Below, piece by piece: positions 1 through 64,000 of a stretch of 64,000 nt of DNA. The position numbers were made by a program, and so were the translations under genes. Position 1 is the first letter of the stretch. The number at the start of each line of letters is the position of its first letter. The notes under the pieces were generated by a model. It saw only the letters and a program-made list of their open reading frames with translations. It had not been told where the DNA came from and did not search any database. Source of the stretch: Gemmatimonadaceae bacterium (GTDB taxonomy: Bacteria; Gemmatimonadota; Gemmatimonadetes; Gemmatimonadales; Gemmatimonadaceae); assembly GCA_020851035.1 (NCBI GenBank), contig JADZDM010000021.1, positions 496,001 to 560,000 of the forward strand, in the 5' to 3' direction.

Positions 1-164
1 GGATGCCACCATGCAGCGGCACACCAGCCCGCTCGGAAGGCCTGGGCAATGGTTTGACGATTCACAGGTGGCCGGGGCACAACCTGCCGCCCGCCCAGGG
101 CAACCCCTTCCGCCACCCGGGCCTTTCTGCCGGTCCCTGTCCAGTCGCTCGACAGCGACGAGCA

Positions 165-360
165 TCAGCGCAACCGCAAAGACGCAAAAGGGCCTGAGAG
201 GACGCACAGGAGACGCACAGGAACGGCTCGAGGGGAACTGCGGCACCCCCGCAGTTCCCCTCGATGCTGTCTGACCCCGCGCACAACGATCACCACGCGC
301 ACGGACGTCTCCGCGTCCTTCGCGCGCGCCTTTGCGCCTTTGCGTCTTTGCGTTCAAGCT
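165..360. repeat. Intergenic hairpin repeat, type B (copy 1)
   Basis: The left arm near 171-193 is built from short units such as GCAAAGACGCAAA. The right arm near 328-358 reads as its reverse complement (TTTGCGTCTTTGCG). The centre is a perfect hairpin, 229-243 pairing with 249-263. The same arm type recurs at 57987-58225, so this is one copy of a dispersed family. It is intergenic, beyond the 3' end of glgA. Confidence 0.65.
229..263. terminator. Perfect 15-bp stem-loop
   Basis: Bases 229-243 (CGAGGGGAACTGCGG) pair perfectly with 249-263 around the loop CACCC. There is no T-run on either side, so it would not be a classical intrinsic terminator. It is placed to end transcripts leaving the minus-strand glgA gene, and it is also the core of the repeat element around it. 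Terminator function is inferred. Confidence 0.45.
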
Positions 361-426
361 GTTCGTGCTGTTCGAGCTGTTCGTGCGTCCAAGCCGTCCT
401 GGATCGTCGCGCGTGCGGAACGAAGC

Positions 427-1875
427 TCAGGCAGAACGCCCGCGGAGCTGCAGAGCCCAGCGGTAGACCCCGACATAGCGCTCGGCGGCGTTCGTCCACG
501 AGTTGTCCTCGCGCATGCCGCGCGTGCGCAGCATCGTCCAGCTCTTCGCATCGGCGTAGGCGGCCAGTGCGCGGTCGATCGCGTCCATGAAGTGGCGCGC
601 CTCGTACTGGTGGAACACGAAGCCATTCCCTTCCCACCCCTCGCGCACCGTGTCGTTCAGCCCCCCCGTCGCGCGCACGATCGGCACGCTGCCGTAGCGA
701 AGCGCGATCATCTGGCCGAGGCCGCACGGCTCGAAGCGGGACGGCATCAGGAACATGTCGCTGCCGGCGTAGATCCGCTGGGCCAGCGCGGCGTCGAAGC
801 CAAGCCGCACGGCAACGCGCCCGGGATTGGCCGCCGCGTGCCCCCGCATCGCATCCTGAAGGTACGGCGCACCGGAGCCAAGGAGCACCAGCTGGGCATC
901 GGTGCGCGCCATCAGGGTGGGGATGATCGCGTGCAGCAGGTCGAGGCCCTTCTGCTCCACCAGGCGCGAGACGATGCCGAGCAGCGGGGCGCGCGGCGCG
1001 ACCGCCAGGCCCACCTCGCGCTGCAGCGCCGCCTTGCAGGTGGCCTTCGCCGACGGCGAGTCGGCGTCGTAGGTGGCGGCGAGTGCGCGGTCGGTGGCCG
1101 GGTCGAAGGCGACACCGTCGATGCCGTTGAGGATGCCCGTGACGCGGTCGCGGCGGCTGCGCATCACGGCATCGAGGCGCTCGCCGTACTCGGGGGTCAT
1201 GATCTCCTGCGCATACGTCGGGCTCACGGTCGTCACCACGTCGCTGTAGACCAGCCCCCGTCCCATGAAGTTGAAGGTGTTCGCGATGCCGGGGCCCATC
1301 GCGTTCTCCACCAGGCCGCGCTCGGAGAGGCCGGCCATGTTGATCGCCTCCGGCCGCACCTGACCCTGGTAGGCCAGGTTGTGGATGGTGAACACGGTGG
1401 CGATGTGGCCGAAAGTGTACTCGTGCGTGGTGCGGATGTAGTTCGGCACCAGTGCCGCGTGCCAGTCGTGCGCGTGGACCACGTCGGGCTGCCACCCCGC
1501 CACCTCACGGAGGTGCTGCATCAGGGCCAGCACGCCACGCGCGAAGAGGATGAAGCGGCGGTCGTCGTCCCCGTCGCCGTAGATGCTCCCGCGCTCGAAG
1601 GCGGCGGGAATGTCCAGCAGGTAGATGGGCACGGCACTGTCACGGATCGTCCAGACGCGCAGTTCCTCGTTCCGCTCCAGCACCGTGAGGAAACTGGCGG
1701 CCACCGGGCCATCCACCGGCAGCCCCTGCTCGCGGAGCTGCCGGTAGTACGGCATCACGACGCGCACGTCGTGGCCGGCATCGCGGAGGGCGGCCGGGAG
1801 TGCGCCGGCCACGTCGGCCAGTCCACCGGTCTTGATGTGCGGCGCGACTTCCGCGGCAACGAAAAGGACGTTCAT
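427..1875 (-). CDS. glgA: Glycogen synthase (ADP-glucose type)
   Basis: Predicted cytoplasmic GT5 glycosyltransferase that extends alpha-1,4-glucan from ADP-glucose. At 482 residues it matches the usual bacterial length. The N-terminus carries the ADP-glucose-binding KTGGL motif (residues 15-19) after MNVLFVAAEV. The C-terminal half has the GT5 signature with SRFEPCGLGQ and the following ATGGL. The start at 1875 gives the canonical N-terminus. It is divergent from glgC, which makes its substrate, and the shared spacer of about 230 bases probably holds both promoters. No other glycogen gene is in the window. Confidence 0.95.
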   Translation of the reverse strand: MNVLFVAAEVAPHIKTGGLADVAGALPAALRDAGHDVRVVMPYYRQLREQGLPVDGPVAASFLTVLERNEELRVWTIRDSAVPIYLLDIPAAFERGSIYGDGDDDRRFILFARGVLALMQHLREVAGWQPDVVHAHDWHAALVPNYIRTTHEYTFGHIATVFTIHNLAYQGQVRPEAINMAGLSERGLVENAMGPGIANTFNFMGRGLVYSDVVTTVSPTYAQEIMTPEYGERLDAVMRSRRDRVTGILNGIDGVAFDPATDRALAATYDADSPSAKATCKAALQREVGLAVAPRAPLLGIVSRLVEQKGLDLLHAIIPTLMARTDAQLVLLGSGAPYLQDAMRGHAAANPGRVAVRLGFDAALAQRIYAGSDMFLMPSRFEPCGLGQMIALRYGSVPIVRATGGLNDTVREGWEGNGFVFHQYEARHFMDAIDRALAAYADAKSWTMLRTRGMREDNSWTNAAERYVGVYRWALQLRGRSA

Positions 1876-2109
1876 GGCGCGTCAGGGAAGGGCGGGTGGT
1901 GGCCGGCGCGGGAGCCGGAGGCGCCGGTGCCTGACGGCGGCGGGGGCCTGCGGCACAATAGTACCCGCGGAACGGCCATCGCCAGCGCATGCAATGCGGC
2001 GTAACTGGTGAGCCGGACACCCTACCGCCGGACTGGGCCGGCGGCCAATATCACGAACGCACGGCCAGCGAGACCGCCCGTGCCTTCCCTGAATGCGAGT
2101 GCTCCCGTC

Positions 2110-3375
2110 ATGACGTCACCGCTCCGCTCCGGCACCATCGCCCGAACCGCCATGGCCTACGTCCTGGCCGGGGGGCGCGGGTCGCGTCTCTACGAGCTCA
2201 CCGACCGCCGCGCCAAGCCCGCGGTGTACTTCGGCGGCAAGACACGCATCATCGACTTCGCCCTCTCCAACGCGCTCAACTCGGGCATCCGCCGCATCGG
2301 CGTGGCCACGCAGTACAAGGCACACAGCCTCATCCGCCACCTCCAGCGCGGCTGGAACTTCCTCCGCCCGGAACGCAACGAGAGCTTCGACATCCTGCCG
2401 GCGTCACAGCGCGTCTCCGAGACCCAGTGGTACGAGGGCACCGCCGACGCCGTCTTCCAGAACATCGACATCATCGAGGCGTACCACCCGGAGTTCATGA
2501 TCATCCTGGCCGGCGACCACATCTACAAGATGGACTACGAGCTGATGCTGCAGCAGCACGTGGACCAGAATGCGGACGTCACGATCGGGTGCCTCGAGGT
2601 GCCGCGCCTGGAGGCCACCGGCTTCGGCGTCATGCACGTGGACGAGACCGACCGCATCGTCACGTTCCTCGAGAAGCCGGCCGACCCGCCGGGCATTCCC
2701 GGCAACCCGGAGATGGCGCTCGCCAGCATGGGCATCTACGTCTTCCGGACGACGTTCCTGTTCGACCTGCTCAAGCGCGACGCCGCCGACCCGGCCTCGA
2801 GCCGCGACTTCGGCAAGGACATCATCCCGTACGTCGTCGAGCACGGGAAGGCCGTCGCCCACCGCTTCAGCACCTCGTGCGTGAAGTCGGAGACCGAGAG
2901 CGAGGCGTACTGGCGCGATGCCGGCACGGTGGATGCCTACTGGGAGGCCAACATCGACCTCACGACCGTCATCCCGCAACTCGACCTCTACGACCACAAC
3001 TGGCCGATCTGGACCTACGGCGAGATCACCGCGCCGGCCAAGTTCGTGCACAATGAGGATGGCCGCCGCGGCCTCGCCCTCAACTCGCTCGTCTCGGGTG
3101 GCTGCATCGTGTCGGGCGCCCGCATCCACAAGACGCTGCTCTTCACCGGCGTGAAGGTCCACTCCTACGCCTACCTCGACGGCGCCGTCGTGCAGCCGTA
3201 CGTGGACATCGGCCGCTCGGCCCGCCTCAGCAACGTGGTCATCGACCGCGGCGTGGTCATCCCGCCAGGACTGGTGGTCGGCGAGGATCCGGCTCTCGAC
3301 GCGCGCCGCTTCCGGCGCACCGACCGCGGCACCGTGCTGATCACGCAGCCGATGCTCGACAAGCTGTACAAGTGA
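2110..3375 (+). CDS. glgC: Glucose-1-phosphate adenylyltransferase
   Basis: Makes ADP-glucose from ATP and glucose 1-phosphate, the committed step of glycogen synthesis, supplying the divergent glgA. The nucleotidyltransferase domain begins with LAGGRGSRL and continues with [20 protein letters not shown] and [10 protein letters not shown]. The C-terminal part is a left-handed beta-helix with the [12 protein letters not shown]-like region. The frame is open from 2008, but the ATG at 2110 gives 421 residues, close to the family norm of about 430; 2152 is a shorter alternative. No clear Shine-Dalgarno is seen. Its TGA overlaps the GTG of the next gene. Confidence 0.95.
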
Positions 3376-3905
3376 GACCCGCACACACCCTCCTCGCGGG
3401 CGCCCTCGTGGCGCTCGCCTCCACGACACCGGCCCGGGCGCAGCAGGCCGCGCCGCCGGAGCGGCGCACGGTGGTGGCCCTCAACCCGTTCGCGCTCTTC
3501 GCCGAGTACTTCGCCGGCGACATCGAGACGACCGTCTCTCCCACCGTCACCGTCGGCGCCGGGTGGAGCGCGGTCGGGATCAACGACTACAACAACTACC
3601 GCGCGCTTGAAGCCAAGGCGCGCTACTACCCGAACCAGAAGGCCCCCGTCGGCTTCTCGGTGGCGGCCACCGCCGGCGTCGCCACCGCACGCGGCACCTC
3701 CGCATTCGAAGGTGATCCGGTGCGCGTCTCGCGGCCCACCATCGGCACGGAACTGAGCTACCAGTGGCTGCTCGGCCCGACCCGCCGCTTCGCGATGGTG
3801 CTCGGCGTGGGCGTCAAGCGCTACCTCGGCACCGAGGGCAGCTTCGACCCGATCAACATCCCGCTGCTCCCCACCGCGCGCGCGAACATCGGCTTCGCGT
3901 TCTGA
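3372..3905 (+). CDS. Small secreted protein, possible outer-membrane barrel
   Basis: A 177-residue protein with a signal peptide (about residues 1-24, ending TTPARAQQ). The rest is rich in alternating, aromatic and Thr/Gly-containing strands and ends GFAF, a terminal aromatic typical of outer-membrane barrels. The GTG start overlaps the glgC stop (GTGA), so it is probably co-translated with glgC. I do not recognise a family. A G/C-rich hairpin follows at 3976-4005. Any role in glycogen metabolism is unsupported; the link is positional only. Confidence 0.7.
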
Positions 3906-3975
3906 CCGGCAGCACGCGGACACGGGCCGGCACCGCACCCGTGTCTGCCACCCACCGCCGTCCTGCAGTAGTGTT

Positions 3976-4005
3976 GGGCGGGGGGGTCGTCACACCCCCC
4001 CGCCC
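3976..4005 (+). terminator. GC-rich hairpin after glgC operon
   Basis: GGGCGGGGGGG (3976-3986) pairs perfectly with 3995-4005 around an 8-base loop. It lies 70 bases after the last gene of the glgC transcript and 23 bases before the next gene. No T-tract follows, so termination is inferred from position and stem stability. Confidence 0.5.
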
Positions 4006-4027
4006 ACTTCAGCACACCGCCGGCCCC

Positions 4028-5569
4028 ATGCGAACACCGACGTCGACACTCCTGCGGGTGCTGGCACTCGCCGTCACCCTGCCGGCCGTCTCCGCCACCC
4101 TGCGGGCACAGGGCGCCGCACCCGTCGTTGCGCGCCTCCAGGGCCGGGTGTTCGACAGTGTCGCGATGCGCCCCATCCCGCGCGCGACCATCCGCATCGT
4201 GCGCGCCGACAACCCCGCCATCGGCCGCACCGCCGCCTCGGACATCACCGGCGAGTTCCACTACGACAGCGTCACCGCCGGCACCTGGCTCGCCACCTTC
4301 CTGCACCCGGTGCTCGATTCCCTGCGCGTCGAGCCCGGGATCATCCGCATCGACATCACCGAGCCCGGGGTGGTGGAGGTGCCGCTCACGACCCCGTCGG
4401 TGCGCACGATGATCGCGCTGAGCTGCCGTGCGCCGATGGCCGCCGACCTGGGCACCGTGGTGGGTGAGGTGCGCCAGGTGAGCGACGATGCCCCGCTGGT
4501 GGGTGCCGCCGTGCACGTCGAGTGGCCGGAATGGGTGCTGCAGCGTGGCCGGCTCGTCACCGACCTGCGTCGCATGGTCGCGCGCACCGACTCGGCGGGC
4601 CGCTACGCCATGTGCGGCGTGCCCACCGGCACCACCCTGCGTGCCTTCGCGTGGAGCGCCGGCGACACCACCGGCGCCATCGAGCTCCCCGTGACCGAGG
4701 CCGGCTACACCGTGCAGGACTTCCACGTCGGCTCGGTCGAGCGGCTCACCGTGCTGCTCGACTCGGCCGGCACCCCGGTGCCGGCCAGCGGGCGCACGCC
4801 TCCCGGCCCCCCCGGCGCGCCGGCACCCCTCACCACGACCGTCCGCCGCGGTCGCGCGGTGGTGCGCGGCCAGGTGCGGACGCTGGCCGGCCAACCGGTC
4901 GTGAACGCGGTCGTGCGCGTCATCGGCAGTGGCACCCAGGTGCGCACCAACGACAGCGGCGCATTCGCCGTGGCCGACGCGGCCTCGGGCACCCAGACCG
5001 TCGAGGCGCGGGCCATCGGCCACAACCCCGAGCGGCAGGCCGTCACGCTGCGCGAGGGCGAACCGGTCACCGTCACGCTGCGGCTCTCGGTGCGACGCGT
5101 GGAGCTGGACACCGTGCGCGTGGTGGCCGGCAAGACCCTTGCCCCCGAGGTGCGCGCCATCGAGCGCCGCATGCGCGCCGGCGTGGGCGTGATCCTCAAC
5201 GCGAACACGGTGAAGGAACGCGCCACCGTCTTCGTGAGTGACGCGCTGCGCGGCATCAATGGCGTGTCGGTGGCCGGCGTGGGCGGGTCGGGGCAGATGA
5301 TCATGATGCGCTCGCCCTTCAACGGCGCCGAATGCGCCGCCAACATCGTGGTGGACGGGCTCAAGGTGCAGACGTCGGGGAATGGCGAGTTCGTGCTGGA
5401 CGACTACGTGAAGCGCGACAACGTGGCCGCGATCGAGGTGTACCCCCGGTCGAACCTGGTGCCGCCGGAGTTCCTGACGGTGTCGGGCGGCTGCGGCGTG
5501 GTCGTGGTGTGGACCAAACAGGCCACCGGCGGCGTTGTACCGGTGCCGCCGTCGCCCTCCAGGCCCTGA
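4028..5569 (+). CDS. Carboxypeptidase-regulatory/TonB-plug protein without barrel
   Basis: A 513-residue secreted protein with a signal peptide of about 30 residues. It has two carboxypeptidase-regulatory-like beta-sandwich segments: one after the signal (RVFDSVAMRPIPRA...) and one near residue 280 (GQVRTLAGQPVVNAVVRV). Its last 130 residues resemble a TonB-dependent receptor plug, with SDALRGINGV and NIVVDGLKV, but the chain ends there with no 22-strand barrel. The frame is open upstream to 3764; ATG 4028 is chosen because it precedes the signal peptide. Function is unknown; a periplasmic or surface binding role is an inference. Confidence 0.75.
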   Translation: MRTPTSTLLRVLALAVTLPAVSATLRAQGAAPVVARLQGRVFDSVAMRPIPRATIRIVRADNPAIGRTAASDITGEFHYDSVTAGTWLATFLHPVLDSLRVEPGIIRIDITEPGVVEVPLTTPSVRTMIALSCRAPMAADLGTVVGEVRQVSDDAPLVGAAVHVEWPEWVLQRGRLVTDLRRMVARTDSAGRYAMCGVPTGTTLRAFAWSAGDTTGAIELPVTEAGYTVQDFHVGSVERLTVLLDSAGTPVPASGRTPPGPPGAPAPLTTTVRRGRAVVRGQVRTLAGQPVVNAVVRVIGSGTQVRTNDSGAFAVADAASGTQTVEARAIGHNPERQAVTLREGEPVTVTLRLSVRRVELDTVRVVAGKTLAPEVRAIERRMRAGVGVILNANTVKERATVFVSDALRGINGVSVAGVGGSGQMIMMRSPFNGAECAANIVVDGLKVQTSGNGEFVLDDYVKRDNVAAIEVYPRSNLVPPEFLTVSGGCGVVVVWTKQATGGVVPVPPSPSRP

Positions 5570-5609
5570 TCCGGCACGGCACCAACCGCCCGACCTCCAG
5601 GCAGGGACC

Positions 5610-6824
5610 ATGACGAGGACGTGCATGCCAGTGGCACTCCTGGCCGCCGGTGTCGCCACCGTCGCCGGATGCAGCGCGCGCGCCACCGATGCCGGCACGC
5701 CCGGCAGCGGCGTGGAGCCGGACCTCACACACAGCGTCGTTGCCTCAGGCCTGTCGGGCCCATGGGACATCGCCTTCACCAGCGATGGCGTGCTGTTCTT
5801 CACGGAGCGGTGCCGCGGCCTCTCGGTGCGGCGGCCCGATGGCACGGTCACCCGGCTCTTCGGCACCACCGGCGCCGCGCTGGAGGCCCCCGACTTCTTC
5901 TGCGAGAGCCAGAGCGGCATGCACGGCGTGGCGCTGGACCCCGACTTCGCGACGAACCGGCGCATCTACGTCTACATGCCCTCCACCCAGACCACGCCGC
6001 GGCGGAATCGCGTCGTGCGCCTGGTGCTCGATGCCGACCTGCGCACCGCCGGCGGCCGGACCGACATCGTCACCGACATCCCGTACAAGCATGTCGGCAA
6101 CGCCCTCGACGGGCCCGGCGCGCACAGCGGCGGCCGGCTGCGCTTCGGTCCCGACCGCCTGCTCTACGTCACCACGGGCGACAACCATGACGCCACCCTC
6201 CCGCAGAGCCCGGCGCTGCTGGGCGGGAAGGTCCTGCGCGTGACCACCGATGGCGCGGCGGCACCGGGGAATGCGCCACCCGCCGGCTTCGATCGCCGCA
6301 TCTACACCTACGGCCACCGCAACGTGCAGGGCATCACGTTCCGGCCCGGGAGCGGCCAGCCGTTCATCGCGGAACATGGGCCGAACCACAGCGATGAAGT
6401 CACGCCGCTGCGCAACGGCGGCAACGGCGGCTGGGATCCGAAGGACCACCCCGCACTGACCTGCCCCGATGCGTACTGCGGGTATGCGGGCACGCCGGTG
6501 ACGATGCCCATGACCGACCTCACGCGCTTTCCCGATGCGATGCGCCCGGTGTGGTCCACCGGCGCCGTGTCGCTGGGCGCCGGTCCCGCCGAGTTCCTGG
6601 CGGGCGCGCAGTGGGGGACGTGGAACGGACGCCTCGCCGTTGGCCTGATGGTCAGCCGGCGGATCGAGATCCTCGACATCGATGCCGCGGCCACCACCGC
6701 CACGTCGGTGATTGCCGGTCCGCTGCCGTCGGCGCGGATCCGCGCACTCACGCAGGGTCCCGACGGCGCGCTCTACGTGGCCACCGATGCCGGAGAGATC
6801 TGGAAGGTGACCGCGCGACCCTGA
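5610..6824 (+). CDS. Glucose/sorbosone dehydrogenase-like PQQ lipoprotein
   Basis: A 404-residue exported protein. The N-terminus MTRTCMPVALLAAGVATVAGC is a lipoprotein signal ending in a lipobox-like Cys. The body is a six-bladed quinoprotein propeller of the GSDH family. Family motifs include LSGPWDIAF near the start, GAHSGGRLRFGPD with the putative catalytic His, and GHRNVQGITF followed by AEHGPN. Members oxidise sugar hydroxyls with PQQ in the periplasm; the substrate here cannot be told. The start at 5610 follows GCAGGGACC, a weak ribosome site. It may share a transcript with the upstream gene 40 bases away. Confidence 0.88.
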   Translation: MTRTCMPVALLAAGVATVAGCSARATDAGTPGSGVEPDLTHSVVASGLSGPWDIAFTSDGVLFFTERCRGLSVRRPDGTVTRLFGTTGAALEAPDFFCESQSGMHGVALDPDFATNRRIYVYMPSTQTTPRRNRVVRLVLDADLRTAGGRTDIVTDIPYKHVGNALDGPGAHSGGRLRFGPDRLLYVTTGDNHDATLPQSPALLGGKVLRVTTDGAAAPGNAPPAGFDRRIYTYGHRNVQGITFRPGSGQPFIAEHGPNHSDEVTPLRNGGNGGWDPKDHPALTCPDAYCGYAGTPVTMPMTDLTRFPDAMRPVWSTGAVSLGAGPAEFLAGAQWGTWNGRLAVGLMVSRRIEILDIDAAATTATSVIAGPLPSARIRALTQGPDGALYVATDAGEIWKVTARP

Positions 6825-6863
6825 CCCGTGCCGCGACGTGTCCCGGACGTGCGCCGCTGCCGA

Positions 6864-7730
6864 CTACGCCGCGGCGGCCGCCAGTGGTGCGTCCTCTGCC
6901 ATCCAGCGGTTGCGTCCGGCGTTCTTGGCCCGGTAGAGCGCCAGGTCTGCGCGGTCGAACATCGCGGTCCCGCGGGGATCGTCCGTGTGCCGCACGCTCA
7001 CACCGACACTCACCGTGAGGGTGAGCGCCGACCCGCTGCTCAGCGTGATGGGCGTGTCGGAGACCGTGCGCGTCACCCGTTCCGCCACCGCGCAGGCCTC
7101 CTCCAGCGTCGTGCCCGGCAGCACCGCGACGAATTCCTCGCCCCCGTAGCGCGCCAGGCAGTCATGCGGCCGGATCGAGCTGGCGATGGCCGCCGCGAGA
7201 TGCCGGAGCACTTCGTCACCGGTCGTGTGGCCGTGCTCGTCGTTGATCCGCTTGAAGTGGTCGGCGTCGATGAGCAGCATCGTGAGCGGATTCAGGGTCA
7301 CCTTCGCCTGCGACACTTCGCTGGTGAAGCGCTCCATGAAGTACCGGCGGTTGTACGTGCCGGTCAGCACGTCGCGCCGCGCGATCTCGGCCAGCTGGCG
7401 ATGCGCGGCATCGAGGGCGAACGCGAGCGACAGCACGAGGTGGCTGGCCACCGGGGCCACCAGGAGCGGGATGCCGAGTGCCACCAGCATCGAGTCACGC
7501 CGCAGCTCGGCGGTCACGTCGTCACCGAGCACGAAGAACCAGGTCATCGCCAGTGACAACCCGACCGAGGTGCCGCTGATCAGCAGCAGGGCGCGGAGGT
7601 GGCCGAGTCGCACCAGCGCCTCCTGCCATCCCGTGCCCTTGCGCTCGTACGGACTCAGGTCCGCGCGCAGGGGCGGTGCCGCAGGACGCAGCTCGCCGTC
7701 CGACCGTGCGGGAGTGGCACCGTGCGTCAT
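6864..7730 (-). CDS. Membrane diguanylate cyclase (GGDEF)
   Basis: Predicted to make cyclic di-GMP from two GTP. With the ATG at 7730 it has 288 residues: a cytoplasmic N-terminus, two membrane segments (about 45-67 and 83-106), then a GGDEF domain. The active-site motif is GGEEF at 196-200, and a product-inhibition site RPHD lies five residues before it (187-190). The domain also has LTGTYNRRYF and DADHFKRIND. It is the last gene of a three-gene operon; its start lies 7 bases beyond the stop of the HD-GYP gene. The open frame extends to 7781, but the upstream residues look non-coding. Confidence 0.92.
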   Translation of the reverse strand: MTHGATPARSDGELRPAAPPLRADLSPYERKGTGWQEALVRLGHLRALLLISGTSVGLSLAMTWFFVLGDDVTAELRRDSMLVALGIPLLVAPVASHLVLSLAFALDAAHRQLAEIARRDVLTGTYNRRYFMERFTSEVSQAKVTLNPLTMLLIDADHFKRINDEHGHTTGDEVLRHLAAAIASSIRPHDCLARYGGEEFVAVLPGTTLEEACAVAERVTRTVSDTPITLSSGSALTLTVSVGVSVRHTDDPRGTAMFDRADLALYRAKNAGRNRWMAEDAPLAAAAA

Positions 7731-7737
7731 GGTCACG

Positions 7738-9051
7738 CTACTCGTCGGTCGAGGGTGGCTCGAAGGCGGGCACGGACGCACCGAGGTCCGGCACGGTGGC
7801 CGCCGGTGCGGTGACCGGCGACGACGCCGCGCTGGCGGCCGCCGCCGCGATCGCCGCGATCGGCGCCGCCGATGCGCCGGCCAGCTCCTGCGGATCGTAC
7901 GCGACGCGGGCCGAGACGGCGCGCTGCACCATGCGCTCGAAGGCGGGATAGATGGCGGGATCGAGCTCGGTGCTCTGCAGGCCGCGCAGCAGGTTCAGTG
8001 CGCGCTCCTGGCTCCAGGCGTCGCGATACGGCCGCTTGGAACAGAGCGCGTCGTAGATGTCGCATACATGGACGATGCGGCTCGCGAAGTGCGCCTCGCG
8101 CCGGAAGTTCACCGACGGGTATCCGCCCTGCCCGTTGAACCAGATGTGGTGCTCGTAGGCCACCGTGGAGGCGAGCGCGTTGCCGCCGCCGCGCTGGCTG
8201 AGGATCTTCGCCCCCTCCACCGGGTGTGCCTTCATGTAGGCGAACTCCTCGTCGGTCAGCTTGCCCGGCTTGATGAGCACCTCGAGCGGGATCTTCACCT
8301 TGCCGATGTCGTGCAGCAGCGCGGCGGTGCCGATGGCGCGGACCTGCGAGGCACTCATGCCGAGTTCCTCGCTGAGGCCGATCGACAGCATCGACACGTT
8401 GCACGAGTGCGTGGTGGTGTACTGGTCGAAGGTCTTGAGGTCCAGCAGCGGGAGCACGAGGTGCTGCTCGCGGTGGATGGTCACCGCCAGCCCGTGCACG
8501 ATCGCCTCGACCTCGGCCATCGGCACCGCGCGGCCGGCCGAGACCTCGTCGTGCACGTAGCCCACCGCCTCGGTCTCCTCCTCGAGCTCGAGCTGCGTGA
8601 GCGAGAGCGACTCCACCACCGATGCCATCGACTCGGTGACGTCGGCGTCACCGGTCGCCACGGCCAGCGCACCGATGCGGATGCCCTGGCAGGACCACGC
8701 CGGCGCCATCTTGCCGAGCATCACCAGCCGCACACGCAGCGCGGCGAGGAAGTTCTGCAGGTCGACGCCGTTGGGGGGCTGCGCGGCATCGATCTCGATG
8801 CGCTGGATGCCGACGGCCGCCAGGCGCGCGCTCCACTCCCAGGCCCGCAGCTCGGTCACCACCCGCGTGCCGAGCACGATGTCGCCATCGATCAGCGACA
8901 GCTTCATGGTGCCCTGGTCGGCGAGCATGCGGAGCATCGCCGCGTGCGTGCGCGCGAGCACGGTGTGCCGCATGGGGTGCTCGTCGCCGTACAGCGACAT
9001 GGTGGCCAGCGCCTGGCCGAGCGCGGTGAGGAAGTTGATGACGGAATTCAT
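7738..9051 (-). CDS. HD-GYP domain protein (c-di-GMP phosphodiesterase type)
   Basis: A 437-residue soluble protein. Residues 1-110 form an N-terminal module homologous to the start of the neighbouring HEAT-like protein. The C-terminal HD-GYP domain has His215, HDIGK (247-251) followed by VKIP, and HH 301-302 before GGYP (309-312). The usual HHE-x2-DG is HHI-x2-NG here, so catalysis may be altered. The family hydrolyses c-di-GMP. Its ATG overlaps the stop of the HEAT gene (ATGA), and a GGDEF cyclase follows, so opposing activities are encoded together. The tail is Ala-rich and low-complexity. Confidence 0.9.
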   Translation of the reverse strand: MNSVINFLTALGQALATMSLYGDEHPMRHTVLARTHAAMLRMLADQGTMKLSLIDGDIVLGTRVVTELRAWEWSARLAAVGIQRIEIDAAQPPNGVDLQNFLAALRVRLVMLGKMAPAWSCQGIRIGALAVATGDADVTESMASVVESLSLTQLELEEETEAVGYVHDEVSAGRAVPMAEVEAIVHGLAVTIHREQHLVLPLLDLKTFDQYTTTHSCNVSMLSIGLSEELGMSASQVRAIGTAALLHDIGKVKIPLEVLIKPGKLTDEEFAYMKAHPVEGAKILSQRGGGNALASTVAYEHHIWFNGQGGYPSVNFRREAHFASRIVHVCDIYDALCSKRPYRDAWSQERALNLLRGLQSTELDPAIYPAFERMVQRAVSARVAYDPQELAGASAAPIAAIAAAAASAASSPVTAPAATVPDLGASVPAFEPPSTDE

Positions 9052-11243
9052 CGCGCACTCTCTGCACTGATCGGGGCCGGGGCCGGCGCGCGCCAGTGCG
9101 CATTGCCGCGCACGGCCTTGCCGAGTGCCAGCACGTGCTGGACGGCCGGGTCCGTGCTGTAGTACCGCTGCAGGGCGCTGAGCGCGGTGGCGTTCAGCAG
9201 GGAGGGCTTGGCGAGCACCTGGCGGCGGAGGAAAGTGCTGCGGGTGAGCACCCGGTCCAGGAGCCAGTCGCGCACCGCCGGCAGCGCGGTGGTGGCGGCG
9301 GCGCGGATCGCGATCACGCGCAGCGGCATGCTGTGGCTGCCGGTGTCCACGAAGCGCATGAGGTGGTTGGCCGCCCCGCTGGAGAGCTGGTGCGGACGCC
9401 CCTCGTGCGGCACGTGGAGGTAGCGGTCGATGAAGTCCAGCACCGTCTCCACCACCTGCGGGTCGTGGTCCTGCAGCCCGCGGCGGATGGCGGCGTCACG
9501 CACGGCGTCCACGTCGAGCATCATCCGCACCGCGACCATCCGCACCTGCGTGTTCTCGTGGTCGAGGAACTTGAGCATCACGCCGACGTCGTTGGTGCCC
9601 TTCTGCTCGGCGAGCAGGTCACGCAGGAGGTTGAGCAGGTTGCGGGCGAAGAACCAGCTCGCACCATCCAGCCGCGAGATCAGCTTGGCGCGGAGTGGCT
9701 CGCCGAAGGTGCGCAGCCGCTCGAGGATCAGCTCGCGCGCATCCCGCGACTCCGCCTCCGACAGCGCCTCGAGCAGCGTGTCGGCCATGGTGATGTCGAT
9801 GGTGCCGAGCAGCGCCCGCGCCGCGTCGTGGTCCACCGGGTTCTGCTGCAGCACACTCTTGACGGCGTCGGGCGACATGATGCGGGCGCGGATCGCGCGC
9901 GCGGCATCGGTCAGGCCGGCGTCGTCGAGCCAGTGCAGCATGAACGGCAGGGCGCCGCTGGCGCTGAGCGCATCCACGGCGGCGAAGGTGTCCTCGCCCA
10001 CGACGTCGATCTCGAGCGCCATCTGCACCAGCCGCGCCGCCTCGGAGATCCCCGACTCCTCGTGCACCGGCAGGTCGTCGGGCAGCGCGCGGTGCACCTC
10101 GTTCACGAGCGCGATCTGGTCGAGGAGCCGCACGTGCTCCTCGGGATTGGGGTCGCTCAGCCCCCACCCCTCCACCAGCTCCTTGGCGGCGGAGCGGAAG
10201 GTGGCGTCGGTGAGCCCCTCGCGCTTCTGCACCGCGTGCTGCGAGAGCTTCATCATCAGGCGCACGAGGTGGTGCGAGAGCTCCTGCTCGGACGCACGCG
10301 CCGCCACCTGCAGCCAGTTGCTCACCGCCAGCACCGGGAGCACGTCCACCACCTGCAGCACGAACTCCTGCTGCTCGGCGCGCTTGCCGAGGCCGCGGAT
10401 GATCGGCGCGAACGAGGAGTCGCCGAGCCGCTCGATCACGTCGCTGAGGCGCTTCCCGATGCGCGAGCGGAGTTCGGGCGGTGCCTGCGCCCCCTGCGCG
10501 GCGAGGTTCATCAGCGCCACCGCGGTGCGACGCGCGAACTCCGGCTGCGACACGATCTGCTGCAGCGAGTGCGCGATGTCGTTCACCTGCTCCTCCTCGC
10601 GGAGCATGGTGTTGAACGCCGCCTCGTCGTCACCCACGGCCGCGGCGACCTCGGAGTTGCGCGAGGTGCCGAAGCCGTACTGGCGCCCGGTGCCGTCGGA
10701 GGCGATCTGCGCCAGTGCCTGCCACAGCGCCGCCATCGAGGCATCCGCGACCTTCTCGGCGTCATCCAGCATCAGCGCGTCGTAGGCCAGGCGCCCGATG
10801 ATGATGCCGGTGATCATCGGCAACTCGTCCGGTTGGACGTTGCCATCGGCATCCTTCACCGGCTCGTTCGCGAGCCAGGCCAGGAGCGCCTGCAGGCGCA
10901 GCAGGTCCACGCCGTCGTGGAAGGTGAGGGCGCCGACGCCGCGGCGATGCAGGCGCGCCGCCAGCTCCTTCGTGACGCTCATCGCGCTCGGCATGGCCTG
11001 GCCGTTCAGCATCAGCTCGTGCCGTGCCACGCCGATCGTGAACGTGGAGCGGGTGTGCAGCACGGTGTGCAGGGCCGCGAGCGCGAGTTCCTCGCTGCGC
11101 ACGACCATGGGGTGGCCGGCGCCGTACGTGCGTCGCCGGTTGAGCGCCACGTGCAACTGGGTCAGGAACGCCAGCAGGCCACCGTCGGCGCTGGGCGCAA
11201 CGGAGAGAGACGACCGTGGGGTGGCGGTGCCGGAGGCTGACAT
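9048..11243 (-). CDS. HEAT-repeat-like protein, first gene of c-di-GMP operon
   Basis: A 731-residue cytoplasmic protein without signal or membrane segments. Residues 26-124 carry a module shared with the HD-GYP protein downstream: FLT, AL, YG and HPM at matching spacing, later an E-x3-RL and GVDL. The remaining 600 residues are mostly helical with HEAT-like pairs, for example KFLDHENTQVRMVAVRMM and RRGLQDHDPQVVETVLDF. Start at 11243 (MSASGTAT); the frame extends to 11354 without coding character. The stop overlaps the next start (ATGA). A scaffold or partner for the two c-di-GMP enzymes is inferred from position and the shared module. Confidence 0.8.
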   Translation of the reverse strand: MSASGTATPRSSLSVAPSADGGLLAFLTQLHVALNRRRTYGAGHPMVVRSEELALAALHTVLHTRSTFTIGVARHELMLNGQAMPSAMSVTKELAARLHRRGVGALTFHDGVDLLRLQALLAWLANEPVKDADGNVQPDELPMITGIIIGRLAYDALMLDDAEKVADASMAALWQALAQIASDGTGRQYGFGTSRNSEVAAAVGDDEAAFNTMLREEEQVNDIAHSLQQIVSQPEFARRTAVALMNLAAQGAQAPPELRSRIGKRLSDVIERLGDSSFAPIIRGLGKRAEQQEFVLQVVDVLPVLAVSNWLQVAARASEQELSHHLVRLMMKLSQHAVQKREGLTDATFRSAAKELVEGWGLSDPNPEEHVRLLDQIALVNEVHRALPDDLPVHEESGISEAARLVQMALEIDVVGEDTFAAVDALSASGALPFMLHWLDDAGLTDAARAIRARIMSPDAVKSVLQQNPVDHDAARALLGTIDITMADTLLEALSEAESRDARELILERLRTFGEPLRAKLISRLDGASWFFARNLLNLLRDLLAEQKGTNDVGVMLKFLDHENTQVRMVAVRMMLDVDAVRDAAIRRGLQDHDPQVVETVLDFIDRYLHVPHEGRPHQLSSGAANHLMRFVDTGSHSMPLRVIAIRAAATTALPAVRDWLLDRVLTRSTFLRRQVLAKPSLLNATALSALQRYYSTDPAVQHVLALGKAVRGNAHWRAPAPAPISAESAR

Positions 11244-11341
11244 TGCCGGAAGAGACGGGCCAAACCCGCTCCGGGTCACGGCCAGCCGGTGGCCCCAACT
11301 GTTTGCGGCACAGGCACTTCGCGCTTCGCGACCAGAGTTGG

Positions 11342-11370
11342 TTGACAAAAGCAAGCGATTGTCCCAGCTT
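11342..11370 (+). promoter_or_regulatory. Putative promoter/operator of the marR gene
   Basis: TTGACA at 11342-11347 is a perfect -35 box; 17 bases later lies only a weak -10 (CAGCTT). The inverted pair GACAA ... TTGTC (11344-11348 and 11359-11363) sits inside this promoter. A MarR-family regulator binding its own promoter is common in the family, so this is a candidate operator. Confidence 0.4.
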
Positions 11371-11398
11371 CGGGGAAAGCCTGAACCGGAGGGACGCG

Positions 11399-12010
11399 AT
11401 GCCGCAGCACCAACCGACAGCAGAAGCAGCAGCCAGGGACGTTGCCACGGTGCGCCGGTTCAACCGGTTCTACACCCGGCTGGTCGGTGCCCTGGACGAG
11501 AGCCACCTGGATTCGACGCTGTCGCTCACCGAAGCGCGGTTGCTCTACGAACTGGCGACGCGCGAGTCGTCGGTTGCGGCGGACCTGACCCGAGAGCTCC
11601 GCCTGGACGCAGGGTACCTGAGCCGGCTGCTGCGCTCCCTCGAGGAGCGTGGTCTGGTGGAACGCACGGTGTCGGCGTCCGATGGCCGGCGTCAGGAGCT
11701 CCGGCTGACGCCGGACGGCCAACAGGTGTACCAGCGACTCCTGACGGTGACTGACGCCAGCATATCGACACAAATACGCCATTTGAGCTCGAAAGACCGA
11801 CAGCAGCTGGTCTCGGCGATGACAACGATCGAAGACATCCTCGGTCGGGACCTGGGGCCGGACCCGGTGCCGGGTGCGCCGCCGGTCATCATCCGCGGGC
11901 TGCAGACGGGTGACCTGGGCCGGGGGGCTGCAGAGCCACGCCCAGCTCTACCAGCGCGAGTACGGCTGGGGGCGTGCGTTCGAGGATCTGGTGGCGAAGG
12001 TCATCGGTGA
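11399..12010 (+). CDS. MarR-family regulator half of a frameshifted MarR-GNAT fusion
   Basis: Residues 1-150 are a MarR winged helix, with LSLTEARLLYEL, the recognition region RLDAGYLSRLLRSLEERGLV and the wing SASDGRRQELRLT. A good ribosome site (GGAGG, 7 bases before ATG 11399) fixes the start. After residue 175 (VIIRGLQTGDLG) the reading turns into basic low-complexity sequence ending at 12010, while the adjacent frame continues as an acetyltransferase. MarR-GNAT fusions of about 320 residues are a known architecture. Skipping one G in the G6 run 11922-11927 gives a continuous 321-residue protein, so this ORF is probably the N-terminal half of a broken or misread gene. Confidence 0.85.
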   Translation: MPQHQPTAEAAARDVATVRRFNRFYTRLVGALDESHLDSTLSLTEARLLYELATRESSVAADLTRELRLDAGYLSRLLRSLEERGLVERTVSASDGRRQELRLTPDGQQVYQRLLTVTDASISTQIRHLSSKDRQQLVSAMTTIEDILGRDLGPDPVPGAPPVIIRGLQTGDLGRGAAEPRPALPARVRLGACVRGSGGEGHR

Positions 12011-12365
12011 GTATGCCCTGACGGCCGATCCGTCCACCGACCGGGTCTGGATCGCGGAACGTGCCGGCGAGAACGTCGGCTCGGTGTTCCTGGTCCGGCA
12101 CCCGGACCGCGAGGGGGTCTGCAAACTCCGGCTTCTCCTCGTGGACCCGAAGGCCCGCGGAACCGGGCTCGGCCGCAAATTGGTCCGGGAGTGCCTGTCG
12201 TTCGCCCGCGAGGCCGGCTACCGCCGGATGACGCTCTGGACGAACGCCAACCTCGACGCGGCGAAGCACATCTACGATGTCGAGGGGTTCACGCTGGTCG
12301 CGGAGGAGCCGCACACGATGTTCGGGCCGGAGCTCGTGGGGCAGACCTGGGAGCGGGACCTCTAG
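11874..12365 (+). CDS. GNAT acetyltransferase half of a frameshifted MarR-GNAT fusion
   Basis: From about residue 20 (GLQSHAQLYQREYGW) this frame reads as a complete GNAT domain: VWIAERAGENVGSVFLV, then KLRLLLVDPKARGTGLGRKL with the acetyl-CoA pyrophosphate loop, and GFTLVAEEPHTMFG near the end. The nominal GTG at 11874 lies inside the upstream marR frame, and the first 18 residues look non-native. The real product is probably the C-terminal half of the 11399-12365 fusion, joined through a one-base frameshift at 11922-11927. If the break is real, this half has no clear ribosome site of its own. Confidence 0.8.
   Translation: MRRRSSSAGCRRVTWAGGLQSHAQLYQREYGWGRAFEDLVAKVIGEYALTADPSTDRVWIAERAGENVGSVFLVRHPDREGVCKLRLLLVDPKARGTGLGRKLVRECLSFAREAGYRRMTLWTNANLDAAKHIYDVEGFTLVAEEPHTMFGPELVGQTWERDL
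11922..11927 (+). other. G6 run at the MarR-GNAT frameshift
   Basis: The six Gs lie exactly where the coding signal moves from the MarR frame to the GNAT frame one base later. Removing one G restores GDLGRGLQSHAQLY across the junction. It may be a sequencing or assembly error, a recent inactivating insertion, or a slippage site. Confidence 0.7.
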
Positions 12366-12507
12366 GGCGGCTCGACCGGGTCCGGCGCAGCGCCGGGGGC
12401 ACGGGTCCGGCATGAGGCGCTCCCTCGGCGGGATCCGTGGGGCGCGGGGACTCCGCGGGAACCACGATCTCCCATCGACGCAGACCAACGGCCCGCCGCG
12501 AACCACA

Positions 12508-13014
12508 TCACAGGATCCGCTCCCAATACCCGACATCGACCCAGCCACCGAACTTGAAGCCCGTCTGCTCGAAATGGGCGACCTTCCTGAAGCCCAGCTT
12601 CTCATGCAGCGCAACACTGGCCGCGTTGGGGAGCGCGATGCCGCCAAGCACGGCATGAAACCCGCGCGTGGTGAGGGCATCGAGGAGCGCGGCGTAGAGC
12701 GCGGTGCCGGCGCCGCGACCGGTGGCGCCCGGTGCGAGGTAGACGGTCGACTCGGTCGTGTGACGGTAGGCACTCCGGCTCTTCCAGAGCGACGCGTATG
12801 CGTAGCCGATCACCTCCCCGTCCTCCTCGGCCACTATGTAGGGATGCCCGGTCCGGTGCACCTCCTCGATCCGGTGCCACATCTCGGCCGCCGTCACCGG
12901 CTCCTCCTCGAACGTGATCACCGTCTCACGCACGTAGTGGTTGTAGATCGCGGCCAGGGCCCCGGCGTCCGCCGCAGTGACCTCCCGCACCATCACCGCT
13001 GGCTTGTCGCTCAT
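12508..13014 (-). CDS. GNAT N-acetyltransferase, phosphinothricin-acetyltransferase type
   Basis: A 168-residue cytoplasmic acetyltransferase. It shows the PAT-like pattern: VREVTAADAGALAAIYNHYV at the start, then TFEEEP, PYIVAEEDGEVIGYAYAS, the acetyl-CoA motif ATGRGAGTALYAALL, and a C-terminal GFKFGGWVDVGYWER. Related enzymes acetylate the free amino group of phosphinothricin, methionine sulfoximine or related amino acids; the actual substrate is unknown. The start at 13014 is chosen as the ATG of MSDKPAVM, since the longer frame to 13146 has no family residues. It converges with the MarR-GNAT gene. Confidence 0.88.
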   Translation of the reverse strand: MSDKPAVMVREVTAADAGALAAIYNHYVRETVITFEEEPVTAAEMWHRIEEVHRTGHPYIVAEEDGEVIGYAYASLWKSRSAYRHTTESTVYLAPGATGRGAGTALYAALLDALTTRGFHAVLGGIALPNAASVALHEKLGFRKVAHFEQTGFKFGGWVDVGYWERIL

Positions 13015-13427
13015 CTCGCGCTCCGCAGTCCGGGGAATCCTGCGCCGAAGCCGATCGGGCTCGCTCGCTCGCAAGATTGCGAGCCAGGACTGCGGCGGCA
13101 ACGCTCCGTCCGGTGCGGCACGAGTGGCGCTTCCGCGCGACCGCACCGGGTCGCGGCACCAGCGTGGCGTGCTCGTTCGGATGGCTCCGTGAGGCTCGCG
13201 GTCTCCGTGATTCTCACGGAGCCACGGAGCTCACGGAGGGCACGGAGAACTGCAACGGCTTGATGGGAAATGCGTGCGTGAGGCAGCGCAGGATGCGCAC
13301 GCGCAGTTCCCCTCAGTGGCCGTTGCTGTTTTCCGTGGCCGCCGTGGCCGCCGTGACTTCATGGGAACCGGCATCTCCCACCACCACGAATCCCCGACAC
13401 GCACACCGCGCAGCGAGAACGCGCGGA
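13015..13427. other. Intergenic stretch with hairpin repeat
   Basis: No gene is seen. The first 180 bases hold nothing I can name beyond the likely promoter of the acetyltransferase. The rest is repeat copy 2, including the small perfect hairpin CTCCGTGA-TTC-TCACGGAG at 13203-13221. Confidence 0.6.
13201..13370. repeat. Intergenic hairpin repeat, type A (copy 2)
   Basis: The left arm (about 13201-13256) consists of CACGGAG-type units. The right arm (about 13304-13370) is its imperfect complement (CCGTGGCCGCCGTGG, ending GGGAACC). The inner part again pairs GAACTGC (13247-13253) with GCAGTTC (13311-13317), as in the core of copy 1. It is less well preserved than copies 3 and 4. It is intergenic between two minus-strand genes. 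Confidence 0.55.
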
Positions 13428-15698
13428 TCAGGTCCCGGTCCCGATCTGGCGCGTGTACTTCACCACGAACGAGCGTGACTGCGGCCGCACCCAGCGGAAG
13501 AAGGAGTTCGCCTCCTCGCCGTCGTTGAACACGATGAACAGGCCCGTGCCAGCGGTGTTGAGCCAGCCAAGCCGCGCATTGGCGGTCCAGATCCGGGCCT
13601 GGTTGTTGTACTGGATCAGCGAGTTCACGAACAGCCGCGGCGTGAAGTTGTAGCCGAGGCGCGTGCCGATGAGCGTGCGGGTGAAGTTGCCCTGGTCCAG
13701 GTGCACGTCGTTGTGGTCCAGCACCAGCGACGACGTGAACGCGGCGCCGCGGCGGAAGGTGACCGCCACGCGGCCCCCGTTCCGGGTGCCGTTGTAGAAC
13801 GGCCCGAAGTCGCCGCGGGTGGTGACCGAGAGACTGCGGCTCGGGTCCGTGTCCCAGTCGAAGCCGTACACGGCGAAGGTGTACGATCCCGCCGGCAGCA
13901 CCACGCCCGGCGCGATCTCGAACGGCTGCTGCAGCCCCTCGCGATAGATGTTCACCTCGGGACCCACGCGACCGCCGTTGTTGAACGTCACCTCGGTCAT
14001 GTCGATGTGCACCTGCCCGCTCTGCAGGAACCCGTCCAGCCCGTAGTACCCGCGGACCGACGTGTGCGGGTTCCACTGCCGCACGTGCGTCCACGACGGG
14101 TTGCGCACGTTGCGCAGCACGGTGGTCTCGATGAAGCGATAGCCGCCGGCCCGGTTGAGGAAGCCGACCTCCGGGTTGAAGTCGCGACCCGTCTGCAGGT
14201 AGCGGACGGAGTTGTTCCAGTCGCGCGTGCTGTACGTCGCGAGCGTGCTGAAGGCGAGGTCGTCATGCCCGCGGCCCGGCGTGAGCGTCTTGCCGCCCCA
14301 CGCGTCGAACGTCACCGCATCGGAGAGCCCGAGCCGCCCATCGATGCCGAAGGTGCGGTTGTGGTCACCATCCGCGTCGCCCAACCCCATGCGCTGCACC
14401 CCGATCACGCCCACCCGTGACCGGCGCCCGACCTCCTTCGTGGCCCGCGCCACGGAGTACGAGTTGCCCGGCTGCGTGGCGCTCGCATCGTCGGTGAAGA
14501 TCTGCAGCAGCCCCACCGTGAGGCCGGCCACGCGCCCGGTGACCCGCCCGCCACCGAGGATCGGCACGGGGTTCCCCACCGCATCGATGCCGATTCGGCG
14601 CGTGAAGAAGAGGTCCACCGCCTGCGGCGTGCCGGCCGAGAAGACACCCGCGTTCTCGAGGAAGAAGGTGCGCTTCTCGGGGAAGAAGAGCGGAAAGCGC
14701 GTGAGGTTGGTGCGCTGCTCGTCCACCTCCACCTGCGCGAAGTCGGTGTTGTACGTCAGGTCGAGCGTGAGGCTCGGGGTCAGCCCGTACTTGGCATCGA
14801 TGCCGAACTCGGTGGGATGCCGGTACTGCGTCTCGGTGGCGAAGCTGCGCGTGGTGGAGCTCAGCGCGTACGGCGTGACCGTCGCCACGCGACGTACCGG
14901 CACCGTCACCCCCGCCAGCGTGCCGGCCCGCGAGAGCCGGTAGAGCGAGAACTGCCGCGGCACGAACGACCAGAGCGACTCCTCGTTCTTGCGCCGGATG
15001 CCGCGCGCCATGTTGAAGCCCCACGTCTGCTCCCGCCCCCCGCCGTAACGGAGCGTGGAGAACGGGATGCGGAACTCGGCGTACCAGCCGTTGCCATCGA
15101 CCGTGGTGGCGACCGTCCAGCTGCCGTCCCAGTTCAGGTTGAAGCCGCCAAGCGAGCCCGTGGTGACACGGGCCTGGCCCGCCTGCTGCACGCCGCCTCC
15201 CTCACCCTCGCGCACCACCTGGCCGTCGTACTCCACGCCCGCCGGCGTCGTCGCGAAGACGAAGCCGTTCTGCCGGTCAAGATAGGTGTCGATGATGAAG
15301 GAGAAGTTGTCGCTGTTGGTGAGCAGCACGTCGCGCAGCTTCTCGCCGGGCACGATCCCCTGGGCATCGCGGTCGAAGAGCCACGCCCCGACGTAGAGCG
15401 CCTCACCGTCGGTCAGGATGCGCACCTCGGTGCGCTCGGTGACGGGTTCCCCCTCGCGCGACTCACGCTGCACGAAGCCATCGAACGGCGCGGCGTCCTT
15501 CCAGGCCGCCTCGTCGAGCTTCCCGTCGATCACCGGCGCCATCGTCACCACATGTGGCTGTCCGGTTCGGGCCGCCGGCACCGCGCCACCGCTGCCCGTG
15601 CGCGGGGGCGCGGGCATGGACTGCGCGGCGAGTGCGGCAGACGCCAGCAGCGGGGCGACGAAGGCGAGGGCGGAACGGCCAGCGGAGGGGCGTGACAT
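13428..15698 (-). CDS. DUF5916 family protein (CBM9-like domain plus barrel)
   Basis: A 756-residue exported protein with a signal peptide of about 25 residues (ending SAALAAQS). Residues 45-220 resemble a family-9 carbohydrate-binding-like domain (PVIDGKLDEAAW, then ALYVGAWLFD). The rest matches the DUF5916 pattern, with FFPEKRTFFLENAGVF, LFFTRRIG and many amphipathic strands ending in SFVVKYTRQIGTGT, consistent with an outer-membrane beta-barrel. The family is common in Gemmatimonadota and Bacteroidota; its molecular role is not established. Hydrolase-type neighbours (D-aminoacylase, P1 peptidase) do not settle its function. Confidence 0.9.
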   Translation of the reverse strand: MSRPSAGRSALAFVAPLLASAALAAQSMPAPPRTGSGGAVPAARTGQPHVVTMAPVIDGKLDEAAWKDAAPFDGFVQRESREGEPVTERTEVRILTDGEALYVGAWLFDRDAQGIVPGEKLRDVLLTNSDNFSFIIDTYLDRQNGFVFATTPAGVEYDGQVVREGEGGGVQQAGQARVTTGSLGGFNLNWDGSWTVATTVDGNGWYAEFRIPFSTLRYGGGREQTWGFNMARGIRRKNEESLWSFVPRQFSLYRLSRAGTLAGVTVPVRRVATVTPYALSSTTRSFATETQYRHPTEFGIDAKYGLTPSLTLDLTYNTDFAQVEVDEQRTNLTRFPLFFPEKRTFFLENAGVFSAGTPQAVDLFFTRRIGIDAVGNPVPILGGGRVTGRVAGLTVGLLQIFTDDASATQPGNSYSVARATKEVGRRSRVGVIGVQRMGLGDADGDHNRTFGIDGRLGLSDAVTFDAWGGKTLTPGRGHDDLAFSTLATYSTRDWNNSVRYLQTGRDFNPEVGFLNRAGGYRFIETTVLRNVRNPSWTHVRQWNPHTSVRGYYGLDGFLQSGQVHIDMTEVTFNNGGRVGPEVNIYREGLQQPFEIAPGVVLPAGSYTFAVYGFDWDTDPSRSLSVTTRGDFGPFYNGTRNGGRVAVTFRRGAAFTSSLVLDHNDVHLDQGNFTRTLIGTRLGYNFTPRLFVNSLIQYNNQARIWTANARLGWLNTAGTGLFIVFNDGEEANSFFRWVRPQSRSFVVKYTRQIGTGT

Positions 15699-15795
15699 GC
15701 GTCGGGAGGTCGGGTGGGTCGGGCGCCGGCCGCGCCGCCACGGGGGCCGGCGCGGACCGACAGTCTACAGCGGGCAGGCCGGGCCGGCCGCGCCG

Positions 15796-17397
15796 CTACC
15801 GGCGCACCACGCGCCGCAGGCCGCGTCCGGCCAGGATGCCGGTCAGCGCCCCGTCGCGGACGGCGGGCCGTCCGTTCACGAACACCCACCGCATTCCCGT
15901 CGCCAGCCGTGTCGGCTCGGTGTACGTGGCCACGTCCCGGATCGTTGCCGGGTCGAACACGATCACGTCCGCGAACGCCCCGGCCCGCAGCACCCCGCGC
16001 TCCGACAGGCCGTACGTGGCCGCCACCTGCCCCGCGGACGACTGCACCATGCGCTCCATCGTGAGCACGGGCCGGTCCAGGACATAGCGCCGGATCTTGC
16101 GCGGATAGGTGCCGTACAGGCGCGGATGGCCCCCGGAGCCGTCGGAGCTGGTCATCACGAACGGGTCGCGCATGAACGTCTCGATGTCGGCCTCGGTCAT
16201 GTTGAAGCTGGCCACGCTCATGTCCTGCCCGTCGCGGATCATCTCGAGCGCCGTCTCCACCGCCGGCATCCCGCGCGACGCCGCCACCTGCTGCAGCGTC
16301 CGGCCCACCAGCGCGCGCGCCGACCCGCTGCCGCCGGTGAGCAGCAGCGTGCTGTCGCCGCCGCGGCGCCGCAGGTTCTCGCGCATCTCCCCGAGGATCC
16401 GGGCGCGCTGCACCGTGTCGGCGATGCGGGCACGCAGCGAGTCCCGGCCACCCGCCTGCGCCCAGCGCGGCAGCAGCGCCGCGCCGAGTGCCGTGCCGCT
16501 GGCCGTCCAGGGATACTGGTCCGCCGTCACCACGCAGCCGCGCCCGCGCGCCTCGCGCATGATCTGCAGCACACTGTCGGCCTTGCCCCACACGTCCACG
16601 CCCAGCGCCTTGATGTGGCCCACGTTGGCCACCAGCCCCGACTCGCAGCCGATACGGATGGTCTCACGCACGGACGCCAGCAGCCCGATGCTGTACGAGC
16701 TCTCGTCGCGCTGGTGCGTGTCGTACACGCCGCCGAACGGCTTCGCAGCCGACACCACCGCGATGACCTCGTCGGTGCTGGCGTAGCTCTGTGGCGCGTA
16801 GAACAGGCCGGAGCCGACGCCGAACGCCCCCTCGCGCATGGCCTGCGTGACCAGGGTGCGCATCGCCGCCACCTGCGCCGCCGTCGCCGGCGCCGACGAG
16901 GCGCGCATCACCCGCTCGCGGACGGTGCCGAAGCCCACCAAGGCATAGGTGTTGGTGCCCAGCCCGGCGCGCTCCGCCTGCGCCAGGACCGATGCCACCT
17001 CCACCGGGCCGCGCCCGTCGGCGCCGAGCACCACGGTCGTGATGCCCTGCATCAGTGAACTCGCGTTCTGTCGTCCGTCGGGGCCGAGGCGCGGCAACCC
17101 CTCGTAGGCATGCGTGTGTGGGTCGATGAAGCCGGGTGACACGATCAATCCGGTGGCATCGATCCGCGTGCTGGCGGTGGTGCCGGCCGGTACGGTGCCG
17201 ACGAACACGATGCGGTCACCCCGGATGCCCACGCTCACCCGCCGCCCCGGGTTGCCGCTGCCGTCGTACACGGTGCCGCCGGTGATCAGCACATCCAGTG
17301 GCGGCGCGGGACGCCGCTGGGCCGGGAGGCGCACCACGGCGCCGGCGATCACCACGAGCGGCAGCAGCGCGCCGCGCAGCACGGAGAGGCGGGTCAT
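15796..17397 (-). CDS. N-acyl-D-amino-acid deacylase, exported
   Basis: An amidohydrolase-superfamily enzyme expected to remove acyl groups from N-acyl-D-amino acids. It has 533 residues from the ATG at 17397, with a signal peptide (about residues 1-25). Metal-site motifs are FIDPHTHAYEG near residue 80 and GHIKALG with downstream His residues. Family motifs include GVGSGLFYAPQSYA and the C-terminal FADVIVFDPATIRD and FVNGRPAVRDG. Upstream in the same frame the reading is only the complement of the divergent gene, so 17397 is preferred. A 97-base divergent promoter region separates it from the P1 peptidase. Periplasmic location is inferred from the signal peptide. Confidence 0.9.
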   Translation of the reverse strand: MTRLSVLRGALLPLVVIAGAVVRLPAQRRPAPPLDVLITGGTVYDGSGNPGRRVSVGIRGDRIVFVGTVPAGTTASTRIDATGLIVSPGFIDPHTHAYEGLPRLGPDGRQNASSLMQGITTVVLGADGRGPVEVASVLAQAERAGLGTNTYALVGFGTVRERVMRASSAPATAAQVAAMRTLVTQAMREGAFGVGSGLFYAPQSYASTDEVIAVVSAAKPFGGVYDTHQRDESSYSIGLLASVRETIRIGCESGLVANVGHIKALGVDVWGKADSVLQIMREARGRGCVVTADQYPWTASGTALGAALLPRWAQAGGRDSLRARIADTVQRARILGEMRENLRRRGGDSTLLLTGGSGSARALVGRTLQQVAASRGMPAVETALEMIRDGQDMSVASFNMTEADIETFMRDPFVMTSSDGSGGHPRLYGTYPRKIRRYVLDRPVLTMERMVQSSAGQVAATYGLSERGVLRAGAFADVIVFDPATIRDVATYTEPTRLATGMRWVFVNGRPAVRDGALTGILAGRGLRRVVRR

Positions 17398-17494
17398 GCG
17401 CAGAACATACGCGCGGTTGCGCGACGACACCGCGGCCGGTGACGTTCCGCGGCGGCAGCACCCCCGCCGCCGACGCCGTCCCGCCGGAGCCCCC

Positions 17495-18676
17495 ATGACC
17501 GTCCGCACCCGTATCGTCACCACCGCCATCGCCCTCCAGGGCATCGTCCTCGTCGTGGCCGCGCCGCTGGCGGCGCAGGAGGAGCGTCCCCGGGCCCGTG
17601 ACCTGGGCATCGTGGTGGGCCACTTCAGCCCCGGCCCGCTGAACGCCATCACCGATGTGGCCGGCGTGCGCGTGGGCCACGCCACCGTCGTGCGCGGCGA
17701 CTCGGTGCGCACCGGCGTCACGGTCGTGTTCCCACACGCCGGCAACCCGTTCGAGAGCCGCGTGCCGGCCGCCGTGGTGGTGGGCAACGGCTTCGGCAAG
17801 TTCATCGGCGCCACCCAGGTGGCCGAACTGGGCGAACTGGAGACGCCGATCGCACTCACGTGCACCCTGTGCGCCTGGCGGGTGGCCGAAGGGATGGCGA
17901 AGTGGATGCTGGAGCAGCCGGGCATGCAACGGGTGCGCTCGATCAACCCGGTGGTGGGCGAGACGAACGACGGCTGGGCGCTGAACGCCATCCGCACGAT
18001 CCCCGTCGGCGACGCCGATGTGCGTGCCGCGCTCACCAGTGCGCGCGGCGGCCCGGTGGCGGAGGGGAGCGTGGGCGCCGGCACCGGCACCGTGGCCTTC
18101 GAGTGGAAGGGCGGCATCGGCACCAGCTCGCGCGTGATCCCGCGCGGACCATGGACGGTGGGTGTGCTGGTACAGTCGAACTTCGGCGCTGGCACCGACC
18201 TGCTGATCCAGGGCGTGCCGGTGGGCCGTGAGCTGGGGCGCAACGGCGTGACGCCGAACCAGGGTCAGGGGGCGAGCGGCTCGATCGTGGTGATCGTGGC
18301 CACCGATGCGCCGGTCTCCGAGCGCAACCTGCGCCGCATGGCCGCACGCGCGCTGCTCGGCATCGGCCGCAGCGGTGGCTACGCCGGCAACGGGTCGGGC
18401 GACTACGTGATCGCCTTCTCCACGCACCCCGCGGTGCGCCGCAACGGCCGCATCGGCTCCAGTGGCACGCCACCCGACTCGGTGTCGCTGGTGGAGCTCG
18501 GCAACGAGCGGGCGTCGCTGCTGTTCGAGCCGGTGGTGGATGCCACGCAGGAGGCGATCTACAACTCGCTGCTGCGCGCGACGACGGTGACGGGGGCGTT
18601 CTCCACCGTCCAGGCGCTGCCGATCGACGAGGTGCGCGCCATCCTCGCCCGCTACAATGGTGGCGCGCGCCGCTGA
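17495..18676 (+). CDS. P1-family (S58) aminopeptidase, DmpA-like, exported
   Basis: A 393-residue N-terminal-nucleophile hydrolase of family S58 (L-aminopeptidase/D-esterase). A signal peptide (about 1-28, ending LAAQEER) precedes RARDLGIVVGHFSPGPLNAITDV. Family motifs are GVRVGHATVV, SINPVVGETNDGWLN-like residues and PNQGQGASGSIVVIVATDAP. In this class the chain is cleaved before a Ser in the GSI position, which is present (G-S-I-V). It diverges from the D-aminoacylase gene, and both are exported hydrolases that could act on D-amino-acid peptides; this pairing is an inference. Confidence 0.9.
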   Translation: MTVRTRIVTTAIALQGIVLVVAAPLAAQEERPRARDLGIVVGHFSPGPLNAITDVAGVRVGHATVVRGDSVRTGVTVVFPHAGNPFESRVPAAVVVGNGFGKFIGATQVAELGELETPIALTCTLCAWRVAEGMAKWMLEQPGMQRVRSINPVVGETNDGWALNAIRTIPVGDADVRAALTSARGGPVAEGSVGAGTGTVAFEWKGGIGTSSRVIPRGPWTVGVLVQSNFGAGTDLLIQGVPVGRELGRNGVTPNQGQGASGSIVVIVATDAPVSERNLRRMAARALLGIGRSGGYAGNGSGDYVIAFSTHPAVRRNGRIGSSGTPPDSVSLVELGNERASLLFEPVVDATQEAIYNSLLRATTVTGAFSTVQALPIDEVRAILARYNGGARR

Positions 18677-18688
18677 GTCAGTGCGCGC

Positions 18689-19078
18689 TCAGTCGCGGAT
18701 CTCGAGCCGTGCGATGCGGCCGTCGGTGAAGCTGAACACGTGGTGCACGATGCGCTCGAGCTGCACCTCACCGGCGATGTTGCGCATGACCTGGCTGACG
18801 CGCACCGACACTGTGTCGCGGTCGTGGTCGTGCGCGAAGCCCAGCGCGCGCACCTTCGGGTCGAGCATCGTCCAGAGGCGTTCCCAGTACTCGCGCACGG
18901 CGTCGCGGCCCCACACCGTGCCGCCGTCGATGCCGTTCGGCCAGGTGATGTCGCGGTGCATGGTGCCGAGCAGCGTGTCGACGTCGCGGGCGTTGAACGA
19001 GTAGTAGAGCGTGGTGATCATCGCCTCGCGCTGCGTCTCGCGCTCGTCGATGGCCGCGTCGCGTGCGGGGAGCGTCAT
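18689..19078 (-). CDS. SnoaL/NTF2-like protein
   Basis: A 129-residue protein with the NTF2-like cone fold pattern: helical start, then LYYSFNARDVDTLLGTMH, a WPNGIDGG loop, GRDAVREYWERLW and C-terminal strands ending FTDGRIARLEIRD. Such proteins are polyketide cyclase- or isomerase-like enzymes or carriers, and the ligand here is unknown. Its ATG overlaps the stop of the DUF1697 gene (ATGA), so the two are co-translated. The longer frame to 19324 lies inside that gene and is rejected. Confidence 0.82.
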   Translation of the reverse strand: MTLPARDAAIDERETQREAMITTLYYSFNARDVDTLLGTMHRDITWPNGIDGGTVWGRDAVREYWERLWTMLDPKVRALGFAHDHDRDTVSVRVSQVMRNIAGEVQLERIVHHVFSFTDGRIARLEIRD

Positions 19079-19608
19079 GCCAGCAGTGCCGCGATCTTCT
19101 TCACCGTGGCCCAGTTCCGGGTGGTGACGTTCTGCCCCTGCCGCCCCAGCAGCGCGGCGGCGACCTTGCTCTCGAGCACGCCGTTCGGACACCACAGGTA
19201 GAGCGCATTGGCGGTCACCGTGATGGCCTCGGGCGGCGTGAGGTACTGCTGGAAGCCGGCCAGCGGTGCGATCACGCGGGTATCCGCGCCGAATGAGACC
19301 ATCAGCCGCGTGTCGTTGGTGCACCCGGCCGCCAGCACGTTCTCGTCCACGATCGCCTGGAACTCCGCCGCGGACTTCACGATCACGGGGACGTCCAGCT
19401 CGAGACCGTCGAGGATCGCCTCACGGATGCGGCTGGCGATGGTGGCGGTGGGGGCCGCCTTGGCGTCGAACACGGCGTTGCCGCTGTTCAGCAGCGTCTG
19501 CACCCCCGTGTAGCCGAGGCCCGTGAGCAAGGTCCGCCACTCGGCCATCGGGACCCGCTTGTTCGGGCCGACGTTCACACCGCGGAGCAGCGCTACGTAT
19601 CGAGGCAT
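19075..19608 (-). CDS. DUF1697 family protein
   Basis: A 177-residue protein. The N-terminus MPRYVALLRGVNVGPNKRVP is the diagnostic DUF1697 start, followed by GYTGVQTLLNSGNAVFDA and, at the end, TTRNWATVKKIAALL. The function of the family is unknown. Start 19608 gives the canonical N-terminus, although the frame is open to 19959. It overlaps the SnoaL-like gene by four bases and follows a DUF1801 gene after 43 bases, suggesting one transcript of small proteins. Confidence 0.92.
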   Translation of the reverse strand: MPRYVALLRGVNVGPNKRVPMAEWRTLLTGLGYTGVQTLLNSGNAVFDAKAAPTATIASRIREAILDGLELDVPVIVKSAAEFQAIVDENVLAAGCTNDTRLMVSFGADTRVIAPLAGFQQYLTPPEAITVTANALYLWCPNGVLESKVAAALLGRQGQNVTTRNWATVKKIAALLA

Positions 19609-19651
19609 GCCGGTCTGCTGTCGTGGGAATGGCGCGGGCAGCGGGACGGAA

Positions 19652-20089
19652 TCAGGGCGTCTTCGCCCCGGATGACTTCCGGCCCGGCCGCTTCGCCGGT
19701 GCCGTCGCCGGCGCCTGCACGAACGTAATCCAGGTGGCGACGATGTCGCGGAACGCCGCGGCGTGACACTGCACGTCGGCGCCGGAGGCGAAGGTGATGA
19801 GCGCACGGTCCGCACTCTTCCACTCCAGCAGGCCAAGTGGATCCGGCACCGCATCGCGCAGCCCCGTGCCCGCGCGCACGGCGGCACCCAGGTGCAGCAC
19901 GAGCTGCACGCCCCCCTTCGCGCGGAGGTTGAAGGTGGCGAAGTGCTCGCTGGTGGCATAACTCGGCGCGTTCCACTTCACCGATTCCGTGACCGCGGGA
20001 TCGACGCCAAGGATGAGCTCGCGGATGGCGAGGATCACGGGCTCCATCGGGTGCCCGAGGGCCTTCAGGAGGGCGAGGGCGTCACTCAT
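19652..20089 (-). CDS. DUF1801 (YdhG-like) protein
   Basis: A 145-residue protein of the YdhG/DUF1801 fold. Residues match the family: PMEPVILAIRELILGVDPAVTESVKWNAPSY-type helix (WNAPSY), FATFNLRAKGGVQLVLHLG and the C-terminal helix ending in a basic tail (AKRPGRKSSG). The role is unknown; the fold has been compared with a frataxin-like one. Its ATG overlaps the stop of the upstream gene (ATGA). A second family member is encoded at 21753-22130. Confidence 0.85.
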   Translation of the reverse strand: MSDALALLKALGHPMEPVILAIRELILGVDPAVTESVKWNAPSYATSEHFATFNLRAKGGVQLVLHLGAAVRAGTGLRDAVPDPLGLLEWKSADRALITFASGADVQCHAAAFRDIVATWITFVQAPATAPAKRPGRKSSGAKTP

Positions 20090-20898
20090 GGATCGATCTC
20101 GATTCCGCGGTTGGTGAGGTGGATCCTCGTGATCGGCACGCCGAGCAGCTTCTCGAGCCCCTGGCGCGCCATGTCGCGCCCCTGCTGCGCCGTGGCATCG
20201 TCGAGCGCGTCCACGCCCTTCATGTAGACGGCGAAGTTCACGCCGAAGAGGGTGGCCATGAGCTCGGTGGCCTCCTGCTTCTGGGCATCGGTCATGGCGC
20301 GGATGTCGGCGCTGGCGCCGAGTCGTGCGCTGAATTGCTCGTAGATGGCGCGCTCCTGGAACGGCGTGACCTGTTCGGTCTTCTTCAGCGCCATCACCGA
20401 GATCCGGTCGAAGCCGTCGCGTGCGCGGCGGGCCCGCGGATCCTTCTCGTATGGCACATCCACCAGGTCGTGGTAGATCTGCCAGTTGTTCACCACGAAG
20501 TACTCGAAGGCGTAGGCGAGGTCGTTGGCCGGGAACCGGTCCTTGCGGGCGGTGGCCTTGTACAGGTCGATGTACGACGTGAAGAGGCGGCGGGCCTCGT
20601 CCGGAGTCCGGGTGATGCCGCTGCTGTTGGCGGCGAGCATCGCCGGGATGGTGGTGGACGCAGACTCGCGGAACTGCGTCGGCTCCGGCGCAGGCGTCGC
20701 CGGGCCACGGGCACCGGCCCGGCCGGTGGTGCCGCGGCTGCGCGCCAGCATGGAATTGGCCACCACGCCGTTGAACACGCGCGTGGAGTAGATCTGGTTG
20801 TTGATGTACCACTGTCCCGGGTTGGACATGATTTGCCCACCGGCCGGGACGGTGGCCGCAAGGCAGCCAAGGATCGTGACGATCGCACGATGTCGCAT
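20086..20898 (-). CDS. Exported protein, DUF6683-like
   Basis: A 270-residue protein with a signal peptide (about 1-22, ending PAGGQ). The middle has a disordered Pro/Ala stretch. The C-terminal half is helical, with ANDLAYAFEYFVVNNWQIY and MTDAQKQEATELMATLFG, which resemble the DUF6683 pattern, though I am not certain of that family. No catalytic motif is visible. Start 20898 begins the signal peptide; the frame is open to 21072. It overlaps the downstream DUF1801 gene by four bases. Confidence 0.7.
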   Translation of the reverse strand: MRHRAIVTILGCLAATVPAGGQIMSNPGQWYINNQIYSTRVFNGVVANSMLARSRGTTGRAGARGPATPAPEPTQFRESASTTIPAMLAANSSGITRTPDEARRLFTSYIDLYKATARKDRFPANDLAYAFEYFVVNNWQIYHDLVDVPYEKDPRARRARDGFDRISVMALKKTEQVTPFQERAIYEQFSARLGASADIRAMTDAQKQEATELMATLFGVNFAVYMKGVDALDDATAQQGRDMARQGLEKLLGVPITRIHLTNRGIEIDP

Positions 20899-20956
20899 GC
20901 CGATCTCTCCTCGCAGGTGAGGACGCAGTGTCGCCGGAGGGGTCAGGAGCCGCCCC

Positions 20957-21361
20957 CTACGCGGTGCCCGCATCTCCCGACCGCGCCGCAGCCGGGGTGC
21001 TGAAGAACTTCCTGGCGAACGCGACCATGAGAAGCCCGGCCACCACCGCCACCGCAGCGTACACCGGAGCACGTCCGGTGCGCCATGCGCGCAGGCTCGA
21101 GAAGAAGGCGTTGGTGAACACGAGGGTGTTGGCCAGCAGCAGCGGGCGTCCGTAGATGCCCCCGATCATGGTGTGCCGCTGGAACCAGTTCATGAGGGCC
21201 AGCGCCACCAGCGTGCCGCCGAGCAGGCCGACCAGCCAGGTCGCGAGTCCGGAGGGCGTTGGTCCGCCGCGCGTGAGCAGTTCGTCGGCACCGAAGAGCA
21301 GGACCAGGCCTGGCGCACCGAGGGCGAGGGCGGCCGCGACGAGCAATCGGTTGACTGGCAT
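20957..21361 (-). CDS. Small integral membrane protein
   Basis: A 134-residue protein with four predicted membrane segments (about 5-25, 38-58, 70-88 and 98-116) and a hydrophilic tail. The GIYGRPLLLANTLVFTNAFF segment resembles small membrane proteins seen in many soil bacteria, but I cannot name a family. Start 21361 (MPVNRLLVAAAL) opens directly into the first membrane helix; the frame is open to 21541 without coding character. Confidence 0.7.
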   Translation of the reverse strand: MPVNRLLVAAALALGAPGLVLLFGADELLTRGGPTPSGLATWLVGLLGGTLVALALMNWFQRHTMIGGIYGRPLLLANTLVFTNAFFSSLRAWRTGRAPVYAAVAVVAGLLMVAFARKFFSTPAAARSGDAGTA

Positions 21362-21434
21362 CCCGGAATCTAGGTCTGCGGATGCCGCCGGCAGGATCGC
21401 CCCGCGGGGGAGTGCGCCGGCGCGAGGCACGCCG

Positions 21435-21710
21435 TCACGGGCGCGACCCGAACCGCAGCGCCGATCGCGCCTTCGCCCGCGCGGCCTCGATGTCGCGGTC
21501 CCGTGGCGCGGCCGTGGTGACGAGCGCCGCGAGCAGGTCACGCGCGGCGAGCGCGACCTGGTCCACCGCCCGGTCGAAGGCGGCTTCGTTGGCCTTGGAT
21601 GGTGCAGTGAATCCGCTCAGCTTGCGCACGAACTGGACGGCGGCATCATGCACCTCCTGCTCGGTGGCGGGAGGCTCGAAGTTGAAGAGGGTCCTGATGT
21701 TGCGGCACAT
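21435..21710 (-). CDS. DUF2277 family protein
   Basis: A 91-residue protein. The start MCRNIRTLFNFEPPAT is characteristic of DUF2277, followed by the helix VHDAAVQFVRKLSGFTAPS and NEAAFDRAVDQV. It is cytoplasmic with no known activity. It lies 42 bases beyond the stop of a DUF1801 gene, in the same minus-strand run of small proteins. Confidence 0.92.
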   Translation of the reverse strand: MCRNIRTLFNFEPPATEQEVHDAAVQFVRKLSGFTAPSKANEAAFDRAVDQVALAARDLLAALVTTAAPRDRDIEAARAKARSALRFGSRP

Positions 21711-21752
21711 GTCTCGATTCCGTGTGCGCGCGGCGTGTGCCGCGCGGCGGTG

Positions 21753-22130
21753 TCAGTGGAGCCCGGCCTCGAACGTGGCGCGCCGGCGTGCGGCGGCGGC
21801 GGCGATCACGCGCTCGATCAGCTCGAGCGGCAACGGCTCGTCCCAGGGAAAGAGCAGCGCACCCTTCGGTCCGGTCCACGGCGCCATCGCCGTCGCGAGG
21901 TCGCCGGCGGGGGTCATGCCGTAGATGCCGAGATGCTGCTTCCAGCCGGCGAAGTGCACGAGGTTGCCGTGCAGCACGAAGGTCGGCATGCCGTACTTGA
22001 TCGCCTCGTCCGCATCCGGCACCACCTGCCGGATGCGTGCGCGCAGACCCTGCAGCACGGCCTGTTCGCGCGGCGGGAAGCCGGCGATGTAGCTGTCGAT
22101 CGTCGGCGCGGGGGACGATGCCGGCGGCAT
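21753..22130 (-). CDS. DUF1801 (YdhG-like) protein
   Basis: A 125-residue second DUF1801 protein. The pattern is IDSYIAGFPPREQAVLQGLR, then PDADEAIKYGMPTFVLHG, NLVHFAGWKQHLGIYG and a C-terminal helix. It is the more typical of the two family members in the window. It starts 3 bases after the DUF3052 stop, so the genes are probably co-transcribed. Function unknown. Confidence 0.9.
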   Translation of the reverse strand: MPPASSPAPTIDSYIAGFPPREQAVLQGLRARIRQVVPDADEAIKYGMPTFVLHGNLVHFAGWKQHLGIYGMTPAGDLATAMAPWTGPKGALLFPWDEPLPLELIERVIAAAAARRRATFEAGLH

Positions 22131-22133
22131 GGG

Positions 22134-22553
22134 TCAGCGAAGCTCCTTCCGGATGACAAGCTTGAGGCCGGACCAGGTCTCGTCCACGGCGCAGACCTTG
22201 ATGTCCACGAAGCCGATCGGCAGCGCGACGCTGCGGATGGTGTCCTCGGTGATGTCGGTCGGCACCCTGGCGGTCTTCTTCGGCCACGACACCCACACGG
22301 CGGCATCCGCGCGCAGGGCGGTGCGAAGTGAGCCCAGCCGGCGCGACAGCTCGGCACGGCTCGTCACGAACAGGTGCACCACGTCAGTGCGCGCACTGAT
22401 GCGCCGGTCGAAGACGACGCCCTCGGGCAGCGGTGCCAGCAGCTCGCGGTACCCTGCCGGCACGTCGATGCCCAGCACGTGCGATGCTTCGCCGATGCCG
22501 AGCTTCTTCGCGAGTGGCGTGCCGGAGTATCCGGCCGGTGGCGAGGCGGGCAT
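22134..22553 (-). CDS. DUF3052 family protein
   Basis: A 139-residue cytoplasmic protein. Family features are GYSGTPLAKKLGI at the start, DRRISARTDVVHLFVTSRAEL, the strand VWVSWPKKTARVPTDITEDT, and GFVDIKVCAVDETWSGLKLV at the end. The function is not known. It heads the 22553-21435 run of three small genes. The start at 22553 places the conserved GYSGTPL at residue 8. Confidence 0.92.
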   Translation of the reverse strand: MPASPPAGYSGTPLAKKLGIGEASHVLGIDVPAGYRELLAPLPEGVVFDRRISARTDVVHLFVTSRAELSRRLGSLRTALRADAAVWVSWPKKTARVPTDITEDTIRSVALPIGFVDIKVCAVDETWSGLKLVIRKELR

Positions 22554-22620
22554 GCGGGCGGGCGGGAGTCAGGGTTTCACGTTGGCACTCCTGCGACGAT
22601 AGTGGCCTGCCGCCCGGCTG

Positions 22621-22836
22621 TCACGTTTCGTGCCGGCTCGCGGACGCCATGCGCCAGAGCCTGGCAGCGAGCACGCCGAAGAGGAGGGCGAGGAGCGCGA
22701 ACACCGCCGACCCGACCAGCGCGCCCTCGTCCAGCGAGCGCAGTCCGCGCATGCCCTGCGTCGTGACGAGCAGCCGGAGTGCGAGGAGGCCGAACACGGC
22801 GCTGAGGGCGCCGGCGAGGATGGAGGGGAACCGCAT
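22621..22836 (-). CDS. Small two-helix membrane protein
   Basis: A 71-residue hydrophobic protein with two predicted membrane segments (about 5-26 and 40-62), a Gly/Leu-rich character and a short basic tail. Start 22836 (MRFPSILAGALSAVF). No family is recognised. The frame is open far upstream to 23322, but that part reads through repeat DNA and is not native. Confidence 0.5.
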   Translation of the reverse strand: MRFPSILAGALSAVFGLLALRLLVTTQGMRGLRSLDEGALVGSAVFALLALLFGVLAARLWRMASASRHET

Positions 22837-22930
22837 CTGGTGACGTCCGGGGTGGGCAGGGAGGCTGCCGCAATCAAGCACCACGCGCCCGGTTCGTGAG
22901 TGGGCGGTGTCGGTGCGCGCGTCCGGCGGT

Positions 22931-23146
22931 TGGACCAAGTGGAAGGTCGTGGGTTCCCGCGGAGGCATGGGGGACGACACGGAGGTCGGACCGAGTGGAA
23001 GGTCGTGGGTTCCCACGGAGGCACGAGGGACAACACGGAGGTCGGACGGAGTGGAAGGTCGTGGGTTCACACGGAGGCACGAGGGACAACACGGAGGTCG
23101 GACCGAGTGGGAAGTCGTGGGTTCCCACGGAGGCACGGAGACCACG
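22931..23146. repeat. 56-bp tandem repeat, four copies
   Basis: Units begin with GGAAGGTCGTGGGTT at 22941, 22997, 23053 and (as GGAAGT) 23109, an exact spacing of 56 bases. Each unit contains CCCACGGAGGCACG, which is the left arm of the hairpin that follows. The array therefore looks like serial duplication of one arm and its flank. The copies differ at only a few positions, suggesting recent expansion. Confidence 0.9.
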
Positions 23147-23273
23147 GAGGGCACGGAGGACAACACAAAGGCATTGAAGGGAACAACTCGCTCGGGTTGA
23201 GCGCTGCCGCGCGCGAGTTGTTCCCCCATGCCGTTTCTCCGTGCGCTCCGTGGTCTCCGTGCCTCCGTGGGAA
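23122..23273. repeat. Intergenic hairpin repeat, type A (copy 3)
   Basis: The left arm 23122-23158 and right arm 23237-23273 are inverted over 37 bases with one mismatch. Inside, a 13-base stem (23179-23191 with 23213-23225, GGGAACAACTCGC) forms a second pairing. Arms are made of CACGGAG units. This is the best-preserved type A copy. Confidence 0.9.
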
Positions 23274-23332
23274 CCAGCGGACCTTCACCCGCACCAGCCC
23301 CGGCGTCCCGCGAGAGCACCACCTCAAAAGAC

Positions 23333-23776
23333 CTACCGCGACCGCTTCGCGGCAGTCTTGGTCACTGCGGCCTTCTTCGCTGCGGCCTTCCTCGCCGGCG
23401 CCTTCCTCGCTGGTGCCTTCTTCGCCGTACCGGTCGGCACCGCACCACGCGCCGCCGCCTTCGGCTTCTTCGGTTTCGGCAACGGCATCGCGTCGGCGGT
23501 GGCGAGCAGGAGGCGCTGGAGGAGGTCACCGTCATCGATCTCGGTGACCAGGAAGTGCGCCTTCGCCCCCGCGAACGGATGTGCCTCGGTGACCGCACCA
23601 AGCACCGCGCGACCGGCGTCCGTCGGACGCACGTAGACCTGGTTGTCACACAGCAGTGCGACGACCTTCCGGTGGACGTACACGGCGTACTCGCCGAACA
23701 TCTTCCGGACGGTGAGCGCGTGCGGGAGGCGCGCCTGTTCACATACGTAATCCGCGAAATCCGCGTCGGTGGCCAT
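23333..23776 (-). CDS. TfoX/Sxy N-terminal-like protein with basic tail
   Basis: A 147-residue protein. Residues 1-95 match the TfoX N-terminal domain: LTVRKMFGEYAVYVHRKVVALLCD and VYVRPTDAGR. The last 50 residues are a low-complexity Lys/Ala/Pro tail (AKKAPARKAPARKAAAKK), like histone H1-type bacterial tails, suggesting nucleic acid binding. TfoX regulates competence in Gammaproteobacteria, but stand-alone N-terminal domains elsewhere have no known role. The stop lies just past the type A repeat. Confidence 0.87.
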   Translation of the reverse strand: MATDADFADYVCEQARLPHALTVRKMFGEYAVYVHRKVVALLCDNQVYVRPTDAGRAVLGAVTEAHPFAGAKAHFLVTEIDDGDLLQRLLLATADAMPLPKPKKPKAAARGAVPTGTAKKAPARKAPARKAAAKKAAVTKTAAKRSR

Positions 23777-23830
23777 GGGGAAAAGGTGCAGGTGGCCGGC
23801 GTTGGACGCCAGACGACCTCCCTCCCGTGG

Positions 23831-26665
23831 TTACGGGCGCGGTGGAGTCTCCGGCAGCAGCACGAACCGCGCCCGGTTCTGCTCCGTCAGGTACCGCCTC
23901 GCCGCCGCCGCCAGCCGCTCCGGCGTGAGCGCCGCCACGATCGGCTCGGCCGCGAACAGGCTCCCGGGATCCTCGCCATGCTCCAGCCGGTCACGCAGCG
24001 TCTCCAGCCAGTAGCTGTTCTGCCGGTGCGCCAGCTCCAGCTGCCGGCGCCGCTGCTCCTTCACCCGGTCCACCTCGGCCGCCGACGGTGCCACGCGGCG
24101 CAGCGAGTCGAGCTCCTGGCGCACGATGGCGAACAGCGTGTCGGCCTGCGCCGGCGCCGAGCCGAAGTCCACCAGGAGCTGCCATTCCTCGCGCGGACGG
24201 CGGGCGGACACCGCGTTCACGCTCACCGAGTAGGTGGCACCCAGCGCCTCGCGCAGCCGGTCCAGCAGGCGCGTCTCCAGCAGTTCGCCCAACGCCGTGA
24301 AGGTCTCCGACTCCTCACGGCTCCACGCGCCCGCGCCGCTCATCACCAGCAGCGTGCGGCTCTGCGGAGCCACGCCCTTCCGCACCACCTTCTCCACCTG
24401 CCCCGCCAGCCGCGGCGGCGAGACGTCGCGCCAGGCGGCCGGCTGCGCCACCGGGAGCGGCGCGATCCACCGTTCCACCAGCGGCTTCAGCTCGGTGGCG
24501 TTCACGTTCCCCACGAACAGGAACGTCATGTGGCCCGCATCGGCGAAACGCTCGCGATAGATCGACAGCAGCCGGTCGGGCTCCAGCTCGCGCAGCCGCT
24601 CGGGGGAGAGCGTCGTGACGCGCGGGCTGCCGTTGCCGAGTGTCATGGTGACCGTGTCGAGGAAGACCGCCATCGGGTTCGCATCGCGGTTCTTCAGCAC
24701 CGCCTCGAACTGCTGCAGCAGTGCACGGAAGGCGAGGCTGTCCTGGCGCGGTGCCGTGAGCCGCAGCCAGGCCAGCTGCAGCATCGTCTCGAGGTCCTTC
24801 GGTGAGGCCCGGCCATTCAGCCCCTGCGACAGGTCGCCGATGAACGGTGTCACCGCCGCCGCCTTGCCCGACAGCTTCTTCCCGAGGTCCACCTGCGAGT
24901 ACGCACCGGCACCACCATTGCCGATCACCGTGGTGGCGATCGCACCGCGGAACACGTCGCTGTCCGGGAGCACACTCATCCCACCGGGTGACCAGGCCGT
25001 CATCAGCACCTGGTCGGCGTTGAAGTCGGTGGGCCGGACGTACACCTTCGCCCCGTTCGACAGCGTCCACTCCGTGATGTCGAGCGCCACGTCGACGCGC
25101 TCCCCGACGATGCGACCCGGCACCGGCGGCTGTGGCACCAGTGCGCCATCGGCCACGGTCTCGGTCCACGGTGCGATCGTCGCGGCGTCCACTCTCGGGA
25201 ACACCGCCCGCACCGCGGCCTCGGTGGGCGGCACCAGCCCCTCCTTCTCCGGCATGGTCACCGTCACCACCCGGTTCGCCGCACCCGAGCGCACCGTCGC
25301 CGTGGCGTTCACCTGCGCCAGCGTGACCCCCGGGAGCAGGCGCTTCGCCAGCTCGTACTCGAACGCGATGCCCGGGATCGCCTCGCCCGAGAGGAAGTGA
25401 CCGGCGTACGATCCCACCAGCGAAGCCGACGGCGTCTTGTCGCGCTCCGCGTAGGCACGCTCGTAGTCGCGCAGCAGCTCCGTGCGCGCGCGGTCGAGCT
25501 CCGCCGGCAGGAACCCGTGCCGCAGCACGCGCGCCCCCTCGGTCAGCAGCAGCTCCAGCGCCTCGAGCACCCTCCCCTCCTTGGCCACCGCATCGAGCGA
25601 CGAGTACTCCGACGCACGCACCAGCGCGCCGCCACCCGCCTGCGCGGCGACGATCGGCGCATCCGGCCGGCGCGTGAGCTCACCAAGGCGCTCGTTGAAC
25701 ATCTGGTCGCGCAGCGTGGCGAGCATCGACCGACGCATGTCCGCCACCGTGCGGATGACGGTCGGCCGGCGCTTCCAGAGCACGCTCACCGACGACGTGG
25801 GCACCTCCCGGTCGGTCGCGATCGACACCAGCGTGCCGCCATGCGACGGCACGGTGACCGCAGGACGCGGCCGACGCACCGACGGCGCCGCGAGGCCGGC
25901 GAAGTGCTGCCGGATCTGTGAGACCAGCGAGTCGGGGTTCGCATCGCCGACCGCGATCACCGCCATCAGGTCGGGGCGGTACCAGTCACGCCAGTAGCGC
26001 CGCAGCGGCGCCGGCAGCACCGTCTCGAGGATCTCCGGCCTGCCGATCGGGAGCCGTTCCGCGTAGCGCGATCCACGGAACACCACCGGGAACTGCTTCG
26101 CGCGGATGCGCTCCCCGGCGCCCAGCCCCGTGCGCCACTCCGCCAGCACCACGCCGCGCTCGGCCACCACGTCGGCCGAGTCGAAGAGGATGCCACTGGC
26201 CACCTCGCTGAGGAAGCGGAAGCTCTGCCGCAGGATCGCGGCGCTGTCGGCCGGTACCGGCAGGATGTAGATCGTCTCGTCGAACCCCGTCTGCGCATTG
26301 AGGTCGGGGCCGAAGCGCACGCCGATCGACCCGAGGTACTTCACGATGTCGTTGCGCGCGAAGCTGCGCGTGCCGTTGAACGCCATGTGCTCGGTGAAGT
26401 GCGCCAGCCCCTGCTGGTCCGCATCCTCCAGCACCGAGCCGGCATTCACCACCAGCCGCAGCTCGATGCGGTCCTCGGGACGCGAGTTCTGGCGCACGTA
26501 GTAGCGCAGGCCGTTCGGCAGGGTGCCGATGCGCACGCTGGTGTCGATGGGCAGGCGCGCGGAGAGTGCGAAGGCGGCGGCTGGCAGCGAGTCGGCAGGG
26601 GCGGACTGCGACTGCAGCGGCACGACGGCACCGGAGGTGAGCAGGACCAGCAGCGGAAGGCGCAT
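23831..26665 (-). CDS. M16 zinc metallopeptidase (PqqL-like), exported
   Basis: A 944-residue inverzincin peptidase with a signal peptide (about 1-20). Two M16 modules lie in tandem. The N-terminal one has the zinc motif HFTEH (His89, Glu92, His93), preceded by LPNGLRYYV and followed by the third-ligand region VVAERGVVLAEW. The C-terminal module is the non-catalytic half seen in the family, with SNGAKVYVRPTDFNADQVLM and LSPERLRELEPDRLLSIYRERF. Such periplasmic enzymes degrade peptides. The start at 26665 begins the signal peptide; the frame extends to 26719. The M42-type peptidase gene ends 37 bases upstream. Confidence 0.93.
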   Translation of the reverse strand: MRLPLLVLLTSGAVVPLQSQSAPADSLPAAAFALSARLPIDTSVRIGTLPNGLRYYVRQNSRPEDRIELRLVVNAGSVLEDADQQGLAHFTEHMAFNGTRSFARNDIVKYLGSIGVRFGPDLNAQTGFDETIYILPVPADSAAILRQSFRFLSEVASGILFDSADVVAERGVVLAEWRTGLGAGERIRAKQFPVVFRGSRYAERLPIGRPEILETVLPAPLRRYWRDWYRPDLMAVIAVGDANPDSLVSQIRQHFAGLAAPSVRRPRPAVTVPSHGGTLVSIATDREVPTSSVSVLWKRRPTVIRTVADMRRSMLATLRDQMFNERLGELTRRPDAPIVAAQAGGGALVRASEYSSLDAVAKEGRVLEALELLLTEGARVLRHGFLPAELDRARTELLRDYERAYAERDKTPSASLVGSYAGHFLSGEAIPGIAFEYELAKRLLPGVTLAQVNATATVRSGAANRVVTVTMPEKEGLVPPTEAAVRAVFPRVDAATIAPWTETVADGALVPQPPVPGRIVGERVDVALDITEWTLSNGAKVYVRPTDFNADQVLMTAWSPGGMSVLPDSDVFRGAIATTVIGNGGAGAYSQVDLGKKLSGKAAAVTPFIGDLSQGLNGRASPKDLETMLQLAWLRLTAPRQDSLAFRALLQQFEAVLKNRDANPMAVFLDTVTMTLGNGSPRVTTLSPERLRELEPDRLLSIYRERFADAGHMTFLFVGNVNATELKPLVERWIAPLPVAQPAAWRDVSPPRLAGQVEKVVRKGVAPQSRTLLVMSGAGAWSREESETFTALGELLETRLLDRLREALGATYSVSVNAVSARRPREEWQLLVDFGSAPAQADTLFAIVRQELDSLRRVAPSAAEVDRVKEQRRRQLELAHRQNSYWLETLRDRLEHGEDPGSLFAAEPIVAALTPERLAAAARRYLTEQNRARFVLLPETPPRP

Positions 26666-26702
26666 GGGAAGGATGGAGGGGTCTGCGAGCGGCGCGTGGC
26701 GC

Positions 26703-28796
26703 TCAGGGCGCGACGGCAACGGCGGCGATCAGGCGGATCAGTGCATCGACGTCCCGCAGGTCGAGCACCTCGCCCGGGGTGTGCGAGTAGCGGCCCGGCC
26801 AGGAGAGGCCCACGTTCGGCGCGCCGAAGCCGGCCACCGCCGAGCCGTCGGTCGCACCGTGGGTGGTGCCGACCTGCAGCGGGATGCGTTGTGCCGCCGC
26901 GATGCGCATGATGCGTTGCCGCTCCGCCGGCGGCACGATCGAGCCGTCGTCGAGGCCGCGCAGCACGGCGCCACGCCCCAGCGGCGTGAGCGCGAACATC
27001 GGCTGTTCGAGCGGGGTGTCGGAGCTCACGAAGGTGTCGATGCTGTACACCCGCTTCAACCCGCGGCCGTGCTCCGCCGCGAAGGCGCTGGCGCCGAACA
27101 GGCCACCCTCCTCGCGGGTGGAGAACACGAAGAGCACGCGATGCCTGAGCGCCGAGGGATCGATGCGCCGCATCGCCAGCAGGAGGGCGGTGCTCCCGGT
27201 GCGGTCGTCACTGCCGCGACCGGTGAGCCGCGTGCCGGCCAGCCGTGCGGCACGCTTGTACGCCGTCACGCCCATGCCAACGCGCACGCCGCGCGCCACC
27301 AGCCCGGCGGAATCCACGCCGTACCACGCCACGAGGCTTGCCGGCGCACGCACCCGTGCCGAGTCGCGCGGCACGAACACGCCGCGCAGCGACGGGGCGA
27401 CGGTTCCCGCGGCGTCGCGATCGAAGTGCAGGTACGACGGCTGTCCTTCCCAGGCGCTCAGCACCACCCCGCCCTTCCGCGTGAGGCGCACGGTGCCGTC
27501 GGCGTTGATACCCTCCACCTCGAACGACACCTCGTCCATGTGTGCGATGAACGCCACCGAATCCCGCTCGGGACCGGCGCCGATCACGAGGTTGCCGGCG
27601 GTGTCGGTCACCGCCACCGCCCTCGCCCATGACGGCAGCAGCGCGCTGATCGCGTCGCGCACGCGGAACTCGTGGCCCGGCACACCGGGCAGGTCGGCGA
27701 TGCTGCGGAAGACCGACTCAGTGAGCGCGTACGCATCACGGCGTGCGGCATCCCGCGGCACGGTGTCCACGGGCGGCGCGACCCAGGGCATGGTGGTGAT
27801 GGTGGCGCCAGCGGCACGCAGCGCGCGGGACAGGAGCGCCTGCGCCTCGGCTCCGGTGACGGATTCGACGAGGGAGCCGGCGTAGCGCACCTGCGGTGTG
27901 ATGATGCGCACACTGTCGCGCGTGCGCACGCGGCCAAGCGCCGCCTTCCGCAGCGCACCCAGGCGCGCCGAGGGCACCCGCTGGTCACTGGCGGTGCCCC
28001 GTCCTTCGTCCAGCAGCGTGACCTCGTCCACCGCGCCGGCCCGTGCGAGCACCGCCGCCAGGCCCACCCAGCCGAAGCTCCGCTGGGTGCTGAGCACGAA
28101 GATCGTCTCCCCGGTCGCCACCGGCGCGGTGGCGGCCGTTGCCACCGCGGCGCACCCGGCGCGAGCACCGGCGCCGGGACCGGCCGCATGGCCGGCGTAG
28201 GTCCACACCGGACGCGTGGCCACGACGGGATCCAGCAGCGAAATGCCGAGCGCCGACACCCCCGAGGCAGAGCCTGCACCGACGTCCACCCAGAGCTGGT
28301 CCACGGTGGCCACGGCAGTGTCGCCGCGGTGCTGTCGTGCGAAGTGCCCGTTCGTGATGGCCACCACGCCCGTGACGTCCCCGCGCGGCGTGAGCACGCG
28401 CACCTGCTGCGCCTCGTGGAACTGGTCCCAGAGCGGATGCGACGGAACACCGGCGCGATGCAGTCGCAGGTAGCCGTCGTCGGTGACCTGGCTCACCACG
28501 AAGCCCGGCACATCCATCGCACAGGCCACGACGCGGCGCGGCGACCCGCTGCCGCTTCGCCTCACGAGGTTCCCGAACGCGTCGCTGCTCCAGCCGGTCA
28601 GCACGGGGCGCAGCCCGGCGATCGCCCGCTGCTCGCCGCCGGGGGGCGCGTCGAGGTGCAGCCAGGCGGCCACGGCCGACGCTGCGGCATCGGTCGTGGG
28701 AACGGTCTGCGCACCCATCAGCGCCGGCACGGCCGTTCCGGCCGCGAGCACGCGTACAAGCCGCGCCATCGTCAGCAGTCCTCTGCGTCCCGTCAT
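26703..28796 (-). CDS. Tandem M42-like aminopeptidase with degenerate first half
   Basis: A 697-residue exported protein: signal peptide (about 1-28, ending GAQ), then two M42-like halves. The C-terminal half (about 350-690) keeps the metal ligands: AHMDEVSF, GRGSDDRTG, REEGGLFGASAF, SIDTF and GTTHGATDGSAV. The N-terminal half aligns at APPGGEQRAI and DAFGNLV but has CAMDVPGF instead of AHMDE and TQRSFG instead of REEGG, so its metal site is lost. Start 28796 has AGGAG 7 bases upstream. It sits between an APC permease and an M16 peptidase, which suggests periplasmic peptide degradation; this is inferred. Confidence 0.87.
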   Translation of the reverse strand: MTGRRGLLTMARLVRVLAAGTAVPALMGAQTVPTTDAAASAVAAWLHLDAPPGGEQRAIAGLRPVLTGWSSDAFGNLVRRSGSGSPRRVVACAMDVPGFVVSQVTDDGYLRLHRAGVPSHPLWDQFHEAQQVRVLTPRGDVTGVVAITNGHFARQHRGDTAVATVDQLWVDVGAGSASGVSALGISLLDPVVATRPVWTYAGHAAGPGAGARAGCAAVATAATAPVATGETIFVLSTQRSFGWVGLAAVLARAGAVDEVTLLDEGRGTASDQRVPSARLGALRKAALGRVRTRDSVRIITPQVRYAGSLVESVTGAEAQALLSRALRAAGATITTMPWVAPPVDTVPRDAARRDAYALTESVFRSIADLPGVPGHEFRVRDAISALLPSWARAVAVTDTAGNLVIGAGPERDSVAFIAHMDEVSFEVEGINADGTVRLTRKGGVVLSAWEGQPSYLHFDRDAAGTVAPSLRGVFVPRDSARVRAPASLVAWYGVDSAGLVARGVRVGMGVTAYKRAARLAGTRLTGRGSDDRTGSTALLLAMRRIDPSALRHRVLFVFSTREEGGLFGASAFAAEHGRGLKRVYSIDTFVSSDTPLEQPMFALTPLGRGAVLRGLDDGSIVPPAERQRIMRIAAAQRIPLQVGTTHGATDGSAVAGFGAPNVGLSWPGRYSHTPGEVLDLRDVDALIRLIAAVAVAP

Positions 28797-28848
28797 CCCG
28801 GCTCCTGTCAGCGAGAACCCGCGACTGCACCACCGGCGGTCGCGGCGG

Positions 28849-30183
28849 TCATCCGCCCGCCGCACTGCCCCGTGTCCGGACCCACACATGATACGCCGCC
28901 ACGCCTGCCACCACCGTCGCCACGCCCAGCCCGGCGAAGCCCCAGCCGGAGGTCGCGAAGATGTACAGCCAGCCGGTGAGCGCGATCAGCGACGGTACGG
29001 GATAGAACCACATCCGGAACGGGAACTCCATGCCCTTGCGCTGGCGCAGCACGTGCAGCGCCGCGATCTGTCCCACGAACTGGATGAGGATGCGCGACGT
29101 GAGCAGGGCCGAGATCACGTCCCCGAGCGGGACGAAGCTGCAGAGGATCGAGAGCCCGCCGAGCACCAGCAGCGCCACGTGCGGGAACTGCCCGGTGGGA
29201 TGCAGCCTCGCGAACACCCGGAAGAAGTCGCCCTCGGCCGCGGCAGCCCAGGCGATGCGGCTGTAGCCGAGCAGCAGCGCGAAGACCGAGGCCACCGCCG
29301 TCCACATCACCAGCACCGTCACCGCCGCCGCCGCCTTCGGCCCGTACAGCCGCTGCATGAACTCCGTCACGATGAAGGTGGACTTCATCGCCTCGCGCCA
29401 CGGGATCACCGCCATCAGGCTCAGGTTGACGAGGGCGTACATCAGTGCGACCGCCACCACCGACCAGAGGATCGCGCGCGGGATCACCTTCGCCGGGTTC
29501 TTCACCTCGCCGGCCACGTAGCAGATGTCGAAGTAGCCGCTGAAGTCGTACATCGCGATCAGCATCGCGCTGCCGAGGCCGGACACGAAGCCCACCGAGA
29601 AGGTGAAGGCCCCGGGCGGGAAGTCGAGGACGAGGGCGGCGTTGAAGTGCGTGAGCCCGCTCACGATCACCACCAGCACCGTCAGCAGCATGCCGGCCCA
29701 CAGGACCACCGTGAGCTTGCCCACCGAGGCGATCCGCCGGTAGAGCAGTGCGATGACGATCAGGCCGACGGCGGTGCTGATCAGCCGCGCGGTGGTGGTG
29801 GTCATGCCGGGCAGGAAGTAGCCGGCGTACTGCGCGAAGCCGATGTATCCCGACGCGATCTCGAGCGGCGCGGAGAGGATGAACTGCCAGATGAAGAGGA
29901 ACGGCAGCACCCCGCCGAGCATCGTGCCCCGGAAGGCTTCGCGCAGGTAGACGTACGTACCGCCGGTGCCGGGCATCGCGGCGGAGAGCTCACTCCAGAC
30001 CAGTCCGTCGCTGAGCGCGAGCACGGCGCCGAGTACCCAGCCGAGCATGCACTGCGGGCCACCCATCGCCGCGATGATGAGCGGGATGGTGATGAACGGG
30101 CCGGCGCCGACCATGTTGCTCATGTTGAGCGCGACGGCCTGGACCTGGCCGAGGCTGCGGACGAGGCCCTGCTGGGAAGTCAC
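28849..30183 (-). CDS. APC-family amino-acid permease
   Basis: A 444-residue integral membrane transporter with about 12 membrane helices. The first helix motif NMVGAGPFITIPLIIAAMGGP and the following LSAAMPGTGGTYVYLREAF are typical of the amino acid-polyamine-organocation family. It would import amino acids, with the substrate not predictable. It stops 52 bases before the M42 peptidase start, so peptide breakdown and amino-acid uptake may be co-transcribed. A perfect hairpin at 30260-30295 precedes it on the transcribed side. Confidence 0.92.
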   Translation of the reverse strand: MTSQQGLVRSLGQVQAVALNMSNMVGAGPFITIPLIIAAMGGPQCMLGWVLGAVLALSDGLVWSELSAAMPGTGGTYVYLREAFRGTMLGGVLPFLFIWQFILSAPLEIASGYIGFAQYAGYFLPGMTTTTARLISTAVGLIVIALLYRRIASVGKLTVVLWAGMLLTVLVVIVSGLTHFNAALVLDFPPGAFTFSVGFVSGLGSAMLIAMYDFSGYFDICYVAGEVKNPAKVIPRAILWSVVAVALMYALVNLSLMAVIPWREAMKSTFIVTEFMQRLYGPKAAAAVTVLVMWTAVASVFALLLGYSRIAWAAAAEGDFFRVFARLHPTGQFPHVALLVLGGLSILCSFVPLGDVISALLTSRILIQFVGQIAALHVLRQRKGMEFPFRMWFYPVPSLIALTGWLYIFATSGWGFAGLGVATVVAGVAAYHVWVRTRGSAAGG

Positions 30184-30259
30184 GATGGCGGCGCGGAGGC
30201 GGTCGGTGTCGTGCGCGGAAACAACATCAAGATCCCCGTCCCCTTGGTGTCATTCCGGC

Positions 30260-30295
30260 GCAGCGGAACGGGACTGCATCGTCCCGTTCCGCTGC
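30260..30295 (-). terminator. Perfect 15-bp hairpin downstream of PQQ-repeat gene
   Basis: GCAGCGGAACGGGAC (30260-30274) pairs perfectly with 30281-30295 around a 6-base loop. It sits 26 bases past the stop of the minus-strand PQQ-repeat gene and before the permease start, so it most likely ends the dodecin/PQQ transcript. No T-run follows it. Confidence 0.6.
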
Positions 30296-30320
30296 CGTGC
30301 ACCGGCATCGGCGCAACCGG

Positions 30321-30641
30321 TCAGGTGGCGGCAGCGATGGCCGCGCGCTGCTGCTGCTGGTTTGCGGCCTGCACCGCGGCATCGGATGCGCCGCTGAACG
30401 CGATCACACCCATGCCCAGGCCCTTCAGCTTGTTGCGCCAGAGGATCTCGCCGGTGCGCAGGTCCAGGCAGAACAGCTCCCCCCCGGCACCGGCGTACAC
30501 GCGGCCGTCCTCCACCATCACGGTCGTGAACGAGGTGGTCTTGAGCTTCGTGCGCCAGACCTCGTTCCCCGTGCTGGCATCGATCCGCACGGCGTGCCCG
30601 CCGATCCCGATCACCATCGGCCCTGATTTCGTGCGAGCCAT
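30321..30641 (-). CDS. Small PQQ-repeat beta-propeller protein
   Basis: A 106-residue protein with no signal peptide. It carries two PQQ-propeller-type repeats: VIGIGGHAVRIDASTGNEVW (about 10-29) and the later VYAGAGGELFCLDLRTGEILW. The C-terminus is Gln/Ala-rich (NQQQQRAAIAAAT). Full propellers need six to eight blades, so this protein would have to oligomerise or be a conserved fragment. Dodecin lies 31 bases upstream and is probably co-transcribed. Function unknown; similarity is to BamB-type propellers. Confidence 0.8.
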   Translation of the reverse strand: MARTKSGPMVIGIGGHAVRIDASTGNEVWRTKLKTTSFTTVMVEDGRVYAGAGGELFCLDLRTGEILWRNKLKGLGMGVIAFSGASDAAVQAANQQQQRAAIAAAT

Positions 30642-30672
30642 GTACCGACTCCGTTGTGCTGGGAATGGAAGG

Positions 30673-30903
30673 TCAGCGCTTCTTCTTCGCTGCCGGTGCG
30701 GCGCCCTGCAGCATGAAGGTCACCTTCATCGTCACGCGATACTCCACCACCTTGCCCTTCTCCACCACCACGCTCTGGTCCTTCACCCACGCCGACGAGA
30801 TGCCCTCGAGGGTCTCGGAGGCGCGTGCGACACCCTGCGCCACCGCATCCTCGAAGCTCTTTGCACTGCCGGCAATGATCTCGATCACCTTGGCGACTGC
30901 CAT
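30673..30903 (-). CDS. Dodecin-family flavin-binding protein
   Basis: A 76-residue dodecin. The family pattern is clear: VAKVIEIIAGSAKSFEDAVAQ, SETLEGISSAWVKDQ and GKVVEYRVTMKVTFML, followed by a Lys-rich tail (APAAKKKR). Dodecins form hollow dodecamers that store riboflavin or FMN in the cytoplasm. It heads the dodecin/PQQ-mini-protein pair. The family size (about 70 residues) fits. Confidence 0.95.
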   Translation of the reverse strand: MAVAKVIEIIAGSAKSFEDAVAQGVARASETLEGISSAWVKDQSVVVEKGKVVEYRVTMKVTFMLQGAAPAAKKKR

Positions 30904-31142
30904 GACCTTCCCTCCGCGGGTGCGTCACTCCGAATGGCGGCGCGGGCCCGTGACGCGCAGGCACCGCACCGACCGTTGACGCCACGAACGTATGGCCCGG
31001 CACGGGCGCCAGACAGGTGACACGGTGCAACAGTCCGCCGCCGGCCGGCGCTGCCCGGCCCGGGCGGCGTTATCGTGTGGTGTCGTCGCCCGGGTGCCAC
31101 CGCACCGGGGCTCGGACGCACACCCCGCCCGGAGTTCGTGCC

Positions 31143-32078
31143 TTGCGGTTCCCGCCCCTGCGTGCCACCCTCCTCGTCGCTGCCGTCGCCGGCCTCACCG
31201 CCTGCGCCTCCGTCCGGCCGGCCGCGCCCACCCGCGACGCGGTGCCGCGTATTGCCGTGATGTCGGCATTCGACGCGGAGTGGGAGCAGCTCCGGGCCGC
31301 CACCCAGGTCACCGGCACCCGCGTCATCAACGGCCGGACACACTACATCGGACGCCTGGCCGGGCAGGACGTGGTGCTCCTCCTGAGCGGCTTCAGCATG
31401 ATCAACGCCGCCATGACCACCCAGGCGCTGCTGGACCGGTTCTCGATCCGCAGCATCGTCTTCTCCGGCATCGCCGGCGGCGTGAATCCCGGGCTGCATG
31501 TGGGTGACGTGACGGTGCCGGCGCGGTGGGGTGCCTACCAGGAGCAGGTCTTCGCCCGCGAGACACCCACCGGCTTCGATCCCGGCCGCGAGACGGGGGG
31601 CGTGCCGAACTTCGGCATGATGTTCCCCCGCGCCATGACCGTCGCGGTCCCCGGCGCCCCGGCCGACTCGCTCGAACGGCGGTTCTGGTTCCCGGTCGAT
31701 TCCGGCGCGCTCGCCACCGCGCGCCTGGTGGCGCGGTCGGTCACGCTGGCGCGGTGCACCGCCAGTGGGGCCTGCCTGGAGCACACGCCGCAGGTCGTGG
31801 CCGGCGGCAACGGCGTGAGCGGACCGACGTTCGTGGACAACGCCGCCTATCGCGAGTACGCGTGGCGCACCTTCCGTGCCGATGCCCTCGACATGGAAAC
31901 GGCCGCGGTGGCGCTGGTGGCGTACGAGCATGGCGTGCCGTACATCGCGTTCCGGTCACTCTCCGACCTGGCCGGTGGCGGGCCGGGACGAAACGAGGTC
32001 GCGACGTTCGGGCGGCTCGCCGCGGCGAACTCGGCGTCGCTGGTGATCGCCTATCTCCGGGCGCTGCCGGCGCGGTAG
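31143..32078 (+). CDS. Predicted lipoprotein MTA/SAH nucleosidase family protein
   Basis: A 311-residue nucleoside phosphorylase-superfamily protein. From the TTG at 31143 the N-terminus is a lipoprotein signal ending LTAC (about residue 21); no ATG or GTG fits, so the rare TTG is chosen. The catalytic domain begins IAVMSAFDAEWEQL, with the acidic catalytic residue of MTA/SAH nucleosidases, then FSGIAGGVNPGLHVGDV, ALDMETAAVALVA and FRSLSDLAG. The family splits methylthioadenosine or S-adenosylhomocysteine to adenine. Export is unusual. The next gene encodes a purine permease, which fits release and uptake of adenine. Confidence 0.85.
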   Translation: MRFPPLRATLLVAAVAGLTACASVRPAAPTRDAVPRIAVMSAFDAEWEQLRAATQVTGTRVINGRTHYIGRLAGQDVVLLLSGFSMINAAMTTQALLDRFSIRSIVFSGIAGGVNPGLHVGDVTVPARWGAYQEQVFARETPTGFDPGRETGGVPNFGMMFPRAMTVAVPGAPADSLERRFWFPVDSGALATARLVARSVTLARCTASGACLEHTPQVVAGGNGVSGPTFVDNAAYREYAWRTFRADALDMETAAVALVAYEHGVPYIAFRSLSDLAGGGPGRNEVATFGRLAAANSASLVIAYLRALPAR

Positions 32079-32148
32079 CCGCCGCCCGCCGCGCCACAGC
32101 GTCCAACACGCCTCAGCGACGTCCCTTCGCCACGCCATCCCAGGCCGC

Positions 32149-33450
32149 ATGCACCGCTACTTCGACTTCGCCGGCAACCGCACCAGCTACCGTGCCGAAC
32201 TGCTGGCCGGCCTCACCACGTTCCTGACGATGGCGTACATCATCATCGTCAACCCCGCCATTCTCGAGGCGGCCGGCATCCCGCGCGGACCGTCGATGAC
32301 CGCCACGATCATCTCGGCGGCATTCGGGACGCTGGTGATGGGGGTGTACGCGAAGAAGCCGTTCGCCATCGCCCCGTACATGGGCGAGAACGCGTTCATC
32401 GCCTTCACGGTGGTGAAGGGCATGGGCTTCCCATGGCAGACGGCACTCGGCGCCATCTTCCTCGCCGGCGTGCTGTTCACGGTGCTGACCGTGTTCAAGG
32501 TCCGGAGCTGGCTCGCGAACGCGATTCCCGTCTCGCTCAAGCACAGCTTCGCGGTGGGGATCGGGCTGTTCCTCACCTTCATCGGCCTCAACCAGGTCGG
32601 CGTGGTGTCGCTCGGCGTGCCGGGGGCGCCCGTCGCGCTGGGGAACATCGCGGCGCCCACCACGCTGCTGGCCATCACCGGGTTCGTGGTCACGGCGCTG
32701 CTGCTGGTGAAACGCTGGAGCGGCGCGCTGATCGCGGGCATCCTCGTCACCACGCTGCTGTCGTTCCTGCTCGGCGTCACGCCGCTGCCGGCCACGTTCG
32801 TGAGTGCGCCGCCGAGCCTGGCGCCGATCCTGGGGCAGCTCGACATCGCCGGCGCCCTGTCGGTGCAGGGGCTGCCGATCGTGGTGATCATCTTCATCCT
32901 CGCCTTCGTCGACACGATCGGCACGCTGATCGGGCTCTCGGCGCGCGCGGGCTGGCTGGATGCCGAGGGCAACCTGCCGGGCATCGAGAAGCCGATGATG
33001 GCCGATGCGCTGGTGAACCTGGTGGCCCCGTTCGTGGGCACCACCACCTGCGGTGCGTTCGTGGAATCGGCCGCGGGCATCGAGGCAGGCGGGCGCACCG
33101 GCCTCACCGCGGTGGTGGTGGCGGCGCTGTTCCTCTGCGCCCTCTTCTTCGCCCCGCTGCTGACCATCATCCCGCCGCACGCCTACGGCATCGCACTGGT
33201 GGCCATCGGCATCCTGATGGTGGCCCCGATCGCGAAGCTCGACTTCAGCGACTACACCGAGCTCATACCCGCCTTCCTCACCATCGTCCTGATGAGCTTC
33301 ACGTTCAACGTGGGCGTGGGCATGACGGCAGGTTTGCTGCTGTATCCGCTGATGAAGCTGCTCACGGGCCGGGCGCGCGAGGTACCGCCGCCGCTCTGGG
33401 TGCTGGCCGCGATGTCGGTGGTGTTCTTCGCGGTGTATCCGTACCACTGA
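32149..33450 (+). CDS. NCS2-type purine permease (AzgA-like)
   Basis: A 433-residue membrane protein with about 12 hydrophobic segments. The N-terminus (FDFAGNRTSYRAELLAGLTTFL) and NPAILEAAGIPRG are typical of the AzgA/PbuG branch for adenine, guanine or hypoxanthine. Conserved stretches include YMGENAFIAFTVV and GTTTCGAFVESAAGIEAGGRT. It follows the predicted lipoprotein nucleosidase by 70 bases. Together they suggest an adenine salvage route at the cell surface. The substrate is inferred from the family and neighbour. Confidence 0.92.
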   Translation: MHRYFDFAGNRTSYRAELLAGLTTFLTMAYIIIVNPAILEAAGIPRGPSMTATIISAAFGTLVMGVYAKKPFAIAPYMGENAFIAFTVVKGMGFPWQTALGAIFLAGVLFTVLTVFKVRSWLANAIPVSLKHSFAVGIGLFLTFIGLNQVGVVSLGVPGAPVALGNIAAPTTLLAITGFVVTALLLVKRWSGALIAGILVTTLLSFLLGVTPLPATFVSAPPSLAPILGQLDIAGALSVQGLPIVVIIFILAFVDTIGTLIGLSARAGWLDAEGNLPGIEKPMMADALVNLVAPFVGTTTCGAFVESAAGIEAGGRTGLTAVVVAALFLCALFFAPLLTIIPPHAYGIALVAIGILMVAPIAKLDFSDYTELIPAFLTIVLMSFTFNVGVGMTAGLLLYPLMKLLTGRAREVPPPLWVLAAMSVVFFAVYPYH

Positions 33451-33456
33451 GCTGGA

Positions 33457-34416
33457 TCAGAACCAGCGGCGACGCACCCCGAGCATCACGAGGTTCTGCG
33501 AGATCGCCTTGTCGGGATCGTTCGATCGGCGCCACTCGGGCTCGTACGACACGTTCAGCTCCGACGCCCCGAGGCGCACCTGCAGTGCCGCGGCCGGCTG
33601 CAGGCGGTGGTCCACGCGCGGCACATCGCGGTCGTCCACCTCCGCGAAGCGGCCGCTGTAGCGCTGCTGTCGGTACTGCATGCCGAACTCGACGCGCACC
33701 GCACGGCCGAGCGGCATGTCGTAGCTCATCGAGTAGCTGGAGCGCCGGTAGTCGAACCGGTCGCCGACCGCGAGATTCCGCTCGATGCGTGCCTCCGTCT
33801 CGAACTCGGCACCATCCATGAAGCGGTGGCGGAACTCGGCGGTGACGTAGCGATTCGTGGCATCCTGCATCGAGTCCAACGGGAAGCGCCGCCAGCGCTG
33901 CGCTGCGCCGAGGCGGAGCCGGCGTGCACTGCCGAGCCGGAACTCGGTGGTCGGCACGAGCTGGAGCTGGTTGGAGACGTCCCGGTCCTCGGACGACCCC
34001 TTCAGCGCGCCTTCGGTCACCAGCTCGAGCGTCCACCACCGCACCACCCGCCGTGACAGTGTGGTGCGCAAGCGCTGGCTCACCCGGTTGAACCGCGTGG
34101 TGGCCGTGTAGCGGTGCACTGCGGCATCGTACTCGAGCTGCAGCAGCGGGCGCACCGCGCCACTCGCCAGCCGCACCGTGCCGCCGCCGATCACTCCCAC
34201 CGACGAGACACCCACCGGGTCGCGGTTCACGTTGTCGTCCAGCCGCGACAGCACGTACGACCCGACCGACAGCGCATGGAACGGCGCCGCGGGCGCGGCG
34301 AGACTGTCCCGCCGCGACGGCGAGACACGCGCCTGCCCATGCACTTTGGCGGCGCCGGCAGCGATGAGCACGAGTGCCACCAGCATCCGCGACGACGACC
34401 TCAGGCCGCAAGCCAT
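33457..34416 (-). CDS. Exported beta-barrel-like protein, last gene of glycan operon
   Basis: A 319-residue protein with a signal peptide (about 1-28, ending AKVHGQ). The body alternates hydrophobic and polar residues in strand-length blocks and ends LGVRRRWF, a terminal aromatic typical of outer-membrane barrels. No family is recognised; it is not a clear TolC or OPX exporter. Start 34416 overlaps the preceding kinase gene by 16 bases; an ATG at 34386 is an alternative. It closes a six-gene overlapping operon, so an outer-membrane role in the same pathway is possible. Confidence 0.7.
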   Translation of the reverse strand: MACGLRSSSRMLVALVLIAAGAAKVHGQARVSPSRRDSLAAPAAPFHALSVGSYVLSRLDDNVNRDPVGVSSVGVIGGGTVRLASGAVRPLLQLEYDAAVHRYTATTRFNRVSQRLRTTLSRRVVRWWTLELVTEGALKGSSEDRDVSNQLQLVPTTEFRLGSARRLRLGAAQRWRRFPLDSMQDATNRYVTAEFRHRFMDGAEFETEARIERNLAVGDRFDYRRSSYSMSYDMPLGRAVRVEFGMQYRQQRYSGRFAEVDDRDVPRVDHRLQPAAALQVRLGASELNVSYEPEWRRSNDPDKAISQNLVMLGVRRRWF

Positions 34417-36722
34417 GCCGGCACCTCCATCAATGCCGCGAGTTCGAGTCGCGGACCGCACTCCGCCAGGCGGTCGCCCAGCATCGACAGGTGGGCGGGC
34501 AGGAACGCCGCGCGGTCCGTGTGACGTGAGGCGATCTCCAGCAGCCGGCCGAGTGCCAGGAAGACATGGCGCACGATCGCATCCTCGGTGATGCTCCCGG
34601 CGGCGCGCACGACCATCTCGGCCGAGAAGGCGACGCAGAACTCGGACACCACCCGTGCCGCGATCCCGCCGCGCCACTGGAGCTCGAGCAGGTGCGCGAC
34701 GAGGTTGCCGCAATCGAGCGCCGGATCGCCGGTCGCGACCAGGTCGAGGTCCACCAGCAGGCAGCGGCCCTCGTGCACCAGCACCTGGTCGTGGTACAGG
34801 TCGCGGTGCAGCACGGCGACATGGTCCCGCGCGGCGAGCGGCGCGGCCACACCGTCGAGCCGCTCCATGATCCAGAGGAGCGGACGGGCGTGCTCCGGCT
34901 GCGCCAGGCGCAGTGACGCAAGGCGGGTGCGCAGGATGCGCAGTTCGTCGTCCAGCGTCCAGGCACGACCGGGATGCACGTCGAGCTCGTGGACACGGCT
35001 CACCGACTGTGCCAGTGCCGCTGCCAGCGTGCCCGGATTTCCGCCCTGCGCCAGCGCCGTCACCAGCGGCACACCGGGCAGGCGCCGCTGCAAGGTCATC
35101 CGCAGGCCGTCCACCACGCCGAGCGGCTCGGCGATCACGTCGCGGGCGCCGGCATCCCACAACATCCGGTGCACGATGGCGGCGCGTGAGTCCACACCCC
35201 GCGCGCGCACCTTGCCGAGCCAGGTGGACGTGGCGCCGCCGTCACACACCTCGAACGACACCATGCAGCGGCGGCCGGCCTTGTGCCGCACCAGCGCGGT
35301 CGACGCAACCTGCACGTCGTCGACGGCTGGACTGGAGTGCCGTTGCGCGAGCACCCGGGTCGCCGTCTCCGGACTGGCGAGCGCGGTCGCGAATGCCAAT
35401 GCCGTGTCGTCGCCGAGCCGGGCCCACGCGCGCAGCTCCACCGGCTTCACCGGCGTGCAGCTACCGGTGCGGCGCGGCCGGATCGCACCGGGAATGCCGT
35501 CGAGCAGCGACTGCGCGCGCGCCACCAGCCGCTCGGTCAACGTCGGCCAGTCGGGGTCACGGTGGCGGAAGGGATGCGGCGTGAGCCGCATCAGCGCCTC
35601 GGCGGTGCGCCAGGTGAACCGCCGCATGTCCACGGCACGGCTGCGGCCGTAGCCGTCCAGCAGCGCCGCGACCAGGGCCGTGGCGCGCTCGCGCGTGCAC
35701 CCCCGGCGCAGCACGTCGCGCTCGAGGTGCGCCGCGAAGATCGCGAGGTCGATGTGGGGGTCGGAGAGTGTGCACTCGTCGAAGTCGAGCAGCGAGATGG
35801 TGCCGTCGTGCACGAGCACCTGCTTGGCGTAGAAGTCCCCGTGGATCGGGGTCACCGGTGCCGGCGACTCGGCGCGCAACTGCGCCAGCCGGCCCACCAG
35901 CAGGCGCAGCGGCTCGCGTACCACCGGCGACCAGCCGCTCACGGCAGCCGCGACGCGGTGCAGCCCGACGTTGGCATCGGCGTCGGTCTCCCCCGCCCGC
36001 ACATCCATCGTCCCGTCGTGCACCGCCGCCAGCGCCGCGCCCGCCGCGCTGACGTGGTCCAGAGGATCGGCACGCAGGTCCAGCAGGCGGCCGCCGATCC
36101 ACGGTGCGACGATCACGCCCCGCTTTGCCTCCCATGCCGTGGCGGGACTCACGGGCAAGTGCGGCAGGCGCGCCAGCGCGCGATGGGCCGTCAGGGCATT
36201 CGCGAACGCCACTCCGTCATGGCACTTGATGACGGCCACCGGCTCGCCGCGCACCTGCGCCATCGCCACCAGCCGCCGCTCCGGCTTGTAGGCGATCACG
36301 CGGAACGTGCACGCCGCCGGCAGGCCCAGTGTGGCCAGGACCTGTTCCCGTCGCGCCGGGTCGAGCAGCCACCGCGGACCGGCGAGTTCGCCGTCGTTCG
36401 GGAATCGGCGGATCGCGATGCGCTCGTCCGCACACGACACAACCCGAGAGCTCTCCCGGTACTTCGCCCACTTCTCGTGCGCCTCGGTGCCGACCGCCTT
36501 CAGCGTCACGAACGCGGCCGCCTCGCCATCGTCGTACTGCAGCGACACCAGGCAACTCGCCCCGGGCTTGTAGCGCGTGTAGGTCATGCGCGGCGCGCCC
36601 GCCGGCGGGTCGGGCAGCATTGCGGCCACCAGCGCGGCCGCCGCCTCGACGTCCAGCACCGTGGCGAGGCCGGGAAGCGCGCGGTCGCGCACGGCGACGA
36701 CGCGGTCAGATGGCGAGAGCAT
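34401..36722 (-). CDS. Double aminoglycoside-phosphotransferase-like kinase
   Basis: A 773-residue protein with two complete APH-type kinase C-lobes. Lobe one has HGDFYAKQ (His294, Asp296, Gln301) and DFD (313-315); lobe two has HRDLYHDQ (639-646) and DLD (658-660). The usual metal-binding Asn of HxDxxxxN is Gln in both. An N-lobe strand motif of the type YKPG-x2-C appears near 50 (RYKPGASCLV), 145 (YKPERRLV) and 480 (RHKAGRRCMV), so three N-lobe-like segments serve two C-lobes. Related kinases phosphorylate sugars or small molecules; the substrate here is unknown. It overlaps both neighbours. Confidence 0.85.
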   Translation of the reverse strand: MLSPSDRVVAVRDRALPGLATVLDVEAAAALVAAMLPDPPAGAPRMTYTRYKPGASCLVSLQYDDGEAAAFVTLKAVGTEAHEKWAKYRESSRVVSCADERIAIRRFPNDGELAGPRWLLDPARREQVLATLGLPAACTFRVIAYKPERRLVAMAQVRGEPVAVIKCHDGVAFANALTAHRALARLPHLPVSPATAWEAKRGVIVAPWIGGRLLDLRADPLDHVSAAGAALAAVHDGTMDVRAGETDADANVGLHRVAAAVSGWSPVVREPLRLLVGRLAQLRAESPAPVTPIHGDFYAKQVLVHDGTISLLDFDECTLSDPHIDLAIFAAHLERDVLRRGCTRERATALVAALLDGYGRSRAVDMRRFTWRTAEALMRLTPHPFRHRDPDWPTLTERLVARAQSLLDGIPGAIRPRRTGSCTPVKPVELRAWARLGDDTALAFATALASPETATRVLAQRHSSPAVDDVQVASTALVRHKAGRRCMVSFEVCDGGATSTWLGKVRARGVDSRAAIVHRMLWDAGARDVIAEPLGVVDGLRMTLQRRLPGVPLVTALAQGGNPGTLAAALAQSVSRVHELDVHPGRAWTLDDELRILRTRLASLRLAQPEHARPLLWIMERLDGVAAPLAARDHVAVLHRDLYHDQVLVHEGRCLLVDLDLVATGDPALDCGNLVAHLLELQWRGGIAARVVSEFCVAFSAEMVVRAAGSITEDAIVRHVFLALGRLLEIASRHTDRAAFLPAHLSMLGDRLAECGPRLELAALMEVPAWLAA

Positions 36723-38541
36723 GTGTCACCGGGAGGGGAACGGGGGAATCGGGCATGCGGGAGGCGTGTTCGCGATACCAGGCCGCGAAGGCGCCGCCCG
36801 ACCGGAGCAGCACGTCGGGGGCACCCTGCTCGACGATCCCGCCATCGCCCACCACCAGCACGCGGTCTGCGCGCGCCGCCATGTGCAGCGCATGCGTGAT
36901 CAGCAGCGTCGTGCGCCCCTTGGTCAGCCGCAGGATCGCCTCGCTCACCAGGCGCTCGTTCTCGTCGTCCAGGCCCACCGTCGGCTCGTCCAGCACCAGC
37001 ATCGGCGTGGCGCGCAGCACCGCACGGGCGATGGCGATCCGCTGCCGCTGCCCGTTGGACAGCGTCACGCCCCGCTCGCCGACGCGCGAGTCCAGCCCGT
37101 CCGGCATCGCACGCACGAACGCATCGGCACTGGCCACCCGCAGCGCCATGTCGAGCAGGGCGTCATCCACGCGGGTGGCACCGAGCGTGAGGTTGTCGCG
37201 CACGGTGCCGGCGAACAGCACCGTGTCCTGCAGCACGATCCCCACCTGCGCGCGCAGCGAGCTCACGGTCACGTCCCGCACGTCGATGCCATCCACCAGC
37301 ACACTCCCCGCCGTCGGTTCATAGAGCCGCAGCAGGAGGTTCGCGATGGTGGACTTGCCGGCACCCGAGGCCCCCACGATCGCCACCAGTTCGCCGGCCT
37401 CGATCCGGAACGACGTGTCGGACAGCACCGTGCGGCCGCCGGGATACGCGAACGAGAGGTTGCGGAACTCGATCGTCCCCCGGAACGGCGGTGCGGCCAC
37501 GGCACCTGGACTGTCACCGATGCCGATCTCGTGGTCCATCACCTCCAGCACGCGCTCCGCCGCCGCCGTGGCCTTGCCGAGGCGCCCGGTGTACTTCGCG
37601 AAGCTCTGCAGTGGCTTGAACGCCGCCTTCAGGTACGACACGAACACCACCAGCTCGCCGGCCGACATCGTGCCACGCATCACCCGCAGCGTCCCCTGCC
37701 AGAGCAACACGCCGGTGGAGATGGCGATCAGCACGTCCACGCTGCGCTCGAGCCCCGCCGACAGCCGCTTGGCCTGCACGCCCTGGCTGGCACTCTTCGT
37801 GTTCTGGCGTGTGAACGCTTTGCCCAGCACCTCCTCCAGCGAGAGGGCCTGCACGGTCTTGATGGCCGAGAACGACTCGGCCACCGTGGCCGCGATCGCC
37901 CCCTCGCGCTGGCGCTGCGCCCGCGAGACCTCGCGGATCGAGCGATGCGTGCGCGCCCAGCGCAGGAGGAAGAAGGGCAGCGGCACCAGCGCCAGCGCCG
38001 TCAGCGACGGCTGCATCCAGAACATCATGCCGAGCATGCCCACCAGCATGCCGGCGTCGGCGGCCAGCGGCAGCGCCGCCGTCAGCGCCACGTCCTGCAG
38101 CATGCCCACGTCGCTGGTGAGCCGCACCGTGAGGTCACCGGTGCGGGCCGCCGTGTGGAACGACAGCGGCAGCAACTGCAGCCGGCGATAGAGCGAGGCG
38201 CGCAGCGAGGCGAGCACGCGGTTGGCGGCGAGTGCCAGCGCCACCGTCTGCACGTATCCGCTCACGGCCCGCAGGGCGACCACCAGCAGCAGCGCCACGG
38301 CGGCCGACAACGCGAGCTGCTCCACCGGCAGGGCCGGCACCCAGCGCGTGGTGTGCGCCGTGGTGCCGGGCAGCAACTGGTCGAAGATCAGCTTGAGCGG
38401 CCACGGCTCCAGCGCGCGCAACGCCACCTCGCCCAGCAGCGCGACGGCGCCGACCAGCAACGTCCATCGTTCCCGCCGGAGCGGTTCCCGCACATGGCGC
38501 GCCAGCCGGAGCATCGCCCAGCGATCGATGCGGCGGCTCAT
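36706..38541 (-). CDS. ABC exporter, fused membrane and ATPase domains
   Basis: A 611-residue half-transporter of the ABCB/MsbA type. The N-terminal 330 residues hold six membrane helices (LRALEPWPLKLIFDQLLPG near the start). The ATPase has Walker A GASGAGKST, a signature LSNGQRQR (Asn in place of the first Gly of LSGGQ) and Walker B MLVLDEPT. Exporters of this class move lipids, peptides, glycolipids or drugs, usually as homodimers. The start at 38541 overlaps the stop of the upstream glycosyltransferase (ATGA). Given its operon, a glycosylated product is the likely cargo, by inference. Confidence 0.92.
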   Translation of the reverse strand: MSRRIDRWAMLRLARHVREPLRRERWTLLVGAVALLGEVALRALEPWPLKLIFDQLLPGTTAHTTRWVPALPVEQLALSAAVALLLVVALRAVSGYVQTVALALAANRVLASLRASLYRRLQLLPLSFHTAARTGDLTVRLTSDVGMLQDVALTAALPLAADAGMLVGMLGMMFWMQPSLTALALVPLPFFLLRWARTHRSIREVSRAQRQREGAIAATVAESFSAIKTVQALSLEEVLGKAFTRQNTKSASQGVQAKRLSAGLERSVDVLIAISTGVLLWQGTLRVMRGTMSAGELVVFVSYLKAAFKPLQSFAKYTGRLGKATAAAERVLEVMDHEIGIGDSPGAVAAPPFRGTIEFRNLSFAYPGGRTVLSDTSFRIEAGELVAIVGASGAGKSTIANLLLRLYEPTAGSVLVDGIDVRDVTVSSLRAQVGIVLQDTVLFAGTVRDNLTLGATRVDDALLDMALRVASADAFVRAMPDGLDSRVGERGVTLSNGQRQRIAIARAVLRATPMLVLDEPTVGLDDENERLVSEAILRLTKGRTTLLITHALHMAARADRVLVVGDGGIVEQGAPDVLLRSGGAFAAWYREHASRMPDSPVPLPVTHALAI

Positions 38542-39704
38542 GCGCTCACCCGCGTGGCCTGCTGCGCACGGCAGGCCCGGCCCAGCATGCGCGCCACCAC
38601 GGCGTCCCACGTGCGCGTCGCCATCGCCTCGCACCGGCCTGCCTCGCCCAGCGCGCGACGCCGTGCGGGGTCCGCATGCAGCGCGAGGCACGCGTCCACG
38701 CAGGCCCCGACGTCGCCCGGCGGCACCAGCACCCCGGTGCGCCCCTGGTCGATCAGCGACGGGATCTGCCCGATGTCGCTGGCCACCACCGCGATGCCGG
38801 CGGCCATGTACTCCACCACCTTGAGCGGCGAGAAATAGAACGGGGCATCCGCCGGATACGGCGCCAGCGCCACGTCCATGCGCGCCAGCCACGGCCCGAC
38901 CCACTCCGGCGGTACGGCCCCGGCGAACTCCACCGCGCCGGCGTCGTGCGCCGCACCGAGTGTCGCCTGCAGCGCGCCGCGCTCCGGGCCATCACCCACC
39001 ACCAGCAGCCGTGCCGACGGGAGCTGCGCCTGCACCCCGGCGAACACCGCCGCCAGCGTCTCGATGCCGTGCCACGGCTTGAGCGTGCCGAGAAAGCCGA
39101 TCGTGAACGGCTCGTCGGCCTGCCGCTCGATCCCGGCGAACCGCACCGGGTCGAAACCGTTCGCCTCCACCACCGCATCCGTGCGACGGCGCGGGAAGCC
39201 GTTCACGTACGCCGCCACCTCGTGCGACACCGCCACGATGCTGGACGCCGCCGCGAACACCTCGGACGCCACCCGTTCCGCCCCCTCGCGATCGGCGAGC
39301 GACCGGTGCGTGGCCTGCTCCTCGATCAGCGGCGCATTCACCTCCAGGATGCCCGGCACGCCATGTGCCCGGGCATACTGCATCCCGGCCGCACTCCAGA
39401 GGGAATAGCGCTCGTACACGACGTCGAAGTGCCCGCGCGCATTGAGGGCGTCCACGAGCGACTCGTTCACGGCCGCGATCCACCGGCTGCTGCTGCCGGC
39501 GTCCGCGGCGGCAGGCACCGTCACCTGGTGCACCGCCACCTGCGCCGCCCACTGCGGTGCATCGGCGCCCACCCGGGCGCAGAAGAGCTGTACCTCGTGG
39601 CCTGCCCGGAGCATCGCCGCGATCACCCCCTGCACATGCACCGACGCACCCTTGCGCCCGAACACGGGAATGCCCGCGTCCATGCAGACGTACGCGATGC
39701 GCAT
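38538..39704 (-). CDS. GT4-family glycosyltransferase
   Basis: A 388-residue cytoplasmic GT-B enzyme. The N-terminal MRIAYVCMDAGIPVFGRKGASVHV is the acceptor-side Rossmann fold of GT4. The C-terminal domain has IGFLGTLKPWHGIETL, LLVVGDGPERGAL and the donor-site YPADAPFYFSPLKVVEYMA with the E of the GT4 E-x7-E pattern. The sugar donor cannot be read from sequence. It shares one base with the upstream glycosyltransferase stop and four with the ABC exporter start. Confidence 0.9.
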   Translation of the reverse strand: MRIAYVCMDAGIPVFGRKGASVHVQGVIAAMLRAGHEVQLFCARVGADAPQWAAQVAVHQVTVPAAADAGSSSRWIAAVNESLVDALNARGHFDVVYERYSLWSAAGMQYARAHGVPGILEVNAPLIEEQATHRSLADREGAERVASEVFAAASSIVAVSHEVAAYVNGFPRRRTDAVVEANGFDPVRFAGIERQADEPFTIGFLGTLKPWHGIETLAAVFAGVQAQLPSARLLVVGDGPERGALQATLGAAHDAGAVEFAGAVPPEWVGPWLARMDVALAPYPADAPFYFSPLKVVEYMAAGIAVVASDIGQIPSLIDQGRTGVLVPPGDVGACVDACLALHADPARRRALGEAGRCEAMATRTWDAVVARMLGRACRAQQATRVSA

Positions 39705-40933
39705 CAGGAGGCCCTCGCGACAGGATGGGCCACCCGCCCGCCGAACAGCGCGCGCAGCTGGCGGGTGTTGCGTCGCACGTCGAACTCGCGTTCGATCAGC
39801 GCGCGGGCGTGGCGCGCGAGGCGCAGCTGGAGCGCCGGCGACTGCAGCAGGGCCTGCAGCGCATCGGCCAGCGCGGCCGGATCACGCTCGGGCACCAGCA
39901 GCCCGGTGTCGTCGTGCCGCACCACCTCGGGAATCCCGACGATGTCGGTGGACACCACCGGCGTGCCGAGCGCCATCGACTCCAGGAGCACCGTGGGCAG
40001 CCCGTCGCGATCCCCATCCCCCGCCACCACGCTGGGGGCCGCGAACACGGCCGCGTTGCGCACCTCGTCGATCACACGGGGCTGTGGCAGCGGGCCGGGC
40101 AGCAGCATGCAGGCGTCGAGGCCGAGGGTGGTGACGAGGTGACGGATCGCCGGCTCCTCCGCGCCACCGCCGATGATCGCACACTCGAACGGCACGCCAC
40201 GCGCACGCAGCAGCGCGCAGGCCCGCACCAGGTCGTCCAGCCCCTTCTTCGCCACCATGCGGCCCACCGTCACGATCCGCGGCGCGCGCTGCACGGGGGC
40301 GCGGTACGCGAAGCGCTCGAGGTCGAGCCCGTTGTAGATGCGCGTCAGGCGACCCCGATCGATGCCCACCGTCTGCGCGAGGTACTCGACGTTGAAGTCA
40401 CTCACCGTCACCACCTGCTGCGCCGCCCCCAGCACCTCCTGCAGCCGCGGCAGCGAGACGGTCTCGTGGTAGATGTCCTTGGCGTGCGCAGTGACCGTGA
40501 ACGGCACCCGGGCCCACGCCGACGCCAGCATCGCGACCTCGGCGGCGATGGTGGCGAAGTGCGCGTGCACGTGGGTGATGCCGCGGCGCACGAGCTCCCG
40601 CGCCAGGGTGGCGCCCTGGTGCACCGTGCGCGCGTCGGAGCCGCGGGCCCGGTCCATCGTACGCCAGATGGCCGGCAGCTCGGCGGCTGCCCCCTCGATG
40701 GCGCCCCACAGGTCCACGCCGCGCAGTCCGTCCGCCGTGAGGTAGGTCACGGGGGCCCGCACCCGCGAGATCGCGTCCTGGAAGTGGGTGTCGTTCGGTG
40801 CGTAGAGCGAGAAGATCGACACCTCCGTTCCCGCCGCCTCGTGGGCGAGGATCTCGTTCACGATGAAGGTCTCGGAGAAGCGCGGGTACCGCTTCACGAC
40901 GTACGCGATGCGCGCCGGCCTCTCAGCTCGCAT
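39704..40933 (-). CDS. GT4-family glycosyltransferase
   Basis: A 409-residue GT-B enzyme. It begins RIAYVVKRYPRFSETFIVNE, common in GT4 enzymes of exopolysaccharide clusters, and has HVHAHFATIAAEVAMLAS. The C-terminal domain contains VTVGRMVAKKGLDDLVRA, AIIGGGAEEPAIRHL and the donor motif DGLPTVLLESMALGTPVVST. The ATG at 40933 is chosen; the frame is open to 40993. It overlaps the COG4671 gene by 11 bases and the next glycosyltransferase by one. Confidence 0.9.
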   Translation of the reverse strand: MRAERPARIAYVVKRYPRFSETFIVNEILAHEAAGTEVSIFSLYAPNDTHFQDAISRVRAPVTYLTADGLRGVDLWGAIEGAAAELPAIWRTMDRARGSDARTVHQGATLARELVRRGITHVHAHFATIAAEVAMLASAWARVPFTVTAHAKDIYHETVSLPRLQEVLGAAQQVVTVSDFNVEYLAQTVGIDRGRLTRIYNGLDLERFAYRAPVQRAPRIVTVGRMVAKKGLDDLVRACALLRARGVPFECAIIGGGAEEPAIRHLVTTLGLDACMLLPGPLPQPRVIDEVRNAAVFAAPSVVAGDGDRDGLPTVLLESMALGTPVVSTDIVGIPEVVRHDDTGLLVPERDPAALADALQALLQSPALQLRLARHARALIEREFDVRRNTRQLRALFGGRVAHPVARAS

Positions 40934-42137
40934 GGGCCACGGCCTCCGGACCGCGACGGGCGATGGTGTGCCGCGGTGCGGTGTCCAGCGCATCGCGGAG
41001 CAGGGCGTGCAGCCCCTCGGGCGTGTGCATCCGCACGCCGCGTGACGCCGCCCGCGACACCGGCTGCGCGAGCCAGGCCTCCAGTGCGCCGGCCGACACC
41101 GCGTCGGGGTGCATCATGTCCACCAGCCCGCGGGCCGCGAGCCGCTCGGCGCGGATGAACTGTTCGGTCCGCGGCACCACCCGCGGCACCACCAGTGCGC
41201 GCGTGCGCGTCGAGAGCACGTCACACACGGAGTTGTAGCCCCCCATCGTGATCACCGAGTGCGCCGCGCGGATGGCGGCGGCCGGGTTGCCGATGAACTC
41301 CACCACCTGCAGCCGCGGGTTGGCGCTCGCCGCCTGCAGCAGCCCCTCGCGCCGTGCGGGTGACATGAGCGGCCCCGTCACCAGCAGGCCGCACAGCGGC
41401 GCCGGGAACGACGTGCGCGCGAAGACCTCCGCCAGCGCCAGCCCATCCTGCCCGCCACCCAGCATGCAGAGCACCGTATCCGCATCCACCCGCTCGGCCG
41501 CCGTGACGGGGGCGTTGGACGCCACACGCGCGCGCTGGTCGAGGTAGCCGGTGTACCGGATCCGCGCGGCAATGTCGTCAGGGAACGAGTACTCCTCCGA
41601 CAGGTCGGCGACACTCTGGTCACCGTAGACCCAGATCGTGTCGAAGTTGCGCTGCACGGCGGTGTAGTTGTCGGCGCGCGTCCACTCCTTCCGCACCTGC
41701 TGCGCGTCGTCGAGGATGTCACGCAGGCCGAGCACGCAGCGGGTGCGGCCGCGGCGGCGGAGGTATGCGAGCGCGGGATCGAGCTCACGGACGGCACCGC
41801 GTGGCACGTTGTCCACCACGAACAGGTCGGGCTCGTAGGCGCGGAGGGCGCCGAGGATGGTCGCGGCGCGGAGGGCGATCACGTCCTCGAGCGGGACCTC
41901 CAGCGACCGGGCGTGGTAGGTGGCCGACGAGTCCTTGTAGATCGCCGGCAGGCTGATCACGTCGATCCCGCGCGCGACGGCGAAGCGGGTGACCTCACGC
42001 GATCCCGAGAGCAGCAGCACATTGGGCCGGAGCGGGCTCGCGGCGAGCTCTTCAGCCAGCAGGAGGTTCCGCCGCATGTGGCCGAGGCCCATCGTATCGT
42101 GCGAGTAGAGCGCTATGCGCAGGTGGCGCTGTGTCAT
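40923..42137 (-). CDS. Predicted glycosyltransferase, COG4671 type
   Basis: A 404-residue GT-B protein, first in the operon. The N-terminus RIALYSHDTMGLGHMRRNLLLAEEL is characteristic of COG4671, a MurG/GT28-related family. The C-terminal half has VLCMLGGGQDG, LLVTGPLM and ITMGGYNSVCDVLS, as in UDP-sugar-binding GT28 domains. Donor and acceptor are unknown. ATG 42137 is chosen over the frame's far start at 42221. The 220 bases upstream hold a small hairpin (42225-42249) and presumably the operon promoter. Confidence 0.87.
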   Translation of the reverse strand: MTQRHLRIALYSHDTMGLGHMRRNLLLAEELAASPLRPNVLLLSGSREVTRFAVARGIDVISLPAIYKDSSATYHARSLEVPLEDVIALRAATILGALRAYEPDLFVVDNVPRGAVRELDPALAYLRRRGRTRCVLGLRDILDDAQQVRKEWTRADNYTAVQRNFDTIWVYGDQSVADLSEEYSFPDDIAARIRYTGYLDQRARVASNAPVTAAERVDADTVLCMLGGGQDGLALAEVFARTSFPAPLCGLLVTGPLMSPARREGLLQAASANPRLQVVEFIGNPAAAIRAAHSVITMGGYNSVCDVLSTRTRALVVPRVVPRTEQFIRAERLAARGLVDMMHPDAVSAGALEAWLAQPVSRAASRGVRMHTPEGLHALLRDALDTAPRHTIARRGPEAVAHAS

Positions 42138-42224
42138 GGGGCCGGCCGGTTGGGGGATGCGATCGTCTGCATTCCACCAAGGCAAGGGCATGGCCGATCG
42201 CCACGGCCCCCGTCGACACACTCA

Positions 42225-42249
42225 CAAGTCGTTACTCATGAACGACTTG
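42225..42249. terminator. 9-bp hairpin upstream of the glycosyltransferase operon
   Basis: CAAGTCGTT (42225-42233) pairs with AACGACTTG (42241-42249) around ACTCATG. It lies 109 bases past the stop of the minus-strand lipoprotein gene and 88 before the operon start. It could end the lipoprotein transcript or act in the operon leader. No T-run. Confidence 0.35.
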
Positions 42250-42357
42250 GAGCACCTGAACACCCGTCGCGGCGACTATTCCCGCTGCAATGTCACGTTA
42301 CAACTCCGGTACGCCCCGTTACGGACGGGCGGGAGCGTTCGGGGTGGCGCACCTGGG

Positions 42358-42786
42358 TCAGTTCACACGGACGGTCAGCGTCGATGGCTGCGCAGTGGCG
42401 CCGCTGCCCGTGCCGGTGATCGTGACGCCGTAGGTGCCGGGCGCCACCGCCGCCCCCACCACCACGGTCACCGATGTCGACACGTTGCCGGCCGCGACCG
42501 GCGACGAGCCGAACGTCACTGTCATGGCGCTCGGCTGTCCCGACGCGGCAAGCGTCACGGGTCCTGAGAAGGCGCCACCGCGGGTGACACCCAGCCCGAC
42601 ACTCCCGCTGCTGCCCGCCGCCAGGGTCACGCTGGCCGGCGTGAGCCGCACCTCGATCGTGCCCTGCGGCACCGGGTCGACGGGTGCGTCCCCGCCATCG
42701 GAGTTGCACGCCGTGAGCAGTGCCGCGGCCACCATGGCGCGCGCCGCGCGGCGGGTCAGCACGATCTGCAGGTTGCTCGGGAACAT
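42358..42786 (-). CDS. Ig-like domain lipoprotein
   Basis: A 142-residue protein. The signal peptide ends in the lipobox ALLTAC (Cys about residue 27), followed by an Asp/Gly/Pro linker. The rest is one Ser/Thr/Val/Gly-rich beta-sandwich (IEVRLTPASVTLAAGSSG, ending TLTVRVN), as in bacterial Ig-like domains. No function is evident. The ATG at 42786 fits the signal; the frame extends to 42951 over the VOC gene. Confidence 0.75.
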   Translation of the reverse strand: MFPSNLQIVLTRRAARAMVAAALLTACNSDGGDAPVDPVPQGTIEVRLTPASVTLAAGSSGSVGLGVTRGGAFSGPVTLAASGQPSAMTVTFGSSPVAAGNVSTSVTVVVGAAVAPGTYGVTITGTGSGATAQPSTLTVRVN

Positions 42787-42881
42787 GTCGGCCGGGGTGA
42801 GGAGGCGGTGCGTGAAGAGGCGGTGCGCGCGAATCCCATGCTTCGCTGTGCGACGGGAGGGACAGGCGCCGCGCGTGCGGC

Positions 42882-43304
42882 CTACGCCCCCGAGGAGAAC
42901 ACCAGCATGAACCCGTCGGGGTCCTTCACACGGAAGACCCGTGCCCCCCACGGCGTGTCGGTCGGCGCGGTGGACAGCACACCACCGTCATCCACGATGC
43001 GCCGCGCGATCGCATCCACCGGCAACGCCGTCGTGAACTGCAGCGAGAATCCCGTGCCCTTCACGCGATCCGTGCCCTGCGCGAAGTCGTCCTGCGTGAG
43101 CAGCAGCGTCACCCCGGCCGCGCGCAGTGACACGCCGGACAGGCGCCCCTCACGCTCGTGACGCGTCTCGATCGCGAAGCCGATCACGCGCTGGTACCAG
43201 TCGAGGCTGACCTCCAGGTCGGTGCAGCTCAGCGATGCCGCCAGCGCACTCGCCTCGAAGGGGGGTGGCGGTGCGGCGTCGCGATCCATTGCGAGGGGGC
43301 TCAT
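42882..43304 (-). CDS. VOC (glyoxalase/bleomycin-resistance) protein
   Basis: A 140-residue protein with the betaalphabetabetabeta layout of the vicinal-oxygen-chelate fold: SLSCTDLEVSLDWYQRVIGF, GVSLRAAGVTLLLTQDDF, SLQFTTALPVD and FRVKDPDGFMLVFSSGA, where the last includes a typical metal-ligand Glu position occupied by Met/Leu. Members are metal-dependent lyases, dioxygenases or binding proteins. The substrate is not predictable. It lies 95 bases upstream of the Ig-like lipoprotein on the same strand. Confidence 0.88.
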   Translation of the reverse strand: MSPLAMDRDAAPPPPFEASALAASLSCTDLEVSLDWYQRVIGFAIETRHEREGRLSGVSLRAAGVTLLLTQDDFAQGTDRVKGTGFSLQFTTALPVDAIARRIVDDGGVLSTAPTDTPWGARVFRVKDPDGFMLVFSSGA

Positions 43305-43664
43305 GGTGTTCTGACTCCATCATCGGTGACCATCGTCGGCCAGGCGTGCGGCGCTCGTGGCGCGAACCTACCACCACCGCACGAGACGTGTGCGGAAGAA
43401 TCACGTGCGGGCTGTATCGGCGCCACTCCCGAACACCTGAAATGTCTGTCGATGTTCCGTGCCTGCTCCACGCACGGCGCACGACACTGCCGGGAATGCC
43501 GCCGGCGTCCGCGCCGTCAGCGGTGTCAGCGGTGGGGACGCACCTGCCGAGCACCCACGGCACGCACGCAGCATGGCACCGCATGTCCACCGGTTGCACC
43601 TGGCTGGCCCACCCGCCGGCGCAGTCACCCGCCACTCACACCGCCTGCAACCTGGAGACGTGTC
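43305..43664. other. Gene-free divergent region
   Basis: These 360 bases separate the divergent VOC and cupredoxin genes. All frames look non-coding by residue content. No strong hairpin or recognisable promoter box was found; it presumably carries both promoters. Confidence 0.5.
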
Positions 43665-44306
43665 ATGCACCTGCGGCATCTCGTGACCTGTGTGTCCCTG
43701 CTCGCGGCCAGCGCCTGCGGCGGCGGGGGCGGGAACGGCACCGTCACCCCGCCGGTGAACAACCCGGCACAGACGCTGTCGACGCTTCGCCTCGGTACCG
43801 CCACCGCCAGCCTCGCAGCGGGCAACACCACCAGCCTCGGCGCCGCCGCACTCGATGCACGGGGCGTCGTGATCACCGGTGCGACCGGCTACGTGTACAC
43901 CAGCTCGAATCCCGCCGTGGCCGAAGCGTCGCCCACCGGGGTGGTGCTCGGTGTGGGGGCGGGAACGGCGACGGTCACCGTGTCACTCACGCGCGATGGC
44001 GTCACCGCCACCGCGACGTCCACGATCACCGTGAGCGGTTCGCTGCCGGTGTCGGCGAGTGTCAGCGCCGGCGCCACCGACAACACCTTCACCCCGCCGA
44101 CACTCGTCGTCGCCCGCGCGGCGACCGTCACCTTCGCGTTCGGCGCGCTGCAACACAACGTGACGTTCCGCAGCACCACCGGCGCGCCGGCCAACATCGC
44201 CAGCAGCACGAACACCAGCGTGGCACGCGCATTTCCGGCGACCGGCGACTTCCCCTATGACTGCACCCTGCACGCCGGCATGACCGGGATGGTGATGGTG
44301 CGCTAG
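43665..44306 (+). CDS. Cupredoxin lipoprotein with Ig-like domain
   Basis: A 213-residue exported protein. The signal ends ASACGGGGG (lipobox-like). Residues 40-125 form a Big2-like Ig domain (LRLGTATASLAAGNTTSLGA, then NPAVAEASPTGVV). The C-terminal 85 residues are a plastocyanin-like cupredoxin with His (LQHNVTF) and the loop YDCTLHAGM providing Cys, His and Met, a complete type 1 copper set. It is probably an electron carrier or copper protein on the outer surface of a membrane. Start 43665 begins the signal; the open frame from 43158 is not native. Confidence 0.88.
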   Translation: MHLRHLVTCVSLLAASACGGGGGNGTVTPPVNNPAQTLSTLRLGTATASLAAGNTTSLGAAALDARGVVITGATGYVYTSSNPAVAEASPTGVVLGVGAGTATVTVSLTRDGVTATATSTITVSGSLPVSASVSAGATDNTFTPPTLVVARAATVTFAFGALQHNVTFRSTTGAPANIASSTNTSVARAFPATGDFPYDCTLHAGMTGMVMVR

Positions 44307-44312
44307 CGGGCC

Positions 44313-45344
44313 TCAGCCGCGCCCGGTGAACCGCACCTCGAGCCCCACGACCGCCCCCTCACGTCGCAGCACCAGCACGGGATAGCTCCCGTCCCCCGCG
44401 CCCGCAGGCACCAGCAGCACCTCGGCTGACCGCCCTGCCACCGCCACGCACGGCATCGATGGGGGCGCGCAGAGTGCATCGGCCACGGCATCCTGCGCCT
44501 CCACCGGCACCCGCCGGAAGAACGCCTGCCGGTCGAACACCGCCACCGCCGCCAGGTCGACGTCCAGCACCGAGTGCGGCTCCGCCACCAGGTCCGTCAC
44601 GCCCGCGCGCACCAGGCGCAGCGCCGACACCACGACAGCATCGCCAGCGGGTGACAGCGCCACCTGCACCAGCGCGTCGTACTCCCCCGGCACCACGGTC
44701 ACGGCGGGGTCGCCCGTGCCATCGGGCAGCTGTCCCAGGTCGCGCGGCACGAGGTGCCTGCCGCTGACATGCATGCGGGCGCAGGGGAGCCACCGGCCGG
44801 CCGCTCCCGCCACCTCAACGGCCGCCGCGGCACCCTGGGCGGCAAGCAGCGCCGCAAGCGCCACGTCGCCCGCGCGGAATCGCACGGCTGGTTCGGGTGC
44901 GGGGCGCTCGCGGACCACCGCGCCGCTGCGCACGAAGAACTGCGGGTCACTCTCCCGCACGATCTGCGCACTCAGGCGGACCCAGGCATCGGTCGTGCAG
45001 TCCTTCACCTTGCGGTGCGCGACGGTGTCCCACGAGTAGATCACGTCCGCCAGCCGCGAGGGATTCCGTGGATCGGGAAGCCAGAACCTGAAGTAGCGCC
45101 CCATCGGCACCGTCGCGACCACGCCATCCGCCGGAAACTCCGGCACGTCACGCCGGACCTCCGCAGTCAGCCGCACGAAGTCGTGCATGTGCAGCGTAGG
45201 ATCGATCGCCCCGAGCACAGGATGCTGCAGCATCTGGCGCAGCCCCGGGGCCAGCAGCGCGGTGCGATACTGGATCGGCAGCGCGATGCCGAGCGCCGAC
45301 TCGGCCTGCGCCAGCTCGGCGGGGATCACCGGGAACCATGGCAT
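44313..45344 (-). CDS. SMI1/KNR4 (SUKH)-like protein
   Basis: A 343-residue cytoplasmic protein. Residues 1-150 resemble the SMI1/KNR4 fold: VIPAELAQAESALGIALPIQY, then HMHDFVRLTAEVRRDVPEFP, a YFRFWLPDP strand and DVIYSWDTVAHRKVKDC. The C-terminal half is beta-rich, Ala/Val-rich and not recognised. SUKH proteins often act as immunity proteins to contact-dependent toxins, but no toxin gene is nearby. Confidence in the SUKH assignment is moderate. Confidence 0.7.
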   Translation of the reverse strand: MPWFPVIPAELAQAESALGIALPIQYRTALLAPGLRQMLQHPVLGAIDPTLHMHDFVRLTAEVRRDVPEFPADGVVATVPMGRYFRFWLPDPRNPSRLADVIYSWDTVAHRKVKDCTTDAWVRLSAQIVRESDPQFFVRSGAVVRERPAPEPAVRFRAGDVALAALLAAQGAAAAVEVAGAAGRWLPCARMHVSGRHLVPRDLGQLPDGTGDPAVTVVPGEYDALVQVALSPAGDAVVVSALRLVRAGVTDLVAEPHSVLDVDLAAVAVFDRQAFFRRVPVEAQDAVADALCAPPSMPCVAVAGRSAEVLLVPAGAGDGSYPVLVLRREGAVVGLEVRFTGRG

Positions 45345-45436
45345 GCGGGACAGACGCGCGCCCGATTCACCCAGTCACACGGCTCGCGGTGCCTCATCCC
45401 CAGCCGAGACGGCGCCGCCGGTCGGTGCACACACCC

Positions 45437-46561
45437 TCACGGGCGGAACAGCCAGGTGGCCGCCTGTGGCCCGCGCCCGTTGCCGTAGCCGCCGGTGATC
45501 AGCACGGCACCGTCCTGCAGCGCGGCCACCGCCGAGAAGTTTCCGGCCATGGTGGACGTGCCGGGAACCAGCACGAAACGTCGCGTGACGGGATCGAGAA
45601 GCTCAGCCTCCGGCGCGCCGCCCGCCAGCAGCACCTGACCGTTGGCGAGCAGCGTTGCGGTACCGGCGTGCTTGTAGCGCCCGCGGTGCATCACCGGCCC
45701 GGGCGAGAAGGTGCCGCGGGCAGGGTCGAAGATCTCCGTGGTGTTGTACATGCCGCGGATGTCGCGTTCATCGGAGCCACCATTCACCAGCACCCTGCCG
45801 TCCGCGAGCAGGGTGGCATCGTGCTTGTGGCGCCGCGAGGCCATGTCACCGGTCCGCGTGAAGCGCCCGGTGGTCGCATCGTAGATCTCGGCCGAGGCGT
45901 AGAGCACGATCGCGGCACGCCGTCCGGCGTGCCCGCCCACCACCAGCACGCGCCCGTCCCGCAGCCGCACGCCCACGTGGCTCTCCCGCGGCACACTCAT
46001 CGCGCCAGTGCGTGTCGAGCGCCCCGAGGCCGGATCGTACACCTCCGCGCTCGAGAGGAAGGTCCAGTCGGGCCCCAGCCCACCGGCGAACAGGATCCTG
46101 CCGCCGGGCAGCGGCACCGCGATGTGATCCGAGCGCGGCTCGGTGAGCGCGCCGGTGGCCGCGAAGCGGTTCGTTGCAGGATCGAACACCTCCACGTCGG
46201 CCACCGGCACCCCTCCGGCGGCGTACCCACCGGCCAGCAGCACCCGGCCATCCGCCAGCAGCGTGGCGGTGTGACTGTGCCGCGTGTGGACCATCGGCGG
46301 GAGCGGTGCGAACCGTCCGGTCGACGGATCATACAGCTCCGCGCCACGCGCAGAGCCCTTCTCGGTGAACCCGCCCGCCACCAGCACGCGGCCATCGCGC
46401 AGCGTGGTTGCGGTGTGGGCGGCGCGCGCGGCACTCATCCCCGCGCCATGCGACAGGCCGGCGGCACCGGGGCGCAGTGTGCCGACATGGAGTGCACCCG
46501 CCACCAGCAACGGGGCGGCGAGCAGGGTGAGTCGCGTGGGCGTGCGTGGCGCAGTCGGCAT
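45437..46561 (-). CDS. Kelch-repeat secreted protein
   Basis: A 374-residue protein with a signal peptide (about 1-25) and a chain of kelch-type repeats, each with HTATTLRDGRVLVAGG or a close variant followed by AELYDPSTGRF. At least six repeats are visible, consistent with a six- or seven-bladed propeller. Repeats occur about every 52 residues. Kelch propellers are binding or sometimes oxidase folds; no catalytic residues were identified. The ATG at 46561 fits the signal; the frame extends to 46726. Confidence 0.87.
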   Translation of the reverse strand: MPTAPRTPTRLTLLAAPLLVAGALHVGTLRPGAAGLSHGAGMSAARAAHTATTLRDGRVLVAGGFTEKGSARGAELYDPSTGRFAPLPPMVHTRHSHTATLLADGRVLLAGGYAAGGVPVADVEVFDPATNRFAATGALTEPRSDHIAVPLPGGRILFAGGLGPDWTFLSSAEVYDPASGRSTRTGAMSVPRESHVGVRLRDGRVLVVGGHAGRRAAIVLYASAEIYDATTGRFTRTGDMASRRHKHDATLLADGRVLVNGGSDERDIRGMYNTTEIFDPARGTFSPGPVMHRGRYKHAGTATLLANGQVLLAGGAPEAELLDPVTRRFVLVPGTSTMAGNFSAVAALQDGAVLITGGYGNGRGPQAATWLFRP

Positions 46562-46764
46562 GGATGGCTCCGGTGCGTGTCTCGGGCAGGCGGTGCGGCG
46601 GAATGTTCCTTCGATGCCGCTGCGGTGGTGGGTGCGTAGCCGTCGTGCCCCGCGTGCGGATACCGCGGCGGCGCCGCATCTCGCATGAGCCCGCTGCCGT
46701 TCGCGCGATTGATGCAGGCGAGGCATCGCGGTATCGTGCCGCAGTCTTCTCGCCGGGGTTCACG

Positions 46765-48759
46765 ATGCCGGGAACGCGCGCCCTGCTGCGACAGGCCTGC
46801 CTGTTGCTCCTCCTGCTCACCGCCCGTGCCGCGGTGCTGCGCGGCCAGGCGTCGGCAGAGGCCGCGCCACCCTGTGCTCACCCCACGATCCTGCAGGCCC
46901 GTGAGCGCAACGCGGCCGTGCGCATGCCACTGCTGTACGACGGCATCGCCCCGCTCGCACGCGCTCCGGCCGCGCAGATTCCGCTGCCTGCTGTAATCCC
47001 GTCGCCGGTGTGCGTGCTGCTGAGCGTGCAGTTCGGCCAGCGCGATGGCGCGGTGTTCGTCGAGGACGCGGGGCTGGTCACCGTGAGTCACCCGGCACTC
47101 GCACTGCAGCTGCGACGCACGGACTACGCGAGGCAGGTGGTGGCCGGTGCGACACAGGTGTTGCGGGACGCGCTGCACCAGGAGCTCTTCGGTGCGCGCC
47201 CGCGCGTCGGCACGCGGTACATGGTCGCGATACCGGTCACCCCCGCGCACCCGCTCTACGCCGGGCAGACGGCTGCGGCAGCACCTGCGCCATCGGGCAC
47301 CGCGGGCACACTCGACGCACGCGGCTACCCGGGCGCGGTCCTGGTGCGCGCTGCGGGGGACCTCGCGATCTGGTTCCTCGGCGAGGTCGGCTATCGACGC
47401 CACTACGCGGTCGTGCGCACCATCGCACCCGACGAGCCGATCCTCGACTACGTGACCGGCACCAGCCAGTCCGGCCTCAGGACCGCCAGGTATGGTGCGG
47501 GCACCGAGACCCGGTTCCTCACGCAGGTCGTGCCGGTGCTGCGTGAGCAGGGCGGAGTCTTCATCGATGTGACCGTGCACCACTTCGCGCGCGGAGTCAC
47601 GATCGACCGGCAGCCCGACTCGCGGTTCCCGTGGAACGGCGAACGTCACTTCCGCACCGGCGCACCGGTGGAGGTGCCGGTGGCCGTGGAGCGCTGGGTG
47701 GGGCGCCGCCCGGCTCCCGGTGGTGCCTGGACCTGGACCTCCGAGGGCGCGTCCGCCACCGACCTGAACACGCTGGCGGCGATCCAGGCGGTGCAACGCG
47801 GCATCGCCGCGCAGCAGGCGGTGTACGCCACCAACCGCGCGGCGATGTATGCGCGCGAGGCGCAGGCGCTCGAGGCGCGCCGGACCGCGAGGCGCACCCG
47901 CGAGGCAGAGCGCCAGCGCCTCATCACCGCCGCAGGACTGCTGTACCTCCCTGCCACGACGTGGACGCGCTACCAGCTCGGCCCGGAGATGCGCGCCGTG
48001 TTCGACGGGAGCTGGCCCGGCGCCACGTCACAGTGGGAGTTCGGCAGCATCTATTCCCGCACCATCCGCGCATTCTCCAACCGCTGCCGGCGCCTCATTC
48101 CACGCGGGTCCCCGATGATCACCTCGAAGTGGATCACGCGCGACGCGGCAGGCAACCGCTGGAGCAGTGACGGCAGCGACACGACCTTCATCCTGTCCGC
48201 CTTTGCGGAGCCGTTCCGCTGGTGGGAGACGAATGCACCGCAGGCACTGCCACTGGCACCGGGCGGACTCTCCGCCCGCACGATCGATGACGTGATGGCG
48301 CTGCTGCGGACGCTGACGAACCCAGCGCAGGCACTGAGCGCCACGGCGTTGCTGGTGAAGGTGGAGGTGGCGATGCGTGAGGACATGGCCGTCCTGTTCG
48401 AGGGCGGCTGCGAGGCGCCGGTGGTGCAGCAGTTCATGGAGAACATGCGGCGTCTCGCGCTGCGCCTGCCCACGCTGCAGATGGAGCGCGCCCCCCGGTC
48501 GGTGCTCACGGCCGCCGAATGGCCGCCCACCATCGCGCAGGCCTGCCAGCGCGAGGTGGCGGAGCGCGGCGCCCAGGTGGGGCGGGAGTGGTGCCCGTGC
48601 CTCGAGCGGCAGTTCACCCAGGTGCTCACGCTCGGTGAGCAGTGGAACGCCGTCGAGGACTACAGCACCTTCTTCGACGAGGTGGACGGGTTCCGGACGG
48701 GACCGGATGGCCGCCCGGTGTGGGCGCGCTACACGCCGGCGAACGCCTGCCGCCGCTGA
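46765..48759 (+). CDS. Large secreted protein of unknown family
   Basis: A 664-residue protein with a signal peptide (about 1-27, ending VLRGQ). The first 370 residues are mixed alpha/beta (VLLSVQFGQRDGAVFVEDAG, VFIDVTVHHFARGVTI). A charged helix around 370-395 (EAQALEARRTARRTREAERQ) may be a coiled coil. The C-terminal part has several Cys, including CPCLERQ. I do not recognise any family or catalytic motif. It diverges from the kelch gene; the 203-base spacer holds no distinct signal. Confidence 0.7.
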   Translation: MPGTRALLRQACLLLLLLTARAAVLRGQASAEAAPPCAHPTILQARERNAAVRMPLLYDGIAPLARAPAAQIPLPAVIPSPVCVLLSVQFGQRDGAVFVEDAGLVTVSHPALALQLRRTDYARQVVAGATQVLRDALHQELFGARPRVGTRYMVAIPVTPAHPLYAGQTAAAAPAPSGTAGTLDARGYPGAVLVRAAGDLAIWFLGEVGYRRHYAVVRTIAPDEPILDYVTGTSQSGLRTARYGAGTETRFLTQVVPVLREQGGVFIDVTVHHFARGVTIDRQPDSRFPWNGERHFRTGAPVEVPVAVERWVGRRPAPGGAWTWTSEGASATDLNTLAAIQAVQRGIAAQQAVYATNRAAMYAREAQALEARRTARRTREAERQRLITAAGLLYLPATTWTRYQLGPEMRAVFDGSWPGATSQWEFGSIYSRTIRAFSNRCRRLIPRGSPMITSKWITRDAAGNRWSSDGSDTTFILSAFAEPFRWWETNAPQALPLAPGGLSARTIDDVMALLRTLTNPAQALSATALLVKVEVAMREDMAVLFEGGCEAPVVQQFMENMRRLALRLPTLQMERAPRSVLTAAEWPPTIAQACQREVAERGAQVGREWCPCLERQFTQVLTLGEQWNAVEDYSTFFDEVDGFRTGPDGRPVWARYTPANACRR

Positions 48760-48766
48760 CGCGGCC

Positions 48767-49273
48767 TCACGCCGGCCCCTTGTCCATCCACACGTCCCAC
48801 GTCACCTGCCCGATCGCCTCGTCGTCGAACGCCATCCCCGCCGCCTTCAGCGCCAGCTTGACCTGGCCGTGGTGGTAGCCCTCGTGCCAGATGAAGTGCT
48901 GCAGCATCAGGAGGGGGTGGTCGTAGTGCCGGTCCATCGGCCTGCCTGACGCGATGCGGCTGCGCACCGCCTCGCGCAGCACGCGGGCACTCTCGTCGAG
49001 CAGCGCGATGATCGCGTCCGGCTCACGCACCAGCTTCCACTCCGCCTTCCGCATCGGCACCGCGCACTCGGGCACATCCTCCTCCACGAACACCAGCCGG
49101 CAGTAGTGCATGTGGATCAGCATCGTGTGGATGCTCATCGAGTCCGCCGTCACGCACAGGTCGAGTGACCCTGCCGGCAGCGCGCGCACGAGGTTCACGA
49201 GGATCGTGTTGTTGCGGTCCCACGAGTCGAGGAGCGCGTCGAGCAGGGCGTCGTAGGCGGGTTCAGCAGTCAT
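48767..49273 (-). CDS. DinB-family protein
   Basis: A 168-residue four-helix DinB/YfiT-like protein. The three metal-binding His positions are visible: IHMHYCRLVF in helix two and HEGYHHGQV in helix four, preceded by LMLQHFIW. Such proteins are often thiol-dependent transferases or damage-inducible proteins of unknown substrate. ATG 49273 precedes the first helix (AYDALLDALLDSW). The VOC gene upstream ends 8 bases before, so the two are likely co-transcribed. Confidence 0.88.
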   Translation of the reverse strand: MTAEPAYDALLDALLDSWDRNNTILVNLVRALPAGSLDLCVTADSMSIHTMLIHMHYCRLVFVEEDVPECAVPMRKAEWKLVREPDAIIALLDESARVLREAVRSRIASGRPMDRHYDHPLLMLQHFIWHEGYHHGQVKLALKAAGMAFDDEAIGQVTWDVWMDKGPA

Positions 49274-49280
49274 GTCAGGC

Positions 49281-49631
49281 TCACCATTGGCGGAAGACGA
49301 CACACACGGTGCTGCGATCGAGCACGGCGAACTCCCGCGCGCCCCACGGCTTGCGCGACACGCGAGGAGAGCCGGGATGCAGCAGGTCGGGGCGCCTGGC
49401 GGCAATCTCGGCGTGGAGGGCCGTGATGTCGTCGGTCTCGAGCGCGATCTCCGGGCGGTCCTTCGCCGCGTACTCCGGGCTCTCGACGATGTACGCCTTG
49501 GCGCCGTCGCGCTCCACCACGGCCAGCGTTCCGTCGTTGTGCATCACGCGGAACCCGAGGCCGTCCACCCAGAGGTCGAGGCCCTCGGCCAGGGTGTCGT
49601 AGAAGATCTTGGGGATGAGCCGGGTGATCAT
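49281..49631 (-). CDS. VOC-like small protein
   Basis: A 116-residue protein with VOC features: LIPKIFYDTLAEGLDLWVDGLGF, VVERDGAKAYIVESPEYAAK, IALETDDITALHAEIAAR and WGAREFAVLDRSTVCVVFRQW at the end. It resembles bleomycin-resistance-type proteins. Substrate unknown. The ATG at 49631 opens directly into the first strand; the frame to 49838 lacks coding character. It lies 8 bases from the DinB gene on the same strand. Confidence 0.85.
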   Translation of the reverse strand: MITRLIPKIFYDTLAEGLDLWVDGLGFRVMHNDGTLAVVERDGAKAYIVESPEYAAKDRPEIALETDDITALHAEIAARRPDLLHPGSPRVSRKPWGAREFAVLDRSTVCVVFRQW

Positions 49632-49822
49632 GAGCGACGTTCCGGGGGGTCGGGCGTGGGCACGGAGCCAGCCAGCAACGTATGCGCCGGCACGTGGACT
49701 CCCCAAGGGCGGTGCTGGCACTTTCGGCACACCCGGCGGTAGCATCCGGAACGCGCCCCCCGCCCCGCAGCACGGGGCGGCCCCGTCACGACACCCGGCG
49801 AGTCGAGGGAGGATCCGATCCG

Positions 49823-51112
49823 ATGGCACTGGGACCACGACCGCTGCTCACCGGCGCATGCAGGGCGGCATGCGTCGCCGCCGCGGCGCTCGCACCCGTC
49901 GGCGCGGTGCACGCACAACAGCTCCCGGGCCCCCCTCCCGGTGAGTACGTCTGCACGCAGACCGAGCTGTCCGCGTCGATACCCGATGCGGGACGGGCGC
50001 AGTCCCTCACCGCCGTGTCCATGCCATCCGCGTTCGGCAACCTCATCATCGAACGCGGCGGCACCTATCGCATGAGTTCGAGCCGTGCGCGCGCCGCCGC
50101 ATTCCGGTTCGACCCGGCACGCGGTGCGGTCACGTTCGCCGGCCTGCTGGCCCCGTTCGCGAACACCTACGGCACGCGTGGAAAGGACCTCTTCTTCGAC
50201 TTCGCCTCCCGCGCCATCTCCTTCAGTTGCGCACTGACCACGACGGTGGACCGCGGCAACGCGCAGGGCCAGCGGCAGGCTCCCGCCGGCACAACCGCCA
50301 CCCCTGCCGCACGCACGCCGCTCCAGGGCACGCTCTACTTCGCGGGACGGACCGGCCTGCAGAAGCTGACCCTCACCGATGGCACGCAGGCCACCCTCTC
50401 GAGCACCTGGCAATTCGACGTGCGCGGGACGGAGGTGCTGCTGGTCGATGCGACGGGCGCGTTGCGCATCACCAACGAGGATGGTGCGGGCAGCCGCCCC
50501 GTTCCGGTCTACGGCACCGGCAACCAGGCGCCGCGCTTCTCCCCCGACGGCCGGCGCATCGTGCTGCTCGGCAGCCAGCCACCGACGTCGGTCGCCGCCG
50601 CCATCATCGGCGCCACGACGAGCGCGGATCTCGAGCCGCTCATCGTGGGTCGCGATGGCCGCGTGATCGCGGCGTTCGGGTCGCCGTACACCCAGCCGGC
50701 GTGGACGCCCGACGGTCGGCTGGTGATGGCCGGCGCGAAGGCACGGGGCAGCCTGGCCGGCAACGCCGCGACCGGCATCTTCCTCTCCGGCGCGAGCGGA
50801 TCCGCGGTGCGCCGCATCGACCCGGGATTCGACGCACCGCACAGCCCGGCCGTCAGCGCCGACGGACGCGTGGCGTTCGTCAACGGCACCCGCATCTGGG
50901 TGATGCCGCTCAGCGGTGCCAACCCGCCGGCACGGCTCGCCGAGGGCTCCTCCCCGGGCATCGGCGCGCTCGCCTGGTCCCCCGATGGCCGCAGCCTCGC
51001 CTTCGCCGACGGTGACGTGGTGAAGGTCGTGATGCCGGATGGTCGCGTCGTGCCCGTGCAGGATGCTGCGGGGAACGGGGTCCGGAGCACTGGCCCGTTG
51101 GTCTGGCGCTGA
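49823..51112 (+). CDS. TolB-like beta-propeller secreted protein
   Basis: A 429-residue protein with a signal peptide (about 1-32, ending AVHAQ). Residues 170-429 contain repeated WD40-like/PD40 blades: PRFSPDGRRIVLLGS, PAWTPDGRLVMAG, PAVSADGRVAFV and LAWSPDGRSLAFADG, a TolB-type propeller. Residues 33-165 are a separate domain of unknown type. It would be a periplasmic binding protein. ATG 49823 follows GGGAGG, a good ribosome site. It converges with the sugar ABC transporter ATPase gene. Confidence 0.82.
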   Translation: MALGPRPLLTGACRAACVAAAALAPVGAVHAQQLPGPPPGEYVCTQTELSASIPDAGRAQSLTAVSMPSAFGNLIIERGGTYRMSSSRARAAAFRFDPARGAVTFAGLLAPFANTYGTRGKDLFFDFASRAISFSCALTTTVDRGNAQGQRQAPAGTTATPAARTPLQGTLYFAGRTGLQKLTLTDGTQATLSSTWQFDVRGTEVLLVDATGALRITNEDGAGSRPVPVYGTGNQAPRFSPDGRRIVLLGSQPPTSVAAAIIGATTSADLEPLIVGRDGRVIAAFGSPYTQPAWTPDGRLVMAGAKARGSLAGNAATGIFLSGASGSAVRRIDPGFDAPHSPAVSADGRVAFVNGTRIWVMPLSGANPPARLAEGSSPGIGALAWSPDGRSLAFADGDVVKVVMPDGRVVPVQDAAGNGVRSTGPLVWR

Positions 51113-51118
51113 CGGTCG

Positions 51119-52606
51119 TCAGTCCAGCCCGGCCATCAGGCGCAGCACCGACTCCTGCGTCGCCTGCGCACGCGGCAGCTCGCCACGCAGGTGGCCGTTG
51201 CGGAGCACCAGCACGCGGCTCGACAGCGACAACAGTTCCGGCAACTCGCTCGAGATCAGCAGCACCGCCGCCCCCTCGCTGGCCCGCTGGTCGATCCACG
51301 CATGCAGCTCTGCCTTCGCGCCCACGTCCACGCCGCGCGTGGGCTCGTCGAGGATCAGCAGCTCGCTCTGCGCCGTCAGCCACTTCGACAGCACCACCTT
51401 CTGCTGGTTCCCTCCCGACAGCGACTGCACCGGCGACTCGCGCCCGCTGCGCAGCCCCACGCGCTGGAAGCTGGTCGCCACGGCACTCGCCTCGCGCGCG
51501 CGGTCGATCCACCCCGCTCTCGCGAAGCGGCGGAGCGTGGGCAGCGTGGCGTTCTCGCGGCTGCGCATGCCCAGCACCAGGCCCTGCTTCTTGCGATCCT
51601 CCGGCACGAAGCCGATGCCGAGCCGCATCGCATCGCGCGGGTTCGCGATCCGCTCCTCGCGGCCGCCGACGAAGATCTTCCCCGTCGCGCGCGGGTCGAG
51701 CCCGAAGATGGCGCGCGCGACCTCGGACCGTCCCGCACCGACCAGCCCGGCCAGGCCCACCACCTCGCCCGCGTGCACCGTGAACGACACGTCGTGGAAC
51801 AGCCCCCGCGACGACAGCCCCGCCACCCGCAGCCGTTCCGCGCCGCGGGCGCCAGCCGTGTGGGACGGAAGGTACTCGCCCAGCTCCCGGCCGATCATCT
51901 GCGCCACCAGCGCCGACTCGGTCAGCGCACCAGCGGGCTGCGTAGACACGTGCTGCCCATCACGCAGCACGGTGACGGTGTCGCACAGCGCGAAGATCTC
52001 GTGCATGCGGTGTGACACGTACAGTTGCGTCACTCCACGCTCCCGGAGCCGGCCGACCAGGGCGTACAGCCGCTCCGCCTCGGCGTCACCGAGGCTGCTC
52101 GTCGGTTCGTCGAAGATGATGACCTTCGCGCCCTCACCCACCGCGGCCGCGATCTGCACCATCTGCTGCTCGGCCACGCTGAGCGAGTGCATCGGGCGTG
52201 CGGGGTCGATCTGCGCGCCGACGGCGCCCAGCAGCTCCAGTGCGCGCGCCCGCATCGCCGGCGCGTCCACGAAGGTGCCGCGCCGCGGGATGTTGCGCAG
52301 GCAGAGGTTGTCACCCACCGTCAGGTTGTCGCAGAAGGCCAGCTCCTGGTGCACCATCGCGACGCCGGCAGCGAGCGCATCACGCGGCGACGGGAAGCGC
52401 ACCGCCGCCCCGTCCAGCTCCATCGTGCCCTCGTCGGGGGCCTGCAGCCCGGCGAGGATCTTGCCGAGCGTGCTCTTGCCGGCGCCGTTCTCGCCGCAGA
52501 TGGCGTGACACGAGCCCGGCGCGACGTCGAAGCTGACGTCACGCAGGGCGGTCATGCCGGGGAACCGCTTGGTGATCCCCCGGAAGCGGACGCGCGGGAC
52601 GGACAC
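51119..52606 (-). CDS. Sugar ABC importer, double ATPase (RbsA/AraG type)
   Basis: A 495-residue cytoplasmic ATPase with two ABC domains. Domain one has GENGAGKST, LSVAEQQMVQIAAAV and Walker B VIIFDEPTSSLGDAE. Domain two has the degenerate Walker A GLVGAGRSEV, a good LSGGNQQKVVLSKWL and LLILDEPTRGVDVGAK. This layout is typical of monosaccharide importers (ribose, arabinose, xylose, galactose). It powers the permease at 53699 and works with the lipoprotein at 52611. The genes run permease, binding protein, ATPase on the minus strand. Confidence 0.95.
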   Translation of the reverse strand: MSVPRVRFRGITKRFPGMTALRDVSFDVAPGSCHAICGENGAGKSTLGKILAGLQAPDEGTMELDGAAVRFPSPRDALAAGVAMVHQELAFCDNLTVGDNLCLRNIPRRGTFVDAPAMRARALELLGAVGAQIDPARPMHSLSVAEQQMVQIAAAVGEGAKVIIFDEPTSSLGDAEAERLYALVGRLRERGVTQLYVSHRMHEIFALCDTVTVLRDGQHVSTQPAGALTESALVAQMIGRELGEYLPSHTAGARGAERLRVAGLSSRGLFHDVSFTVHAGEVVGLAGLVGAGRSEVARAIFGLDPRATGKIFVGGREERIANPRDAMRLGIGFVPEDRKKQGLVLGMRSRENATLPTLRRFARAGWIDRAREASAVATSFQRVGLRSGRESPVQSLSGGNQQKVVLSKWLTAQSELLILDEPTRGVDVGAKAELHAWIDQRASEGAAVLLISSELPELLSLSSRVLVLRNGHLRGELPRAQATQESVLRLMAGLD

Positions 52607-52610
52607 GGGG

Positions 52611-53669
52611 TCAGTTCGGCAGCGCGATGTACTTCGGGTCGACGTCGGTGAAGCCCCAGTCGCGGAGCTGCCGCGCCCACGTGCCGAGGTTCTCCTTCGA
52701 CACGCGCACCAGCTCCATCATCACCTTGGGCGGCGCATCCTTCTTCAGGTACACGTGGTCGAAGATCGTCTTCACCGACACGTAGCCCCAGCTGTACGTC
52801 GGCTGCGCGAACAGCACCGGCGCCAGGCCGGCATCCACATACGCCAGTTCCACCGGCAGCGCGTCGATCGAGACGATCTTGATGCGGGCCGGGTCGAGGT
52901 CGGTGAGCAGCGTGCGGGTGAACAGCGCCCAGCCGCCGATCATCGCGAAGCCCTGCACGTCGGGATAGGCATTCTTGATGCGCAGCACCTCGGCCGCCGC
53001 ATCCTGCGGTGTCTCGGCATGGTAGAAGGCGTTCAGGATCGTGATGCCGGGATACTTCGCGGCGGTCTCACGCACCCCCCGCACCCGGTTCTGCAGGTTC
53101 GGCGCGTTCTGGTTGCCGGCGATGATCGCGACCTTGCCCTTCTCACCGAGCTGCTTCGCCAGCTCCTCCATCACCTGCACGCCCATCTTCTGGTCGTCGC
53201 CGCCATAGAAGCTGAAGCGCTTCGAGTTCGGCACGTCGCTGTCGAACGTCATCACCGGCACGCCGCGATCGACCGCCTCGTTCACCGCACCGGTCACCTT
53301 CCCGGCGTCACTGGCCGAGAGCAGGATCGCGTTGGCCCCCGAGTTCACCGCCTCGGAGATGCGCTGCGCCTGCACCGCGCCATCCTCGTTGGGCGGCGTG
53401 AGCCAGTCGATCTTCACCGTCACGCCATGTGCCTTCGAGAGCTCGGCCGCGGCCGCCTCGGCACCCTGGCGACCCGACAGGAACACCGGGTTGGTGGAGC
53501 TCTTCGCGATCATCGCGATGGTGAACGTCCTCCCCGTGGCTGCCGCCGCGCCCCCCTCGGCGGGCTTCGCTGCATCACCACCCGTGCCGCCACAGGCAGC
53601 GAGGCCGAGGGGCAGCGCCAGCATCACGACGCGACGCAGCACCTGTGAACGGGACGGATTCGTCAGCAT
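52611..53669 (-). CDS. Sugar-binding lipoprotein of ABC importer (RbsB type)
   Basis: A 352-residue substrate-binding protein. The signal ends in the lipobox LAAC (Cys about residue 26), giving a membrane-anchored receptor. The type I periplasmic-binding fold shows in FTIAMIAKSSTNPVFLSGRQG, ANAILLSASDAGKVTGAV and GVPVMTFDSDVPNSKR. RbsB-like proteins bind pentoses or hexoses. Its neighbours point to L-arabinose or a similar pentose. It is 5 bases upstream of the ATPase gene. Confidence 0.93.
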   Translation of the reverse strand: MLTNPSRSQVLRRVVMLALPLGLAACGGTGGDAAKPAEGGAAAATGRTFTIAMIAKSSTNPVFLSGRQGAEAAAAELSKAHGVTVKIDWLTPPNEDGAVQAQRISEAVNSGANAILLSASDAGKVTGAVNEAVDRGVPVMTFDSDVPNSKRFSFYGGDDQKMGVQVMEELAKQLGEKGKVAIIAGNQNAPNLQNRVRGVRETAAKYPGITILNAFYHAETPQDAAAEVLRIKNAYPDVQGFAMIGGWALFTRTLLTDLDPARIKIVSIDALPVELAYVDAGLAPVLFAQPTYSWGYVSVKTIFDHVYLKKDAPPKVMMELVRVSKENLGTWARQLRDWGFTDVDPKYIALPN

Positions 53670-53698
53670 GGCAGTCGGGGTGAGGGCGTGAGGGAAGG

Positions 53699-54733
53699 CT
53701 AGCGCGCGGCAGACAGCCGGTCGGACAGGAACTTGGACCCGCGCTGGTCGAGCACGACCGCCACGATCAGCGCCGTGCCGATGATGATCCACTCGTAGTT
53801 CTGGTCGAGGTGGAGCGTGCGGATGGCCTGCCGCATCATGACGATCAGCAGCGCGCCGAGCATGGCGCTCACCGCACTGCCCTTGCCGCCCGACAGCGAG
53901 GCGCCGCCCACCACCGCCGAGGCCACGACGTACAGCTCGTACCCGTTGGCGTCGGAGGAGGTCGCCGAGCCATAGAACGATGCGCCCATGAAGGCGGCGA
54001 ACCCGGCCGCGAGGGCGGAGAGGACGAACACGCCGAGCGTGATGCGCGGCACGTTGAGGCCCGAGTAGCGGCTCGCCTCGACGTTGCCGCCGACCGCGAA
54101 GATGTGGCGCCCCGCCACCGTGCGCGACAGGTAGATCGCCCCGGCGGCCGTCACCCCGAGCATGCAGAGCAGCGGCACCGGATAGAGTGCCGTGCCCAGG
54201 CCGAGCGGGGCCTTCGCCACCGCCGTCAGCGCCTCCGGCACGAGGATGCTCTCGGCGCGGCTGATCACGAACGCCACCCCGCGCAGGATCCACATCGTGC
54301 CAAGCGTGATGATGAACGGGTGCACGCCGAGGCCGATGATCATCACGCCGTTCGCGAGCCCGCAGACCAGCGCGACCGCCAGGCAGGTGCCGAGGCCGAG
54401 CAGGACGGTGACGGCCGGGTCCATCGGGCCGACGGCACGCAGGGCCATCGCCATCCCCACGCCGGCGAGGGCGTAGATCGCGCCCACCGACAGGTCGATG
54501 CCGCCGGCGATGATCACCAGCGTGGCACCGACACCCATGATCGCGAACGCACTGGCGTCTGTCGCCATCTGGATCAGCGTGTAGCGGTTGAGGAAGTTGT
54601 TGACGTCCTCGCCGGTCCGCGGGTCGGGGTGTGACCCGGCGCCGATGGTGAGTGCGGTGCCGAGCACCAGCAGCACCAGCACGAGGCCGAACTGCTGCGA
54701 CCGCAGCACGGAGGCGGCAGCGCGGCTGAACAT
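53699..54733 (-). CDS. Sugar ABC importer permease (RbsC type)
   Basis: A 344-residue membrane protein with about nine helices. Family motifs include VIIAGGIDLSVGAIYALAG and FIITLGTMWILRGVAF, then GGNVEASRYSGLNVP, the cytoplasmic coupling segment, and VVGGASLSGGKGS near the end. ATG 54733 is chosen; a GTG ten codons upstream is possible. It is the first gene of the minus-strand import operon. A divergent promoter region of about 150 bases separates it from the isomerase. Confidence 0.93.
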   Translation of the reverse strand: MFSRAAASVLRSQQFGLVLVLLVLGTALTIGAGSHPDPRTGEDVNNFLNRYTLIQMATDASAFAIMGVGATLVIIAGGIDLSVGAIYALAGVGMAMALRAVGPMDPAVTVLLGLGTCLAVALVCGLANGVMIIGLGVHPFIITLGTMWILRGVAFVISRAESILVPEALTAVAKAPLGLGTALYPVPLLCMLGVTAAGAIYLSRTVAGRHIFAVGGNVEASRYSGLNVPRITLGVFVLSALAAGFAAFMGASFYGSATSSDANGYELYVVASAVVGGASLSGGKGSAVSAMLGALLIVMMRQAIRTLHLDQNYEWIIIGTALIVAVVLDQRGSKFLSDRLSAAR

Positions 54734-54819
54734 CGAGGGCGTGGTGGGGTCCGCGTGGGCCACAGCATCCGTGGTGACAGGGGAAGGCTGACCGATCCGG
54801 AAAGCTACGGGCGTGCAAT

Positions 54820-54835
54820 GGCGCGTCAACGCGCC
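54820..54835. promoter_or_regulatory. Palindrome between pentose operons
   Basis: GGCGCGTCAACGCGCC is a 16-base palindrome except for its two central bases. It lies in the divergent spacer between the import operon and the isomerase gene. A TTGACG on its minus strand could be a -35 box of the permease promoter, so a repressor site here would overlap it. No regulator gene is present in the window. Confidence 0.4.
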
Positions 54836-54884
54836 GGCCTGTAGCGTGATGGAGGTCGAGTCCCTGCCCATACCATCCCGCGAC

Positions 54885-56378
<1,494 letters not shown>

Positions 56379-56380
56379 CG

Positions 56381-57967
56381 ATGGCGATCGTCGCCGGGGT
56401 GGACTTCGGCACGCTCAGTGTGCGCGTGTCGATCGTGGACAGCGTGATGGGCGTCATCGGGCACGGCGTGGCGGACTACCCGCTGCGCCGTGACCGTCAC
56501 GACCCCGACTTCGCGACCCAGTCGCACGCGGAGCACATGCGCGCACTCACCGAGGCGATGCCGCTGGCGCTGGCATCGGCCGGGGTGCCCGGCAGCGCCG
56601 TGCAGTCCATTGCGCTCGACACCACCGGCTCCAGCGTGGTCGTGGTGGACGACACGCTGCAGCCGCTGGGCGAGTACTACCTGTGGTGCGACCATCGCGC
56701 AAAGGACGAGGCGGCGCGCATCACCGAGGTGGCGCATGCGATGCAGGTGCCGGCGATCGACTGGTGCGGTGGCACCTACTCGTCGGAATGGGGCTGGGCG
56801 AAGCTGCTGCACTGGCTGCGCCACAACCCCGCGTTGCGTCCACGCTTCGCCACCGCGCTCGAGCACTGCGACATGGCCGCCGCCACGCTCTGCGGCATCA
56901 CCACACCGCACGACGTCCCGCGCAGCATCTGCGCCATGGGCCACAAGTGGCTCTGGAACGCCTCGCTCGGCGGCTTCCCGCCGGAGGAGTTCTTCGTCGC
57001 GGTGGACCCGCTGCTGGCCGGCGTGCGCGACAAGCTCGATGGGCCGTACCGCACCTCGGACCACATCGCCGGCCAGCTCAGCGCGCACTGGGCGCAGCAC
57101 CTCGGCCTCACGGCCGGCATCCCGGTGCCGGTGGGCGCGTTCGACGCCCACTGGGACGCCATCGGCGCCGGCGTGGCCGAGGGCGACATCGTGAACGTGA
57201 TCGGCACCTCCACCTGCATCATCGCGATCGCGAAGGATGCGGGACTGGTGCCCGGTGTCTGCGGCGTGGTGCCGGGGTCGGTGCACCCGCAGTACATGGG
57301 CATCGAGGCAGGGCTCTCGGCCTGCGGCTACATCTTCGAGTCCATCGCCACCCGCAGTGGTCGCACGGTGGGCGAAATGTCGGACGCACTGGGGGCGCAT
57401 CGCGCCGGCGAGACGGGGCTGCTGCGCCTGACCTGGGACAACGGCGACCGCACGGTGCTGGTGAACCCCAACCTCGGCGGCGTGACGCTGGGCTGGACGC
57501 TCAACACCACCGCCGAGGACGAGCTGTTCGCGGCCATCGAGGGCACGGCATTCCACACCCGCGTGATCTTCGACCGGATGCGCGAGCACGGCGTGCCGCT
57601 GCACCGCGTGATCCACGCCGGCGGCATCCCGCAGCACGCGCACGTGCTGAACCAGGTCTATGCGAACGTGCTCAACATGCCGGTGCTGGTGCCGTCGTCA
57701 TCGATCACGAGCCTCGGCTCGGCGATCTTCGCGCTGGTGGCGTGCGGCGCACATGCCACCATCGCCGACGCACAGGCCGCGCTCTGCCCCGCCTATCGCC
57801 TCGTGGAGCCACAGCCGGAACAGGTCGCGGTGTACGAGCAGCTCTATCCGCTGTACCGCGACCTGTATTTCAGCCTCGGTGCGCCTGACTCGGCGCCTGC
57901 ATCCGTCGGGCACGTCCTTCCCGCCTTGCGTCGCATCGGTGCGCAGGTTCGTGGTTCGGTGCGCTGA
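56381..57967 (+). CDS. araB: Ribulokinase (FGGY family)
   Basis: A 528-residue sugar kinase. The start VAGVDFGTLSVRVSIVD is the ribulokinase form of the FGGY phosphate-1 region. Further motifs are IALDTTGSSVVVVD, GAFDAHWDAIGAGV with the catalytic Asp, and HAGGIPQHAHVLNQVYANVL near the adenosine site. It phosphorylates L-ribulose to L-ribulose 5-phosphate. The gene starts 2 bases after the isomerase stop, indicating one operon. It converges with araD, with a hairpin repeat between them. Confidence 0.92.
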   Translation: MAIVAGVDFGTLSVRVSIVDSVMGVIGHGVADYPLRRDRHDPDFATQSHAEHMRALTEAMPLALASAGVPGSAVQSIALDTTGSSVVVVDDTLQPLGEYYLWCDHRAKDEAARITEVAHAMQVPAIDWCGGTYSSEWGWAKLLHWLRHNPALRPRFATALEHCDMAAATLCGITTPHDVPRSICAMGHKWLWNASLGGFPPEEFFVAVDPLLAGVRDKLDGPYRTSDHIAGQLSAHWAQHLGLTAGIPVPVGAFDAHWDAIGAGVAEGDIVNVIGTSTCIIAIAKDAGLVPGVCGVVPGSVHPQYMGIEAGLSACGYIFESIATRSGRTVGEMSDALGAHRAGETGLLRLTWDNGDRTVLVNPNLGGVTLGWTLNTTAEDELFAAIEGTAFHTRVIFDRMREHGVPLHRVIHAGGIPQHAHVLNQVYANVLNMPVLVPSSSITSLGSAIFALVACGAHATIADAQAALCPAYRLVEPQPEQVAVYEQLYPLYRDLYFSLGAPDSAPASVGHVLPALRRIGAQVRGSVR

Positions 57968-58264
57968 CTTCCATCGCTGAACTGCCTGACGCAAAGACGC
58001 AAAGGGCGCGAAGGACGCTAAGGCGCTCTGCGCGTGGCGCGCCTCTCGGCGGCGGGTGATGGTGCAGTCTTTTTTGGAACAGCAACGGCAAGCGCAACGG
58101 AAACGGCTGGTCTGGTTGCTATTGCTGTTCCCCTCGAGAGGGATGGTCGCGCGATCACGAATCGCTGCCGCGAGCACCGTCCTGCAGTGCTTTGCGTCCT
58201 TCGCGCCCTTTGCGCCTTTGCGTCAAAGCCGTTCAAGATTCTCAGACAGGCGCCGACAGCTGCA
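57968..58264. repeat. Intergenic hairpin repeat, type B (copy 4)
   Basis: The arms 57987-58022 and 58190-58225 are inverted over 36 bases with two mismatches and consist of GCAAAGACGCAAAGG-like units. The core holds GGAACAGCAACGG (58076-58088), echoed inverted by the TTGCTGTTCC near 58122. It fills the space between the convergent araB and araD genes, with no gene of its own. Confidence 0.88.
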
Positions 58265-58987
58265 TCACGGCTGCCCGTAGTACGCAGACTTCCCGTGCTT
58301 CCGCAGGAAGTGCTTGTCCAGCAGCTCTCGCGAGACCGGCGCAGCGTCAGGTGACAGCGTGAGCGTGTGGTACGCCATCGTCGCCACCTCCTCGAGGTAG
58401 CGGGCGGTGTGCACCGCGTCGCTCACGTCGCGGCCCCAGCAGAAGGGGGCGTGGTTGGCGACCAGCACCGCCGGCATGGTGGCAGGGTCCAGCGTGCGGA
58501 AGCACTGCGTGATGGCGTGACCGGTGTTCAGCTCGTAGTCCTCGGCGATCGCGAGCGGTGTCATCAGCTTCGTCACCGGGATCGCGCCGTGGAAGTAGTC
58601 GGCGTGCGTGGTGCCGAGGCACGGGATCTCGCGCCGCGCCTGCGCAAAGGCCGTGGCGTACTGGGAGTGCGTGTGCACCACACCGCCGATGGCGCCGAAC
58701 GCACGGTAGAGCGCGACGTGCGTGGCCAGGTCCGATGACGGGCGCATGCTGCCCTGCACCACCGTGCCGTTCAGGTCCGTCACCACCAGCATCGCCGGCG
58801 TGAGCACATCGTAGCCCACGCCGCTGGGCTTGATCACGACCAGCCCCTGCTCGCGATCCACGCCGCTGGCGTTACCGAAGGTGAACTTCGCGAGGCCAAG
58901 GCGGAACAACGCGATGTTCGCCTCGCACACCGCCTCGCGCAGCGCCTTCGACGCCCGTACCGCGGACTTCTTCTTCACGGGCGTCAT
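58265..58987 (-). CDS. araD: L-ribulose-5-phosphate 4-epimerase
   Basis: A 240-residue class II aldolase-like epimerase that turns L-ribulose 5-phosphate into D-xylulose 5-phosphate. Motifs are GLAKFTFGNASGVD, VIKPSGVGYD, PSSDLATHVALYRAF and GVVHTHSQYATAFAQ, the last with the zinc-binding His pair, plus a later His near TGHAITQ. Length fits AraD (about 230). Its ATG side is joined to the glycosidase-like gene by a four-base overlap (58984-58987). It completes the pathway begun by the isomerase and ribulokinase. Confidence 0.94.
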   Translation of the reverse strand: MTPVKKKSAVRASKALREAVCEANIALFRLGLAKFTFGNASGVDREQGLVVIKPSGVGYDVLTPAMLVVTDLNGTVVQGSMRPSSDLATHVALYRAFGAIGGVVHTHSQYATAFAQARREIPCLGTTHADYFHGAIPVTKLMTPLAIAEDYELNTGHAITQCFRTLDPATMPAVLVANHAPFCWGRDVSDAVHTARYLEEVATMAYHTLTLSPDAAPVSRELLDKHFLRKHGKSAYYGQP

Positions 58988-60825
58988 GCGATGCCCGCCC
59001 GGACCTTCGCCACCGCGATGATCGCCGCCATGCTCTCCTTGTGCTTCGCGAAGGTGTCGTCCACTACCTGCAGCGTGGGGATCGACGTCGGGGACAGCCC
59101 CAGCGGCTGCGCCTTGTTCTCCCAGAAACCCGCCTCGTGCACACCCGTGCTGCCACGACCCGGCGCAGGGGTGCTCAGGTGCTGGAACGCCTTCGCGTAC
59201 TTGCGCCAGCGTGCACCCAGGCCCACCTGGAACATCGGGATGAACTCGTAGAGTGCGTCGTACGGCATCTCACCCACCGGCACCACGTCCGGGTACGTCG
59301 CCCGCAGGTTCTGGACCAGCCGGCGTGTGCCCTCGTGCATGTCGCCATTGGTGCTGTTCACATGGCCGCCGACGATGTCCAGGAAGTACGCGTCGACCTT
59401 GAACCGGTCGATCATCTCCGCGATCCGCCCCTCGAGGTGCTGGCGCCACGAGTCCTCGCCGAGGTTCATGTAGGCCAGCCAGCCGTCCTGGTGCCGGTCG
59501 TTGTTCCAGTCCACCCAGTTCAGGTTGTACACGTCGCCGTCGAGCTTCGCGGTGGCCCCGTTCGCGATCCTGCGAAACACCGGCTGCTTGCGGTTGGCCG
59601 AGTTGGTGCCGTACATCGGCATCATCCTGAAGCCAAACTTGCGCGCCTCGGTGATGAGCGTGCGGAAGCCCGCCTCGCCGCCCATCCGTGGCGGCACCAC
59701 GTAGTTCGGGTAGTCCCAGTAATAGCGGCCGTCCCACGCCGCCAGGAACACCAGCACGCGCTCGGCCGGGATCTGCGTCGCGATCCAGCGCAGGATGGCG
59801 AGCTGCTGGGCATAGTCGTTGAAGATGTACCCGGTGTAGTGCATGCCGTGCAGCGTGACGGCGAGCGCGGTGTTGCGCATCCACGCCGGCACGTCGGTGC
59901 GGGCCTCCCACGCCGTCAGCTTGAAGGCGGTCTCGACGTGCTGCATGTGCGGCGCCATCGCGTCGTCGAAGCTCGCGGCGTGACCCAGGCGCCAGCGCGG
60001 CACCACCACGCGCGTGTCGTTCTTCCATGCATCGTGCTCGTAGATCGCCTCGGTGCGGTAGGCGGTGGGGCCGGCCTGGTGGTAGAAGCGCTTCGTGCGC
60101 ACGCGCGGGTCGGCGCAGGTGAGCCAGACGAAGTCGCTGTCACCGGCCTGGATGATCGTGACCGGCGTGGTCATGCTGCGGGGGGTCTGCGCGCCATGCA
60201 GGTCACCGGCGCCGAAGGTGTAGCCGGCCAGCACGTCGTCGTCCTTCTCGTCTCGCAGCTCACTGCCGCCGATCGAGATCTTCCCGCGCGGCATGTCGCG
60301 GATGACGGTGGTGATGGTGCGGATGGGCTGGTCCATCCGGGCGGTGATGTCCCACTCGATCGTGCGGCCGGCCTTCGCGAAGCGGACGGTGACGGTGCCC
60401 GGGGCCTTCACCTGTCCACCGGCGCAGGTGAGTCCGGTGCAGGTCAGTTCGAGGGCGTCGGCCGAGCCGGTGGCGCGCATCGTCGCCCGATCCATGGCGT
60501 AGATGTTCTCCGACGTGAAGACCAGGAACGAGAAGCGGTGCGCGCCGAAGACCACGCCCGGTTCGGGCGAGTCGTAGCTGAGGCGCATCAGCGACTCGCC
60601 GCGGGCAGGGGTGTGGACGTCGCTGGTGGAGACCAGGTCGACGATGTCGCCGGTGGCGGCGTGGCTGGTGACCGTCGCCGCCGGACACGCGAGCGGTGTC
60701 TCCAAGGTCACCGGCGGCGCGGCGGGCCCGGGCTCGGCGTGCGCGGCATCGAGCGGCACGAGTGCGCCCACGCCGGCGGCGGCGGCAGTCTTGAGCCAGT
60801 CGCGGCGTGAGAAGGGGTGGGTCAC
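58984..60825 (-). CDS. Tat-exported glycoside hydrolase-like protein
   Basis: A 613-residue protein with a twin-arginine signal (SRRDWLKTAAAAGVGAL). Residues 40-300 look like a beta-sandwich; the C-terminal 300 residues look like a TIM barrel, with LAILRWIATQIPAERVLVF, WDGRYYWDYPNYV, VYNLNWVDWNND and DAYFLDIVGG, whose Asp could be a nucleophile. I cannot assign a CAZy family. Its co-translation with araD suggests it releases arabinose or a related pentose from a polymer or oligosaccharide. The start at 60825 gives the Tat motif at the expected place. Confidence 0.75.
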   Translation of the reverse strand: MTHPFSRRDWLKTAAAAGVGALVPLDAAHAEPGPAAPPVTLETPLACPAATVTSHAATGDIVDLVSTSDVHTPARGESLMRLSYDSPEPGVVFGAHRFSFLVFTSENIYAMDRATMRATGSADALELTCTGLTCAGGQVKAPGTVTVRFAKAGRTIEWDITARMDQPIRTITTVIRDMPRGKISIGGSELRDEKDDDVLAGYTFGAGDLHGAQTPRSMTTPVTIIQAGDSDFVWLTCADPRVRTKRFYHQAGPTAYRTEAIYEHDAWKNDTRVVVPRWRLGHAASFDDAMAPHMQHVETAFKLTAWEARTDVPAWMRNTALAVTLHGMHYTGYIFNDYAQQLAILRWIATQIPAERVLVFLAAWDGRYYWDYPNYVVPPRMGGEAGFRTLITEARKFGFRMMPMYGTNSANRKQPVFRRIANGATAKLDGDVYNLNWVDWNNDRHQDGWLAYMNLGEDSWRQHLEGRIAEMIDRFKVDAYFLDIVGGHVNSTNGDMHEGTRRLVQNLRATYPDVVPVGEMPYDALYEFIPMFQVGLGARWRKYAKAFQHLSTPAPGRGSTGVHEAGFWENKAQPLGLSPTSIPTLQVVDDTFAKHKESMAAIIAVAKVRAGIA

Positions 60826-61138
60826 TGGGGGCAGCTCCGCGTGATGGTCTGGGGGACCAATCTGGAGCGGGGGTCACGGAGCCGGGAGGCTCCGAGCAGC
60901 TGCGATGGCTCGGCTCACCGGAGAGAATCTGGCAACTTCGGCTCCCACGGAGCCACCGAGCCCACGGTTGCCACGGAAGAAATGCTTGGAGGAACTGCAC
61001 TCACGGGAGCGGACATCGCGTCGCTCGAGCCGTTCCCGTCATGCCCTTGTCGTTCCTCCGTGCGCTCCGTGGGCTTCGTGGCTCCGTGGGAACCCGCGAT
61101 GCCCCTACCTCGCCGATCGTGCGCGCACTCGACCCGCC
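60826..61138. repeat. Intergenic stretch with type A hairpin repeat (copy 5)
   Basis: No gene is seen. Inverted arms lie near 60943-60984 and 61051-61091, pairing over about 38 bases with several mismatches (CCCACGGAGCCAC on the left, GTGGCTCCGTGGG on the right). The core has GGAACTGCAC and CCGTTCCCGTCATG, as in the other copies. It lies upstream of the glycosidase-like gene. Confidence 0.75.
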
Positions 61139-61699
61139 CTACGCGCCGGCGTACGCCCGCTGCACCCAGGCCAGCAGGTCCGCGTCGATCTGTGACGCGG
61201 ACTCGATGCGAATCCGGTGCGTGCACATGCTGTTCCAGCTCCCGCCCGCCTCGAGGCGTCCCTCCGGCTCCACGCCCTTCAGCACCAGCCCCACGTCGAG
61301 TCGGGTCGCCGTACTCGGCTGGATCAGCCCGAACTGCTTCGACCGGCGCAGGCTCACGTACGCCTTCTTCGGTGACAGCTCCACATCGGGGCCGAGCGCG
61401 CACACCTGGGCCACCAGCGCGTCGTACCACGGACGCAGCGCCGCCTTGGCACCGCCGTACTGCTCCGCCACCAGGTCGCCGGCGTCGGCGCTGAGGGCGC
61501 TCGACTCCAGCGTCATGTGCGCCACCAGGTTGGCGTACCCATGGCCAAGTCCGTGCGACTCCTTCAGGTGCGACACGATCCGTCCATGCTTCGACTCTCC
61601 GCTCGCACGCGCGAGCGCCTTCCACGTCTCGAGGTCCTTTCCGGTCTTCTCCTCGAGGTTCCGGATCATCGATTCGGTGTCTGCCTTGGGATCAGCCAT
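61139..61699 (-). CDS. DUF4287/DUF5655 protein
   Basis: A 186-residue cytoplasmic protein. Residues 1-70 fit DUF4287 (MIRNLEEKTGKDLETWKALA, then HLKESHGLGHGYANLVAH). Residues 80-186 fit DUF5655, with WYDALVAQVCALGPDVELSPKKAYVSLRRSKQFGLI and SRTRLD-like DVGLVLKGV. The combination is common in Actinobacteria and Gemmatimonadota, function unknown. The small membrane protein gene ends 13 bases upstream. Confidence 0.9.
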   Translation of the reverse strand: MADPKADTESMIRNLEEKTGKDLETWKALARASGESKHGRIVSHLKESHGLGHGYANLVAHMTLESSALSADAGDLVAEQYGGAKAALRPWYDALVAQVCALGPDVELSPKKAYVSLRRSKQFGLIQPSTATRLDVGLVLKGVEPEGRLEAGGSWNSMCTHRIRIESASQIDADLLAWVQRAYAGA

Positions 61700-61711
61700 G
61701 GTGTCTCTCTC

Positions 61712-61967
61712 TCAGGTTCGTGGCGCGGGACGGGTTCCGTACCGCTGGGTGGCGAAGCCGACGATCAGGCCGACCAGCGACCCGGGGATCAGGATCTCCC
61801 AGAAGTACACCGTGTTGTTCGGCGGCATGCGCTGGATGGCGATCGGATATGCGAAGAGCGCACCCATCACGAGCCCGAAGAGGATCCCCGCCGCCGTGTT
61901 GTTCACCTTGCGGGCGAAGAACCCGATGAGCACACCCGAGCAGCAACCCCAGGACCGGCTTGTTCAT
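61712..61967 (-). pseudogene. Small two-helix membrane protein, frameshifted
   Basis: From the ATG at 61967 (preceded by GGGAGTGGAG, a plausible ribosome site) the frame reads MNKPVLGLLLG and then fails after CAH. The adjacent frame continues naturally as VLIGFFARKVNN and runs to 61712. Removing one base from the GGG at 61935-61937 (CCC on the plus strand) gives an 84-residue protein with two membrane helices. A GTG at 61933 could start a shorter 73-residue version. Either the gene is broken or the sequence has a one-base error. No family is named. Confidence 0.6.
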
Positions 61968-62109
61968 CTCCACTCCCGCGAGCGATGGCCACGACGGCGG
62001 CGCGGTACGCCCGCACGACCAGGTCGACGGCGCGCGCCTGGTCGGCAGGCTGGTCGGACCCCAGCGCCATGACCAGGCTGTCCCGCGTGTCGGGAAGGCG
62101 CGTCGTCAT
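61903..62109 (-). pseudogene. Remnant of an ECF-like sigma factor N-terminus
   Basis: From ATG 62109 about 35 residues (TRLPDTRDSLVMALGS and ARAVDLVVRAY) look like the start of a Gemmatimonadota/Acidobacteriota-type ECF sigma factor, in which a W-P-Y-Y segment normally follows. Here the sequence then loses similarity (RAAVVAIARGS...) and runs into the small membrane gene. All of sigma regions 2-4 is missing. It lies 38 bases past the stop of the amidotransferase-transglutaminase gene. The identification is from short similarity only. Confidence 0.4.
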
Positions 62110-62146
62110 GGCGTGAGCAGGCGGTGCCGTGACATCCCGGCTGGCC

Positions 62147-63958
62147 TCACTCCGCGCCGACGCATGCCTCGGCACCCGCCGCGGCCGGTGCCTCCGCCGG
62201 CTCCACCGTCACCGTCACCGACAGCGTCTCCGACCCCCCTCCCACGTAGATCGTCCCCGACGTCGGCGTCGCATCGACGTAGTTCCGCCCCACCGCCACC
62301 CGCACATGATCCGTCTGCGTCAGCACCCCGTTCGTCGGATCGAACCCGCGCCACCCCACGTCCGGCAGGTACGCCTGCGCCCACGCATGCGTCGCCTCGC
62401 TCTGCAGGTGGTTCTCGTGCTTCGGGCCGGTGTAGACGTACCCGCACACGTACCGCGCCGGAACGCCAAGCAGCCGCGCCAGGCAGATGAACAGGTTGGT
62501 GAAGTCCTGGCAGACCCCGTGCCGGTTCACGTACACCTCGAACGGGGTTGTGCTGAAGGTCGTGGTGCCCTGCCGGTACGCATACTCGCGGTGGATCGAG
62601 CTGTTGATGTCGAGCAGCGTCTCCAGCAGGTCGGAGTCGTTGCGCTTCACGAAGCTCATCGCGTAGTCCAGCAGCTCGTTCAGTTCACTCTCCGGCAGCT
62701 CCGGCGGCAGCAGGAACGGCTGCAGCACCTGGCGCTGCCACGGCATCCACGGCAGCGGGATGCTCGAGCGCACGCGCAGCGGCCGGAAGCCGAGCGGGTC
62801 GCAATCGAGCAGCTCCACCGACGAGCGTGATTCGATCACGAGCTCCGTGTACGGCCGCTCGATCGACAGCCGCTGCGCATGGTTGCCGAACACGTCCTCG
62901 TACTCGCGGTCGTGCAGCCCGCCCACCGGCTCGCCGTCCACCGCTACCCGCACGTCGTGCCGCAGCACGCGCTGGCGGGTGTCGTGCATCGGCGCCAGCC
63001 GCAGGTTGTGCGTGCTCCGCTCCACCGCCCGCAGGTAGCGGTACACGGTGCGGTGGCAGACCTCGAGCTGCCGCACCGGCGAGACCACGGGATGCGGGAT
63101 CGCGGCGGCCCCGGTGGCGGCGGGTGACGGGAGCACCGGCGCCACACCATCCGGCGCGACCGGGGGCGCCACCTCGTGTCGCACCGCCCCCTGCCGGATG
63201 ATCAGCAGGTGACCAGGCGTGACCGTGCGCCACCGGGCGTCTGGCATGCCGGTCACCTCGAGCGGGTCGGACGCCACCACCACGCCCTTCCGCGGCTTCG
63301 CACCGCGCTGCGTCAGGTCGACCGTGAGATCCTCGTCGCCGAACGTGAGCGCCGTGTACGGCGGTACGATCTCCCACACGTGCACCTCACCCACGCCCCG
63401 CTGGTCGGCGTACACCAGCAGGTCGCGGCCGTCCGTGAGGCAGGTGGTGAGCGAGCCGCGCTCGTTCAGCGCCGCGAACCAGCCGCGCAGCACCACCGGA
63501 TCGCAGTCCCCGATGCTGCGCCAGCCGCGGCCCGCGATACGCTCCAGCAGTTCACAGAAGAGCTGTTCGGTGTCGGTGGAGCCCACCGGCTCGAAACGCG
63601 CGTGGGGCCTGGGCGGCAGCTTCTGTGACAGGCTCCCGCCGTGCGCCACCAGCCAGTCACGCCCGCCCCAGCTCCGTGCGAACGGTTGCGTGTTGGCATC
63701 CGTGATCGGCCCCCACGTGGCCACGCGGATGTGCAGCATGAAGAGCGATGACTCGAGGTGCTCCCACGCCCGGATCAGCTCACTGCGGATGCTGCCGTGC
63801 GGCGGCGTGGGCTCCTTGAGCACCGCCGCCGACGGCCCGCCTCCCGGGTAGTAGCCGATCCCCCACCCGTCCGGCGGCCGGCGGCCGGGCCGCAGGCAGT
63901 GCAGGTCGAACGACGGGGCGAAATCGCCCTCGAACGACATCGCGAGGTACTTGGGCAT
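62147..63958 (-). CDS. Degenerate class II amidotransferase-transglutaminase fusion
   Basis: A 603-residue cytoplasmic protein. Residues 1-260 are YafJ-like class II glutamine amidotransferase (LAMSFEG, PDGWGIGYY, HIRVATWG, WLVAHGGSL). The nucleophile Cys2 of that family is Pro2 here, and the HNG of the oxyanion region is HGG, so glutaminase activity is unlikely. Residues 296-375 match the bacterial transglutaminase N-terminal domain and 440-545 the core, with a complete triad: Cys483 (GVCQDF), His524 (THAWAQ) and Asp540 (FDPTNG). No upstream start restores a Cys. The transglutaminase part should be a peptidase or transferase. The 5' neighbour is outside the window. Confidence 0.88.
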   Translation of the reverse strand: MPKYLAMSFEGDFAPSFDLHCLRPGRRPPDGWGIGYYPGGGPSAAVLKEPTPPHGSIRSELIRAWEHLESSLFMLHIRVATWGPITDANTQPFARSWGGRDWLVAHGGSLSQKLPPRPHARFEPVGSTDTEQLFCELLERIAGRGWRSIGDCDPVVLRGWFAALNERGSLTTCLTDGRDLLVYADQRGVGEVHVWEIVPPYTALTFGDEDLTVDLTQRGAKPRKGVVVASDPLEVTGMPDARWRTVTPGHLLIIRQGAVRHEVAPPVAPDGVAPVLPSPAATGAAAIPHPVVSPVRQLEVCHRTVYRYLRAVERSTHNLRLAPMHDTRQRVLRHDVRVAVDGEPVGGLHDREYEDVFGNHAQRLSIERPYTELVIESRSSVELLDCDPLGFRPLRVRSSIPLPWMPWQRQVLQPFLLPPELPESELNELLDYAMSFVKRNDSDLLETLLDINSSIHREYAYRQGTTTFSTTPFEVYVNRHGVCQDFTNLFICLARLLGVPARYVCGYVYTGPKHENHLQSEATHAWAQAYLPDVGWRGFDPTNGVLTQTDHVRVAVGRNYVDATPTSGTIYVGGGSETLSVTVTVEPAEAPAAAGAEACVGAE

Positions 63959-64000
63959 CTGACGGTCAGGCGGCGGACGGGGACGTCACTGCGCGGACTC
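63959..64000. other. Right edge, no gene
   Basis: Only the upstream region of the amidotransferase-transglutaminase gene is present; no feature could be identified. Confidence 0.5.

Follow-up and report, generated by a model that had tools for sequence, protein, structure and literature searches.

A conserved six-gene operon of glycosyltransferases, an ABCB-type exporter and APH-fold kinases as a candidate module for glycan assembly and export

An operon of six genes on the minus strand (33457–42137) of the window, i.e., the whole stretch of 64,000 nucleotides of DNA from a Gemmatimonadaceae bacterium that was analyzed here, has a gene order that recurs, far beyond chance, in an archaeon and in seven or more bacterial phyla. 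Its gene content, the overlaps of its genes, the order across phyla, the intact kinase motifs and the occupation of one slot by a lineage-specific barrel are shown. On balance, we lean toward the interpretation that the six genes form one co-translated, horizontally mobile and apparently undescribed module for the assembly and export of a glycan, for which the existence of one pathway, the nature of the product as a glycan, the direction of export, the target of phosphorylation and the function of the barrel are inferred.

In the proposed pathway, the three glycosyltransferases A, B and C would build an oligosaccharide or a short glycan in the cytoplasm and the APH-fold kinase(s) of E would add phosphate, either to a sugar acceptor or precursor or to the finished glycan. 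A homodimer of D would carry the product over the inner membrane, and in diderms the barrel from the last gene (F, OprB-SLH or Alginate_exp) would pass it through the outer membrane. It counts against this pathway that the operon contains no gene for a polymerase, an initiating sugar transferase, a lipid carrier or a periplasmic adaptor. Biochemical data are likewise lacking, and the substrates of APH-fold kinases include many non-sugars. Confirmation of the pathway would account for genes that are annotated only as ‘glycosyltransferase’, ‘ABC transporter’ or ‘aminoglycoside phosphotransferase’.

Organization of the operon

Recomputation of the open reading frames resulted in the order A-B-C-D-E-F, with the successive junctions A/B, B/C, C/D, D/E and E/F overlapping by 11, 1, 4, 17 and 16 bases. 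The first gene of the operon, gene A (40923..42137), encodes a GT28/MurG-like GT-B glycosyltransferase of 404 aa and is followed by two genes for GT4 glycosyltransferases, gene B (39704..40933) and gene C (38538..39704; 388 aa). Gene D (36706..38541; 611 aa) encodes an ABCB-type half-exporter composed of TMD and NBD, gene E (34401..36722; 773 aa) a tandem APH-fold kinase and gene F (33457..34416; 319 aa) a protein for which a signal helix and a 14-stranded outer-membrane barrel are predicted by a structure model. The initial annotation had claimed six genes with exactly these overlaps, and this held upon recomputation. Its assignment of the products as three glycosyltransferases, an ABC exporter, a double kinase and a barrel-like protein held as well, with the family of A resting on sub-threshold scores only and the barrel of F on a model.

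The open reading frame of gene B opens at 40993, and a start at 40933 is supported because homologues begin near residues 21–28 of this longer frame. A scan for consensus sigma-70 promoters and intrinsic terminators gave no hit above chance, so the transcription unit is not shown and a common transcript is an inference from the overlaps. The gene 3′ of F is convergent, and its stop codon, ending at 33450, is separated from F by six bases. A lipoprotein-like open reading frame (42358–42951) lies on the same strand about 220 bases upstream of A and is not part of the conserved set.

Distribution and conservation of the gene order

A search of 118 genomes of the family identified homologues of E in four, including the window’s own. 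The other three carriers (L016, L017 and L018) keep the order A-B-C-D-E-F, with E being split in L018, and the operon is absent from the searched relatives of the host genus. In the phylum, strong matches (above 240 bits) to E2, the second kinase domain of E, occur in 11 of 395 genomes. This patchy distribution is as expected of a transferred module.

For the scan across phyla, an E2 profile was run against a set of about 85,000 species, each represented by one genome, and 80 of the 207 relatives were analyzed together with ten loci from the window’s phylum and from plasmids, i.e., 90 neighborhoods in total. HMM annotation and extraction of the gene order revealed the strict order A-B-C-D-(E1)-E2 in 59 of them, E1 being the first kinase domain; the window itself also meets this order on one strand and adds to these 59 loci. 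Many of the non-strict neighborhoods are contig ends or rearranged, for example to A-B-C-E2-D. By their record titles, the 59 loci belong to Gemmatimonadota, Cyanobacteria, Planctomycetota, Nitrospirota, Myxococcota, Rubrobacter and Pseudomonadota and to one archaeon, Candidatus Methanoperedens nitroreducens (L048). Moreover, nearly all E2 homologues that are located on long contigs adjoin A–D. A synteny check across Gemmatimonadota and other phyla had been proposed along with the initial annotation; it was run with a strongly positive result, and the outcome that would have refuted the reading, an order not conserved in relatives, was not seen.

These data bear on the explanation that ordinary sugar and transport genes were brought together in one operon and share no common product. 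It might be supported by the absence of the operon from the searched relatives of the host genus and by the fact that each gene family is common on its own. However, it is contradicted by the strict order over at least seven phyla plus an archaeon and by E2 being nearly always encoded beside A–D, and it can practically be ruled out.

The operon is also found on plasmids. In E. coli it is present in 18 of 5,426 complete genomes, always plasmid-borne and at least 99% identical; the genes run A-B-C-D-E1-E2, and those for an Alginate_exp barrel and a nucleotide-sugar dehydrogenase come next. A-B-C-D-E is also encoded on Paracoccus and Pseudorhodobacter plasmids. In cyanobacteria, E2 was detected at E ≤ 1e-40 in 18 of 291 genomes, and most of the cyanobacterial operons encode E2 without E1. 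One cyanobacterial carrier is Picosynechococcus sp. PCC 7117 (L055).

A, B, C, D and E2 give inter-locus distances that correlate with one another at 0.86–0.96 (Mantel p 0.001), which supports but does not prove co-inheritance, as a common species history contributes to such correlations. A concatenated tree puts the copy from the E. coli plasmid next to Thauera and that of the window with two other Gemmatimonadota, while the Gemmatimonadota copies L018 and L090 are placed elsewhere; these placements are consistent with transfer.

The barrel F and the barrel slot

For gene F, no Pfam match above the cut-off was obtained. Its structure model (pLDDT 80) shows a signal helix and 14 beta strands and aligns to CymA with a Z of 22.6 and an rmsd of 3.0 over 265 residues and to OmpG with a Z of 20.7. 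F is thus predicted to adopt a 14-strand CymA/OmpG-like porin fold; only the fold is shared, and a function as a pore is inferred.

The slot following E2 is filled by F in Gemmatimonadota, by an OprB-SLH porin in 26 cyanobacterial loci and by Alginate_exp in 11 loci of Pseudomonadota, Nitrospirota and Myxococcota, the latter including a rearranged form with the barrel after D and one locus with the barrel on the opposite strand. Comparison of F with Alginate_exp (PF13372) yielded no Pfam match and a profile comparison probability of 3%, and no relationship among the three families was detected in profile comparisons. Descent of F from a common family with the OprB-SLH or the Alginate_exp barrels was rejected, as these comparisons find no homology. 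In Rubrobacter and in the archaeon Methanoperedens no barrel was seen adjoining the operon. None lies beside the operon in Planctomycetota and some cyanobacteria either, showing that the barrel is not universal in diderms.

The strongest indication that the product passes the outer membrane, itself an inference, is this repeated filling of one slot by non-homologous barrels. It remains possible that these barrels are general porins, which would speak against such a role. The initial annotation had further inferred a shared pathway in which a product is built, phosphorylated and exported. This is supported by the synteny, by the distances and by the 3′ barrel in many diderm lineages, while the product, the target of the kinase and the cargo of the barrel are still inference. 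If the pathway is confirmed, three barrels at one position would constitute a natural experiment on how the exit through the outer membrane can be exchanged.

The tandem kinase E

The protein encoded by gene E is composed of an extra N-terminal domain (residues 1–115), the kinase domain E1 (residues ~116–413; 35484..36377, minus strand) and the kinase domain E2 (residues ~440–767; 34422..35405, minus strand). It is a member of the APH superfamily (PF01636), matching in two stretches with 71.3 bits compared to a gathering cut-off of 23.2. Both domains are intact in their motifs, HGD....Q and DxD in E1 and HRD....Q and DxD in E2, and in an alignment of 15 fused proteins the catalytic motifs HxD....N/Q and DxD are invariant in both. 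Across loci, HGD....Q is present in 32 of 32 E1 sequences and HRD....Q in 83 of 83 E2 sequences, followed by DxD in nearly all. In the window’s protein, D296 and D641 are assigned as the catalytic Asp residues. The count for E2 is partly circular since HRD....Q belonged to the search pattern, whereas the E1 motif did not. The structure model (pLDDT 88) consists of the extra N-terminal domain and two APH-fold kinases. The strands and the YKPG motif of the extra domain (36378–36722) recall the N-lobe of a kinase, giving it the look of a third kinase of which only this lobe is left.

Foldseek returned the mycobacterial maltokinase as top match for E, with glucosamine kinase also ranking high. In a second structural alignment, LxmK, PsiK and the choline, homoserine and methylthioribose kinases scored level with or above maltokinase. 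With choline, homoserine and methylthioribose kinases, LxmK and maltokinase being close to tied, the fold scores do not select a substrate; a sugar or a similar compound is merely guessed from the genomic context. Maltokinase and glucosamine kinase resemble E in the APH fold and the high Foldseek rank, but differ from it in that E carries two kinases in tandem; for an activity of E as a maltokinase, a sugar 1-kinase that phosphorylates maltose, the fold is the only support. Both enzymes belong to the APH superfamily and share the HGD....Q motif with E. None of the operon proteins matched the maltokinase NCBIfam above its cut-off.

Two further assignments of the kinases were rejected. The score against NF038156, the model of the class V lanthipeptide kinase LxmK (50.8 bits), does not reach its cut-off of 315, and a lanthipeptide cluster was discarded because this score is far too low and neither a cyclase nor a precursor was recognized among the identified neighbor clusters. 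Antibiotic resistance by APH was discarded because the kinases occur as dedicated members of the operon. If the proposed pathway is confirmed, glycan export would be added to the roles of APH-fold kinases.

Glycosyltransferases and exporter

Gene A scores 21.2 bits against Glyco_tran_28_C, for which the Pfam cut-off is 22, and matches MurG (1f0k) with E = 4e-4 in a profile comparison. Its assignment as GT28/MurG-like glycosyltransferase is thus inferred from sequence alone by weak, sub-threshold scores. It is 39–57% identical to A of the syntenic loci and is present as one copy in the host genome. Pfam places B and C in the GT4 family, and their closest solved relatives include phosphatidylinositol mannosyltransferases.

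Gene D encodes a fused ABC_membrane and ABC_tran half-transporter according to Pfam and groups with ABCB exporters. It is 63–65% identical to its counterparts in the two closest Gemmatimonadota operons, but at most 35% identical to the other ABCB exporters of the host genome. In a tree of D and these host paralogues the support is 0.56, which is too weak to prove a separate operon clade. The highest NCBIfam score of D is obtained with MsbA (TIGR02203; 391 bits), failing the curated cut-off of 602, and ChvA (TIGR01192) is failed as well (246.8 bits, curated cut-off 585.4).

A possible but less likely alternative is that the product is a glycolipid, such as a phosphorylated glycosyl-lipid. A, B and C would then glycosylate a membrane lipid, D would flip it like MsbA and the barrel would merely be a co-regulated porin. 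The MsbA models giving the highest score for D, the MurG-like nature of A, as the acceptor of MurG is lipid-linked, and the phosphatidylinositol mannosyltransferases among the solved structures nearest to B and C support this view. On the other hand, the MsbA score of D stays under its curated cut-off, and three unrelated barrel families in one slot suggest an exit by a pore, which a flipped glycolipid does not need.

Neighboring genes and clues to the product

Genes associated with the operon favor an acidic or otherwise modified glycan without identifying the product. A UDP-sugar dehydrogenase adjoins the operon in E. coli and, in Sulfitobacter, a sister cluster, a sulfotransferase gene is located between D and E in four Planctomycetota (L073, L075, L076 and L095) and a heparinase II/III protein is encoded in a rearranged Nitrospirota relative. 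The host encodes one clear UDP-glucose/GDP-mannose dehydrogenase, which lies outside the window. Two-component regulators are found beside 38 loci, the cluster being named from one representative.

Several arrangements were observed besides these. Rearranged relatives on plasmids of Candidatus Manganitrophus (L009 and L014) combine heparinase II/III and two kinases with GT28-like enzymes, and separate genes encode the TMD and the NBD of their exporter; the annotation of L009 also lists radical SAM and histidine phosphatase genes. In some cyanobacteria (L031, L032 and L035), a divergent cluster lies back to back with the operon, with A-like glycosyltransferases and a D-like exporter in L032 and L035 and an A-like glycosyltransferase in L031. 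In some cyanobacteria, small secreted-looking proteins (L061, 11084–11650; L055, 11098–11460) are encoded between the operon and the two-component genes, and one of the two shows a weak beta-solenoid match.

The neighborhoods also bear on the explanation that a small glycosylated secondary metabolite is exported and that the kinase first phosphorylates this compound as self-protection. Antibiotic kinases belong to the APH fold, ABCB pumps often export natural products and the spread of the operon is patchy (11 strong matches among 395 genomes of the phylum, 18 of 291 cyanobacteria), all in favor of this explanation. However, no gene that would make a scaffold, such as a PKS, NRPS, RiPP precursor or cyclase, was recognized among the identified neighbor clusters, and the three glycosyltransferases come without an aglycone pathway. 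We consider this alternative unlikely.

Comparison with known systems

The known pathways for bacterial surface glycans are commonly divided into Wzy-, ABC(KpsMT)- and synthase-dependent routes. None of the six operon proteins matched the Wzx flippase or Wzy polymerase families. A KpsMT-type ABC-dependent capsule system, which has an ABC-2 type permease separate from its ATPase and an OPX protein, does not match, since D is a fused ABCB exporter and no OPX protein is present among the six. The synthase-dependent route, with its processive GT2 synthase in the inner membrane, does not match either, all three glycosyltransferases being GT28-like or GT4. The initial claim that Wzx/Wzy, OPX and an initiating sugar transferase are missing held for the six operon genes. 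None of the Wzy, KpsMT, synthase, MsbA and ChvA definitions applies to the operon.

The export of cyclic beta-glucan by ChvA/NdvA shares with the operon an ABCB-type half-exporter, here proposed for an oligosaccharide, and the lack of a Wzx/Wzy route. The operon differs in its three GT-B enzymes, its kinases and its barrel, and it has no cyclic glucan synthase. The lipid A flippase MsbA has the same exporter architecture as D, but the operon comes without lipid A genes and also occurs in an archaeon and in Rubrobacter. In Pseudomonadota, Nitrospirota and Myxococcota, the operon closes with a gene for an Alginate_exp barrel (PF13372) like the AlgE barrel of alginate secretion, whereas no alginate synthase, AlgK or c-di-GMP receptor was recognized among the annotated neighbors of the operon.

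Rhizobial redA-redB clusters and glycosyltransferase-phosphatase clusters of roseobacters and Azospirillum share with the operon the A-B pair, further glycosyltransferases and an ABC transmembrane protein; unlike the operon, they have no kinase. The roseobacter and Azospirillum clusters instead contain a histidine phosphatase, a second A-like glycosyltransferase, a polysaccharide deacetylase and a much larger, distant ABC protein. This sister architecture was observed in L011, L012, L013 and L015, with one ABC protein carrying a cyclic-nucleotide-binding domain, and in R. etli CIAT 652 the sister cluster begins with genes named redA and redB. No published description of the gene set or of the sister architecture was found in the open-access literature searched, which is weak evidence as the search was restricted to open-licence texts. 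The main text of the one paper identified on the E. coli strain with the operon-carrying plasmid does not contain ‘glycosyl’, ‘polysaccharide’ or ‘exopolysaccharide’.

A bolder reading would see in the operon a further general route for glycan secretion in bacteria and archaea, with building by GT-B enzymes, a required phosphorylation of precursor or product by a dedicated APH-type kinase or pair of kinases, export by ABCB and exit by any suitable barrel, recruited independently in different phyla; this we regard as tentative, with the balance tilting slightly against it. As a summary of the comparison, the operon stands outside the three usual routes and yet recurs over phyla, in an archaeon and on plasmids of E. 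coli.
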